From: an uncultured Moraxella sp.
GTDB taxonomy: Bacteria; Pseudomonadota; Gammaproteobacteria; Pseudomonadales; Moraxellaceae
DNA length: 44,688 nucleotides
Reading direction: 5' to 3'
Assembly: GCF_945873075.1 (NCBI RefSeq)
Contig: NZ_CAMCBS010000018.1
Coordinates: 1 to 44,688 of the forward strand
The notes beneath the pieces were generated by a model. It worked only from the letters and a program-made list of their open reading frames with translations. It did no database searches and was not told the DNA's origin. Below, piece after piece: positions 1 to 44,688 of this stretch. The position numbers were made by a program, and so were the translations under genes. The first letter of the stretch is position 1, and each line of letters starts with the position of its first letter.

Positions 1-1379
1 ACATAGGCTTGATAAAATGCTTGCCATGGCGCATCACCCATCATCGATACGATGACTTGACCAAGCGTATCAGTGCTAATGCCCATAGGCTTGCCACCTG
101 ATTGTTCATACAAGACTTTGACGACATCAAACAGACGATACTTGCCATCACTATGCTCAAGCAGTGCCAAATCCAGCAGTAGGGCGACCAGTGCGCCTTT
201 GTTATAATAGCTGATGCCTTGATTGGCGGTGTTTTCGTCCGCGCGATACAGCTTAATCCAAGTATCAAAGCTTGATTCGGCGACGCTTTGGTGTGCTCTA
301 CCGTCGGTTTGTAGATAGCGATTGATTTGGGCGGTGAGTAATTTGAGATAATTTTTCTCATCAATCACCCCCGAGCGTAGCAACATCAAATCATCAAAAT
401 ACGATGTAAAACCTTCAAACACCCAAAGCAGCGGCGTATAAGCTTCATTGGTAAGCGGATTGTCCACCATCACATCAGGCTTGACGGTCTTGACCCACCA
501 TGCGTGAAAATACTCATGGCTACACAGCCCCAAGTATCGCTGATAGTCACTGCTTGGCATGGCAGGCTCGGTGATGCTTGGCAAATCAGTGCGTGGACTG
601 ACGAGTGCCGTCGAATTGATATGCTCAAGCCCGCCATAGTCATTGCCCGTGACCATCGTCATAAAGGTATAATCATTAAACGGCGTATCACCGAGCCAAT
701 CGACATAAGCTTGGCAGATTTTTTGTAGGTCATTTTTTAGTCTGTCTAAATCAGATTGATGGTGACCTGCGATGAATGAGCGATGGGGGATGGTGTGTCC
801 GTGTTGGTCGGTGACAGTAAAGTCAAACACATCTTGCGTGCCAATCTCAAATGGATAATCCAAATAATCAAAGGCAGGCATCGATGCAAATTGATAAGTG
901 ATGCCATTAGTATCTTGAGTGCTTTTATGGGGTAATCCGCAGGCGATGGTACAGCTTGGATGCTGATGGATAAAGGTATTTGGGATATATAAGCTGACAG
1001 TTGCAGGACGGTATTTATCATGATTTAATAATAACAATAATGAGCTAAAATTCCCAAAAATCCGCTGACCATCGACAAATGCCGTACGCACGGACAAATC
1101 ATAACAATACACTTCATAGCGCACGCTCACAGCATCACCTGTTTTGGCGTGGTCGAGCCTAAAGGTGTGCTTATCGGCTTTGGTCGCACGATACTCTACG
1201 CTATCAATCGTGTAGATAACCTTAGTAATGTTCTTGGCAAATTCACGAATCAAATAACTGCCTGCAATCCAAGTCACCATCGATAACTGCGGTGCGTCCG
1301 TATCTGCGCTAAACTGCAACTCTACATCGCACAGATGGTCATAATAGCGTGTAAAATCAAGATGATAGTGAATGGTCAT
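1..1379 (-). CDS. M61 family metallopeptidase (glycyl aminopeptidase-like), 3' end outside window
   Basis: Zinc aminopeptidase-like protein of family M61; only the first 459 codons are in the window, and the reading frame is open to the window edge. The N-terminal half is a beta-rich region typical of M61 proteins. The catalytic site is HEYFH starting at residue 288 (HExxH), and a downstream WVFEGFT segment supplies the probable third zinc ligand (Glu). The usual C-terminal PDZ domain would lie beyond the edge. The ATG at 1379 is preceded by AAGGA with 8 nt spacing. No signal peptide is visible, so it is probably cytoplasmic. The family is certain; the physiological substrate is unknown. Confidence 0.9.
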   Translation of the reverse strand, partial: MTIHYHLDFTRYYDHLCDVELQFSADTDAPQLSMVTWIAGSYLIREFAKNITKVIYTIDSVEYRATKADKHTFRLDHAKTGDAVSVRYEVYCYDLSVRTAFVDGQRIFGNFSSLLLLLNHDKYRPATVSLYIPNTFIHQHPSCTIACGLPHKSTQDTNGITYQFASMPAFDYLDYPFEIGTQDVFDFTVTDQHGHTIPHRSFIAGHHQSDLDRLKNDLQKICQAYVDWLGDTPFNDYTFMTMVTGNDYGGLEHINSTALVSPRTDLPSITEPAMPSSDYQRYLGLCSHEYFHAWWVKTVKPDVMVDNPLTNEAYTPLLWVFEGFTSYFDDLMLLRSGVIDEKNYLKLLTAQINRYLQTDGRAHQSVAESSFDTWIKLYRADENTANQGISYYNKGALVALLLDLALLEHSDGKYRLFDVVKVLYEQSGGKPMGISTDTLGQVIVSMMGDAPWQAFYQAY

Positions 1380-1425
1380 GGGTTATTTCCTTAATGTTTT
1401 TTTGTGATTGATGAATTGGTGAAAT

Positions 1426-1453
1426 ATCATAGCAAACTTGGCTGATTTTGCAA
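1426..1453 (-). promoter_or_regulatory. Candidate promoter of the M61 peptidase gene
   Basis: On the minus strand, TTGCAA (1448-1453), a 16-nt spacer and TATGAT (1426-1431). The -10 box is extended by an upstream TG (TGCTATGAT). Sequence match only. Confidence 0.5.
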
Positions 1454-1502
1454 TCATTGGGCTGAAATTTACAGCTTGTAACGACTTTTTTGTAATTGAT
1501 GG

Positions 1503-1529
1503 GCAAATTTACCAAACTTCTGTTATAAT
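1503..1529 (+). promoter_or_regulatory. Extended -10 promoter of the SlyD-like gene
   Basis: TGTTATAAT at 1521-1529 is a perfect -10 hexamer with a TG extension. GCAAATTT lies at 1503-1510. The same arrangement with identical spacing is found upstream of yhbY at 36242-36268. No good -35 hexamer is present at normal spacing, as is allowed for extended -10 promoters. Confidence 0.6.
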
Positions 1530-1608
1530 GGCGATAACTTTTTGCCAATTTGGGCGGCTATAGCATTTGGCTTGGACGCTTTTGGCACAATTTTGTAAGG
1601 AATCTCTT

Positions 1609-2094
1609 ATGACAACTATCGCAAATGATACCGTTGTAAAATTTAACTACACCCTAACCAACGACAAGGGCGAAACCCTTGACCAATCTCGTGGCGAGCC
1701 ATTGGCGTATCTACATGGTCATCACAACATCATTCCAGGTCTTGAAAAAGAAATGACTGGCAAAGCTGCTGGCGACAAATTCAAAGTCACCGTCGCTCCT
1801 GAAGAAGCGTACGGCGAGTACATCGCAGAAGCGGTGCAAGAAGTGCCACGCGCCAATTTCCAAGGTGTGGACAATATCGAAGTGGGTATGCAGTTCCAAT
1901 CACAAACCGACGACGGTCATGTGATGCTGGTTACTGTCAAAGATGTCAATGATGAAGTGGTTGTGGTTGATGGCAACCATCCACTTGCAGGCGTTGAGCT
2001 GACCTTTGATGTTGAAATCGTCGAAGTGCGTGCTGCTACTGCGGACGAAATCGCACACGGCCATGCGCACGGTGTCGGCGGTCATCACCACTAA
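1609..2094 (+). CDS. slyD: FKBP-type peptidyl-prolyl cis-trans isomerase, SlyD-like
   Basis: Peptidyl-prolyl isomerase/chaperone of the SlyD/SlpA branch, 161 residues, cytoplasmic. The N-terminal FKBP half has GETLDQSRGEP and an HGHHNIIPGLE segment. The inserted IF (chaperone) domain spans about residues 70-125, and the FKBP fold closes with the GNHPLAGVELTFDVEI segment. The tail is His-rich (HGHAHGVGGHHH), like the nickel-binding tail of SlyD but shorter. The ATG at 1609 has AAGGA 7 nt upstream; an in-frame extension to 1567 lacks a ribosome site. A hairpin terminator follows. SlyD versus another FKBP paralogue cannot be settled from sequence alone. Confidence 0.93.
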   Translation: MTTIANDTVVKFNYTLTNDKGETLDQSRGEPLAYLHGHHNIIPGLEKEMTGKAAGDKFKVTVAPEEAYGEYIAEAVQEVPRANFQGVDNIEVGMQFQSQTDDGHVMLVTVKDVNDEVVVVDGNHPLAGVELTFDVEIVEVRAATADEIAHGHAHGVGGHHH

Positions 2095-2125
2095 TCGCTA
2101 ATCACTAATCCATTTGGGATTAACT

Positions 2126-2159
2126 ATCGCTCAAGTCTATGGCTTGGGCGATTTTTTTT
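2126..2159 (+). terminator. Rho-independent terminator after slyD
   Basis: A 10-bp stem (2126-2135 with 2143-2152, one G-T pair) and a 7-nt loop, followed by a run of eight T. Confidence 0.85.
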
Positions 2160-2323
2160 GTGAGTCATAACAGGTTGAATGTTTGTTAATTAACAAAGAA
2201 AAGCTGTTGCCAAGCCGTGTCAATTTACAAAAAGTGTATAAGCGTTCACCAAAATTACTTGATTTTTTTTGCATTTGGGTTTAGGCTTGTACACTTAAGA
2301 TTTTTGACAAACAAGCACAGGCT

Positions 2324-3100
2324 ATGGTTACATTTATCCGCACTCAATACAATCGCAGCAAAAAACTCATCGGCATGACAGGCACTTTGGTGGGTGGCTT
2401 TCGTGCTGCCCAAAAAGTGGGCGCTTTTGGCGGTCAAGCATCCCGTGAGAAACTCTCGCCTTATGTTCAAGAGTTTTGCCGTCGTATGGCGGGCTCATTT
2501 GGGGTGAATGTCGTGCAGGTTGAGCCCGTACCGCAGACGCATGGTCTTTGGGTGAGTAACCATGTGTCATGGCTCGATATTCCTGTGGTTGGCAGTGTGG
2601 CGCCGGTGTTTTTCTTATCCAAAGCAGAAATCGGCGAATGGCCAATCTTTGGCAAGCTTGCCAAAGCAGGCGGGACGCTATTTATCAAGCGTGGCTCGGG
2701 CGATACAGGCTCGGTGTCTGACCAGATTACAAGCTTTTTGCAAGGTGGCTCATCGGTGGTATTTTTCCCTGAAGCGACCACCACAGATGGCAAGCAAATC
2801 AAAAAAATCTATGGCAAACTGCTCAAATCCGCCATCGATACTGGCTTGCCGATTTGTCCACTGGTGATTGCGTATGTGGATAAAGATGGTAAGCTGTCTG
2901 ATGATGCGGCGTATTATGGCGAGCGTTCGATGGCTGATAGCCTAAAAAAAGTCGCCGACTCAAAAGGCATCACCGCTCATGTGTTACCGCTTGCGCCGAT
3001 TTATCCAGAGAATAAAGATCAACGCACGCTGACCGAAGAGCTACAATTAGCGATGGAAGCAGGGCTTGCCGAGCTACATCGCCGAGTGCTGACTGCTTAA
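2324..3100 (+). CDS. 1-acyl-sn-glycerol-3-phosphate acyltransferase family protein (PlsC-like)
   Basis: Membrane-associated acyltransferase of 258 residues, expected to transfer an acyl group to lysophosphatidate or a related lysolipid. It carries the HX4D catalytic motif NHVSWLD (H80, D85) and the acceptor-binding motif FPEATTT at 148-154, where the usual Gly after FPE is Ala. A single weakly hydrophobic N-terminal stretch precedes the domain. It is monocistronic between two hairpins. The start has only a weak AGG element upstream. PlsC proper or an ornithine-lipid/OlsA-type enzyme are both possible, so I give no symbol. Confidence 0.88.
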   Translation: MVTFIRTQYNRSKKLIGMTGTLVGGFRAAQKVGAFGGQASREKLSPYVQEFCRRMAGSFGVNVVQVEPVPQTHGLWVSNHVSWLDIPVVGSVAPVFFLSKAEIGEWPIFGKLAKAGGTLFIKRGSGDTGSVSDQITSFLQGGSSVVFFPEATTTDGKQIKKIYGKLLKSAIDTGLPICPLVIAYVDKDGKLSDDAAYYGERSMADSLKKVADSKGITAHVLPLAPIYPENKDQRTLTEELQLAMEAGLAELHRRVLTA

Positions 3101-3148
3101 TGCAATCTTGCCAACTTGGCAAAAAATAGCCAAGGTGTGCAAAATAAC

Positions 3149-3183
3149 AAACCCCAAAAGTTGGCTGATGACTTTTGGGGTTT
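3149..3183. terminator. Bidirectional terminator between the acyltransferase and slt
   Basis: A perfect 13-bp stem (3149-3161 with 3171-3183) and a 9-nt loop. Downstream sequence is T-rich in both directions, which suits the convergent genes. Confidence 0.8.
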
Positions 3184-3216
3184 GTCTTTGGCTGTTGGTT
3201 ATGGTTTGATGATGAC

Positions 3217-5238
3217 TTAGAACGACGGATTGACCGTACCCATACGCTGACTAATCGGTGTCGATTGACCCAGTAGCACGCTATAAATGGTGGCGTTTTC
3301 CATCACGTGCTTGACATAGGCACGAGTCTCGGCATAGGGAATGGCTTCGACATATTGGTCGGCGCTGATACTGCCATGCTTAGGAATCCATTTGCGAGCA
3401 GCACCCGGTCCTGCGTTGTAGCCCGCGGTGGCGACGGCGATTTGACCGCCTGCTTTATTGGCAAGGTCGTTCAAGAACCATGTGCCATAGCGGATATTGG
3501 TATCAGGGTCGCTCATACTGCCTGTGCTCTCGCCCATGCCACGGGCGATTTGGCTGGCAGTGCCGGGGATGATTTGCATCAGGCCGCCAGCGCCTGCGCC
3601 TGACTGTGCCGATGGCTGAAAGCGACTTTCTTGACGCATAATGCCATATGCCCACGCAGGGTCAATGCCGACATTGCGACTGTGGCGGATGGTATTGTCA
3701 TAATACGGCATCGGGTGCGATAGAGCGGCATTTCTTAGATTATCGGTCGTCTCGATGGCTTGGATACTGCGATGATAGTAGCCTAGATTGTGCGCCTTAG
3801 TCGCTGCTGCTAGAATCAGTGCGGTATCGCCTGCTTCACGAGCCTTACGCACTGCCCAGTTCCATTCACGGTTGATATGCTCAAGACTTGCGTTATTTTG
3901 CATGAGCAGATAAGCGCGGGCAAAATAGTCATTATTCATCACACGCTCGGCATCTTTGGTGGTGACAGTTGGCAAAACATTACCACCGATATCCGAAAGT
4001 GTCAGACGCTGACCTAGTCGGTCTTTGGCAAGTAGTCCATAGTAGTCGATACCTGATGACAAATTGCCATACAGTCGCTTGGCATCGGCGGATTTGCCCG
4101 TTTGTTCATAAGCACGAGCCAGCCAATATTGCCATACACGCTCTTGCTGTTGTACTGCGGTCATCGCACCGATGGCGTTGATGACATCTTGCCATTGGCT
4201 AAAGTGAATGGCGGCTTGGGCGTAGTCTTCGGCTTCTTCGTAGTTGAATGGCTCGCCCAAGCTATTTTTGAAATAAGTCACCGAATCCATGCTAAAGCCT
4301 TCGTCGGTATTCATATTCATCCGCTTGACGGCAATGCTACGCCACGCATAGCGACGAGCCATTTCGGAAATCAGTCGCTGACTGCGGTTGTTGTCTTGAC
4401 TGATGTCGTAGTTGAGCTGTGTCACAGCCTCCCAGTGCGAGCGATGTGCCAGCTGACTGATGGCGTAGATGTACAGATATTGATTAGCATCGCTATAAGG
4501 TTCTTGTTGAAATCTGGTCAAAAACGCATTGGGATTACTGCGAATTTCATTAATCGTCTGATAACTGATTGGTAAGTTCAGCTGATTAATCAGCGTCATG
4601 ATATCGCCTGTTTTATCCAGTGGTGATTGACGGCTGGATAATTGACGCTTATCAATGCGTAGCATACGCACCAGCTGTTCGTGCTTGTCAGTATTGGTGA
4701 TGCGTGGGTTACTGCTCATCTCGGTGGCAAGCTTATCGCACAGTGATTGCTTGATTTGGGTGTTGAGCCAGACATTGGGTTTTTGGTATAGGGCACGCAT
4801 ACTGTCATCGCTTTGGTTAAAGCCTAGAGCGATGGCGCACGCTTCGGATGTATCGGGGTTTTCGATGCTATTTGCCACAGCACGCACCGATGCGTAGTCG
4901 CCTTGACGAGCTTTGGTCTCGGCATAGTCGGCGGCGAGTTTTTCGCTCATGACATTGCTTGGATATTGGCGTACAAAGTCATTGACCGTGCTTGGGCTTT
5001 GACTTGATAGATTGGCATTGAGTCGCCAATAGGTCGGATAGACGCCAAACAGCGTGCCTTGCATACTTTGTTCATAATCGTATAGGGCACTCATATTGGA
5101 TTTTTGGCGGTCGGCATCGATGAACTGATAAATACTGCCATCATTGGCATTGCCTTTGGCGCACGCCACTTGGGTGATAGCGCCGATGGCACATAGTAGG
5201 GTCGCACAGTGAAGTTTGGTAATCTTAAAAGTTTTCAT
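3217..5238 (-). CDS. slt: Soluble lytic murein transglycosylase (Slt70-like)
   Basis: Periplasmic peptidoglycan lytic transglycosylase of 673 residues, which cleaves the MurNAc-GlcNAc bond with formation of a 1,6-anhydro end. Residues 1-27 look like a Sec signal peptide (KITK positive end, hydrophobic core, ACA cleavage site). A long alpha-helical superhelix (U/L domains, about 35-505) precedes the C-terminal SLT domain (about 510-640). The catalytic Glu is E537 in MRQESRF. GLMQI (552-556) and AGYNAGPGAA further on are hallmark motifs. The length matches Slt70 with a small excess. The gene is convergent with the acyltransferase and has its own leader. Confidence 0.95.
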   Translation of the reverse strand: MKTFKITKLHCATLLCAIGAITQVACAKGNANDGSIYQFIDADRQKSNMSALYDYEQSMQGTLFGVYPTYWRLNANLSSQSPSTVNDFVRQYPSNVMSEKLAADYAETKARQGDYASVRAVANSIENPDTSEACAIALGFNQSDDSMRALYQKPNVWLNTQIKQSLCDKLATEMSSNPRITNTDKHEQLVRMLRIDKRQLSSRQSPLDKTGDIMTLINQLNLPISYQTINEIRSNPNAFLTRFQQEPYSDANQYLYIYAISQLAHRSHWEAVTQLNYDISQDNNRSQRLISEMARRYAWRSIAVKRMNMNTDEGFSMDSVTYFKNSLGEPFNYEEAEDYAQAAIHFSQWQDVINAIGAMTAVQQQERVWQYWLARAYEQTGKSADAKRLYGNLSSGIDYYGLLAKDRLGQRLTLSDIGGNVLPTVTTKDAERVMNNDYFARAYLLMQNNASLEHINREWNWAVRKAREAGDTALILAAATKAHNLGYYHRSIQAIETTDNLRNAALSHPMPYYDNTIRHSRNVGIDPAWAYGIMRQESRFQPSAQSGAGAGGLMQIIPGTASQIARGMGESTGSMSDPDTNIRYGTWFLNDLANKAGGQIAVATAGYNAGPGAARKWIPKHGSISADQYVEAIPYAETRAYVKHVMENATIYSVLLGQSTPISQRMGTVNPSF

Positions 5239-5418
5239 AACTCATCTAATGTCAAATGATGGATAAAGGTTTGTCTAGGGTATCAAATCAAGGTTGCTTG
5301 GATGTATAAAAGTTGTAATTAACAGTCCAATTATAAAGCCCAAGCAGGGTACAAGCAGGACAACAGGCAAATCCAATGGGGATTTTTGGCATTATCCTAC
5401 CACAACCTTGACCAATTA

Positions 5419-5427
5419 TGCTAAAAT
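5419..5427 (+). promoter_or_regulatory. Extended -10 element upstream of miaB
   Basis: TGCTAAAAT, 36 nt before the chosen ATG. It is the same TG-N-TANNAT form seen before several other genes in the window. No clear -35 box. Confidence 0.45.
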
Positions 5428-5462
5428 AACCCGTTTATTTTGTCATTTTGGAAAACCCCGTC

Positions 5463-6932
5463 ATGAAAGTCGCCACGTTTGACCCAAAAGCCCACCAAAG
5501 CACCGCCACTAACACAATTCATAACAACAGTCACGATTTGCCTGTGCAAAATGTCGCCGACATCAGCGACAAAAAGACCAAAAAAGTCTATATCGTCACG
5601 CAAGGCTGTCAGATGAATGAATACGATTCTGAAAAAATGGGCGATGTGCTGGGTCAATCGCATGGCATGGTCGTCACCCATGACATCAATGAAGCTGATG
5701 TGCTACTCATGAACACCTGCTCCATCCGTGAAAAGGCGCAAGAGAAGGTCTTTAGTGAGCTTGGCAGATGGCGTAAACTCAAAGAAAAAAATCCCAATCT
5801 CGTCATCGGTGTCGGTGGCTGTGTGGCATCCCAAGAAGGGGATAATATCCAAAAACGCGCGCCGTATGTCGATATGGTCTTTGGGCCGCAGACCTTGCAC
5901 CGCTTGCCTGAGCTGTACGAACAATCCACTAAACAGCACGACGAACTCCCAAAAAACCGCATCGGCGTGGTTGATGTGTCGTTTCCAAGTATCGAAAAAT
6001 TTGACTTTTTGCCTGAGCCAAAGGTTGAAGGCTACAAGGCGTTCGTCTCTATCATGGAAGGCTGTTCAAAATACTGCTCATTTTGCGTCGTGCCTTATAC
6101 TCGTGGCGAAGAGCTGTCCCGTCCGCTTGATGATGTCTTGGCTGAGATTGATGCTTTGGCAGAGCAAGGCGTGCGTGAGATTAATCTGCTTGGTCAAAAT
6201 GTCAATGGCTATCGTGGCGAAAAAGACGACGGCACGATTTGTCGCTTTAGCGAGCTATTGCACTATGTCGCGCATATCGATGGCATCGAGCGTATCCGCT
6301 ACACCACCAGCCACCCGCTAGAGTTCACCGATGACATCATTGATGCGTACAAGAGCATTGATAAGCTGGTCTCGCACCTGCACTTGCCTGTGCAAAGTGG
6401 CTCAAACAACATCCTAGCTGCAATGAAGCGTAATCACACGGTGGATGTGTATATCAATCAGATTAATAAGCTCAAAGCGATTCGTCCTGATTTGCACTTA
6501 TCGAGTGATTTTATCATCGGCTTTCCCGGTGAGACTGATAGCGATTTTAATGAGACGCTACAGCTTGCCAAGGACTTGGATTTTGACCACTCGTACAGCT
6601 TTATTTATTCAAAACGCCCGGGCACGCCAGCATCTGAGCTGCCTGATGATGTCAGCTTTGAGACCAAAAAAGCTCGCTTAGCGCAGTTTCAAGAAGTCAT
6701 CAAAGAATCAACCTTTGCCAAAACTCGTGCGATGGTCGGTCAAGTGGTGCGTGTGCTCGTCGAAGAGCCTGCCAGTCGCTATGAAGGCTATCTGCATGGC
6801 TCGGCGGACAATACTCGCTCGGTGGTCTTTGCCGGTGATGAGTCATTGCTGGGTAAATTTGTCATGGTCAAAATCACCGCCGCCAAAAGTATGCACCTAG
6901 TCGAGGGTGAGTTGGTCGAAGTCATCGGCTAA
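5463..6932 (+). CDS. miaB: tRNA-2-methylthio-N6-dimethylallyladenosine synthase
   Basis: Radical SAM methylthiotransferase that converts i6A37 to ms2i6A37 in tRNAs reading UNN codons; 489 residues from this start. UPF0004 domain cysteines are C49, C86 and C120 (auxiliary 4Fe-4S cluster). The radical SAM CxxxCxxC is C201, C205, C208. A TRAM domain closes the C-terminus (about 420-485). The N-terminus is about 40 residues longer than the core needs. ATG 5463 was preferred to TTG 5448, with a GGA about 10 nt upstream. The usual ybeZ/ybeY partners do not follow it here. Confidence 0.97.
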
Positions 6933-7004
6933 GTTTGGTAGCTAAGTTTGGCAATTGTTTGTGGTCATTATTTGTGCTAATTATTTGATAATCAAGGGAA
7001 TGTG

Positions 7005-7511
7005 ATGGCGATAGCGCAACAAATCCGATTGGCAAGACGGGCTGATTTGCCACGACTGGTTGAGATTTTTAATGAAACGGTTGATGACAAAATCGCTCAT
7101 GCTAGCCTGACACCGCACACGGTTGATGGGCGGATGGCTTGGTTTGAAGCGCATAATGACGCCACTCGCCCCATCTATGTCGTCGTCGATGATGGGCAAA
7201 TCGTCGCTTGGGCAAGCTTTAGCGATTTGTACAGCTTGCCTGCTTATCACATCACCGCCGAGATTAGCCTGTATATCACCAAGCCATACCACCATCGTGG
7301 TATGGGCAAATCACTGCTGGCATTCATGCTATCGGTCGCACCAAAGCATGGCATTGATAATGTCGTGGCGCTGATTTTTCAGCATAATTTACCAAGTTTA
7401 TCCTTATTTGCGCAGTTTGATTTTGTGCAGTGGGGCGTACTGCCTAAGGTGTGTGATATGGATGGTTTTTTGGCGGATACGGTGATTATGGGGCGTAGGC
7501 TTTTGCCATAA
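7005..7511 (+). CDS. GNAT family N-acetyltransferase (phosphinothricin/L-amino acid acetyltransferase-like)
   Basis: A 168-residue acetyl-CoA-dependent N-acetyltransferase. The N-terminal IRLARRADLPRLVEIFNETV pattern and the acetyl-CoA loop HHRGMGKSLL (about 103-112) place it with the PAT/MnaT (YncA) group, whose members acetylate methionine sulfoximine, phosphinothricin or related amino acids. ATG 7005 is chosen over GTG 7002 because AGGGA at 6995-6999 is then 5 nt upstream. It lies 9 nt before pilM and may be cotranscribed, although no functional link to pili is evident. The substrate is unknown. Confidence 0.88.
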   Translation: MAIAQQIRLARRADLPRLVEIFNETVDDKIAHASLTPHTVDGRMAWFEAHNDATRPIYVVVDDGQIVAWASFSDLYSLPAYHITAEISLYITKPYHHRGMGKSLLAFMLSVAPKHGIDNVVALIFQHNLPSLSLFAQFDFVQWGVLPKVCDMDGFLADTVIMGRRLLP

Positions 7512-7520
7512 GGATATGCT

Positions 7521-9422
7521 GTGCCCTTGACTCGTCCATCCATACGCTTACCGAAGCTATCTATCTCCACTGTATTTGGTCGTGTGCCTACGACGCCTGT
7601 TGTAGGCATATCAATGAGTGATGCTGCTGTCACGGCTGCGCTGGTCGATGTGCATGCAGGACAGTATCATCTGCTAGACTATGCCATCGCACCTTGCCAT
7701 GATGCGCTCATGCATGGCAAAATCATTGACAAATCCGCACTGGCCGATGCCATCACGGCAGCCATAGACCAACTGCTCATCACACCAGTCTCTGCCATCA
7801 CGACTGTGGCCGATGATGCCATCATGCGTACACGCATCGAATTGCTTGGTCATCTGGACGATGATGAAGTGGAAGCGGCGATTTTGATCGATGCTGAGCG
7901 CTACATCGGACAGCCGATCGATGAAGTGTATGTTGATTTTTGTATTGATGGCTATGTGACGCATGGCTCAGTTGAGCGTACCCAAGTATGGCTCACCGTC
8001 GCACATCGTCAAGCGGTCGATGACTGTGCAGAAGTCTTGGCGATGGCAAATCTTGAGACGCAGTCGGTGGGCGTGTGGTCGCAATCAATGGCGCAAGCGG
8101 TACGAGCATTTTGCACCTTAGATGAGCCGACGGTTGCGGTGCTTGACATTCAGACGCATCAAACGCAGCTGCTGGTGCTAGATGAATCTGGGGTGGCATA
8201 CCGGACGACAGCGCTGTTTGGTACGCACACATTCACAGAAAGCCAGACGGCATCTGACCAGCTTATAGCGTCGCAGGCAGTATCGCATACGCCGTCGGAT
8301 GATGTTGATTCATCACCTCAAGCAGTATCCAAAACATCAGATGGCGATGGTCTTGATTTTTATCAGTTTTTGGCTCAATATCAAGCAAACAACCCAAATG
8401 ACTCCGCCCAACAGGTGCAGTCCGTGATGGATTTGGACTCATCGCTAGAAAGTGATGCAGTGGATAGCTTATCTTTGCAGCAGGCGGAGCAGCCAAATGC
8501 AGTACAGGATGAGTATCAAATCAGCTTTGGTGATGTATCCACAGGTGAGCTGCGACAAGTGGAGGAGCCTGTCCATCCGCAGACGGCGATGGATAGCATG
8601 CAGATCGATGCGATGTGCGATCGGCTTATGACCATGCTACATAGCTATCAGATACATCAAGCGCCATTACCATCACGACTACTGCTATCGGGTATCGATA
8701 CAGCTGTATGGGCAGGGCTTGATGAGCGATTAACCGAGAAGCTTGGCATAAAGGCAGTGTATGGAGTGCCAGATCCACAGCTGTATCATGCAGATCTTGG
8801 CACGGATGCACCACAGCTTTTGACGGCGATGGCATTATCGGCGGACATTCATGGTGTGAATCTTTTGCCATGGCGAGATCAAAAACGCCTAACGGATGCG
8901 GATAATTTTAAGAAAAAATTTATTATAGTCTTGTCCATCACAGCCATGATTCTAGGAGTGATTTATGCGCTGATGGCTTATCAGACGCACAAGCAAACTC
9001 AAGTTAATGCCATCATCACAGCACGCATCGAAGAGAATCAAACCAAGATCAACCAAATACACGCCATCGAACAAAAAATCAACGACACAAAATCCAAGCT
9101 TGCCGCCATCGATTTACTTGATCAAGATAATCAGCTACTCACCACTTGGCAGGCGCTACCAAACCTTGTGCCACAAGGTGTGTATCTGGATAGTATTCAA
9201 GAGAGCGCGGATGAAGTGAGCATCACTGGCATGAGCACAACTTCGGCACAGGTGTCGGCATTTGCCAGTTCGCTTGAGCTGTCTGGGGTGTATCAAGAAG
9301 TGCTTGTCACTTCATTACAAGATGCCAAGCAGGCGATGCGCTTTAGCATTTCAGCAAAGAAAATTATGCCTACAAATCAAGCATCCATCCAAGATGTACA
9401 GATGATTGGTAAGGATAACTAA
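7521..9422 (+). CDS. pilM-pilN: Fused type IV pilus assembly protein PilM-PilN
   Basis: A single 633-residue chain joining two normally separate inner-membrane platform proteins. Residues about 24-236 and 355-442 are PilM (actin-like, cytoplasmic). They are interrupted by a Ser/Asp/Gln-rich, probably disordered stretch (about 237-354). VNLLPWR at 446-452 is the N-terminal PilN signature that docks on PilM. A membrane helix (about 467-487), a coiled coil (about 490-530) and a periplasmic PilN fold (about 545-612) follow. The PilM phosphate and adenosine motifs are altered (DIQ at 209-211, SGI at 390-392). The GTG at 7521 has AAGGA 6 nt upstream; the ATG at 7516 hits a stop at once. pilO follows without a gap. 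Confidence 0.9.
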   Translation: MPLTRPSIRLPKLSISTVFGRVPTTPVVGISMSDAAVTAALVDVHAGQYHLLDYAIAPCHDALMHGKIIDKSALADAITAAIDQLLITPVSAITTVADDAIMRTRIELLGHLDDDEVEAAILIDAERYIGQPIDEVYVDFCIDGYVTHGSVERTQVWLTVAHRQAVDDCAEVLAMANLETQSVGVWSQSMAQAVRAFCTLDEPTVAVLDIQTHQTQLLVLDESGVAYRTTALFGTHTFTESQTASDQLIASQAVSHTPSDDVDSSPQAVSKTSDGDGLDFYQFLAQYQANNPNDSAQQVQSVMDLDSSLESDAVDSLSLQQAEQPNAVQDEYQISFGDVSTGELRQVEEPVHPQTAMDSMQIDAMCDRLMTMLHSYQIHQAPLPSRLLLSGIDTAVWAGLDERLTEKLGIKAVYGVPDPQLYHADLGTDAPQLLTAMALSADIHGVNLLPWRDQKRLTDADNFKKKFIIVLSITAMILGVIYALMAYQTHKQTQVNAIITARIEENQTKINQIHAIEQKINDTKSKLAAIDLLDQDNQLLTTWQALPNLVPQGVYLDSIQESADEVSITGMSTTSAQVSAFASSLELSGVYQEVLVTSLQDAKQAMRFSISAKKIMPTNQASIQDVQMIGKDN

Positions 9423-9425
9423 TTG

Positions 9426-10070
9426 ATGAAAATGGATAACCTTCGTTTATCATCGCAGAGATTTTGGCGTACGCTCAATCAAGTCAATCGCCATAATATC
9501 GGCAGTGCGCCATCGTCAGTACAGGCGGTTGTCATTGCGCTTGTGGTATGCGTGATGGCGATTGTGGTGTGGCTGGTGCTGATTTCCCCAAGCATGACCA
9601 AGCGCTCCGCACTGATGAGCCAAGAGCGAGTGCTAATCGATGACTTTGCACGCAGTTACCAACAACTGCGCTTGCTTGAGACCAGAAAATCTCAGCTCAC
9701 GGAAGAAAGTCAAGCACTCGATGCACGGCTTGCCCAAGTGCCAAAAAGCGCACCAATGACCGAGATTATCAGCATGATCCATACACAGGCCAGTCAAGCA
9801 AGCGTGCAGGTGCAAAGCGCAACAGTGCAGCCGATGGATAAGACGCAAGCGCACATCATCGAGCGTCCGATGATGGTGGTGGCGACGGGTGATTATCATG
9901 CGCTAGGGCGGTGGCTCGTTGCAATTGATAGTAGCGAGTATCTTTTGATGATGGGGGATTATGAGCTGATGGCAGATGGGGCGTCAAATCGCCTTAGGCT
10001 GACCATGCGTCTAGTGAGCTATCAAGCCAATAATCAGCCTGTCAGCACAGCACAGGAAGTCAAGCCATGA
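9426..10070 (+). CDS. pilO: Type IV pilus inner-membrane protein PilO
   Basis: Bitopic inner-membrane protein of 214 residues that pairs with PilN and links the motor platform to PilP/PilQ. It has a short cytoplasmic N-terminus, a membrane helix at about 32-52, a coiled coil (about 60-100) and a C-terminal ferredoxin-like domain. It starts 3 nt after the pilM-pilN stop. TTG 9423 is 7 nt and ATG 9426 is 10 nt from AAGGA (9411-9415), so the TTG cannot be excluded; I chose the ATG. Its end overlaps the start of pilP by 4 nt. Identification rests on topology, size and operon position as much as on sequence. Confidence 0.88.
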   Translation: MKMDNLRLSSQRFWRTLNQVNRHNIGSAPSSVQAVVIALVVCVMAIVVWLVLISPSMTKRSALMSQERVLIDDFARSYQQLRLLETRKSQLTEESQALDARLAQVPKSAPMTEIISMIHTQASQASVQVQSATVQPMDKTQAHIIERPMMVVATGDYHALGRWLVAIDSSEYLLMMGDYELMADGASNRLRLTMRLVSYQANNQPVSTAQEVKP

Positions 10071-10783
10071 TGCGCTATCTGTGGTTGATGGGTGCACTGC
10101 TATGCATGACTGCCTGTGGTCAAAGTGCTGAAGACATCGCTGATGCCAAGCTTGCCACTGTGATGGATGCGCCAAGTGTACCAACGGCTGTGCCACGACC
10201 ATCTGAGCCGATGCCGACAATCAGTTATGAGACTAACAAAGATCCATTTGTTAATCCCTATCGCCAAGTAAATACTGAACCGCCAACTGCTCAAGACACA
10301 TCCGCCCCATCGGATAAATCAGATGCCAAGTCCGATACAGGCGTGGATAATAAAACCAAGCCATCAAGCGATCAACCATCATCTGATGCAAGTAGGATAG
10401 CCAAACCACCACAAGAGCAGCCAAGCAAACCTGCAAGCGCCAATGCAAGTATCAATACAAGCCAAAAGCCTGCCGAATCAGCATGGTATCGTCATGCCAA
10501 GCGTGTCAAGATCGATACACAGCGCCCACGCCAACCGCTTGAGCTGTTTGAGCTTGGTCAGCTGAGTTATCAAGGGCGTATCAGTGATGGTGCACGCATG
10601 GTGGCGATCGTCCAAAGTCCCGATGGGCGTGTGCATCAGGTCGCTGTCGGTCACTATCTGGGGCGACATCATGGGCAGGTGGTGCGCATTGATGAGCGGG
10701 GTATTTATCTCGATGAAGCGGTACTTGCTGATGATGGGTATTACTATCATCGCACAGCCGAGCTTGGCTTTATGAAGAAATAA
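10067..10783 (+). CDS. pilP: Type IV pilus lipoprotein PilP
   Basis: Inner-membrane lipoprotein that connects PilN/PilO to the secretin PilQ. The signal peptide ends in a lipobox (MTACGQ; Cys at residue 17). A Pro/Ser/Lys-rich, probably unfolded linker spans about 35-150. The compact beta-sandwich PilP domain is C-terminal (about 160-238, from LELFELGQL to RTAELGF). At 238 residues it exceeds the usual length of about 170-180, the excess being linker. ATG overlaps the pilO stop (ATGA), which suggests translational coupling; ATG 10070 is an alternative. Confidence 0.92.
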   Translation: MMRYLWLMGALLCMTACGQSAEDIADAKLATVMDAPSVPTAVPRPSEPMPTISYETNKDPFVNPYRQVNTEPPTAQDTSAPSDKSDAKSDTGVDNKTKPSSDQPSSDASRIAKPPQEQPSKPASANASINTSQKPAESAWYRHAKRVKIDTQRPRQPLELFELGQLSYQGRISDGARMVAIVQSPDGRVHQVAVGHYLGRHHGQVVRIDERGIYLDEAVLADDGYYYHRTAELGFMKK

Positions 10784-10798
10784 TCGGAAGGTCATAAG

Positions 10799-12199
10799 AT
10801 GAAAAAACTATCCCCGTGGATGATGATTGGGCTGCTCGCGCTATCGACTGGCGTGCAGGCTGATACAGCTATCGTCGATACGCCTACGAGCGGTTATACA
10901 GGTAAGCCCATCAGCCTTGAGTTCGCTGATATGCCTGTGCGAGCGGTGCTTGATGTCTTGGCAAGCTTTACGGGGATTAATATCATCACCGATGATAGCG
11001 TCACGGGTAATATCACCATTCGTATGACCAATGTGCCTTGGGATCAGGCATTTGATGTAGTGATGCAGATGCGCAATTTATCCGTGCTAAAAAATGGTAA
11101 TGTCTGGATCGTCAGCTCAAAATCTATCCAAGCCAATCAGCCCATCGGCACAGAATACATCCGCCTGCATTATGCGATGGCAGAAGATGTGGCGGCGCTG
11201 ATCATGGGACAAAAGATTGAGCGGGGTAATATCAATCGCAGCAGCCGTAACGATGGCGCCAATCAGCTATCGCCCATGACTCGCTATCAGCAGACCGATG
11301 AGACTGTCGTGACGGTCGAGCGCGGCAGCCTATTATCCGAAAAAGGCACAGTTACAGTTGATAAGCGTACCAACACGCTCATCATCCAAGACACCGCCCA
11401 AAGTGTGGCAAATATCCGTGAGATGATTGCGCGGATTGACATTCCTGTCGAGCAGGTGATGATCGAAGCACGCATCATCTCGGCGAACGAAAGCTTTGGC
11501 AGACAGCTTGGTGTACGGCTTGGCGCACAAGCATCGGTGGGTAATGTACAAGTCTCAGGCTCCCAAAATTCGCTGTGGGCGATGCGCAATCAAGGCATGA
11601 ATGCAGGCGAGTATAATACCAATTATCAAGGGGTAAATCTGGGTGTAGCAGATGCAATGGGGCGCATTGCCTTTGGGCTGCTGAATTTGCCCGATGGTAT
11701 CTTGGATTTGGAATTATCTGCCATGCAAGCTGAAAACAAGGGCGAAGTTATCTCGACGCCAAAGGTGCTCACTGCTGACAAGCAGACCGCACGCATCTCA
11801 TCGGGCGTACAGATTCCTTATCAAGAGACAACTTATGCTGGCGCCACCACAACGAGCTTTAAAGAAGCGGTGCTACTACTTGAAGCAACACCGTCAATCA
11901 CCCCGGATGGCAAAATCACTATGAAATTAACCATCAAAAACGGCACACCGATCACCACGCTTGGTAACATCGCCATCCAAGAAGATGTCATCGAGACCAA
12001 TGTCATCGTCGAAAATGGTCAAACGGTCGTGCTTGGTGGCATCTATCGCCAAGCGGATAATAAGCAAGCCAATAAAGTACCAGTTCTGGGTGATGTACCT
12101 GTGCTTGGTCGGCTATTTCGACATGATGACAAGGGCAATGATAAGACTGAGCTGATGATTTTTATTACGCCAAAACTGGTCACGGCAACTGGTGGATGA
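10799..12199 (+). CDS. pilQ: Type IV pilus secretin PilQ (short form)
   Basis: Outer-membrane secretin through which the pilus exits, 466 residues. Signal peptide 1-21 (VQA cleavage site). An N0/STN domain (about 37-107) is followed by an N1/secretin_N domain (about 113-225) and the secretin domain (about 230-465), which includes GEVISTPKVLT, GVQIPYQE and the closing VPVLGDVPVLGRLFR motif. Most PilQ proteins exceed 600 residues because AMIN domains precede N0; here N0 begins right after the signal peptide. It is preceded by an AAGGTCATAAG ribosome region 15 nt after pilP. The PilQ assignment rests on the operon and the secretin motifs. Confidence 0.95.
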   Translation: MKKLSPWMMIGLLALSTGVQADTAIVDTPTSGYTGKPISLEFADMPVRAVLDVLASFTGINIITDDSVTGNITIRMTNVPWDQAFDVVMQMRNLSVLKNGNVWIVSSKSIQANQPIGTEYIRLHYAMAEDVAALIMGQKIERGNINRSSRNDGANQLSPMTRYQQTDETVVTVERGSLLSEKGTVTVDKRTNTLIIQDTAQSVANIREMIARIDIPVEQVMIEARIISANESFGRQLGVRLGAQASVGNVQVSGSQNSLWAMRNQGMNAGEYNTNYQGVNLGVADAMGRIAFGLLNLPDGILDLELSAMQAENKGEVISTPKVLTADKQTARISSGVQIPYQETTYAGATTTSFKEAVLLLEATPSITPDGKITMKLTIKNGTPITTLGNIAIQEDVIETNVIVENGQTVVLGGIYRQADNKQANKVPVLGDVPVLGRLFRHDDKGNDKTELMIFITPKLVTATGG

Positions 12200-12314
12200 T
12201 GGTTATTAGTGATCAATGGTGAGAAGTTCAACAAATCAATACGAAAAACAGTGGCAACAAAATCTCAAAACTTGTATCATAGTCTATTTATAAAAGAATT
12301 GAATTGGATGTGTT

Positions 12315-12914
12315 ATGCTTGAAGAGGACTCGGCAATCATCGAAGAAGTGGTTGTCGAAAAAACCAACGCCGCTTTGGCAAAGTGCTTGCCATCGATTTT
12401 CTTGGTGGGCCCAATGGGGGCGGGCAAGACGACGATTGGCAAGTTGCTTGCTAAGCATTTGGGGCGTGAGTTTATTGATTGCGATTGGTATATCGTCGAT
12501 CAAACGGGTGCTGATATTCCGTGGATTTTTGAAAAAGAGGGCGAGACAGGCTTTCGAGATCGTGAGACCCGTGCCTTGATGGACTTGACGGCGATGCCAA
12601 ACATCGTGATGGCAACGGGTGGCGGCGCAGTTGGCCGTGCCGAAAATCGTGAATTGCTCAAAAAAGGCTTGGTTATCTATCTAGATGCCAGTGTCGATAC
12701 CCAGCTATCTCGCACCAAAAAAGACAAAAATCGCCCCCTGTTACAATCAGACAATCCCCGTGCTGTGCTTGAAGAATTGTACCAAAAACGCAATCCGCTA
12801 TATCGTGAAGTGGCGGATATCATCGTACCGACAGGGCGAGCTTATCCCAAGCAGATGATTAGCGATATTTTAGAAATATTAAAAAATTATAATGGCAAAA
12901 TCCGCCAATCATAA
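12315..12914 (+). CDS. aroK: Shikimate kinase
   Basis: Phosphorylates shikimate at O3 with ATP, in the common aromatic pathway, cytoplasmic; 199 residues. P-loop GPMGAGKT at 32-39. Shikimate-binding DCD and FRDRE motifs follow, then the GGG segment in ATGGGAV and the lid/adenine region KDKNRPLL. A roughly 25-residue acidic N-terminal extension precedes the usual start. ATG 12308 runs into a stop within five codons, so 12315 is used. The aroK-aroB order downstream of pilQ is the classical gammaproteobacterial arrangement. Confidence 0.96.
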   Translation: MLEEDSAIIEEVVVEKTNAALAKCLPSIFLVGPMGAGKTTIGKLLAKHLGREFIDCDWYIVDQTGADIPWIFEKEGETGFRDRETRALMDLTAMPNIVMATGGGAVGRAENRELLKKGLVIYLDASVDTQLSRTKKDKNRPLLQSDNPRAVLEELYQKRNPLYREVADIIVPTGRAYPKQMISDILEILKNYNGKIRQS

Positions 12915-12959
12915 ATTGTGCCATATTGCCAATAAGCGTGCTGTATCAAGGAAAAAATT

Positions 12960-14051
12960 ATGTCATCAGCTACATTGACAGTCCAAACCCAAAGCCACGA
13001 TTATCCGATTTTTATTTGTGCCAGTGAAGGCGTACCTGATTTAGCAAGTCAGATTATCCCATTTATCAAGGGTAATCAGGTGCTGATTGTCAGTAATGAT
13101 GTGGTGGCGCCACTGTATTTAGCGCCATTGCATCAGTCGCTAGAGACGGCAGGCTTTACGGTGGTGGACTGCGTGCTGCCCGATGGTGAAGCTTATAAAA
13201 GTCAAGACAGTATCAATGCGATTTATGATAAACTGCTTGAATATCATTTTGCCCGTGACTGTACGCTGATTGCCCTAGGTGGTGGTGTGATTGGCGATAT
13301 GACAGGCTTTGCTGCGGCAAGCTTTATGCGTGGAGTGAACTTTATCCAAGTGCCGACGACCTTGCTTGCGCAGGTGGATTCTAGCGTCGGTGGCAAGACA
13401 GGCATCAATCATACACGCGGCAAAAATATGATTGGTGCATTTTGGCAGCCACAATGCGTGCTGGCTAATATGGCGACTTTTAAGAGCTTGCCTGAGCGAG
13501 AATTTGCCGCAGGTATGGCAGAAGTGATTAAGTATGCCTTAATTATGGATGCTGACTTTTTGACTTGGCTTGAGACTCATGCTGACGCCATCAATGCCAA
13601 AGATGGCAAAATCCTAGGCGAGATGGTTTATCGCTGTTGTGATTTTAAGGCGCAAGTGGTTGCCGCTGATGAGCGAGAGTCGGGCAAGCGTGCGCTGCTG
13701 AATTTTGGTCATACCTTTGGTCATGTCATCGAGGCGCATCAAGGCTATGGTGCATGGCTACATGGCGAGGCGGTAGCAGCAGGCATGATGCAGGCGGCAT
13801 TGATGTCAGCCAAACTTGGCTTGATTGGTGCTGATGATGTGTCACGCATTGAGCGAGTGCTAAAGGCGTTCCATCTGCCGACCGTGCCACCTGTGATTGC
13901 TGTGGATCAGGCACTGGATTTGATGGGTCATGACAAAAAAGTCCAACAAGGCAAGATTCGCCTAGTGCTACTACGTGCCATTGGCGATGCCTTTGTGACG
14001 GCTGATTTTGATTTGGCGGTGCTCGAAGCAGTGCTGTCAGCCAATCATTGA
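12960..14051 (+). CDS. aroB: 3-dehydroquinate synthase
   Basis: NAD- and metal-dependent enzyme converting DAHP to 3-dehydroquinate, 363 residues, the normal length. Hallmarks are GGGVIGDMTGFAA (NAD region), QVPTTLLAQVDSSVGGKTG, and the metal-ligand segments AGMAEVIKYA, NFGHTFGHVIE and LHGEAVAAGM. AAGGA lies 7 nt before the ATG. It follows aroK by 45 nt in the same direction and is probably cotranscribed with it. Confidence 0.98.
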   Translation: MSSATLTVQTQSHDYPIFICASEGVPDLASQIIPFIKGNQVLIVSNDVVAPLYLAPLHQSLETAGFTVVDCVLPDGEAYKSQDSINAIYDKLLEYHFARDCTLIALGGGVIGDMTGFAAASFMRGVNFIQVPTTLLAQVDSSVGGKTGINHTRGKNMIGAFWQPQCVLANMATFKSLPEREFAAGMAEVIKYALIMDADFLTWLETHADAINAKDGKILGEMVYRCCDFKAQVVAADERESGKRALLNFGHTFGHVIEAHQGYGAWLHGEAVAAGMMQAALMSAKLGLIGADDVSRIERVLKAFHLPTVPPVIAVDQALDLMGHDKKVQQGKIRLVLLRAIGDAFVTADFDLAVLEAVLSANH

Positions 14052-14084
14052 TAATTTAATAGTAATACACTCAAGGTTAAGATT

Positions 14085-15062
14085 ATGTCGCAAAATCAAG
14101 CGATGAGCTCAAAATATTTTCGCCGTCAATCCAAGTTTTGGCTGATTGGTGCAGGTGTCGCTGCTGTAGCATGGCTGTTAGTTTGGCTTACATCAACAGC
14201 ACCGAAAATCATTAAAAAAGACACACCTGAAGAGACGGTCGAACAGACGGCATTGCCGACTCGCATTGATCAGTTTCATGATCTAGAAAAAGAAGTGAAG
14301 CCGATTGATTTTTCGACGATGGTGCGTGATATGCGTACTTATCCTGCTGAATTTCGTGACAAAATCTTTTTTGAGAATATTGCCAATAAATACACCGTTC
14401 AGCTGATGGATGTGGTTGAAAATCAAGTGATTGTTGATTATCTTGATGGTCAAGCAGATCGCAAAAAATTCGCTTATTTCCGTTATTTGGATGACAATAA
14501 AAAGCCGCATTATGTGCTAACTTATGGACAGTTTGCCACCGCAGCAGAAGCAGATGCTGCGATGAAGGCGACAGACTTTGGCCTGCCGAATACCATCAAC
14601 TTGACAACTAAAAAAGCAGGCGATTATTTAGAAATCATTGATAACTATATGCGTGCTGATTCTATTAGCGATATGTCAAGCAATCAGCCACGCCGTATCA
14701 ATCTTCAAGCCACCAAGAGCGAGATTCCAGTGCGTGCTGCGACTCGTGCCGATGAAGATTTGGTGAATCGCAGTATTAGCAAATCCCAAGAGCGACTAGC
14801 GCAAGAAGAAGAGCAGCGTCAGCGTGAACACCGTATGGCACAGGCTCGTGCACAGCTGAATCAAGATGCACCAGCGGTCAATGAGCAGGTAACACGCACA
14901 GTTGAGCCGCAGGCAGCTGCCCAAGAAGCTGCACCTACTGCCAAGCCTGAGTCTACCCAAGAAGCACCAAAGACGCTGACAGTTGCGCCAGCGACCAAGC
15001 CTGAGCCAAAAGCGGAACCGAAACCTGAGCCAAAAGCAGCCGATACTGGTGAAACTTATTGA
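14085..15062 (+). CDS. SPOR-like single-pass membrane protein in the damX position
   Basis: A 325-residue protein with one membrane helix (about residues 17-38) and the rest probably periplasmic. Residues about 105-205 begin with YTVQLMDV and contain YFRYLD and YVLTYGQFATAAEADAAM, a pattern like the glycan-binding SPOR fold. A helical, Glu/Arg/Gln-rich segment (about 220-275) and a Pro/Ala/Lys/Glu-rich tail with PEPKAEPKPEPKA repeats follow. The position after aroK-aroB matches damX, a division-site SPOR protein. In DamX the SPOR domain is C-terminal, so domain order differs here. Function is inferred from position and the partial domain match. Confidence 0.8.
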   Translation: MSQNQAMSSKYFRRQSKFWLIGAGVAAVAWLLVWLTSTAPKIIKKDTPEETVEQTALPTRIDQFHDLEKEVKPIDFSTMVRDMRTYPAEFRDKIFFENIANKYTVQLMDVVENQVIVDYLDGQADRKKFAYFRYLDDNKKPHYVLTYGQFATAAEADAAMKATDFGLPNTINLTTKKAGDYLEIIDNYMRADSISDMSSNQPRRINLQATKSEIPVRAATRADEDLVNRSISKSQERLAQEEEQRQREHRMAQARAQLNQDAPAVNEQVTRTVEPQAAAQEAAPTAKPESTQEAPKTLTVAPATKPEPKAEPKPEPKAADTGETY

Positions 15063-15074
15063 TAAGGTGATGAC

Positions 15075-15704
15075 ATGACAGCACTACCTGATGCGCATGC
15101 CGTGCTTGAGATGCTCAAAGCAGGCAATGAGCGCTATGTGGCAAATCTTGCCAGTACCGAGAATATTCGCATTCCGCCACCAACTTTGGTCAAGGAACAA
15201 AAGCCCAACGCCATTATTCTAGGCTGTTCGGATGCTCGAGTGCCTGTTGAGCTGATTTTTGATCAGGGTTTGGGGGATTTGTTCGTCATCCGTGTGGCGG
15301 GTAATGTCGTCGCCCCAAGCCAAATCGGCTCGGTGGAATTTGCCGCTGAGAAATTTGGCACACGCCTTGTGGTGGTGCTTGGTCATTCACATTGTGGTGC
15401 GGTGACAGCCTGTATCGAAGCACTTGTCAATCCTGAACAGTATTATTCACCAAACTTACAATCTATCGTCGATCGCATCCGTCCAAGCGTGCTCAATCTG
15501 CATGAGATTGCCACCGCATCGGGCGATGATGTCGATATGGATGAGCTCATTGACCGCTCAATCCGTGCCAATGTGCGTATGTCAGTCGGACAACTTCGTC
15601 ACGGCTCACGCATCCTAGAGGATATGGTGGATGCAGGGGATTTGCTCATCGTCGGTGCTGAATATGATGTGGCGACAGGCCGAGTGAAATTTTTGAACGC
15701 ATAA
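15075..15704 (+). CDS. Beta-class carbonic anhydrase
   Basis: Zinc enzyme hydrating CO2 to bicarbonate, 209 residues, cytoplasmic. Zinc ligands are C51 in CSDARVP, H104 and C107 in HSHCGAV; the D53/R55 dyad is present. AAGGTGA lies just before the ATG, 12 nt after the SPOR-like gene, so it probably belongs to the same transcript. Bicarbonate could feed the carboxylase encoded partly by accD further along, but no link is shown. Confidence 0.95.
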   Translation: MTALPDAHAVLEMLKAGNERYVANLASTENIRIPPPTLVKEQKPNAIILGCSDARVPVELIFDQGLGDLFVIRVAGNVVAPSQIGSVEFAAEKFGTRLVVVLGHSHCGAVTACIEALVNPEQYYSPNLQSIVDRIRPSVLNLHEIATASGDDVDMDELIDRSIRANVRMSVGQLRHGSRILEDMVDAGDLLIVGAEYDVATGRVKFLNA

Positions 15705-15737
15705 CATAAGTTTGAATGTATAACACAAGGAGATAAT

Positions 15738-16274
15738 ATGACAATTAAACAACCTACCAATGCCCTAACCGCCAATGGCGTCAAGGATATTCCTGTGGCG
15801 TCCGAAGGCTTTATTTATAACCATACCATGCTACGAGTCAAAGACCCTGTCAAATCGCTTGAGTTCTATACTGGTGTGCTGGGCATGACTTTGCTTAAGC
15901 ATCGCAGCTTCCCTGATGCGAAGTTTGATTTGTATTTTCTTGCCAAGCTGACCGTCGATGAGCGCAACAACTTACCAGCAGGTGATGAGCTCAAAGACTT
16001 CGTCTCACGCCAGCGCAGTATTCTTGAGCTGACGCACAATTATGGCACCGAAGATGATGACAGCTTTAGCTATCATGATGGTAATAGCGACCCAAGAGGT
16101 TTTGGGCATATTTGCTTTAGCGTGCCAAACCTTGCCGATGCGGTGGCATGGTTTGATGCCAATGGTGTAGAATTTAAGAAACGCCCCGAAGAAGGCAGTA
16201 TGAAAGACATCGCCTTTATCAAAGACCCTGATGGCTATTGGGTAGAAATCATTGAGATTAATAACAATCGATAA
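15738..16274 (+). CDS. gloA: Lactoylglutathione lyase (glyoxalase I)
   Basis: Isomerises the methylglyoxal-glutathione hemithioacetal to S-lactoylglutathione, 178 residues. It has two VOC half-domains. Predicted metal ligands are H29, E97, H124 and E170 (NHTML, ILELTHN, FGHICF, YWVEII). The longer form with an insertion around 70-95 resembles the zinc-type enzymes of Pseudomonas and eukaryotes rather than the short E. coli type. A strong AAGGAGA site precedes the ATG. Confidence 0.96.
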   Translation: MTIKQPTNALTANGVKDIPVASEGFIYNHTMLRVKDPVKSLEFYTGVLGMTLLKHRSFPDAKFDLYFLAKLTVDERNNLPAGDELKDFVSRQRSILELTHNYGTEDDDSFSYHDGNSDPRGFGHICFSVPNLADAVAWFDANGVEFKKRPEEGSMKDIAFIKDPDGYWVEIIEINNNR

Positions 16275-16307
16275 TTGCCCATCTGCGTGATGGTGTTTAT
16301 CAACCAC

Positions 16308-16338
16308 AAAAAACACCCAATTTAATAAAATTGGGTGT
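16308..16338 (-). terminator. Rho-independent terminator of tRNA-Arg
   Basis: A perfect 11-bp stem (16313-16323 with 16328-16338) and a 4-nt loop. Read on the minus strand it is followed by six T. On the plus strand it could also end gloA transcripts, with a poorer tail. Confidence 0.8.
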
Positions 16339-16348
16339 CAATAAAAAA

Positions 16349-16425
16349 TGGCGCACCTAGCGGGAATCGAACCCACGACCTTCAGCTTCGGAGGCTGACA
16401 CTCTATCCAACTGAGCTATAGGTGC
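16349..16425 (-). tRNA. tRNA-Arg (anticodon CCG)
   Basis: 77 nt with encoded CCA (16349-16351). The acceptor stem GCACCTA pairs with TAGGTGC. The anticodon arm TCAGC-CTCCGAA-GCTGA puts CCG at 16389-16391 (codon CGG). The T-loop is TTCGAAT. All four arms close properly. Confidence 0.98.
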
Positions 16426-16447
16426 AAATGCGATGAATCGGTGGCAA

Positions 16448-16456
16448 ATTCTAGCA
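16448..16456 (-). promoter_or_regulatory. Extended -10 promoter of tRNA-Arg
   Basis: On the minus strand TGCTAGAAT, 22 nt before the mature 5' end. No convincing -35 box. The surrounding sequence is A/T-rich. Confidence 0.5.
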
Positions 16457-16589
16457 AGTTTTTATAAAAATTGCCATCATTTGCCCAAAATTAATCATAA
16501 AAATCGCAAAATACTGCCAATTTTTGACAAATCTTGCTAAATTTTAACAGATTTGATAAAAAACATGGCATTTTACCTGCTTTTTCCCT

Positions 16590-16595
16590 TATAAT
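16590..16595 (+). promoter_or_regulatory. -10 box upstream of the cytochrome gene
   Basis: Perfect TATAAT with only a weak candidate -35 (TGGCAT at 16566-16571, 18-nt spacer). It implies a 5' leader of about 100 nt before the start codon. Confidence 0.45.
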
Positions 16596-16702
16596 AGTAG
16601 GGAAAATTTTGTATCGTTAGAACAGGGCAACAATCACGATGTTGATGCACTGTTTGACACACCCAGAGCGATGGCTCAAGGCTATAAAACGAGATGATGA
16701 CA

Positions 16703-17332
16703 ATGAAAAAAGCGGTTATGTTATCTGTTGCTACATTGTTGGCGGTTTCAACAATGGCAACCCAAGCACAAGACAATGCTGCAAAGCCTGCCGAAGCAAC
16801 GGCGGCAGCAACCACTGAAGCAGCACCTGCGACAGACGCACAAGCACCAGCAACCGATGCTGCTGCCCCTGCTGATGCAGCAGCGACAGACGCTCAGCCT
16901 GCAGATGCAGCGGCACCTGCGCCTGCCAAGCCTGCTGAAGAAGCGCCGAAGGATTCGCCACAAGTGGCAAAATTGGTGGCGGCATATCCTAAGCTAATTG
17001 CTCGCATTGAGCCTGTTGGCAAAGTGTGTTTTGATGGCGAAGAATGTGATATCAAAATCACGGCACTACCACCTGCGGTCGAAGGTCAAGCTCGTGCTGG
17101 TGATGTCCTATACCAAGCCATCTGCTCATCATGTCATGATGCTGGTTTGATTGGCGCACCAAAAGTTGGCGACAAAGGTGCTTGGGGCCCACGCATCGGC
17201 AAAGGTAAAGAGACTCTATACAACCATGCGATCAACGGCTTTAACTCAATGCCTGCTCGTGGTGGCAGTCCAGATCTATCTGATGATGAAGTCAAAAACG
17301 CTGTTGATTATATGATTGGTCAATCAAGCTAA
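16703..17332 (+). CDS. Periplasmic c-type cytochrome (cytochrome c5-like)
   Basis: Monoheme electron-transfer protein of 209 residues. Signal peptide 1-22 (TQA cleavage site). An Ala/Pro/Asp/Glu-rich spacer (about 24-85) precedes the class I cytochrome domain. Heme motif CSSCH at 141-145 and probable axial Met M183 in NSMPARGG; the short loop and the WGPRIGKG region match c5-type cytochromes. C109 and C115 may form a disulfide. ATG 16703 was chosen because GAGATGA (16691-16697) is 5 nt upstream; 16694 and 16697 are alternatives. A hairpin terminator follows. The partner oxidase or reductase is unknown. Confidence 0.93.
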   Translation: MKKAVMLSVATLLAVSTMATQAQDNAAKPAEATAAATTEAAPATDAQAPATDAAAPADAAATDAQPADAAAPAPAKPAEEAPKDSPQVAKLVAAYPKLIARIEPVGKVCFDGEECDIKITALPPAVEGQARAGDVLYQAICSSCHDAGLIGAPKVGDKGAWGPRIGKGKETLYNHAINGFNSMPARGGSPDLSDDEVKNAVDYMIGQSS

Positions 17333-17363
17333 TTAGCTGACTGATTTTTAGACAGTGATGAAG

Positions 17364-17400
17364 AATCCTAAGCTACCTTCTTGGGTGGCTTGGGATTTTT
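17364..17400 (+). terminator. Rho-independent terminator after the cytochrome gene
   Basis: A 14-bp stem with two G-T pairs (17364-17377 with 17384-17397) and a 6-nt loop, ending in a T-run. Confidence 0.8.
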
Positions 17401-17504
17401 GTTTGCCAAAATCTTAGACAAAATCTTGGGAATGATGGCTGTTTTGCTTGAAAAATCACCCCAAGCCATCATCTAGTTAGCACAACTGATTGCTCGAGAA
17501 AATT

Positions 17505-18464
17505 ATGAATACGACCACCGAAGTCCCTGCGCTCAAAATCAGCGGACTGACCAAGACTTATAATAACGGCTTTACTGCACTCAAGGGGATTGATTTGACC
17601 GTGCCACAGGGCGGGTTTTTTGCGTTACTTGGGCCAAATGGCGCAGGCAAATCCACGACCATCGGTATCGTCAGCTCCCTATTTCGTCCGACGGCGGGTA
17701 CAGTTGAGATTTTTGGGGTGGATTTGTTCAAAGAACCTGCCAAAGCCAAAGAATTTTTGGGCGTTGTTCCCCAAGAGTTTAACTTTATGCAGTTTGAAAA
17801 TGTCCAAGATATCCTGATTAATCAAGCAGGGTATTTTGGCATCCCTGCCCGCGATGCTCGCCCCCGTGCCGAAAAACTGCTCAAGGCACTCGGTCTATGG
17901 GACAAAAAAGACACCAAAGCCCGTATGCTCTCAGGCGGTATGAAGCGCCGATTGATGATTGCTCGGGCTTTGATGCATAAGCCAAGACTGCTTATCTTGG
18001 ATGAGCCGACCGCAGGCGTGGATATTGAGCTGCGCCGTTCGATGTGGGAATTTATGGAATACATTAACCAAGAAGAGCAGACCACCATCATTTTGACCAC
18101 GCATTATCTTGAAGAAGCCGAACAGCTGTGCAAGCACATCGCCATCCTAGATAAGGGCGAGATTCGCATCAATACCGATATGAAGAGCCTGTTGGCAAGT
18201 CTTGATATTGAGAGCTTTATTTTGGATTTTGCCAAGCCGTTCGATGGTCAGATTACACTTGATAATGTCGTCAAATTCCAACAAATCGATGAATATAGCC
18301 TTGAAGTGACGCTCAAAAAAGGCGAAAGTCTAAACGATGTCTTTGCTCAGCTATCGACCCAAGGTGTGCAGATTGCCAGTATGCGTAATAAATCCAACCG
18401 CCTAGAAGAGCTGTTTATGAGCTTGGTTGAGAATAACTTGACCGAAAAACTCTCCAATGACTAA
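17505..18464 (+). CDS. ABC transporter ATP-binding protein (YadG-like)
   Basis: Nucleotide-binding subunit of an ABC-2 type exporter, 319 residues. Walker A GPNGAGKST at 43-51, signature LSGGMKRRL, Walker B LLILDEPTAGVD and the switch His in TTHYLEEAE. The C-terminal extension (about 225-319) is usual for this group. ATG 17505 is preferred to TTG 17490, although only a weak GAGAA lies upstream. The permease gene starts 21 nt later. The pair resembles E. coli YadG-YadH, whose substrate is not established. Confidence 0.94.
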   Translation: MNTTTEVPALKISGLTKTYNNGFTALKGIDLTVPQGGFFALLGPNGAGKSTTIGIVSSLFRPTAGTVEIFGVDLFKEPAKAKEFLGVVPQEFNFMQFENVQDILINQAGYFGIPARDARPRAEKLLKALGLWDKKDTKARMLSGGMKRRLMIARALMHKPRLLILDEPTAGVDIELRRSMWEFMEYINQEEQTTIILTTHYLEEAEQLCKHIAILDKGEIRINTDMKSLLASLDIESFILDFAKPFDGQITLDNVVKFQQIDEYSLEVTLKKGESLNDVFAQLSTQGVQIASMRNKSNRLEELFMSLVENNLTEKLSND

Positions 18465-18485
18465 CAATAATAACAAGAGTATCTT

Positions 18486-19259
18486 ATGAATTTTGGCAAG
18501 CAGTGGGTGGCATTCACCACCATTTTAATCAAAGAAATCAAGCGTATTTTGCGTATTTGGCCACAGACGCTATTACCGCCTGTCATCACGATGACGCTGT
18601 ATTTTGTGATTTTTGGGCAGATGATTGGCAGTCGTGTCGGTGAGATGGGTGGGGTGAGCTATATGCAGTTCATCGTACCAGGTCTGATTATGATGGCGGT
18701 GATTACCAATAGCTATTCCAATGTGGTGTCGAGCTTTTTTAGTATGAAGTTTCAAGGCAGTATCGAAGAGCTGCTGGTCTCGCCGGTGTCCAAGCATACG
18801 ATTTTGTTCGGTTATGTGGCAGGCGGTGTGTTTCGTGGGCTTGCCATTGCGCTGATTGTTACCATTGTGGCGCTGTTTTTTACCAAGCTTGGTATCACGC
18901 ATTTGGGTGTGATGCTGACGACCATTGTCGGTACATCGGTGCTGTTTAGTCTGGGCGGTCTGATTAATGCGGTGTTTGCTCGCTCGTTTGATGATATTTC
19001 CATCATTCCAAGCTTTGTACTGACGCCATTGACTTATCTTGGCGGGGTGTTTTATTCTTTGGAAAATTTGTCAGGATTTTGGCAGACTTTATCGCTACTA
19101 AACCCTATCGTCTATATGGTTAATGCCTTTCGCTATGGTATCTTGGGCTATTCTGATGTTAATGTTTGGTGGTCGTTGGTGGCGATTTTGGGCTTTTGTG
19201 TGGTGCTGTATGCGGTGTCGTATCGCTTACTTGCCAATGGCTCAAGACTGCGCCTGTAA
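18486..19259 (+). CDS. ABC-2 type transporter permease (YadH-like)
   Basis: Integral membrane subunit of 257 residues with six hydrophobic segments, including about 32-50, 60-80, 105-135, 142-165, 170-190 and 228-248. It matches the ABC2_membrane family, including the conserved region FVLTPLTYLGGVFYSL. It partners with the ATPase encoded directly upstream. Putative export function; drug, lipid or polysaccharide substrates are all possible. Confidence 0.93.
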   Translation: MNFGKQWVAFTTILIKEIKRILRIWPQTLLPPVITMTLYFVIFGQMIGSRVGEMGGVSYMQFIVPGLIMMAVITNSYSNVVSSFFSMKFQGSIEELLVSPVSKHTILFGYVAGGVFRGLAIALIVTIVALFFTKLGITHLGVMLTTIVGTSVLFSLGGLINAVFARSFDDISIIPSFVLTPLTYLGGVFYSLENLSGFWQTLSLLNPIVYMVNAFRYGILGYSDVNVWWSLVAILGFCVVLYAVSYRLLANGSRLRL

Positions 19260-19335
19260 TGATGGATAAATCAGACGGCTAATTGAGCATATTTATTATA
19301 TTTGATAACCAGTTAATAAAGATTAAGAGATAATT

Positions 19336-20178
19336 ATGAGTATTCACGGTGTACTGGGCGAGAGTACTAGCTATCCCCAAAGTTATGATAACAGTGTGCT
19401 GTTCGCCATTAGCCGTACGCTTGGGCGAGATGAGATTTTGGCGAAGTCGGGTGTATCAGCAGAGCATCTGGTGGCAGGTGTCGATGTGTGGCAGGCATTC
19501 GAGCTGTCATGGCTAAACCCACAAGGCATCTCAAAAGTCGCCATCGCTCGTATTCATATCCCTGCTGATTCGCCAAATATCGTCGAATCCAAGTCGCTCA
19601 AGCTGTACCTAAACAGTCTGAATTTCACCCAGTTTGATGATGTGGCGGCGGTCAAGCAGACCATTGAGCGTGATTTGACAGCGTGCGTGGGGGCGCAGGT
19701 CATCGTTGAGATTGGTGCGCTAGATGGTACTGATTTTGCGGTGGTCACCCCGATGGGTGAGTGTATCGATACCGTGCTAGATGGCGGTAAGATGGTCGCT
19801 GTGGTTGATGATGTGGATGCGTCGCTACTTGGTGTGGCGGTGGATGGCGTGATGCAGACCTATCAATTTCACACCAACTTACTGCGTTCAAACTGCCCTG
19901 TAACCAATCAGCCAGACTGGGGCACGCTGTCGGTATTCATCACGACTACCAAGCAGGTAGAGTATGCTAAGGTGTTGGCTTATGTGCTGAGCTTTCGTAA
20001 GCATAATGGCTTTCATGAGCAGTGTGTCGAGCAGATTTTTGCTGACCTATTGACCGTCTATGCACCGACAAGTCTGATGGTACAAGCCAACTACACTCGT
20101 CGTGGTGGGATTGACATCAATCCTGTGCGTGTGCTGAATCATCCCGTGCCAAATATCGGGCGTTTGGTGCGTCAATAA
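19336..20178 (+). CDS. queF: NADPH-dependent 7-cyano-7-deazaguanine reductase (long form)
   Basis: Reduces preQ0 to preQ1 in queuosine biosynthesis, 280 residues (the two-domain YqcD-type, versus about 150 for the short form). The nucleophile is C187 in SNCPVTNQPDWG, with D194 as the general acid. The QueF signature ESKSLKLYLNS is at 84-94, and H227-E228 helps bind the substrate. No preQ1 riboswitch-like sequence is recognisable in the 76-nt spacer upstream. Confidence 0.97.
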   Translation: MSIHGVLGESTSYPQSYDNSVLFAISRTLGRDEILAKSGVSAEHLVAGVDVWQAFELSWLNPQGISKVAIARIHIPADSPNIVESKSLKLYLNSLNFTQFDDVAAVKQTIERDLTACVGAQVIVEIGALDGTDFAVVTPMGECIDTVLDGGKMVAVVDDVDASLLGVAVDGVMQTYQFHTNLLRSNCPVTNQPDWGTLSVFITTTKQVEYAKVLAYVLSFRKHNGFHEQCVEQIFADLLTVYAPTSLMVQANYTRRGGIDINPVRVLNHPVPNIGRLVRQ

Positions 20179-20197
20179 GATATTCTTGGTTGAGCAA

Positions 20198-20204
20198 GGG
20201 GGGG
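20198..20204. repeat. Homopolymeric G7 tract
   Basis: Seven consecutive G on the plus strand, 95 nt before the start of the downstream membrane-protein gene and about 32 nt upstream of its candidate -35 box. Confidence 0.95.
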
Positions 20205-20236
20205 ATTTCTCTTTTAAATAAATCTGAATACAATCC

Positions 20237-20266
20237 TTGATTTTAATTGTAATGTTATTTTATAAT
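20237..20266 (+). promoter_or_regulatory. Candidate promoter of the hypothetical membrane-protein gene
   Basis: TTGATT (20237-20242), an 18-nt spacer and a perfect TATAAT (20261-20266) within a very AT-rich spacer. Confidence 0.55.
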
Positions 20267-20298
20267 AATATTTTCAGTGAGTTTATTGAGGTTTGAAT

Positions 20299-20994
20299 AT
20301 GCAAGGTAAGATTCTGAGAGATACTGCTAATGGCGATGGCATCATTTTTGTTGATGGTGTGCAAAAGACTTTTAGCTTGGAGAAGCATTGGAAATCTGGA
20401 GAGCCGCCTGTTATTGGTGCTGTGGTTGAGGTGCTTTTGGATGATGATGGTGATGTAAAAAGCGTCACTTTGGTTGATAATGTGGATGTTGCCAAGCAAA
20501 AAGCAGACCAGGCTTTTGCAACAGCTACACAAAATGGCAAAAATTTTCTAAATGTGGCGACTAGTGGCATGAGTAAGCCTGTAATGGGGTGTATTGCCGC
20601 TTTAATTGTATCAGCTTTTGTTTTTAAATTCTTCTCAGTTACCATTCCTTATGGTGGCACACACGGAGCCCCATTTATGGCACTTGGGGGTTTTTATGGA
20701 TTTTTATTCATTGTTGCTGTATTAGCACCTTTTGGTAAGAATTTCATTCAAGACACTAAAGGTTGGTTCTTGTACTTTATCCCATTGGCGTATATTCTTT
20801 TGATTTCAATCATGATTAAGAGCGGTGTTGCAGACTTTGCTGCTCAAACAAAGCAGCTTTCTCAATTGATGGGACAGTTTGGAATGCGAGGTTTTGAGTT
20901 GAAAATAAGCTATGGATTTGGTTTTTATATCTCTGTTTTGTTATCAGGCTACATTGCATTTGTAGGATTTAAGAATTTTAAAGCTCAAAAATAA
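20299..20994 (+). CDS. Hypothetical protein: N-terminal OB-like domain plus membrane helices
   Basis: I do not recognise the family. The protein has 231 residues. Residues about 1-60 (GKILRDTANGDGIIFVDG, then a hydrophobic-strand pattern ending VKSVTLVD) resemble a small OB/S1-like beta barrel. A short helix (about 65-90) leads to four hydrophobic segments (about 95-115, 125-148, 156-176 and 205-225). ATG 20299 has TGAGG 7 nt upstream. Codon choice and spacers are visibly more AT-rich than in neighbouring queF and proS, which suggests an acquired or fast-evolving gene. It is followed by a cluster of hairpins. Confidence 0.75.
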   Translation: MQGKILRDTANGDGIIFVDGVQKTFSLEKHWKSGEPPVIGAVVEVLLDDDGDVKSVTLVDNVDVAKQKADQAFATATQNGKNFLNVATSGMSKPVMGCIAALIVSAFVFKFFSVTIPYGGTHGAPFMALGGFYGFLFIVAVLAPFGKNFIQDTKGWFLYFIPLAYILLISIMIKSGVADFAAQTKQLSQLMGQFGMRGFELKISYGFGFYISVLLSGYIAFVGFKNFKAQK

Positions 20995-21030
20995 TCAATC
21001 AGTTCACTTATTTGATAGATTGTTTTCTCA

Positions 21031-21070
21031 CCAAACAAATAACCAGTCACACGATTGGTTATTTGTTTGG
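21031..21070. repeat. Perfect 15-bp inverted repeat
   Basis: 21031-21045 is the exact reverse complement of 21056-21070, with a 10-nt loop. Two further short hairpins follow (21069-21084 and 21092-21104). There is no proper T-run after the large stem on either strand, so it is not a textbook terminator, though it may end transcription of the gene before it. Confidence 0.85.
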
Positions 21071-21133
21071 TTGGGAAGCCAACCCAATCGGGCGTGTACC
21101 ACGCACCATAAAAAAACCAATAAATATTGTACC

Positions 21134-21180
21134 AAAAAAACACCCCAAAGGCTGGCAGTTGAGTCCAGCTTTTGGGGCGT
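21134..21180 (-). terminator. Rho-independent terminator of proS
   Basis: Stem of about 15 bp with small mismatches (21141-21155 with 21165-21179). Read on the minus strand it is followed by seven T. Confidence 0.8.
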
Positions 21181-21214
21181 GATTGATGGGGTTTTACCCA
21201 AACAGACTTAGCGA

Positions 21215-22933
21215 TTAGAATTTTGCCAAGACTTCTTCAAGGTCTAGCATGACTTTTTCGCCATTGGCACGATTGACATATTCGTATTTGCCTTCGGCAA
21301 GATTGCGCTCTGAGACGACGATACGATGCGGGATACCGATAAGCTCAAGGTCAGCAAATTTCACCCCTGGACGCTCATCACGGTCATCTAGCAGTACATT
21401 GATACCACGAGATTTGAGCGTTTGGTACAGCTCTTCGGCTTTTTGTTCGGCGACGCCGTCTTTTGATTTCATCGGTACGATAGCGACATAAAACGGTGCG
21501 ATGCTGTCAGCCTTGTCCTGTGGCTCTGCCCAGATGATACCATTGTCATCATGGTTTTGTTCGATGGCGGCGGCGATGATACGACTGACGCCAATGCCAT
21601 AACAGCCCATCATCAAGGTAACAGGTTTGCCTTCTTTGCCCAGTACTGAGCAGTTTAGGGCTTTTGAGTATTTATCACCCAATTGGAAAATGTGACCCAC
21701 TTCGATACCGCGCTTGATCGATAGCACGCCTTTGCCATCTGGTGATGGATCGCCATCGACGACATTGCGGATATCGACGACTTCGGTGATGGCAGCGTCA
21801 CGCTCCCAGTTCATGCCAGTGGTGTGCTTGTGCTCGACATTTGCGCCACTGACGAAATCAGATAGGGCAGCGGCGGCACGATCGACATAGACAGGGATGG
21901 TGAGATCCACGCTGATGTAGCCTTTGATCAGACCTGCGGCTTTGATCTCTTCTTCGGTCGCCATCGTCAGCGGTGCATGGACGGCGGCGATTTTTTCGGC
22001 TTTGATTTCGTTCAATGTGTGATCGCCACGCAGCACGAGTGCCACAAGTTTTGGTGCATCAGGGTTGTCTTCGCTATACGCACCTTTGACAATCAGGGTT
22101 TTGACCGTCTGAGTCAGTGCGATGCCCAGATGCTCTGCTACTGCTTCACAAGTTGGCATATTTGGCGTATCGACATCTTGGCGTGCTTGGCTTGGTGCTT
22201 GGCGGACATCGGTGCAGATGGCTTCGGCAAGCTCGACATTGGCAGCGTAGTCGGATTCGCTTGAGAATGCGATATCATCTTCGCCACTGTCTGCTAGCAC
22301 ATGAAACTCATGCGATGCAAAGCCACCGATAGAGCCTGTATCTGCCTGTACTGCACGGAAATTTAGCCCAAGACGGCTAAACACACGGCTATAGGCATCG
22401 TACATATCTTGATAAGTTTGGGCAAGCGATTCTTTGTCAATGTGGAAAGAATACGCATCTTTCATGGTAAATTCACGAGCGCGCATCACCCCAAAGCGTG
22501 GGCGAATCTCGTCACGGAATTTGGTCTGTACTTGATAAAAAGTAACCGGTAGCTGTTTGTAGCTCTTAAGCTCATTGCGAGCGATGTCGGTGATGACTTC
22601 TTCGTGCGTCGGGCCAAGCACAAAATCACGCTGATGACGGTCCTTAAAGCGTAAGAGCTCTGCGCCATAATCTTCCCAGCGGCCAGACTCATGCCACAGC
22701 TCACCCGGCTGAGTGACGGTCATGAGTAGCTCTTGGCTACCGATGCCATCCATCTCTTCACGCACGATACGCTCCACACGCTTAAGCACTCTTAGACCCA
22801 TCGGCATCCATACATACAGACCTGATGCAAGCTTACGAATCAGACCGGCACGCACCATCAGCTGACTTGAGACGATGTCGGCATCGTTTGGCGTTTCTTT
22901 TAATGTGGCGAATAAAAATTGACTGGCTTTCAT
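21215..22933 (-). CDS. proS: Prolyl-tRNA synthetase
   Basis: Class II aminoacyl-tRNA synthetase charging tRNA-Pro, 572 residues, bacterial type. The N-terminal catalytic part includes the [13 protein letters not shown] and [25 protein letters not shown] motifs. The editing (INS) domain lies at about 225-385. [17 protein letters not shown] is motif 3. A C-terminal anticodon-binding domain follows (from about 470). AAGG lies shortly before the ATG. It is monocistronic. Confidence 0.98.
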
Positions 22934-23115
22934 GGCTAACCTTATAAAATCTAATGATAATTAGTAAATATGGTAAATAATAAAATTTACAAAAGATAAC
23001 CTGTCTATCTTACGGCAAAAAATGCCATTTATGCAACTAAATTTCCGCAATTTTTACACAATTTGTCAGGCTTTTGTGGTATTTTAATCTTAAACGATTG
23101 ATTGGGTGAATGCTG

Positions 23116-23784
23116 ATGAAAATTTCCCAAAACAGACAAGCGGGCAATGCGCTATTTTCTGTGGTGCTTGCGATGGTCTTGGTGGCAGTGCTTGCGATGG
23201 CAGGCTTTTGGCTGATGAATAAATCGGACAACTATGTCAGCACCATTACCAAAGACGGCATCGTCACCGAAATCCAGACGCTGTCACGCTTACAGACGGT
23301 CACTTATAGCGTCGATACCATCGTGACGGCGGACAAGGCAGGCACTTGGCAAAATCTGTGGCAGGATAAGCAAAAAGGGCTATTTATCATCAAAGGGCGA
23401 GTGCTGGCAGGTGTGGATTTGAGCGGTATCAGCGCCGAGATGGTGCAGCTTAGCCAAACCAAGAATGACAAGGGCGAGTCGGTGGATGTGGTGCATATCA
23501 CGCTGCCACCATCACAGGTGTTTGAAGTGTTTTTGGATGACATCGAAGTCTATGATTGGCAAACAGGGCTATTTGGCACGGTGGCGGGCGACCCCAAGCT
23601 ATTCGCCCAAGTGCAGGCTGATGCCAAAGCCGAAGTGCTCGCCAAAGCCTGTCAAGGTGATGTGCTAAATCTTGCGATGACAAGTGCCGCCGAACAAATC
23701 AAGGGCTTATTTATGCTGACAGGCAGTGTGGTTGAAGTCACGACACAAGGCACAGGGGCGTGTCAGCTTGTCGCCAAACCATGA
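23116..23784 (+). CDS. DUF4230 domain protein
   Basis: A 222-residue protein with an N-terminal membrane anchor (about residues 11-33) and an extracytoplasmic domain that fits DUF4230 (from about residue 45: IVTEIQTLSRLQTVTYSVDTIV, then VDLSGIS...ITLPPSQVF). The function of DUF4230 proteins is unknown. ATG 23116 is 6 nt from GGGTGA; 23110 is a poorer alternative. It lies between proS (divergent) and trpF, where other gammaproteobacteria often have truA or fimV next to trpF. Confidence 0.82.
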   Translation: MKISQNRQAGNALFSVVLAMVLVAVLAMAGFWLMNKSDNYVSTITKDGIVTEIQTLSRLQTVTYSVDTIVTADKAGTWQNLWQDKQKGLFIIKGRVLAGVDLSGISAEMVQLSQTKNDKGESVDVVHITLPPSQVFEVFLDDIEVYDWQTGLFGTVAGDPKLFAQVQADAKAEVLAKACQGDVLNLAMTSAAEQIKGLFMLTGSVVEVTTQGTGACQLVAKP

Positions 23785-23809
23785 GTAATCAGCCATCAAC
23801 CGTGCTAAG

Positions 23810-23839
23810 TTGAGTTGGTATTTCTAATTTATTTATAAG
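23810..23839 (+). promoter_or_regulatory. Candidate trpF promoter
   Basis: TTGAGT (23810-23815), 18-nt spacer, TATAAG (23834-23839). No leader peptide or attenuator is visible between it and trpF. Confidence 0.4.
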
Positions 23840-23858
23840 ATAAACCTAAGTAAAATTT

Positions 23859-24500
23859 ATGAAAAAAATCAAATACTGCGGGCTGACCCGTAGCGAAGAT
23901 ATCCAGCAAGCGGTGGCGCTTGGCGTGGATGCCATTGGCTTGGTCTTTTATCCGCCAAGCCCTAGAGCGGTGAGTGTCGAGCAGGCAAGTCAGCTTGTGG
24001 TGCATATTCCTGCCTTTGTTAGCACGGTTGCACTCGTGGTGAATATCAGTGATGATGAGCTTGTTAAGATTGCCAAGTCGGTGGTGTTTGATGTCATTCA
24101 GTTTCATGGTGATGAGTCGCCCGATGAGTGCAGACGACAAGCCAAGCTTATCAATAAACGCTGGATAAAGGCACTGCGTATCGATGCCACACGCCATACG
24201 CCTGCGAGCATCACATCACTGATTGCGGAGTATCAGACGGCAGGGGCAAGCTCGATTCTACTCGATGCCTATCATGCCGATAAATTTGGCGGTACGGGCG
24301 AGCGATTTGACTGGTTGCTAATTCCTGCTGATTCGCCTTTGCCGATTATTTTGGCAGGGGGGTTGACACCAGATAATGTCGCCATGACGGCAAATCTGCC
24401 CATCTATGCGCTTGATGTCAGCGGTGGCATCGAGTCTGATAAGGGTATTAAAGATGCGGATATGATGGCGGCGTTTATGCGTTATGCTTGTGGTAACTAG
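23859..24500 (+). CDS. trpF: Phosphoribosylanthranilate isomerase
   Basis: TIM-barrel enzyme of tryptophan synthesis (PRA to CdRP), 213 residues. The general base Cys is C6 in KYCGLT, where the usual Ile is Tyr. The general acid Asp lies in LLDAYHADKFGGTG, and phosphate-binding loops are in ILAGGLTPDNV and ALDVSGGIES. The TAAG upstream of the ATG is a weak ribosome site. Confidence 0.96.
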   Translation: MKKIKYCGLTRSEDIQQAVALGVDAIGLVFYPPSPRAVSVEQASQLVVHIPAFVSTVALVVNISDDELVKIAKSVVFDVIQFHGDESPDECRRQAKLINKRWIKALRIDATRHTPASITSLIAEYQTAGASSILLDAYHADKFGGTGERFDWLLIPADSPLPIILAGGLTPDNVAMTANLPIYALDVSGGIESDKGIKDADMMAAFMRYACGN

Positions 24501-24534
24501 TAGCAAATGGCATAAGAAAAAAATGTCCGATAAA

Positions 24535-24563
24535 TTGCTAAAAGTTGATTTTGTCGGTACAAT
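24535..24563 (+). promoter_or_regulatory. Candidate promoter of the SDR gene
   Basis: TTGCTA (24535-24540), 17-nt spacer, TACAAT (24558-24563), about 50 nt before the start codon. Confidence 0.5.
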
Positions 24564-24612
24564 GAACTTTGGTTTGTTAAATTTATTTTATCCAAATAAA
24601 AAGGAATAAATC

Positions 24613-25356
24613 ATGAACATCATCGTAACAGGGGCGACGGCAGGATTTGGCGAACAGATTGCCCGTGATTTTGTAGCGGCAGGGCATACCGTCTATGGCA
24701 CAGGCAGACGCATGGATAAGCTAAACGCCCTGCGTGATGCACTTGGCGAGCGATTTGTGCCATTGTGCTTTGATGTGTCGGATGCTGATGCGGTGCAGGC
24801 GAGTTTATCAGCGATTGATTTGGCGAGCATTGATGTGCTTATCAATAACGCAGGGCTTGCCTTGGGGCTTGAGCCTGCACAGCGAGCGGATTTGGGTGAT
24901 TGGCAGACGATGATTGATGTCAATGTCAAAGGGCTTGTGACGGTGACGCAGCTTGTGCTACCGTTTATGGTGGCGAATAATGCCGGCACGGTGATTAATA
25001 TTGGCTCAACCGCAGGCAATCATCCGTATTTTGGCGCGAATGTCTATGGTGCGACCAAAGCATTTGTTAAGCAATTTAGCAATAATCTGCGAGCAGATTT
25101 GATTGGTACACGAGTGCGAGTGACCAATATCGAGCCGGGGATGTGCGGTGGCACAGAGTTTAGCAATGTTCGCTTTAAAGGTGATGATGATAAGGTGGCA
25201 GCCGTTTATACAGGCGTGGAATTTTTGACCGCCAAAGACATCAGCAACACCGTACAATGGGTGGTGTCACAGCCATGGCATGTGAATATCAATTCGATTG
25301 AACTGATGCCAACAGCGCAGACCTATGCAGGCTTGGCAGTGGCTCGAGATATTTAA
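24613..25356 (+). CDS. ydfG: Short-chain dehydrogenase/reductase (YdfG-like)
   Basis: NADP-dependent classical SDR of 247 residues, closest in pattern to YdfG, which oxidises 3-hydroxy acids such as serine, L-allo-threonine and 3-hydroxypropionate. Cofactor motif TGATAGFG at 6-13, the GRR at 31-33 favouring NADP, NNAG at 78-81, and the catalytic S132, Y145 and K149. AAGGAAT precedes the ATG. It sits between trpF and trpB with its own promoter candidate, 26 nt before trpB; a role in tryptophan synthesis is not expected. Confidence 0.92.
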
Positions 25357-25382
25357 ATTTTTCTAACGATAAGGCAAATGTA

Positions 25383-26597
25383 ATGACAGATGTAGTGAAT
25401 TATAATAATTATCCTGATGTGGACGGGCATTTTGGGGTGCATGGCGGTCGCTTTGTGTCTGAGACCTTGATGAAAGCCCTAGAAGAGCTTGAAACATTGT
25501 ACAATAAGGCCAAAGCCAACCCTGAGTTTTGGGCGCAGTTTATGGCGGATTTGACCGATTATGTGGGTCGTCCGACACCGCTGTATCATGCTCGCCGTCT
25601 GTCGGATGAGATTGGTGGGGCGCAGATTTATTTTAAGCGTGAAGATTTGAACCACACAGGCGCACACAAGGTCAATAACACCATCGGGCAGGCGCTACTT
25701 GCCAAGATGAGTGGCAAAAAACGCATCATCGCCGAGACAGGCGCAGGTCAGCATGGCGTAGCGACGGCGACGATTGCAGCACGATTGGGACTTGAGTGTA
25801 TCGTCTATATGGGCGCTGATGATGTCGAACGCCAAAAGATGAATGTCTATCGTATGCGTCTGCTCGGCGCGACGGTCGTGCCAGTCACGAGTGGCTCTCG
25901 CACACTCAAAGATGCGATGAATGAAGCGATGCGTGACTGGGTCGCCAATGTCGATAGCACATATTACATCATTGGTACGGTCGCAGGGCCGCATCCATAT
26001 CCGCTACTGGTGCGTGATTTTCAGGCGATTATCGGCCGTGAAGCACGAGTACAGCATCTTGAAAAAACTGGCAAACTGCCTGATGCGCTCGTGGCGTGCG
26101 TCGGCGGTGGTAGTAATGCCATCGGTTTGTTTTATGATTTCTTAAATGACACTGAAGTCGCGATGTATGGCGTCGAAGCTAATGGCTTAGGCATCGATAC
26201 ACCGCATCATGCAGCCCCGCTACAAGCAGGTCGCATCGGTGTATTGCATGGCAATCGCACTTATCTGATGTGCGATGACGAAGGGCAAATCCTAGGCACG
26301 CACTCTATTTCGGCAGGACTGGATTATCCCGGGGTTGGGCCTGAGCATAGTTTCCTAAAAGACATGAACCGTGTGAACTATGTCGGCGCTACCGACGAAG
26401 AAGCCCTGCACGCATTTCGTGAAGTGACTCGTAAAGAAGGTATTATCCCTGCACTCGAAAGCTCGCACGCTGTGGCGTATGGCATGAAGCTTGCCGCAAC
26501 GATGAGCTCTGATAAATCCATCATCATCAATATGTCAGGCCGTGGCGATAAAGATTTGCACACGGTGATGAAAGTTGATGGGATTGATGTGGATTGA
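25383..26597 (+). CDS. trpB: Tryptophan synthase beta chain
   Basis: PLP enzyme condensing indole with serine, 404 residues. The PLP Lys is K96 in GAHKVNN, the GAGQHG loop binds the substrate carboxylate, and the glycine-rich phosphate site is CVGGGSNA. The C-terminal [14 protein letters not shown] region is typical. AAGG lies about 8 nt upstream. trpA follows after 38 nt, so the two subunits are expected from one transcript. Confidence 0.98.
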
Positions 26598-26635
26598 AAA
26601 GCTTTACTATTAAAATAGATTAAATTGGAATAATA

Positions 26636-27466
26636 ATGAAAACCCGTATCGAAACAACCTTTGACACACTCAAAGCCCAAAACAAAAAAGCCCTAATTCC
26701 CTACATCATGGCAGGCGACCCATATCCTGCGGTGACGGTGGAGTTGATGCATAAGCTTGTTGAGCATGGGGCGGACATCATCGAAGTTGGCTTGCCGTTT
26801 AGCGACCCAATGGCGGATGGACCTGTGATTGCACACGCTGCTGAGCGAGCTTTGGCGGCAGGCACAAGCACTCGTGATGCCATCGAGATGGTGCGAGAAT
26901 TTCGCAAGACCAATACCACGACGCCTGTGCTGGTGATGGGCTATCTGAATCCTGTTGAGATTATTGGCTATGATGCCTTTAGCGATATGTGCGCTGATGC
27001 TGGTGTGGATGCAATTTTGATGGTGGATTTGCCACCAAAAGAAGCGGGCGATTTCCCAAAGAAGCTCACCGCACGCACCGACAATCCGATGAACCAAATT
27101 TTCCTATTATCCCCAACTACCGAACCGGCTCGCCGTGCCAAAGTCATCGCAGAGTGTAGTGGATTTATTTATTATGTGTCATTAAAAGGCGTTACAGGCT
27201 CGGCAAGTCTGGATGTGGCAGCGGTCAGTGAGCAAGTCCAAAAAATCAAAGTCGAAACCGACATCCCTGTCTGCGTGGGCTTTGGCATCCGTGATGGCGC
27301 ATCGGCTAAGGCACTCGGTGCGGTGGCAGATGGCGTGATTGTCGGTAGTGAGCTGGTAAAAAACTTTGCCGATATCGACGCATCAGACAGTCAAGCGGTG
27401 GCAGCTGCGATTGATAAGCTACTTGCCAAGATGGATGAGCTAAAATCGGCATTGGCAGAAGTGTAG
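26636..27466 (+). CDS. trpA: Tryptophan synthase alpha chain
   Basis: TIM-barrel subunit cleaving indole-3-glycerol phosphate and passing indole to TrpB, 276 residues. Catalytic E50 and D61 lie in IIEVGLPFSDPMADGP. Phosphate-binding GFGIRDG and VADGVIVGS segments are C-terminal. Full length and intact. Confidence 0.98.
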   Translation: MKTRIETTFDTLKAQNKKALIPYIMAGDPYPAVTVELMHKLVEHGADIIEVGLPFSDPMADGPVIAHAAERALAAGTSTRDAIEMVREFRKTNTTTPVLVMGYLNPVEIIGYDAFSDMCADAGVDAILMVDLPPKEAGDFPKKLTARTDNPMNQIFLLSPTTEPARRAKVIAECSGFIYYVSLKGVTGSASLDVAAVSEQVQKIKVETDIPVCVGFGIRDGASAKALGAVADGVIVGSELVKNFADIDASDSQAVAAAIDKLLAKMDELKSALAEV

Positions 27467-27479
27467 TGTCGTGCTGAGT

Positions 27480-27530
27480 GTTTGATTTGGTAATACTTTG
27501 GTGTTACTATAATCAAACCAATCATCAAAC
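27480..27530 (+). promoter_or_regulatory. Promoter/operator of the toxin-antitoxin pair
   Basis: Perfect TATAAT at 27508-27513, flanked by an imperfect inverted repeat: GTTTGATTTGGT (27480-27491) against ACCAATCATCAAAC (27517-27530), with another copy of the half-site in AATCAAACC (27511-27519). This is a plausible autoregulatory operator. Confidence 0.55.
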
Positions 27531-27545
27531 ATCAAGGGGTGTGTC

Positions 27546-27830
27546 ATGCGTGATACTCAAGAGGTAACCAGTGTCAAACTCGGCTACCGCAAATCAATTT
27601 TGCAAGAACTTGCCACCGAAATGGGTGGGAGTGTGCACAGTTTGGTGCTTGATGCGGTGGATAGTCATATTGAGCACCTAAAAGCCAAGCAAGCCTATGA
27701 CAGACGGGCAATGCAGGCGTATCGAGATTATCAAGAGACGGGTCTGCACATCACGCTCAATGAGTTTATGGATTGGGTGGCAAGTCTTGAGATGGACGAT
27801 GTCAAGGAAATCCCAAAATGTCACAAGTAA
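27546..27830 (+). CDS. Type II antitoxin, ribbon-helix-helix type
   Basis: A 94-residue protein. Residues about 8-45 (SVKLGYRKSILQELATEMGGS...DAVDSHI) fit a short beta strand followed by two helices, as in CopG/ParD-like DNA-binding antitoxins. The C-terminal part would wrap the toxin. AAGGGG lies 6 nt before the ATG. Its last 13 nt overlap the toxin gene, the usual coupling in such modules. Confidence 0.82.
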   Translation: MRDTQEVTSVKLGYRKSILQELATEMGGSVHSLVLDAVDSHIEHLKAKQAYDRRAMQAYRDYQETGLHITLNEFMDWVASLEMDDVKEIPKCHK

Positions 27831-28168
27831 CGCTTGTCATCTCAAGGCTTGCGCAGGCAGATTTGGCGCGGATTTATGAATTTTTGAGCGATTTGGGGGC
27901 GACCAGACAAGCGGTCACTGTCATGCAACTGCTCAAAGATTCTTTTGTAATCGTACAAAATAAACCCAACCATGGTAAGGCTTATCAATTGTCGATTGAT
28001 GGCGAAACGCTTGATCATGTGCGTGAAGTGATGGTGTCCTATGGCAAAGGCGGATATAGCTATCTGTTTTGGCATGATGAACCAAACGCCCAAGTGCTGA
28101 TTTTGACCGTGAAACATTTTCGTGAAAATGCTTATCGCTTGGATTTACTGAATTTTGATTCTGTATGA
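27818..28168 (+). CDS. Type II toxin of the RelE/ParE family
   Basis: A 116-residue protein with the ParE/RelE fold pattern: N-terminal strand VTLVISRLAQADLARIYEFL, two helices, then strands containing REVMVSYGKGGYSYLFWH and VLILTVKHFRENAY. ParE-like members target gyrase and RelE-like ones cleave mRNA; the sequence alone does not decide which. AAGGA at 27804-27808 serves the overlapping start. The gene looks intact. Confidence 0.85.
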   Translation: MSQVTLVISRLAQADLARIYEFLSDLGATRQAVTVMQLLKDSFVIVQNKPNHGKAYQLSIDGETLDHVREVMVSYGKGGYSYLFWHDEPNAQVLILTVKHFRENAYRLDLLNFDSV

Positions 28169-28254
28169 ATGTCGGCATGATGGCAAATCGTACAATTTTT
28201 GCAAATTTACTCAAAAATTTGCCATCTTTTTCAAAATCACTTTGCCAAAATCGA

Positions 28255-28287
28255 TTTACAAGTGTAAACTATATGCCAATCATTGGC
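28255..28287. promoter_or_regulatory. Two palindromes upstream of accD
   Basis: TTTACA-AG-TGTAAA (28255-28268) and GCCAAT-C-ATTGGC (28275-28287), both perfect. The second overlaps the candidate -35 box of accD. Candidate operator sites; the regulator is unknown. Confidence 0.5.
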
Positions 28288-28311
28288 GAATGCCAATTTG
28301 ACAAGTATAGT
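28284..28311 (+). promoter_or_regulatory. Candidate accD promoter
   Basis: TTGGCG (28284-28289), 16-nt spacer, TATAGT (28306-28311). A strong AAAGGA ribosome site follows, just before the ATG. Confidence 0.5.
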
Positions 28312-28325
28312 AAAAGGAAAATCAC

Positions 28326-29210
28326 ATGAGTCAAAGCGAAACTGCAACTGAGCCGACCATCTGGCTAAAGCGTGCCGTACCGGGCATTAAGCAAACGACC
28401 GTGCCAACCTTGACAGCGGTCGAGACTGAGCCATCAACTAAGTGTCCTGAGTGCCATTCATTGACGACCAATACGGCGCTGATTTTGAACCAATATGTCT
28501 GCCCTGAGTGCGACTATCATTTGACGATGACAGCTCGTAAGCGTCTAGAATGGTTCTTTGATAGCGTGGATGCTGAGCTTGGTCAAGAGTTCACCACAGG
28601 TAATCCGCTGAATTTCGTTGATTCTAAGCCGTATCCTGAGCGTATGAAAGAAGCGCAAACCAAGACAGGTGAGTCCGAAGGCTTGGTGGTGATGACAGGT
28701 AAGCTTAAGAATTTGGATGTCATTGCGTGTGCCTTTGATTTTCGCTTTATGGGTGGTTCGATGGGCTCGGTGGTGGGCGACCGCTTTGTACTTGCTGCCG
28801 AAAAAGCCTTAGCAGAGCGTAAGCCATTGGTTTGCTTTGCTGCATCAGGCGGTGCTCGTATGCAAGAAGGTCTATTGTCACTGATGCAGATGGCTCGCAC
28901 CAGTGCAGCGATTGAGCGTCTAAGATTGGCAGCCGTGCCTTATGTGGTTATCTTGACCAATCCTGTCTATGGCGGGGTGACAGCAAGCCTTGCCATGCTT
29001 GGTGATGTGCATATCGCTGAGCCTAAGGCGATGATTGGTTTTGCTGGTAAACGAGTGATTGAGCAGACCGTGCGTGAAGTGTTGGATGAGCCGTTCCAGC
29101 GTGCTGAATTTTTGCTCGAAAAAGGCACAGTGGATATGGTTGTACATCGTCATCAGCTTGTCGATACCACGCATCGCATTTTGGCAAAATTATCAAAAGC
29201 CGCTGCATAA
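28326..29210 (+). CDS. accD: Acetyl-CoA carboxylase carboxyltransferase subunit beta
   Basis: With AccA it transfers CO2 from biotin to acetyl-CoA, the first committed step of fatty acid synthesis; 294 residues. The N-terminal zinc ribbon uses C40, C43, C59 and C62. The carboxyltransferase core includes FRFMGGSMGSVVGDR, ASGGARMQEG and NPVYGGVTASLAMLGD. It ends at a hairpin terminator 15 nt after the stop. Confidence 0.98.
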   Translation: MSQSETATEPTIWLKRAVPGIKQTTVPTLTAVETEPSTKCPECHSLTTNTALILNQYVCPECDYHLTMTARKRLEWFFDSVDAELGQEFTTGNPLNFVDSKPYPERMKEAQTKTGESEGLVVMTGKLKNLDVIACAFDFRFMGGSMGSVVGDRFVLAAEKALAERKPLVCFAASGGARMQEGLLSLMQMARTSAAIERLRLAAVPYVVILTNPVYGGVTASLAMLGDVHIAEPKAMIGFAGKRVIEQTVREVLDEPFQRAEFLLEKGTVDMVVHRHQLVDTTHRILAKLSKAAA

Positions 29211-29224
29211 TTTGGCTGATAGAG

Positions 29225-29253
29225 CACCCAAGACCGATGGTTTTGGGTGTTTT
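29225..29253 (+). terminator. Rho-independent terminator after accD
   Basis: An 11-bp stem with one G-T pair (29225-29235 with 29239-29249) and a 3-nt loop, followed by TTTTG. The short T-tail may allow read-through into folC. Confidence 0.7.
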
Positions 29254-29309
29254 GTTGTGTTTGGGCTAGGATAAGTTTACAATATGCCCAAATTTTTGGA
29301 AAAATTCAC

Positions 29310-30638
29310 ATGACAGACAGAAACTTAAGCCAATGGCTTGCCTATATGGGCAGTATTCATGTATCCGCCATTGATATGGGGCTAGAGCGTGTGCTACCTG
29401 TTGCCAAGCGATTGGGCGTGCTAAAGGCGGATTTGGATACAGCGCCGACCGTCTTTACCGTCGCAGGCACGAATGGCAAAGGCTCAACCACAGCGACTAT
29501 TGCCGCCATTTGCCAAAGTGCAGGGCTAAAGACCGCTTTGTACCAATCCCCACACTTGGTATCATTCACCGAGCGAGTGCGTATTGATGGCGTTGAGGCG
29601 AGCGATGAGGCGTTGATACAGGCATTTGAGGCGGTCGAATCGGCACGCCTTGACGAGGGCTTGTCATTGTCATTTTTTGAGATGACGACTTTGGCGGCGT
29701 TTTGGTTGTTTAAGCAGGCTGATTGTGATGTTTGGGTGCTTGAGATTGGGCTGGGCGGACGCTTGGATGTGGTCAATATCATCGACCCTGATGTGGCAGT
29801 GATTACCAATATTGGCATTGACCATGTCGATTGGCTCGGTGATGATGTCGAAAAAATCGGCGCAGAGAAAGCGGGCATCATCCGTGATGGTATCCCTGTG
29901 ATTTTGGGCGATGATGTCATGCCTGATAGTGTGCACAAGGTTGCGGCGGCGCACGATGCCCGAGTGTATCAGTTTGGCAAGGATTTTGCTTATACGCTAG
30001 GTGCGGATACTGGTGCTGATGACTGGATTTATAGCAGTGCATCACTGACAGCACGGCTGCCTGTGCCAAAGCTATCACTACATAATGCAGTCAATGCGGT
30101 GAGTGCGATTTTGGCAAGTGATTTGCTGATTACGACGGTGCAGATTGCTGATGGCTTATCCAAGGTGGTATTGGCAGGGCGATTTGACCAACGGGTCATC
30201 AATCAGCGTCAGTGGATTTTTGATGTTGCACATAATGAAGATGGTATTAAGTTTTTATTAAAACAGCTTACGATGGCATGGCAACAACACCTAGCCAAGT
30301 ACCCTGATGCCAAGCTGTATTTCTTATTCTCGATGCTTGGGGATAAGGATGTGTCTGCCGTACTTAAGCAAATCGAGCAGGCGACAGCTGATGGCGTGCT
30401 ACCATCTGCAAGCTGGCATACCGCTGCCATCAGCCATGAGCGAGCGATGGATATCGAGACGCTGACCGCTATCATGCAGGCGTGTGTGCCTGATATTGAC
30501 ATGGTGGTGTATGAGAATTTGGATGCGGCGACTTTTGGGGTGATTGACAGTAGCTCGGCTGTGGATTTGATTGTGGCGTTTGGGTCGTTTCATACCATTG
30601 GCGAGAGCTTGGTGGCGCTACTTGGCAGACCGTATTAG
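29310..30638 (+). CDS. folC: Bifunctional folylpolyglutamate synthase/dihydrofolate synthase
   Basis: Mur-ligase-like enzyme that adds glutamate to dihydropteroate and then to tetrahydrofolate, 442 residues. P-loop GTNGKGST at 53-60, ligand segment YQSPHLVSFTERVRI, EIGLGGRLDVVN and the GIDHVDWLG metal region, then the C-terminal domain. A GGA lies 9 nt before ATG 29310; longer in-frame starts have no ribosome site. The accD-folC-SPOR protein order is classical. Confidence 0.96.
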   Translation: MTDRNLSQWLAYMGSIHVSAIDMGLERVLPVAKRLGVLKADLDTAPTVFTVAGTNGKGSTTATIAAICQSAGLKTALYQSPHLVSFTERVRIDGVEASDEALIQAFEAVESARLDEGLSLSFFEMTTLAAFWLFKQADCDVWVLEIGLGGRLDVVNIIDPDVAVITNIGIDHVDWLGDDVEKIGAEKAGIIRDGIPVILGDDVMPDSVHKVAAAHDARVYQFGKDFAYTLGADTGADDWIYSSASLTARLPVPKLSLHNAVNAVSAILASDLLITTVQIADGLSKVVLAGRFDQRVINQRQWIFDVAHNEDGIKFLLKQLTMAWQQHLAKYPDAKLYFLFSMLGDKDVSAVLKQIEQATADGVLPSASWHTAAISHERAMDIETLTAIMQACVPDIDMVVYENLDAATFGVIDSSSAVDLIVAFGSFHTIGESLVALLGRPY

Positions 30639-30706
30639 TAGTAGGTTTGGTTTGTAAGTAATTGTGTCTATTTTGCGGATTTTTGCAAATTTTGGCGTGA
30701 TGATCA

Positions 30707-30735
30707 TTGACAAGCATGTCATAACCGTTTATTTT
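30707..30735 (+). promoter_or_regulatory. Candidate promoter of the LysM+SPOR gene
   Basis: Perfect TTGACA (30707-30712), 17-nt spacer, TATTTT (30730-30735). The -35 box is part of the short inverted repeat TGACA-agca-TGTCA. Confidence 0.5.
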
Positions 30736-30796
30736 AAAGCGTTAATTTGGCGAATAATTTGCTGTTGAAAAATTTTTGATTTTGGTGGGGTATAAC

Positions 30797-31945
30797 ATGG
30801 TTTCAAAACAAGTGCTTTTGGGTTCAGTGTTATTATTGGGTGGTAGCGTGGTTTTTTTTGCGATGTCAAAAAATGCCAATCAAACCCCTGATGCGCAATC
30901 TGCGGCGCAGACAGAAAAAACCAGTCAAGTTGCCAAACCTGTCGTGCAGCCATTGACCGCTGACGTGGCGACCGAAGAAAAGCTACTTACCCAAAAGCAA
31001 AAAGAGCGTGAAGCACACACCGAACAACTGCAAAAACACACCGAACAGTTACTTGCTGAGCAAGAAAAAGCCCGTCAAAATGCCATCAATAAAGCCAATG
31101 CAGAATTAAACGGCACGACAGCACCTGCCCCAACTAACAGCGCCACTGCTGCCCAAAGTGAGCTGATTGCAGCGCCGACGGTGCAGACTCGCCCAGAAGC
31201 CATCGAAGCTGCTCGCAAGGCCGAAGAAGCTAAGCTAGCTGCCGAAGCTGCCAAAAAAGCCGAGCAAACCAAGCCTGTAGCGACCGATGCTCAAAAGGCG
31301 GAGCAGGCTAAGCTTGATGCTGCCAAAAAAGCAGAAGCAGCTAAAAAGGCAGAGGCTGCCAAAAAAGCTGAACAAACCAAAGCTGACCAAGCAAAAAAAG
31401 CAGAAACCACCAAGCAAGCCACCACCAAACAGAGTAGCTATACAGTACAGTCTGGTGAAACCTTAACAGGTATCGCCAATCGTCATGGCATCTCTGCACA
31501 AGCTTTGGCGGCGGCGAATGGCATGAGCCAGTCTGATATGCTGCGAGAAGGTCGTAAATTAGTTATTCCTGCGGGCGCAAAAAAACCAAGCACCAACACC
31601 ACTGCACCAAAAACAGAAAAAAAGACTGAGCCAAAAAAAGCTGATGCAAAAAAGACTGACGCTAAGTCTGAGTCAAAAAATACAGAAAAAAACACCCAAA
31701 ATCCACAAATGTCAGGTAGATATACCGTGCAAGTTGCCATCAGCCCTGACAAAGCCAAAGTGGATGCCGTGGTCAAGCAGTACAAAGCTGCTGGCTATAA
31801 GGTAACCACGACCAATACCAGCAAAGGCGTGCGTGTCGTCGTCGGCAACGAAAAGACTGCCGAAGGTGCAAAGGCACTGCGTAATAAGATTAACGGTGAT
31901 GGCCGTGTCAATTCTAACGGTGCATTTATCCATCAAGTTCAATAA
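30797..31945 (+). CDS. LysM and SPOR domain membrane protein (DedD position)
   Basis: Peptidoglycan-associated protein of 382 residues. Membrane helix at about 7-24; an Ala/Lys/Glu/Gln-rich helical region (about 60-215) with repeated KKAEAAKKAE units; a LysM domain (about 215-262, SYTVQSGETL...KLVIP); a Lys-rich linker; and a C-terminal SPOR domain (about 308-382, RYTVQVAISPDKAKVDAV...). It lies downstream of folC, where dedD is found in many gammaproteobacteria. DedD has SPOR but no LysM, so this is a related but distinct architecture. ATG 30797 has GGTGGGG about 6 nt upstream. Confidence 0.88.
   Translation: MVSKQVLLGSVLLLGGSVVFFAMSKNANQTPDAQSAAQTEKTSQVAKPVVQPLTADVATEEKLLTQKQKEREAHTEQLQKHTEQLLAEQEKARQNAINKANAELNGTTAPAPTNSATAAQSELIAAPTVQTRPEAIEAARKAEEAKLAAEAAKKAEQTKPVATDAQKAEQAKLDAAKKAEAAKKAEAAKKAEQTKADQAKKAETTKQATTKQSSYTVQSGETLTGIANRHGISAQALAAANGMSQSDMLREGRKLVIPAGAKKPSTNTTAPKTEKKTEPKKADAKKTDAKSESKNTEKNTQNPQMSGRYTVQVAISPDKAKVDAVVKQYKAAGYKVTTTNTSKGVRVVVGNEKTAEGAKALRNKINGDGRVNSNGAFIHQVQ
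31317..31400. repeat. Degenerate tandem repeat encoding Ala-Lys-Glu units
   Basis: Successive GCNAAAAARGC-type units inside the LysM+SPOR gene, encoding KKAEAAKKAEAAKKAEQTK. Length variation between strains is plausible but not shown. Confidence 0.7.
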
Positions 31946-31962
31946 TCCCAAACTATTTGCGC

Positions 31963-31989
31963 AAAAGCACGGTGTTTGCCGTGCTTTTT
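31963..31989 (+). terminator. Rho-independent terminator after the LysM+SPOR gene
   Basis: A perfect 10-bp stem (31963-31972 with 31979-31988) and a 6-nt loop, with a T-run. Confidence 0.85.
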
Positions 31990-32009
31990 GTTATTTTTGA
32001 GAGTGAGTT

Positions 32010-32513
32010 ATGAGTATTTGGCAAATCGGTTTGGCACTGCTCGCCGTGCTGATTATCCTGTGGCTATGTCGCCCTAAAACTAAGAAAATCAAAGGCGATG
32101 ATATGCCTGTCTGGCCCTTTGAGCCAATGCCTTTGATGACTGATAGCGAAGTGTTATTTTATAAAAAATTAAAAATGGCATTGCCAGAATTTCATCTGTT
32201 TGGGCAAGTACAGCTATCTCGAATGATTGAACCGACCGAAGATGTGGCGGACGAACGCCAATTTTGGTTCAATCGTGTCTGTCGCCAAAGCGTGGATTAT
32301 GTGCTGGTTGATGACGACTTGCAGACGGTGCTGGCTGCCATTGAGCTCGATGATTGGACACATGAGAGCAAGGCTCGCCAAAAACAAGATGCCAAAAAAG
32401 ACAAGGCGCTCGCCAGTGCAGGCATTCCCATCATCCGCTTTCATGCCGAAAAAATGCCATCAGCACAGATGATTCGCCAAGAAGTGCTCGATGTGTTGCG
32501 TGCCTATCGATAA
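32010..32513 (+). CDS. DUF2726 domain protein with N-terminal membrane helix
   Basis: A 167-residue protein. The membrane segment is at about 4-20, followed by a basic stretch. The DUF2726 domain (about 40-165) contains FYKKLKMALPEFHLFGQVQL, VDYVLVDDDLQTVLAAIELDDWTHE and KDKALASAGIPIIRFHAE. This resembles the restriction-endonuclease-like fold, with a possible D/E-x-D/K core, but a nuclease role has not been shown for the family as far as I know. The ribosome site is GAGTGAG. It follows a terminator, so it has its own unit. Confidence 0.85.
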   Translation: MSIWQIGLALLAVLIILWLCRPKTKKIKGDDMPVWPFEPMPLMTDSEVLFYKKLKMALPEFHLFGQVQLSRMIEPTEDVADERQFWFNRVCRQSVDYVLVDDDLQTVLAAIELDDWTHESKARQKQDAKKDKALASAGIPIIRFHAEKMPSAQMIRQEVLDVLRAYR

Positions 32514-32594
32514 GCGCATGATGACTGTGCGGTCTGATTTTTGGCTTGGCTATGATGGCGTGGCTTGGCATACTAAGTGGCTAATGAGATGATG

Positions 32595-32625
32595 ATTATC
32601 AATTAAAATTAGCACAATTGATAAT
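32595..32625. promoter_or_regulatory. Perfect 10-bp inverted repeat upstream of the crotonase gene
   Basis: ATTATCAATT (32595-32604) and AATTGATAAT (32616-32625), separated by 11 nt, 21 nt before the start codon. Candidate operator or mRNA hairpin. Confidence 0.5.
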
Positions 32626-32645
32626 ACAGATTAAAGGAATATACA

Positions 32646-33440
32646 ATGACAACTTACCAAACCATCACCACGGCCATCAGCCAAGATGTGATGACCATCA
32701 CGCTCAATCGTCCTGACAAGAAAAACGCTCTAAGCTTTGTGATGATGGATGAGCTGATTCATCTTGCCAAAACCTTAAAAAAGAACAAAACGCTCAAGGC
32801 AGTGATGATTACCGGTAGCGGTGGTGATTTTTGTTCAGGGCTGGATTTGGCGGATTTAAACAATTCTAAAAATCTGCTCAACGCATCCTATCAGCTGATT
32901 AAACCCACGCCAAGCAAATTTCAGCAAGTTTGCCTAATTTGGCAAAGCTTGCCGATGCCTGTGATTGCTGTGATTCAAGGTGTCTGTGTTGGTGGCGGAC
33001 TGCAATTGGCACTGGGTGCAGATATTCGCATCGCCCATCCTGATGCAAGATTCTCGGTACTTGAAGCCAAATGGGGCTTGGTGGCTGATATGGGTATCAC
33101 GCATACGGCAAGTCTGATTGCTAAGGACAAGCTTGCTAAGCTTGCGATGACTGCTGAGATTATCGATGCCAAGACGGCGCTTGATGATGGACTTGTGACG
33201 ATGATCGATGATGAGCCTTTGGCAAGGGCAAATCAGCTGATTGCTGATATCAGTAGCCGTTCGCCTGATGCGGTGCTCGCTGCCAAGCGTGTTATCCATG
33301 CTCGTACGCCGATGAATTATCTGACGCTGTATCAAGAAAAGCTGTGGCAAATCCGTCTGATGTTCGGTCATAACCGTAAGCTTGCCATCAAAAAAGCTAA
33401 GGATAATACGGTGCAATTTGTCAAACGGCAGTTTGGGTAG
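32646..33440 (+). CDS. Enoyl-CoA hydratase/isomerase family protein (crotonase)
   Basis: Acyl-CoA enzyme of 264 residues. The oxyanion-hole segments are GSGGDFCSGLDL (about 57-68) and QGVCVGGGLQLALGAD (111-126). E140 and D148 in VLEAKWGLVADMG align, from memory, with a Glu/Asp pair of delta-3,5-delta-2,4-dienoyl-CoA isomerase. The third acidic residue of that enzyme appears to be Gln here (Q120). A role in fatty acid beta-oxidation is likely; hydratase versus isomerase is undecided. AAAGGA precedes the ATG. It is convergent with ftsH across a bidirectional terminator. Confidence 0.9.
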   Translation: MTTYQTITTAISQDVMTITLNRPDKKNALSFVMMDELIHLAKTLKKNKTLKAVMITGSGGDFCSGLDLADLNNSKNLLNASYQLIKPTPSKFQQVCLIWQSLPMPVIAVIQGVCVGGGLQLALGADIRIAHPDARFSVLEAKWGLVADMGITHTASLIAKDKLAKLAMTAEIIDAKTALDDGLVTMIDDEPLARANQLIADISSRSPDAVLAAKRVIHARTPMNYLTLYQEKLWQIRLMFGHNRKLAIKKAKDNTVQFVKRQFG

Positions 33441-33468
33441 AGTGCCAAGTTAATCGTTAATCTGAATA

Positions 33469-33509
33469 AAAAATTGCCCAAGCTAAATCTAGATACTTGG
33501 GCAATTTTT
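33469..33509. terminator. Bidirectional terminator between the crotonase gene and ftsH
   Basis: A perfect 14-bp stem (33469-33482 with 33496-33509) whose ends give A-runs on one side and T-runs on the other, functional in both directions. Confidence 0.88.
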
Positions 33510-33520
33510 GTTGTTGTGCT

Positions 33521-35434
33521 TTATGCAGGCAGCGGCGGTGGCAACTCGTCATCAGCAGGGGTGGTTGGTGTGCTTGTCACACTTGGCACTTCATGCTGAT
33601 ACTCTTTTGGTTCTCGCGGCTCTTCGCCTGCCATGATTTGCAAGAACTGCTCACGGTCGATGGTTTCCCACTTCATCAGTGCATCCACCATAGCGTGCAT
33701 CTTGTCATGATTCTCATCAATCAGCTTGTACGCCACATCATACTGCGCTTCTAGGATATGACGAATCTCGTCATCGACTTTTTGCTGAGTGGCTTCTGAG
33801 ATGGTGCGAGTGCTACCACCAAAATAACCACCATGTTCTTCGGCTTCATAGACCATCACGCCCATCGCATCTGACATACCGTAGCGAGTAACCATCGCAC
33901 GAGCCATCTTGGTGGCACGCTCAAAGTCGTTTGATGCGCCAGTTGATTTGCGATCAACAAAAATCTCTTCAGCGATACGACCGCCGAACAAGATTGAGAT
34001 TTCGTTCAGCATCTTATCTTTATAATTACTTACCTGATCTTGCTCAGGCAGCTGCCAAGTCACACCCAGTGCCCAGCCGCGTGGCATGATGGTAACCTTG
34101 TGTACAGGGTCGGTACCTGGTAGTAGCTCAGCGACTAGGGCATGACCTGCTTCATGATAAGCAGTGGCACGGCGTTCTTCTTCACGCAGTACCATCGATT
34201 TGCGTTCAGGGCCCATGTATAGCTTATCTTTGGCGTCTTCAAAGTCGTTCATATCCACACTTGGCTTATTGCGACGAGCGGCAAATAGCGCAGCTTCATT
34301 GACTAGATTGGCAAGCTGTGCACCGCTAAATCCTGGCGTGCCACGAGCTAGGGCATTGACATCGACACCGATGGTGGATGGTAGTTTTTTAAGGTGCACA
34401 TTCAAAATCTGCTCACGGCCTTTGATATCAGGCAAGCCAACAGATACTTGACGGTCAAAACGACCCGGGCGAAGCAGTGCTTTATCTAGGACATCGACAC
34501 GGTTGGTTGCAGCGATGACGATGACGCCGTCATTACCTTCAAAGCCGTCCATCTCAACAAGCAACTGGTTCAATGTCTGTTCACGTTCATCATGACCGCC
34601 GCCCATGCCACTGCCACGATGACGACCGACGGCATCAATCTCATCAATAAAGATAATGCACGGTGCGTTTTTCTTGGCTTGGTCAAACATATCACGGACG
34701 CGAGATGCACCGACACCGACGAACATTTCAACAAAATCCGAGCCCGAAATCGAGAAAAACGGCACTTTGGCTTCACCAGCGATGGCTTTGGCAAGTAGCG
34801 TCTTACCAGTACCCGGTGGGCCGACCATCAGTACGCCACGGGGAATGGTTGCACCAAGCTTGGTAAATTTGCTTGGGTCTTTTAGAAAATCAACAATCTC
34901 AGCGACTTCTTGCTTGGATTCTTCGACGCCAGCGACATCATCAAAGGTGACTTTGATTTGGTCTTCGGAGAGCATTTTGGCTTTTGATTTACCAAAGCTC
35001 ATCGGGTTGCGACCGCCCATACCGCCACCGCCTGCACCGCCACCCATGCCACGCATGAATAGCCAAAACAGACCGACAATCAGCAGAATAGGAAACGCCG
35101 CCATCAGTAGCTGCATACCGACGCCTTGACGCTCAGGGGCAGTGCCTTCGACTTCGACCTTATGCTCACGAAGTAGTGGCATCAGCTCGTTGTCGGTCAC
35201 ATCAGGGCGAATGGTTTCAAACTCTTTGCCATTGACCTTGGTGCCGGTGATTTCTTCACCGTTAATTTTTACATCTTTGATTTCGCCTTGTGATACTGCC
35301 GTCACAAATGCCGAATAATTCATGGTGTCAGCATCGGCACTGCGATTATCAAGATTGCTAAAAATCGCAACCACAATACCGATAATCACCAGCCACAATA
35401 AGGTATTTTTTACCATGTCGCTCAAACTTTTCAT
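33521..35434 (-). CDS. ftsH: ATP-dependent zinc metalloprotease FtsH
   Basis: Membrane-anchored AAA+ protease degrading misfolded membrane proteins and short-lived regulators, 637 residues. Membrane helices at about 11-26 and 107-128 flank a periplasmic loop. Walker A GPPGTGKT at 205-212, Walker B IIFIDEID at 260-267, Arg finger region RPGRFDRQV, and zinc site HEAGH at 427-431. The C-terminal tail is Pro-rich. It follows rlmE in the same direction after 111 nt, the same order as in E. coli. Confidence 0.98.
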
Positions 35435-35545
35435 CCTAGGTTAAATTGCGTCAAGCCACATTGTATCTGACGCTATGAATACGAATTTAATTGTACCTAT
35501 ATATTGGTTATTTGCCAGTTTTTCAAGCCAAAGACTGCGATTGAT

Positions 35546-36178
35546 TTACTTAATCGCTACCCAAAACATCTCTTTTGAGCGGGGGCGTGATGCTGCAGGC
35601 TTGATGCTTTTAATTTTGCTAAATTGCTTTTGCATTTGGGCTCGCAATTCTTGAGAGCCTTCACCTTGGAAAACTTTCATAATGAGTGCGCCACCTTCTG
35701 GCAGTACCTTTAGGGCAAAATCCACCGCCAGCTCACACAGATACATCATGCGTGGCTGATCGACCGCTGCCATGCCTGATGTGTTCGGCGCCATATCAGA
35801 CAGCACCACATCGACTTTGCGACCGCCGACTTCGTCCATGATTTGGTTAAATACCGCTTCTTCACGAAAATCACCTTGGATAAAGGTGACATTCTCAAGC
35901 GTATCCATCGGCAAAATATCCGATGCAATCAGCACACCGTTATCACCGACAAGCTGACCTGCCACCTGTGACCAACTGCCCGGCGCAGAGCCAAGATCGA
36001 CGACGGTCATGCCTTTTTTGATGAGATTGGTTTTTTCGTTAATCTCAAGCAGTTTATAGGCGGCACGGGCACGATAGCCTTCTTTCCATGCTTTTTGGAC
36101 ATAAAAATCATCCAAATGTTCTTTCATCCAACTGCGACTGGATTTGGAGAGTTTTTTGTTTTTAATGCGAGTTGCCAT
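35546..36178 (-). CDS. rlmE: 23S rRNA (uridine-2'-O)-methyltransferase RlmE
   Basis: SAM-dependent enzyme methylating U2552 of 23S rRNA late in 50S assembly, 210 residues. SAM motif DLGSAPGSWSQV. The K-D-K-E tetrad is K42, D128, K168 and E203. It is divergent from yhbY, as in E. coli, where yhbY-rlmE-ftsH is also conserved. Confidence 0.97.
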   Translation of the reverse strand: MATRIKNKKLSKSSRSWMKEHLDDFYVQKAWKEGYRARAAYKLLEINEKTNLIKKGMTVVDLGSAPGSWSQVAGQLVGDNGVLIASDILPMDTLENVTFIQGDFREEAVFNQIMDEVGGRKVDVVLSDMAPNTSGMAAVDQPRMMYLCELAVDFALKVLPEGGALIMKVFQGEGSQELRAQMQKQFSKIKSIKPAASRPRSKEMFWVAIK

Positions 36179-36241
36179 TGGGGGTAAATTACCTACAATT
36201 TATCAAATCAATACCAATCAATTAGTTTACCATTATTGACA

Positions 36242-36268
36242 GCAAATTTGGTGAAATTCTGCTATAAT
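36242..36268 (+). promoter_or_regulatory. Extended -10 promoter of yhbY
   Basis: TGCTATAAT at 36260-36268 with GCAAATTT at 36242-36249, the same layout as upstream of slyD. TTGACA at 36236-36241 is present but too far away (21-nt spacer) for a standard -35. Confidence 0.6.
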
Positions 36269-36320
36269 AGCGTAATTATTTCTCACTGCCACCTTAATAT
36301 TCGGCAAATTTGGAACTTTC

Positions 36321-36638
36321 ATGAGCAAAAAATCAAAACTGCAAGACATCAAAGCCCTGCGTGGCATCGGTCATCAGCTTAGCCCAATCGTCATCGTCGG
36401 CGCAAATGGTCTAACCCCAACCCTAATCGAAGAAGTGGCACGCGCCTTGCATGATCACGAACTTATCAAAATCAAAATCCCAGCAGGTTCAGCCGATGAA
36501 CGCAAAGAGTGCGCCAATGCCATCGCTGCTGCTACCGAGTCTGAAGTGATTCACCACATCGGACGCATGGTGCTACTACTGCGTGCCAACCCTGAGCCAA
36601 ATCCAAAACTATCCAACCTAAGCCGTTTTGGTTTTTGA
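36321..36638 (+). CDS. yhbY: YhbY family RNA-binding protein (CRM domain)
   Basis: A 105-residue protein with a CRM domain (about 7-95), including the GxxG-type loop GANGLT and KIKIPAGSADERKE. YhbY associates with the pre-50S ribosomal subunit. The position divergent from rlmE-ftsH supports the ribosome-assembly role. Confidence 0.95.
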   Translation: MSKKSKLQDIKALRGIGHQLSPIVIVGANGLTPTLIEEVARALHDHELIKIKIPAGSADERKECANAIAAATESEVIHHIGRMVLLLRANPEPNPKLSNLSRFGF

Positions 36639-36648
36639 TGGTTGTCTG

Positions 36649-37329
36649 ATGAATAGGCATCAAGCATTATTTGCACATCGTGCGATTGATACGGTGCGTA
36701 CATTTCCCCTAATCGCTGTCATTGATGGCGATTTTGTGCATTTGGACAAGGCGGTATCGCCGCCCGCTATCACGGCATCTGTGTCGGTGGTGGATGGTGC
36801 GGTGCAGGTGAGTTTTGTGGTAGAGAAAACTTGCCACACCAAAGATGTGTTTGCGGTGGCGGACTTGGGTGAATCTGCCAAGCGATTATTCATGCGCCGA
36901 GCGGATTTTTTGTGGCAACAAGATTGCTTTGAGTGCTTTATCGGTCATATGGATGAGCCTGCTTATCTAGAAATCAATGCCAATACCGCAGGTGAATTTA
37001 ATAGCTATCAGTTTGATGACTATCGCACGCCCGATGTGATGCCACCGGTGACAAGTCATGCGTGCGATGTACAAAGCTATGTCCATCAAGATGAAGTAGC
37101 ATTCTGCTTTGGTTTTGAAGCGGCTAATTTTCAAGCGGTTAATTTTAAAGCGACTAATTTTGACATGACCGAAACTGCGACAGGCATCGATGTATCGCAG
37201 CTTAAGATAAATCCAACCGTGATTTTATACCCTGTGATTGATGGTCAAACTGTGCCGATTTATTATGCTTATCAGCACGCTGTACCGCCTGATTTTCATC
37301 AGCAGGCAGTGTGGCAGAGCGTGGTGTGA
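36649..37329 (+). CDS. DOMON-like domain protein
   Basis: A 226-residue protein without a signal peptide. Strands such as ITASVSVVDGAVQVSFVVE, the RRADFLWQQDCFECFIG segment and YLEINANTAGEFNSYQFDDYR fit the DOMON_like type 9 group, whose ligand and role are unknown. Near residues 157-172 three tandem pentapeptide-like units (AANFQ, AVNFK, ATNFD) interrupt the domain. ATG 36649 begins 10 nt after yhbY, with no good ribosome site, so coupling to yhbY translation is likely. TTG 36628 is a less likely start. Confidence 0.78.
   Translation: MNRHQALFAHRAIDTVRTFPLIAVIDGDFVHLDKAVSPPAITASVSVVDGAVQVSFVVEKTCHTKDVFAVADLGESAKRLFMRRADFLWQQDCFECFIGHMDEPAYLEINANTAGEFNSYQFDDYRTPDVMPPVTSHACDVQSYVHQDEVAFCFGFEAANFQAVNFKATNFDMTETATGIDVSQLKINPTVILYPVIDGQTVPIYYAYQHAVPPDFHQQAVWQSVV
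37120..37164. repeat. Three tandem 15-bp repeats inside the DOMON-like gene
   Basis: Units start at 37120, 37135 and 37150, each of the form GCGRYTAATTTT plus three bases, and keep the reading frame. Confidence 0.9.
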
Positions 37330-37397
37330 TAAAGCCGTGTTAGGCTTGGTATAATAACAGCATTCAAGCTTTATCAAAGCTTTGCCATTGATTTTAT

Positions 37398-37919
37398 TTA
37401 CATTTTTTCAAGTCGCTTAATGCCGATGGTTTTGCTCACTTTAGCGATGATTTTTTGATGGCTGTCGGTGATATCGATATGATAATCACGGCAGATGGTA
37501 TCGCCTGATTTGACAAGCTCAAGAATCTCAAGCACTTCTTCGGTGCTGATTTTGATACGAGCGGTGACTTTATCTTCTGTCGTGCCCAGATACTCGATGG
37601 TCGATGAGATATCCCACACTTGATAGTCCTTGCCCAGCTTATGCGCTAGCATGGTGCAGATAAATGGGTCGGTCATCATGTGCATACTTGCGCCAAATTG
37701 CGTACCGGTCAGGCTCTTATTTAGCCGTGTCATCGGCAGTCCCACCACACACAAGCCATTGTCCAAATCCACCATCTCAAGGCGAATCCCCGCACCCAAA
37801 AACGGCGCAAAGGTGTTTAGCTTGCTTTTGATGATGTGCGGGACAAGCTGTGGGTAGGTGGCTTTTTTGCCTTGTTTGATGAGTTTGCCGAGTTTGTTTT
37901 TGGCGGTTGTCAGTGCCAT
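37398..37919 (-). CDS. DUF4442 hotdog-fold protein (PaaI-like thioesterase)
   Basis: A 173-residue protein of the DUF4442 group with a hotdog-fold pattern: PHIIKSKLNTFAPFLGAGIRLEMVD, LNKSLTGTQFGASMHMMTDPF (the central helix) and the closing strands. Acyl-CoA thioesterase activity is a family-level expectation only. The gene is isolated and convergent with the DOMON-like gene. Confidence 0.85.
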   Translation of the reverse strand: MALTTAKNKLGKLIKQGKKATYPQLVPHIIKSKLNTFAPFLGAGIRLEMVDLDNGLCVVGLPMTRLNKSLTGTQFGASMHMMTDPFICTMLAHKLGKDYQVWDISSTIEYLGTTEDKVTARIKISTEEVLEILELVKSGDTICRDYHIDITDSHQKIIAKVSKTIGIKRLEKM

Positions 37920-38038
37920 GAGTTTATCCCTTCAAAAAATCACTGTATTGTGCCATACTTTATCCACGAAATAAAGCTGTTTAATTTTTGTACAGAAGTT
38001 GGCAGGCGTGATGATATTAGCTGATTGTGGGCAAGTCA

Positions 38039-38047
38039 TGCTAAAAT
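38039..38047 (+). promoter_or_regulatory. Extended -10 promoter of uvrC
   Basis: TGCTAAAAT, 34 nt before the ATG. It would give a leader of about 28 nt and supports the long N-terminus chosen for UvrC. Confidence 0.5.
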
Positions 38048-38081
38048 AGCCTAATCCCAATATCTATTTATAAAAATACCC

Positions 38082-40031
38082 ATGCCAACACAACAAGACC
38101 GCCCCGATATAGACCAATTGCTTGATGAAGTGTCCGAGCCTATCGATGATGGCTTTGATGATGGTGCTGATGTGTCAGTCAATCCGATGGCGCGCCCAAT
38201 CTTGGCTGATGGTGTGGATCGTAAGGTGCATCTGTCGGCACTTGTCAAAGGATTGCCTAACTTACCAGGCGTGTATAAGATGCTTGGCAAAACCGGCGAA
38301 ATCCTGTATGTCGGCAAGGCAAAATCACTCAAAAATCGGGTCAATAGCTACTTTGCTAAGACCATCGAACACCCAAAGACTCAAGCGCTCGTACAGCGGA
38401 TTTATGATATCGAAATCATCATCACCACAAGCGAAACCGAAGCCTTATTGCTTGAGCAAAACTTAATTAAAAATCACTTACCACCTTATAATGTCATCCT
38501 AAGAGACGACAAATCCTACCTGTATGTCTATGTCAGCACGGATAAATTCCCCCGTCTAGGTATCGGTCGGGGTAAGGGCAATCATGTTCAGGGGCGGTTT
38601 TTTGGGCCTTATCCATCGGCAGTGAGTGCCAAGACTTCGCTAGCATTGATGCAAAAGCTGTTTATGCTAAGAAGCTGTACCAACTCTTTTTTTAGTCAGC
38701 GTAAACGCCCCTGTCTTGAGTATCAAATCAAACGCTGTAAAGCACCATGTGTCGGCATGGTATCGCAGGCTGACTATGATGCTGATGTCGATGCGACCTT
38801 GAAATTCTTGCAGGGTGATACAGGACAAATCCAAGCAACGCTCGTCGCCAAGATGGAAGAAGCAGCGGCGCAGATGAACTTTGAGCAGGCGGTGTTTTAT
38901 CGAGATCGCTTGACGATGATTAATGATCTGTCCGCCAAGCAGTCGGTCTATCGGCTCGAAGGTGAAGCGGATGTGTTCGCCATCAGTGAGCAAGCAGGCG
39001 TGACCGCCATCCATGTGCTGACGGTGCGTGGCGGGCAGGTCTTGGGTGGCAAAAATTATTTCCCCGATGGTATTGCCCCTGATGCCAAACATCTGGGCGA
39101 AAAATTATCCGAGTTTTTGCTGTCGTTTTATTTTCAGGTTAGTGATGATTTGCCAAGCGAAATCATTGTCAATACAGCGCTTGATGATGCTGATGCTTTG
39201 GCTGATGTCTTGGCAAGTCAGTTCAATCACAAGACGGTCATCAAGCATCGAGTGCAGACGCACCGAGCTGATTGGCTCAATATTGCCACGCTCAATGCCA
39301 ATAATGCGCTTGCCACACAACTCAAAGACCATCGTGAGCTACACGCACGCTTTGAGATGCTAAGAAGTGTGCTGGCTGATGTGACAGATCGCACCATTGA
39401 TCGCATTGAGTGCTTTGACATCAGTCATACGATGGGTGAAGCGGCGATTGGCTCGTGTGTGGTGTTTGATCAAGGTGGTGCTCGTAAGCGAGATTATCGC
39501 CAATACGCCATCCATGACATCACCGCAGGCGATGACTATGCCGCCATGAGACAAGTGCTGACACGCCGATATAGCAAACAGCCATTGCCTGATTTGCTAC
39601 TCGTCGATGGGGGTAAGGGTCAGCTGAATATCGCCATCGAAGTGCTGACGGCACTTGGTAAGCTTGACGATACCTTGCTTGTCGGTGTGGCAAAAGGTGA
39701 AGGGCGTAAAGCGGGGCTTGAAGTGCTGCATTTTGTCAATCATGAACCGCTTGATTTGCCTGCTGATAGCAAAGCATTGCACCTAATCATGCAGGTGCGT
39801 GATGAGGCGCATCGCTTTGCCATCACCGCTCACCGCAAAAAACGGGACAAAAAACGGGGTAGTTCGGTGCTAGAAGTCATCCCGGGGCTTGGGGCGAAGC
39901 GTCGCCGAGATTTGCTCAATCATTTTGGCGGTATCGGTCAGCTACTCGGCGCATCCGAAAAGGACATCAGCGAAGTGCAAGGCATTGGCAAGGTCTTGGC
40001 AAGTACGATTTATAAGGCATTGCACGGCTGA
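38082..40031 (+). CDS. uvrC: Excinuclease ABC subunit C
   Basis: Makes both incisions during nucleotide excision repair with UvrB, 649 residues. GIY-YIG nuclease domain (GVY 63-65, YVG 76-78), a Cys cluster (CTNSFF...[13 protein letters not shown]), a UVR/UvrB-interaction motif (about 262-285), an RNase H-like second nuclease domain and C-terminal helix-hairpin-helix motifs. The N-terminus carries about 45 acidic residues more than usual. No ribosome site is evident at ATG 38082, but the promoter candidate just upstream fits it. Confidence 0.97.
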
Positions 40032-40040
40032 TTTTGCACA

Positions 40041-40077
40041 AAAAAGATGAGCAATCGACACTGCTCATCTTTTTTTT
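40041..40077. terminator. Bidirectional terminator between uvrC and lysA
   Basis: A perfect 13-bp stem (40041-40053 with 40062-40074) and an 8-nt loop, with a long T-run on the plus strand and T-rich sequence on the minus strand. Confidence 0.9.
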
Positions 40078-40105
40078 ATTTTTCATGACTTGCTAAACTT
40101 GCTCA

Positions 40106-41416
40106 TTAAGCAATCTCATCACGCCATAAATCTGACAGCACTTCACGCTTACGCACCACACGATGTGCGCCATCATCGACCATCACTTCACAAGGGCGTG
40201 GGCGAGTGTTGTAGTTGCTCGCCATCGTAAAGCCATAAGCACCCGCACCTGTCACCGCCAAAGTATCACCGACGGACAGTGACAACAGGCGATCTTTACC
40301 AATAAAATCGCTCGACTCGCAGACTGTGCCGACCACATCCCATACTTTCTCATCGCCTGACTTGGATAAATCTGTCGGGATAATCGCCATCACTGACTCA
40401 TACAGTGCAGGGCGAATCAGCTCACTCATTGAGCTATCGACGATGGCGAAGTTCTTAAATTCAGTCGGCTTGAGCACATCGACACTGGTCAAGAGTACGC
40501 CTGTATTGGCGACCAAGCTACGACCCGGCTCTAGATATAGCTTGAGCCCCAGTGCTTTTAGGCGTGGCAAAAGTAGCTTGGCATAGTCATCGACACTGAC
40601 GGGATTTTCGTCAATATAACGCACGCCAAGACCGCCGCCAAGGTCAATATGATCAAGCGTGATGCCATTGGCAGATAACTCATCAATTAGCTCGATGAGC
40701 TTATCAAGTGCATCACTAAAGCCTTGTGCATCGAGTAGCTGCGAGCCGATATGGCAGTCGATACCAGTGATTTGTAGATTTGGCAGACTATTGGCGTGCA
40801 GATAAGCAGCAACCGCCTGTTCATGACTGATGCCAAATTTATTATCTTTCATGCCAGTTGAGATATACGGATGTGTCTTGGCATCGACATCAGGATTGAT
40901 ACGCAGGGAGATACGAGCGGTTTTGCCAAGCTTCACTGCCACACGGCTGATGCTATCAAGCTCGCTTACCGCTTCGACATTGAAGCAGTGGATATCGGCA
41001 CTTAGCGCATATTCGATGTCGTCATGGGTTTTGCCCACGCCTGAATAGACGACTTTTTTGGCGTCGGTGACTTGTAGCACACGAGCTAGCTCGCCTTTTG
41101 AGACGATATCAAAACCCGCACCAGCATCGGCTAGGGTCTTTAGCACCGCAAGATTTGAGTTGGCTTTGACAGCGTAGCAAATCTGATGCTCAATCTCATC
41201 AAATGCTTGTGTATAAGCATGATAATTATCCAATAACGCACGGCGTGAATAGACATACAGGGGCGTGTCGTAGTGTGATTTTAAAGTTTGGCTACTGACA
41301 CCATCAATATGTAGGATATTATCCACATAAGAAAAATACGGCAAAGCATCGGTCAATACACTAGCATCAATGCTAAGCGCACCATCTTTGGTGCGACTGG
41401 CAGGCAAAAAAGTCAT
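40106..41416 (-). CDS. lysA: Diaminopimelate decarboxylase
   Basis: PLP enzyme converting meso-diaminopimelate to lysine, 436 residues. PLP Lys K84 in CYAVKANSN; HIGSQLLD and GGGLGVRY segments hold the phosphate; EPGRSLVANTG and VCESSDF complete the dimer active site. The N-terminus is about 20 residues longer than many homologues. It lies downstream of lptM (54-nt gap). In many proteobacteria dapF follows lysA; here uvrC converges instead. Confidence 0.97.
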   Translation of the reverse strand: MTFLPASRTKDGALSIDASVLTDALPYFSYVDNILHIDGVSSQTLKSHYDTPLYVYSRRALLDNYHAYTQAFDEIEHQICYAVKANSNLAVLKTLADAGAGFDIVSKGELARVLQVTDAKKVVYSGVGKTHDDIEYALSADIHCFNVEAVSELDSISRVAVKLGKTARISLRINPDVDAKTHPYISTGMKDNKFGISHEQAVAAYLHANSLPNLQITGIDCHIGSQLLDAQGFSDALDKLIELIDELSANGITLDHIDLGGGLGVRYIDENPVSVDDYAKLLLPRLKALGLKLYLEPGRSLVANTGVLLTSVDVLKPTEFKNFAIVDSSMSELIRPALYESVMAIIPTDLSKSGDEKVWDVVGTVCESSDFIGKDRLLSLSVGDTLAVTGAGAYGFTMASNYNTRPRPCEVMVDDGAHRVVRKREVLSDLWRDEIA

Positions 41417-41470
41417 TAGAATCTCTTATTATTTGGTCAATATTTAGTCAATGATAAAGAATTGGGTCAA

Positions 41471-41638
41471 TTAATAATCATCTGGATTGGTGGTGGCTGC
41501 ATCGCCATTAGTGTCGATACTTGGCGTGTTATCAATGGCAGGCGTGCTGTCTGTCGGCAGGTATAATGCGCCTTTTTGACCGCAGGCGGTGAGCAAAACG
41601 GCAGAGCCAATCAAAAGCCATGCTAAAGTGTGTTTCAT
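41471..41638 (-). CDS. lptM: LptM-like small lipoprotein (YifL family)
   Basis: A 55-residue lipoprotein. The signal peptide ends in a lipobox (LLTACGQKG), followed by the GQKGALYLP motif of the LptM/YifL family, whose E. coli member assists maturation of the LptD-LptE LPS translocon. The tail is acidic and low-complexity. ATG 41638 begins the signal peptide properly; a longer in-frame start at 41677 would overlap the promoter. The lptM-lysA order is widely conserved. Confidence 0.9.
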   Translation of the reverse strand: MKHTLAWLLIGSAVLLTACGQKGALYLPTDSTPAIDNTPSIDTNGDAATTNPDDY

Positions 41639-41675
41639 GGTCGCTATCCAAAATGCTTGAGAATAAAATGCTCTC

Positions 41676-41684
41676 ATTGTAGCA
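41676..41684 (-). promoter_or_regulatory. Extended -10 promoter of lptM-lysA
   Basis: TGCTACAAT on the minus strand, about 38 nt before the lptM ATG. No -35 box at normal spacing. Confidence 0.5.
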
Positions 41685-41864
41685 TAATTTCAGATACTTA
41701 CGCCAAAATTGTCAGGTTTTTTTGGCAAAAATTTCATGCCACAAGCCAGGCGATGGTTCATTATTTTGTCAACATTTTGTTAAATTGTATCAAGTGGCTT
41801 TGGTGCGTGGCGATGATTTGACTTATTATGATGGATTAATTTATTCAAATCTATGATTTATAGC

Positions 41865-41893
41865 TTGACAATAGGGTCAATCAAGGTTAATTT
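41865..41893 (+). promoter_or_regulatory. Candidate ackA promoter
   Basis: Perfect TTGACA (41865-41870), 17-nt spacer, TTAATT (41888-41893). It leaves a leader of about 75 nt. Confidence 0.45.
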
Positions 41894-41974
41894 ATTTGGT
41901 TATCCATACAAAAAATGTGGGCGGACAAACCCATATGGAACATCAACAACAAACCATATCACGTCGGAGCATTT

Positions 41975-43159
41975 ATGAGCTTAGTGAATCCTACTCTAGT
42001 CCTGAACTGCGGTTCATCATCAATCAAATACGCCCTAATCAGCGAAGACGGCGAAAGCCGTATCGAAGGTTTGGCAGAAGGCTTGGGCAACCCTGAAGCA
42101 CGCATCAAGCACAAAAACCTAGATGGCGAAGCAACCGTAATCGAGATTCCAAACGGCGTCCATGCTGATGCTCTAAAAGTCATCCTAGAAGATCTAATCA
42201 AAGAACACAAGCCTGTGGCAGTGGGTCATCGTGTCGTACATGGCGGTGATAAATTCAAATCAGCGACCGTCATCACTGATGAAGTGCTAGCGACCATCGA
42301 TGAGCTGACCGCACTTGCACCACTACACAACCCTGCAAACGCTGCTGGTATCCGTGCGATCAATAGCATCTATCCTGATTTGCCACAAGTGGCGATCTTT
42401 GATACTGCATTCCACCAAACCATGCCTGCACACGCTTATCGCTATGCTGTGCCAAAAGCACTATACACTGAGCATCAAATCCGTCGCTATGGCTTCCACG
42501 GCTCATCACACGCCTATGTGTCAAACCGTGCTAGCGAACTGACTGACAAAGCAGGCACACACGGCTGGATCATCGCTCACCTAGGCAATGGCTGCTCGGC
42601 AACTGCGGTCTATGACGGCAAAAGCCAAGACACCAGCATGGGCATCACCCCGCTAGAAGGCTTAATGATGGGTACTCGTAGCGGTGATGTCGATCCGGGT
42701 CTGCACATCCATCTAAGCCGCACTCTAGGTATGTCGATCGATGAGATTGATACACTATTGAACAAAAAGAGCGGTCTATTGGGTGTATCAACCGTCTCAA
42801 ATGATATGCGTAACCTAGAAGCCGCCGACAAAGAAGGCAACGAAGATGCCAAGCTTGCGCTACAAATGTTCGCTTATCGCACTGCCAAATACATCCTAGG
42901 CTTGACCGCTGCTTTGCCTGAGCTGACTGGTATCGCATTCACGGGCGGCGTGGGCGAAAATGGCGCTGATATGCGCGCTGCCATCGTTGGTGCGCTCAAG
43001 CACATTGGTGCAAAAGCAGACTTGGCAAAAAATGCTGAGCTATTCCGTGGTGCAGAAGGTAGCTTCCACGCAGCAGATTCAGCGGTTGAACTGTGGGTTA
43101 TCCCAACTGACGAAGAATTCCAAATCGCTAGCGAAAGCCGTGCGGTGCTTGGTCTGTAA
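41975..43159 (+). CDS. ackA: Acetate kinase
   Basis: Interconverts acetate plus ATP with acetyl phosphate, 394 residues. ASKHA-fold motifs: VLNCGSSSIKYAL, GHRVVHGG, FDTAFHQTMP, YGFHGSSH, HLGNGCSATAV and FTGGVGENG. The catalytic Asp is in FDTAFHQ. GGAG lies 5 nt before ATG 41975; an in-frame extension to 41915 is not supported. It forms a unit with pta downstream. Confidence 0.98.
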   Translation: MSLVNPTLVLNCGSSSIKYALISEDGESRIEGLAEGLGNPEARIKHKNLDGEATVIEIPNGVHADALKVILEDLIKEHKPVAVGHRVVHGGDKFKSATVITDEVLATIDELTALAPLHNPANAAGIRAINSIYPDLPQVAIFDTAFHQTMPAHAYRYAVPKALYTEHQIRRYGFHGSSHAYVSNRASELTDKAGTHGWIIAHLGNGCSATAVYDGKSQDTSMGITPLEGLMMGTRSGDVDPGLHIHLSRTLGMSIDEIDTLLNKKSGLLGVSTVSNDMRNLEAADKEGNEDAKLALQMFAYRTAKYILGLTAALPELTGIAFTGGVGENGADMRAAIVGALKHIGAKADLAKNAELFRGAEGSFHAADSAVELWVIPTDEEFQIASESRAVLGL

Positions 43160-43163
43160 TAAT

Positions 43164-43193
43164 AAAAACGCACTGTGTTGACGGTGCGTTTTT
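43164..43193 (+). terminator. Intergenic hairpin between ackA and pta
   Basis: A perfect 10-bp stem (43164-43173 with 43184-43193) and a 10-nt loop, ending in TTTTT. It probably attenuates read-through into pta. Confidence 0.75.
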
Positions 43194-43244
43194 GATTGAT
43201 TTTAAATGAATCAGCTAGATAAAGATATTTTTTTAGGAAAAACT

Positions 43245-44624
43245 ATGACGACAATTTTACTTGTGCCTGTCGAAGAATTTGACATCGATGGCTTTGCAAC
43301 CAAAACCGCTGACAATGCGTTTTTGCCATTTGCATCATTTGGTCAAGCGGCATTTGAAACAGCTTTGGCAAAGAGCAATCTAGATGATTTGCTTGAGCTA
43401 ATCTATGCCAAAGCAAACGAAAACAGCGACGCCATCAAGGTCGTGGCAGGTATCAATCCAAAGCATCCGTATGCCAACCAAGTCAACCGTGATTTGGCAC
43501 TAGCGCTAGATGCTGATGTGGTATTGGTGGGTGATAACACAGCACTACTTAGCATCGGCAAAGCAGTGTATGGCGAGCGTGTGGTTGGTGAAGTCGCGAC
43601 CACGGGCGATGCCAAAGCATTTATCAAAGCAAGCACTCGTAAGCCAAATCTATCACCATCGGCATTCCGTGTTGAGCTGGTCAAAAAAGCCCAAGCCGCC
43701 AAAAAACGCATCGTCCTACCAGAAGGTGCTGAGCCACGCACTGTCGAAGCGGCGGTGATTTGCCAAACTCGTGGCATCGCTGACTGTATCTTGCTAGCGA
43801 CCAAAGATGAAGTACAAAAAGTCGCTGATGAAAAAGGCCTAACCCTACCAAGCGATCTACAAATCATCGATCCTGCCACTTTGCAAGAGCAATATGTCGC
43901 ACCGATGGTTGAGCGTCGTAAGGGTAAGCTTGATGAAGCAGGGGCAAAAGAGCAACTACAAGACACCGTCGTACTAGGCACGATGATGCTACAAATGGGC
44001 GATGTCGATGGCTTGGTATCAGGTGCGATTCACACCACAGCGAACACCATCCGCCCTGCGTTTCAGCTGATCAAAACTGCACCACAGTACAGCCTAGTAT
44101 CTAGCTGTTTCTTTATGCTATTGCCTGAATCTGTGGCAGTCTATGCTGACTGTGCGGTGAACCCAAATCCAAATGCCGAAGAGCTGGCAGAGATCGCTAT
44201 CCAAACCGCTGATTCGGCAAAAGCCTTTGGTATCGAGCCAAAAGTAGCGATGATCAGCTACTCAACTGGCACATCAGGCGCAGGCGCGGATGTGGATTTG
44301 GTGGCGAATGCAACCGAAATCGTCCGCCAAAGAAAGCCAGAATTGGCAGTCGATGGCCCGCTACAATACGATGCAGCAGTGGTTGAGAGCGTGGCAAAAT
44401 CAAAAGCGCCAAACTCACCTGTAGCAGGTCAGGCGAATGTCTTTATTTTCCCAAGTCTATCGGTCGGTAATGCGCTGTATAAAGCGGTACAAAGAAACGC
44501 CAATGTCATCGCTGTCGGCCCAATGCTACAAGGTCTAAACAAGCCTGTCAATGACCTATCTCGTGGCTGCTTGGTGGATGACATCGTCTATACCATCGCC
44601 TTGACTGCAATTCAAGCGGTTTGA
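43245..44624 (+). CDS. pta: Phosphate acetyltransferase (short form)
   Basis: Interconverts acetyl-CoA plus phosphate with acetyl phosphate, 459 residues. The C-terminal catalytic PTA_PTB domain (about 133-457) is complete, with [38 protein letters not shown] and DGPLQYDAA. The N-terminal 130 residues keep only a remnant of the P-loop-like domain of the roughly 700-residue enterobacterial enzyme, and the DRTGG domain is absent. ATG 43245 has AGGA 6 nt upstream; 43206 lacks a ribosome site. Confidence 0.95.
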
Positions 44625-44659
44625 TGATTGGCTGACTGATACCAAGTCATCCTGCAAAT

Positions 44660-44688
44660 ACCGTCTGCCTATGGGTGGGCGGTTTTTT
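44660..44688 (+). terminator. Rho-independent terminator after pta
   Basis: A 10-bp stem with G-T pairs (44660-44669 with 44674-44683) and a 4-nt loop, followed by T at the window edge. Confidence 0.8.

Follow-up and report, generated by a model that had tools for sequence, protein, structure and literature searches.

In type IVa pili, PilM and PilN are normally separate proteins, and their genes have the same operon position and encode the same domains as the fused gene for which they are the parents. According to the relevant passages of PMC6325625, residues 1–8 of Thermus PilN are held in a channel formed between two subdomains of PilM, and PilMN stimulates the extension ATPase about two-fold, which PilM alone or PilN alone does not. 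The same passages describe K26 of Thermus PilM as required for ATP binding, while the K26A protein still binds the extension ATPase and, together with PilN, still stimulates it. A joined form has been made in the laboratory: PDB entry 5eou is a chimera in which the C-terminus of Pseudomonas aeruginosa PilM is connected to the NLLPWR peptide of PilN, but it is engineered, contains an SSG linker and stops just past the peptide (372-residue chain). In type II secretion, GspL/EpsL/PulL is a single chain with an actin-like cytoplasmic half, one membrane helix and a periplasmic half that resembles PilN.

The DNA analysed here (the window, 44,688 nucleotides from an uncultured Moraxella sp.) contains a gene, pilMN (7521–9422, forward strand as are all features below), in which PilM and PilN form one polypeptide. 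It extends from a GTG at 7521 to a TAA at 9420–9422 and encodes 633 amino acids without a break, preceded by a probable ribosome-binding site, AAGGA (7510–7514; duplex of -6.0 kcal/mol). The first-pass annotation had described an uninterrupted frame of 633 codons in which a PilM half is followed by NLLPWR, a membrane helix and a PilN domain, and both statements are borne out by the translation and by the Pfam matches. PilM_2 (PF11104) matches residues 29–241 (7605–8243) with 83.6 bits against a cut-off of 27, covering only profile positions 1–218 of 340, and PilN (PF05137) matches the periplasmic domain, residues 543–613 (9147–9359), with 48.8 bits against a cut-off of 22.8. TIGR01175 scores 97.8 bits on the same protein, under its cut-off of 133. 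Between the two Pfam matches lie a predicted disordered insert (approximately residues 233–357, 8217–8591), the C-terminal part of the PilM half with a degenerate adenosine motif, LSGID (residues 358–441, 8592–8843), a short junction (residues 442–446, 8844–8858), the PilM-binding peptide NLLPWR (residues 447–452, 8859–8876) and a putative transmembrane helix (approximately residues 463–487, 8907–8981), the latter assigned by reading the sequence and contained within helix 450–531 of a low-confidence model.

The gene is followed by pilO (9423–10070; PF04350, 46.6 bits), pilP (10067–10783; PF04351, 89.8 bits) and a short form of pilQ (10799–12199, 466 aa), and then by two genes which, by reading, we take for aroK and aroB. 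Directly 5' of pilMN, in the window's genome (G000) and in one of the other fused genomes introduced below (G218) but not in the remaining two (G226, G208), is a gene for a GNAT acetyltransferase (7002–7511 in the window), for which the top NCBIfam match is ArsN1 family A, under the cut-off of that family. As a separate observation, the window protein weakly matches NCBIfam NF045709, the PilM-like Amuc_1101 family, and the length of this model (608 positions) suggests that it may represent another single-chain PilM-PilN.

The wider search for fused architectures that had been proposed was carried out on the 21 readable genomes of the genus; G212, which has no PilM, PilN, RpoB or PilB match, is excluded from every count. 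pilM and pilN are fused in four (G000, G218, G226 and G208), among them a single-contig genome of 2.34 Mb (G218), and are two separate genes in the other 17. All four fused chains contain both PilN traits, the NLLPWR peptide and the PF05137 domain. The fusion is thus confirmed as real and is common to four species that form one clade. Wherever the two genes are separate (17 of 17 pairs), pilN is read in a different frame from pilM, and for this reason the fusion cannot have arisen by loss of a stop codon alone. Three kinds of PilM can be distinguished in the genus: canonical (10 genomes, 350–362 aa as called), enlarged with a separate PilN (7 genomes, 421–507 aa), and fused (4 genomes, 603–633 aa in all).

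The PilM half differs from canonical PilM where nucleotide would be bound. We used as a yardstick the 113 columns in which 34 or more of 35 canonical PilM sequences of the family agree. The ATP-site lysine of the GLDVSTTSVK motif, which aligns with K26 of Thermus PilM (2ych), is found in at least 34 of the 35 canonical proteins and in none of the seven enlarged or four fused ones. The Asp of this motif is also lost from both groups, being replaced by Glu in the enlarged proteins. The second Gly, the Leu and the Thr of GGxQLT are each missing from all four fused chains, as is the second Gly of the adenosine motif; the PilM part of 5eou, unlike the natural fusions, retains the canonical lysine and GGxQLTE. 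At canonical positions 110–136, the fraction of conserved columns that is retained is 0.74 in enlarged and 0.70 in fused proteins, against 0.15 and 0.08 at positions 231–290. As the former columns are kept while the site residues are lost, part of the PilM fold is strongly constrained and the nucleotide site is not. This loss bears on whether the contact between PilM and PilN was still regulated when the genes fused.

Enlarged and fused PilM have in common an insert which, in the alignment, lies between the phosphate-2 strands and the YxIxF segment. It is acidic, comprises 54–138 residues (boundaries set by hand) and contains an FxxF-type motif in all 11 proteins, represented in the window by DFYQFL (8355–8372), which is a possible docking motif. 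In an AlphaFold2 model of the window protein, ten-residue means of pLDDT are 23–33 across residues 231–350, values which, like the composition of the insert, fit disorder.

At the junction, the longest run that is invariant in the four fused chains is NLLPWR itself. It follows a LAL-like triplet of PilM after a short spacer, counted by hand, of 5 (G000), 11 (G218), 6 (G226) or 6 (G208) residues, compared with 8 for a plain end-to-end join of the canonical proteins and 11 in 5eou, where the junction reads LALRSFD-SSG-MARINLLPWREE. When a profile of the natural fusions (A1) is aligned with 5eou, it scores 119.8 bits, against 101.2 on PilM alone, and its second aligned stretch crosses the 5eou junction. 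Because NLLPWR is fully kept and a nearly end-to-end laboratory chimera has been crystallised, it is plausible that fusion has made the contact between PilM and PilN permanent; a fixed 1:1 ratio of the two would follow provided that the chain is not cut.

With natural spacers of 5–11 residues, NLLPWR could reach either the groove of its own chain or that of a neighbour. The AlphaFold2 model, computed from a three-sequence alignment (mean pLDDT 51.5, with residues 443–460 below 50), is too weak at the junction to distinguish the two. In a working fused chain NLLPWR may bind the adjacent subunit, a reading that we consider somewhat less likely than not; fusion would then tie the PilM subunits into a ring instead of holding each PilM to the PilN attached to it. 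Three of the four natural spacers (5, 6 and 6 residues) are shorter than that of 5eou, and a dodecameric PilM-PilN ring around PilB in Myxococcus is cited in the relevant part of PMC8389850. On the other hand, 5eou too has a short spacer, which G218 matches in length.

The assumption of an uncut chain leads to the question of whether one product or two are made from the open frame. The statement of the first-pass annotation that neither a stop nor a second ribosome site separates the halves holds fully for the stop and nearly so for the ribosome site, as an in-frame GTG within the junction (8856–8858), directly before NLLPWR, is preceded by a sequence that pairs weakly with the 16S tail (-5.0 kcal/mol). 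Candidate starts are also seen in G226, where a strong pairing (-8.3 kcal/mol) precedes a TTG, and in G208, where a pairing of -5.6 kcal/mol precedes a TTG nine codons upstream. Two proteins might thus be made, either by initiation within the frame close to NLLPWR or by cleavage of the chain, and PilM and PilN would persist as separate working parts. We consider this unlikely. The site in G226 would start translation within NLLPWR, and the 17 called separate pilN starts pair at -6.2 to -11.9 kcal/mol, whereas G218 offers no in-frame start pairing better than -2.8 kcal/mol in the stretch scanned, which reaches from 30 codons ahead of the N of NLLPWR to 3 codons beyond it. None of the four fused junctions has a strong and well-placed pilN ribosome site, those of G000 and G208 being weak and that of G226 lying inside the motif. 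Weak pairing does not in itself exclude a start, as the called pilM starts of the genus range from +1.2 to -11.4 kcal/mol, and some cutting or internal initiation of the chain is possible.

The rest of the pilus machine has also changed. In the 11 genomes with enlarged or fused PilM, PilQ has 433–500 aa against 694–716 aa in the 10 canonical genomes, i.e. it is about 250 residues shorter. Of three PilQ proteins scanned, that of the canonical genome G210 contains an AMIN domain while those of G206 and the window do not. Canonical genomes have two PilT-type genes close together (10 of 10), whereas a search of the 11 enlarged or fused genomes gave a single strong PilT-type match in each; no second strong match was found in these, the remainder being one 41-bit match in G206 and two below 20 bits in G214. 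The window's genome has PilB and one PilT-type ATPase. The PilB ORF of each fused genome was picked by its GPTGSGKT motif, and all four of these proteins retain GEIRD and two CxxC motifs.

Shortening of PilQ and absence of the second strong PilT-type gene might indicate that the machine is decaying and that the fusion is a neutral accident under weak selection. PilB distances relative to RpoB are in line with this, being far larger in the fused clade (G000, G218, G226, G208) than in the canonical species, and such fast evolution of pilus genes also fits relaxed selection. Yet every gene inspected is open, the NLLPWR peptide is intact in all four chains, and pN/pS stays under 1 in every part of pilMN. 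Between G000 and G218, dN/dS is 0.32 for pilMN, 0.16 for pilO, 0.30 for pilP, 0.11 for pilQ and 0.17 for pilB, compared with 0.05 for aroK, 0.10 for the acetyltransferase gene and 0.02 for rpoB; these ratios are rough, as dS is near saturation for most genes (1.86 for pilMN). Moraxella catarrhalis, for which 'pilMN' is listed as one gene (see below), is reported in the title of Luke et al. 2004 to require type IV pili for natural competence. Judged from these sequences, the pilus genes of the fused group are evolving fast but under constraint, and we regard decay as quite improbable. A stop or frameshift hidden by sequencing or assembly error, named beforehand in the first-pass annotation, is ruled out as a general explanation because four independent assemblies agree on the same open frame, the other three proteins being only 31–39% identical to that of the window.

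The ancestry of the fusion was examined in three trees. In the RpoB tree (18 genomes, G219, G221 and G225 having no RpoB match) the four fused genomes form one clade (94/99, and 95% of bootstrap trees), and the five species included that have an enlarged PilM and a separate PilN form another. The PilB tree, in which the G225 ORF is faulty and its branch very long, recovers the fused group (95/98), the enlarged group (100/99) and the two together (80/77). In the PilQ tree (19 of 21 rows, with three fused genomes, G000 and G224 being left out) a 100/99 branch places fused and enlarged genomes on one side. RpoB neither groups fused with enlarged genomes nor rejects such a grouping (AU p 0.15), so the order of loss followed by fusion leans on the PilQ and PilB trees.

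A resemblance to GspL is evident from the layout, but the Moraxella chains match PilM_2 and PilN, keep NLLPWR and are encoded in a pilMN-O-P-Q cluster. No match to T2SSL (PF05134) or GspL_C was obtained for the four fused proteins at E-values up to 10, nor to PF05134 in the window's genome. Membership in the GspL family was rejected on these grounds, together with a pilO-pilP-pilQ context that is not that of type II secretion. By analogy, the fused chain may work like GspL without being one.

Other single chains were sought in two broader samples; these searches cover the matches listed, and weaker fusions may be missed. Among the matches listed for 274 genomes of the class, the genomes with PilN frames of at least 500 codons (G407, G480, G520) have separate pilM and pilN genes, as have two further genomes that were read (G559, G593). 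For 140 genomes of the phylum, nine listed frames of at least 500 codons besides that of the window (L169–L177) were all read. Four are single ORFs of 504–576 aa with a PilN match (L169, L173, L174 and, under the cut-off, L175), three of which also have a weak PilM match (none in L175). One has PilN alone in a profile scan (L171), and the remaining four (L170, L172, L176, L177) are taken, by reading, for GC-rich frame artefacts or GspL-like proteins. A scan of named genomes with the window protein gave no match.

One of these chains, L169 (2859–4373, 504 aa), which we take to be an MshI-type protein of an MSHA-like pilus, has a weak PilM match and a PilN domain in one frame. It adjoins proteins read as a secretin, a PilO-like or PilO-sized protein and Ssb, which suggests that the cluster is probably MSHA-like with MshI. 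It differs from the Moraxella chains in having VNLYTDELRP in place of NLLPWR and in lying in a different gene cluster. The window protein shows no similarity to L169 beyond chance (BLASTP E 0.37), and a profile of the fused chains none to L174 (hhalign probability 2.7%); these values and the different gene context led us to reject membership in the MshI family. Since L169 and L174 are dissimilar to it, the Moraxella fusion seems to have reached a known layout on its own, inside a PilMNOPQ operon.

The one-chain layout, in GspL and in the MSHA-like chain, is thus known already, and so is the name 'pilMN'. The relevant text of PMC9448378 names 33 genes that 70 M. catarrhalis isolates have in common and lists 'pilMN' among them as one gene. 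This suggests that M. catarrhalis probably carries the same fused gene, so that the main lineage has it and annotators named it. In that text, there is no comment on a fusion, a mechanism, the ATP site or the sequence. The first-pass annotation did not recall any description, and we found none of a PilM-PilN fusion as such in searches of the open-licence PMC literature, so the claim stands for an account of the fusion and falls short for the listing of the gene.

We favour, as the probable explanation, that pilMN encodes a nucleotide-independent, permanently PilN-bound coupling protein resembling GspL, in which loss of the ATP site and gain of the insert preceded fusion. The protein would be a bitopic chain, its cytoplasmic PilM half joined nearly without linker to NLLPWR, the membrane helix and the PilN periplasmic domain. 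The NLLPWR segment would constantly occupy the groove of a PilM half, either its own or that of a neighbour. PilM would thus always be bound to PilN, the state that stimulates the extension ATPase in Thermus, and PilMN could relay the movement of the motor from PilB to PilO, PilP and PilQ without nucleotide control in PilM. We place loss of the ATP site and gain of the insert in the ancestor of the 11 species, with fusion following in four, because the enlarged group has the loss without the fusion; this order depends on fused and enlarged proteins sharing an ancestor. A GspL-like layout, and probably a GspL-like action, would so have arisen a separate time, inside an operon for type IVa pili.

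More tentatively, the base of a type IVa pilus may have been remodelled in steps to the GspL plan: nucleotide loss in PilM and acquisition of a disordered arm with the FxxF motif, a smaller secretin and disappearance of the second retraction-type ATPase would have come before end-to-end fusion, leaving PilB constitutively coupled to a PilNOP cage. The group would then be a natural experiment showing that pilus assembly can do without control by nucleotide of the contact between PilM and PilN.

To our knowledge, the role of ATP in PilM, and whether PilM has to release PilN in the pilus cycle, are unsettled in the field. The decayed pocket and the covalent join would make both questions testable against relatives of the same genus that have canonical PilM and a separate PilN, and they plausibly illustrate how a single chain of the GspL type can arise from a pilus operon.
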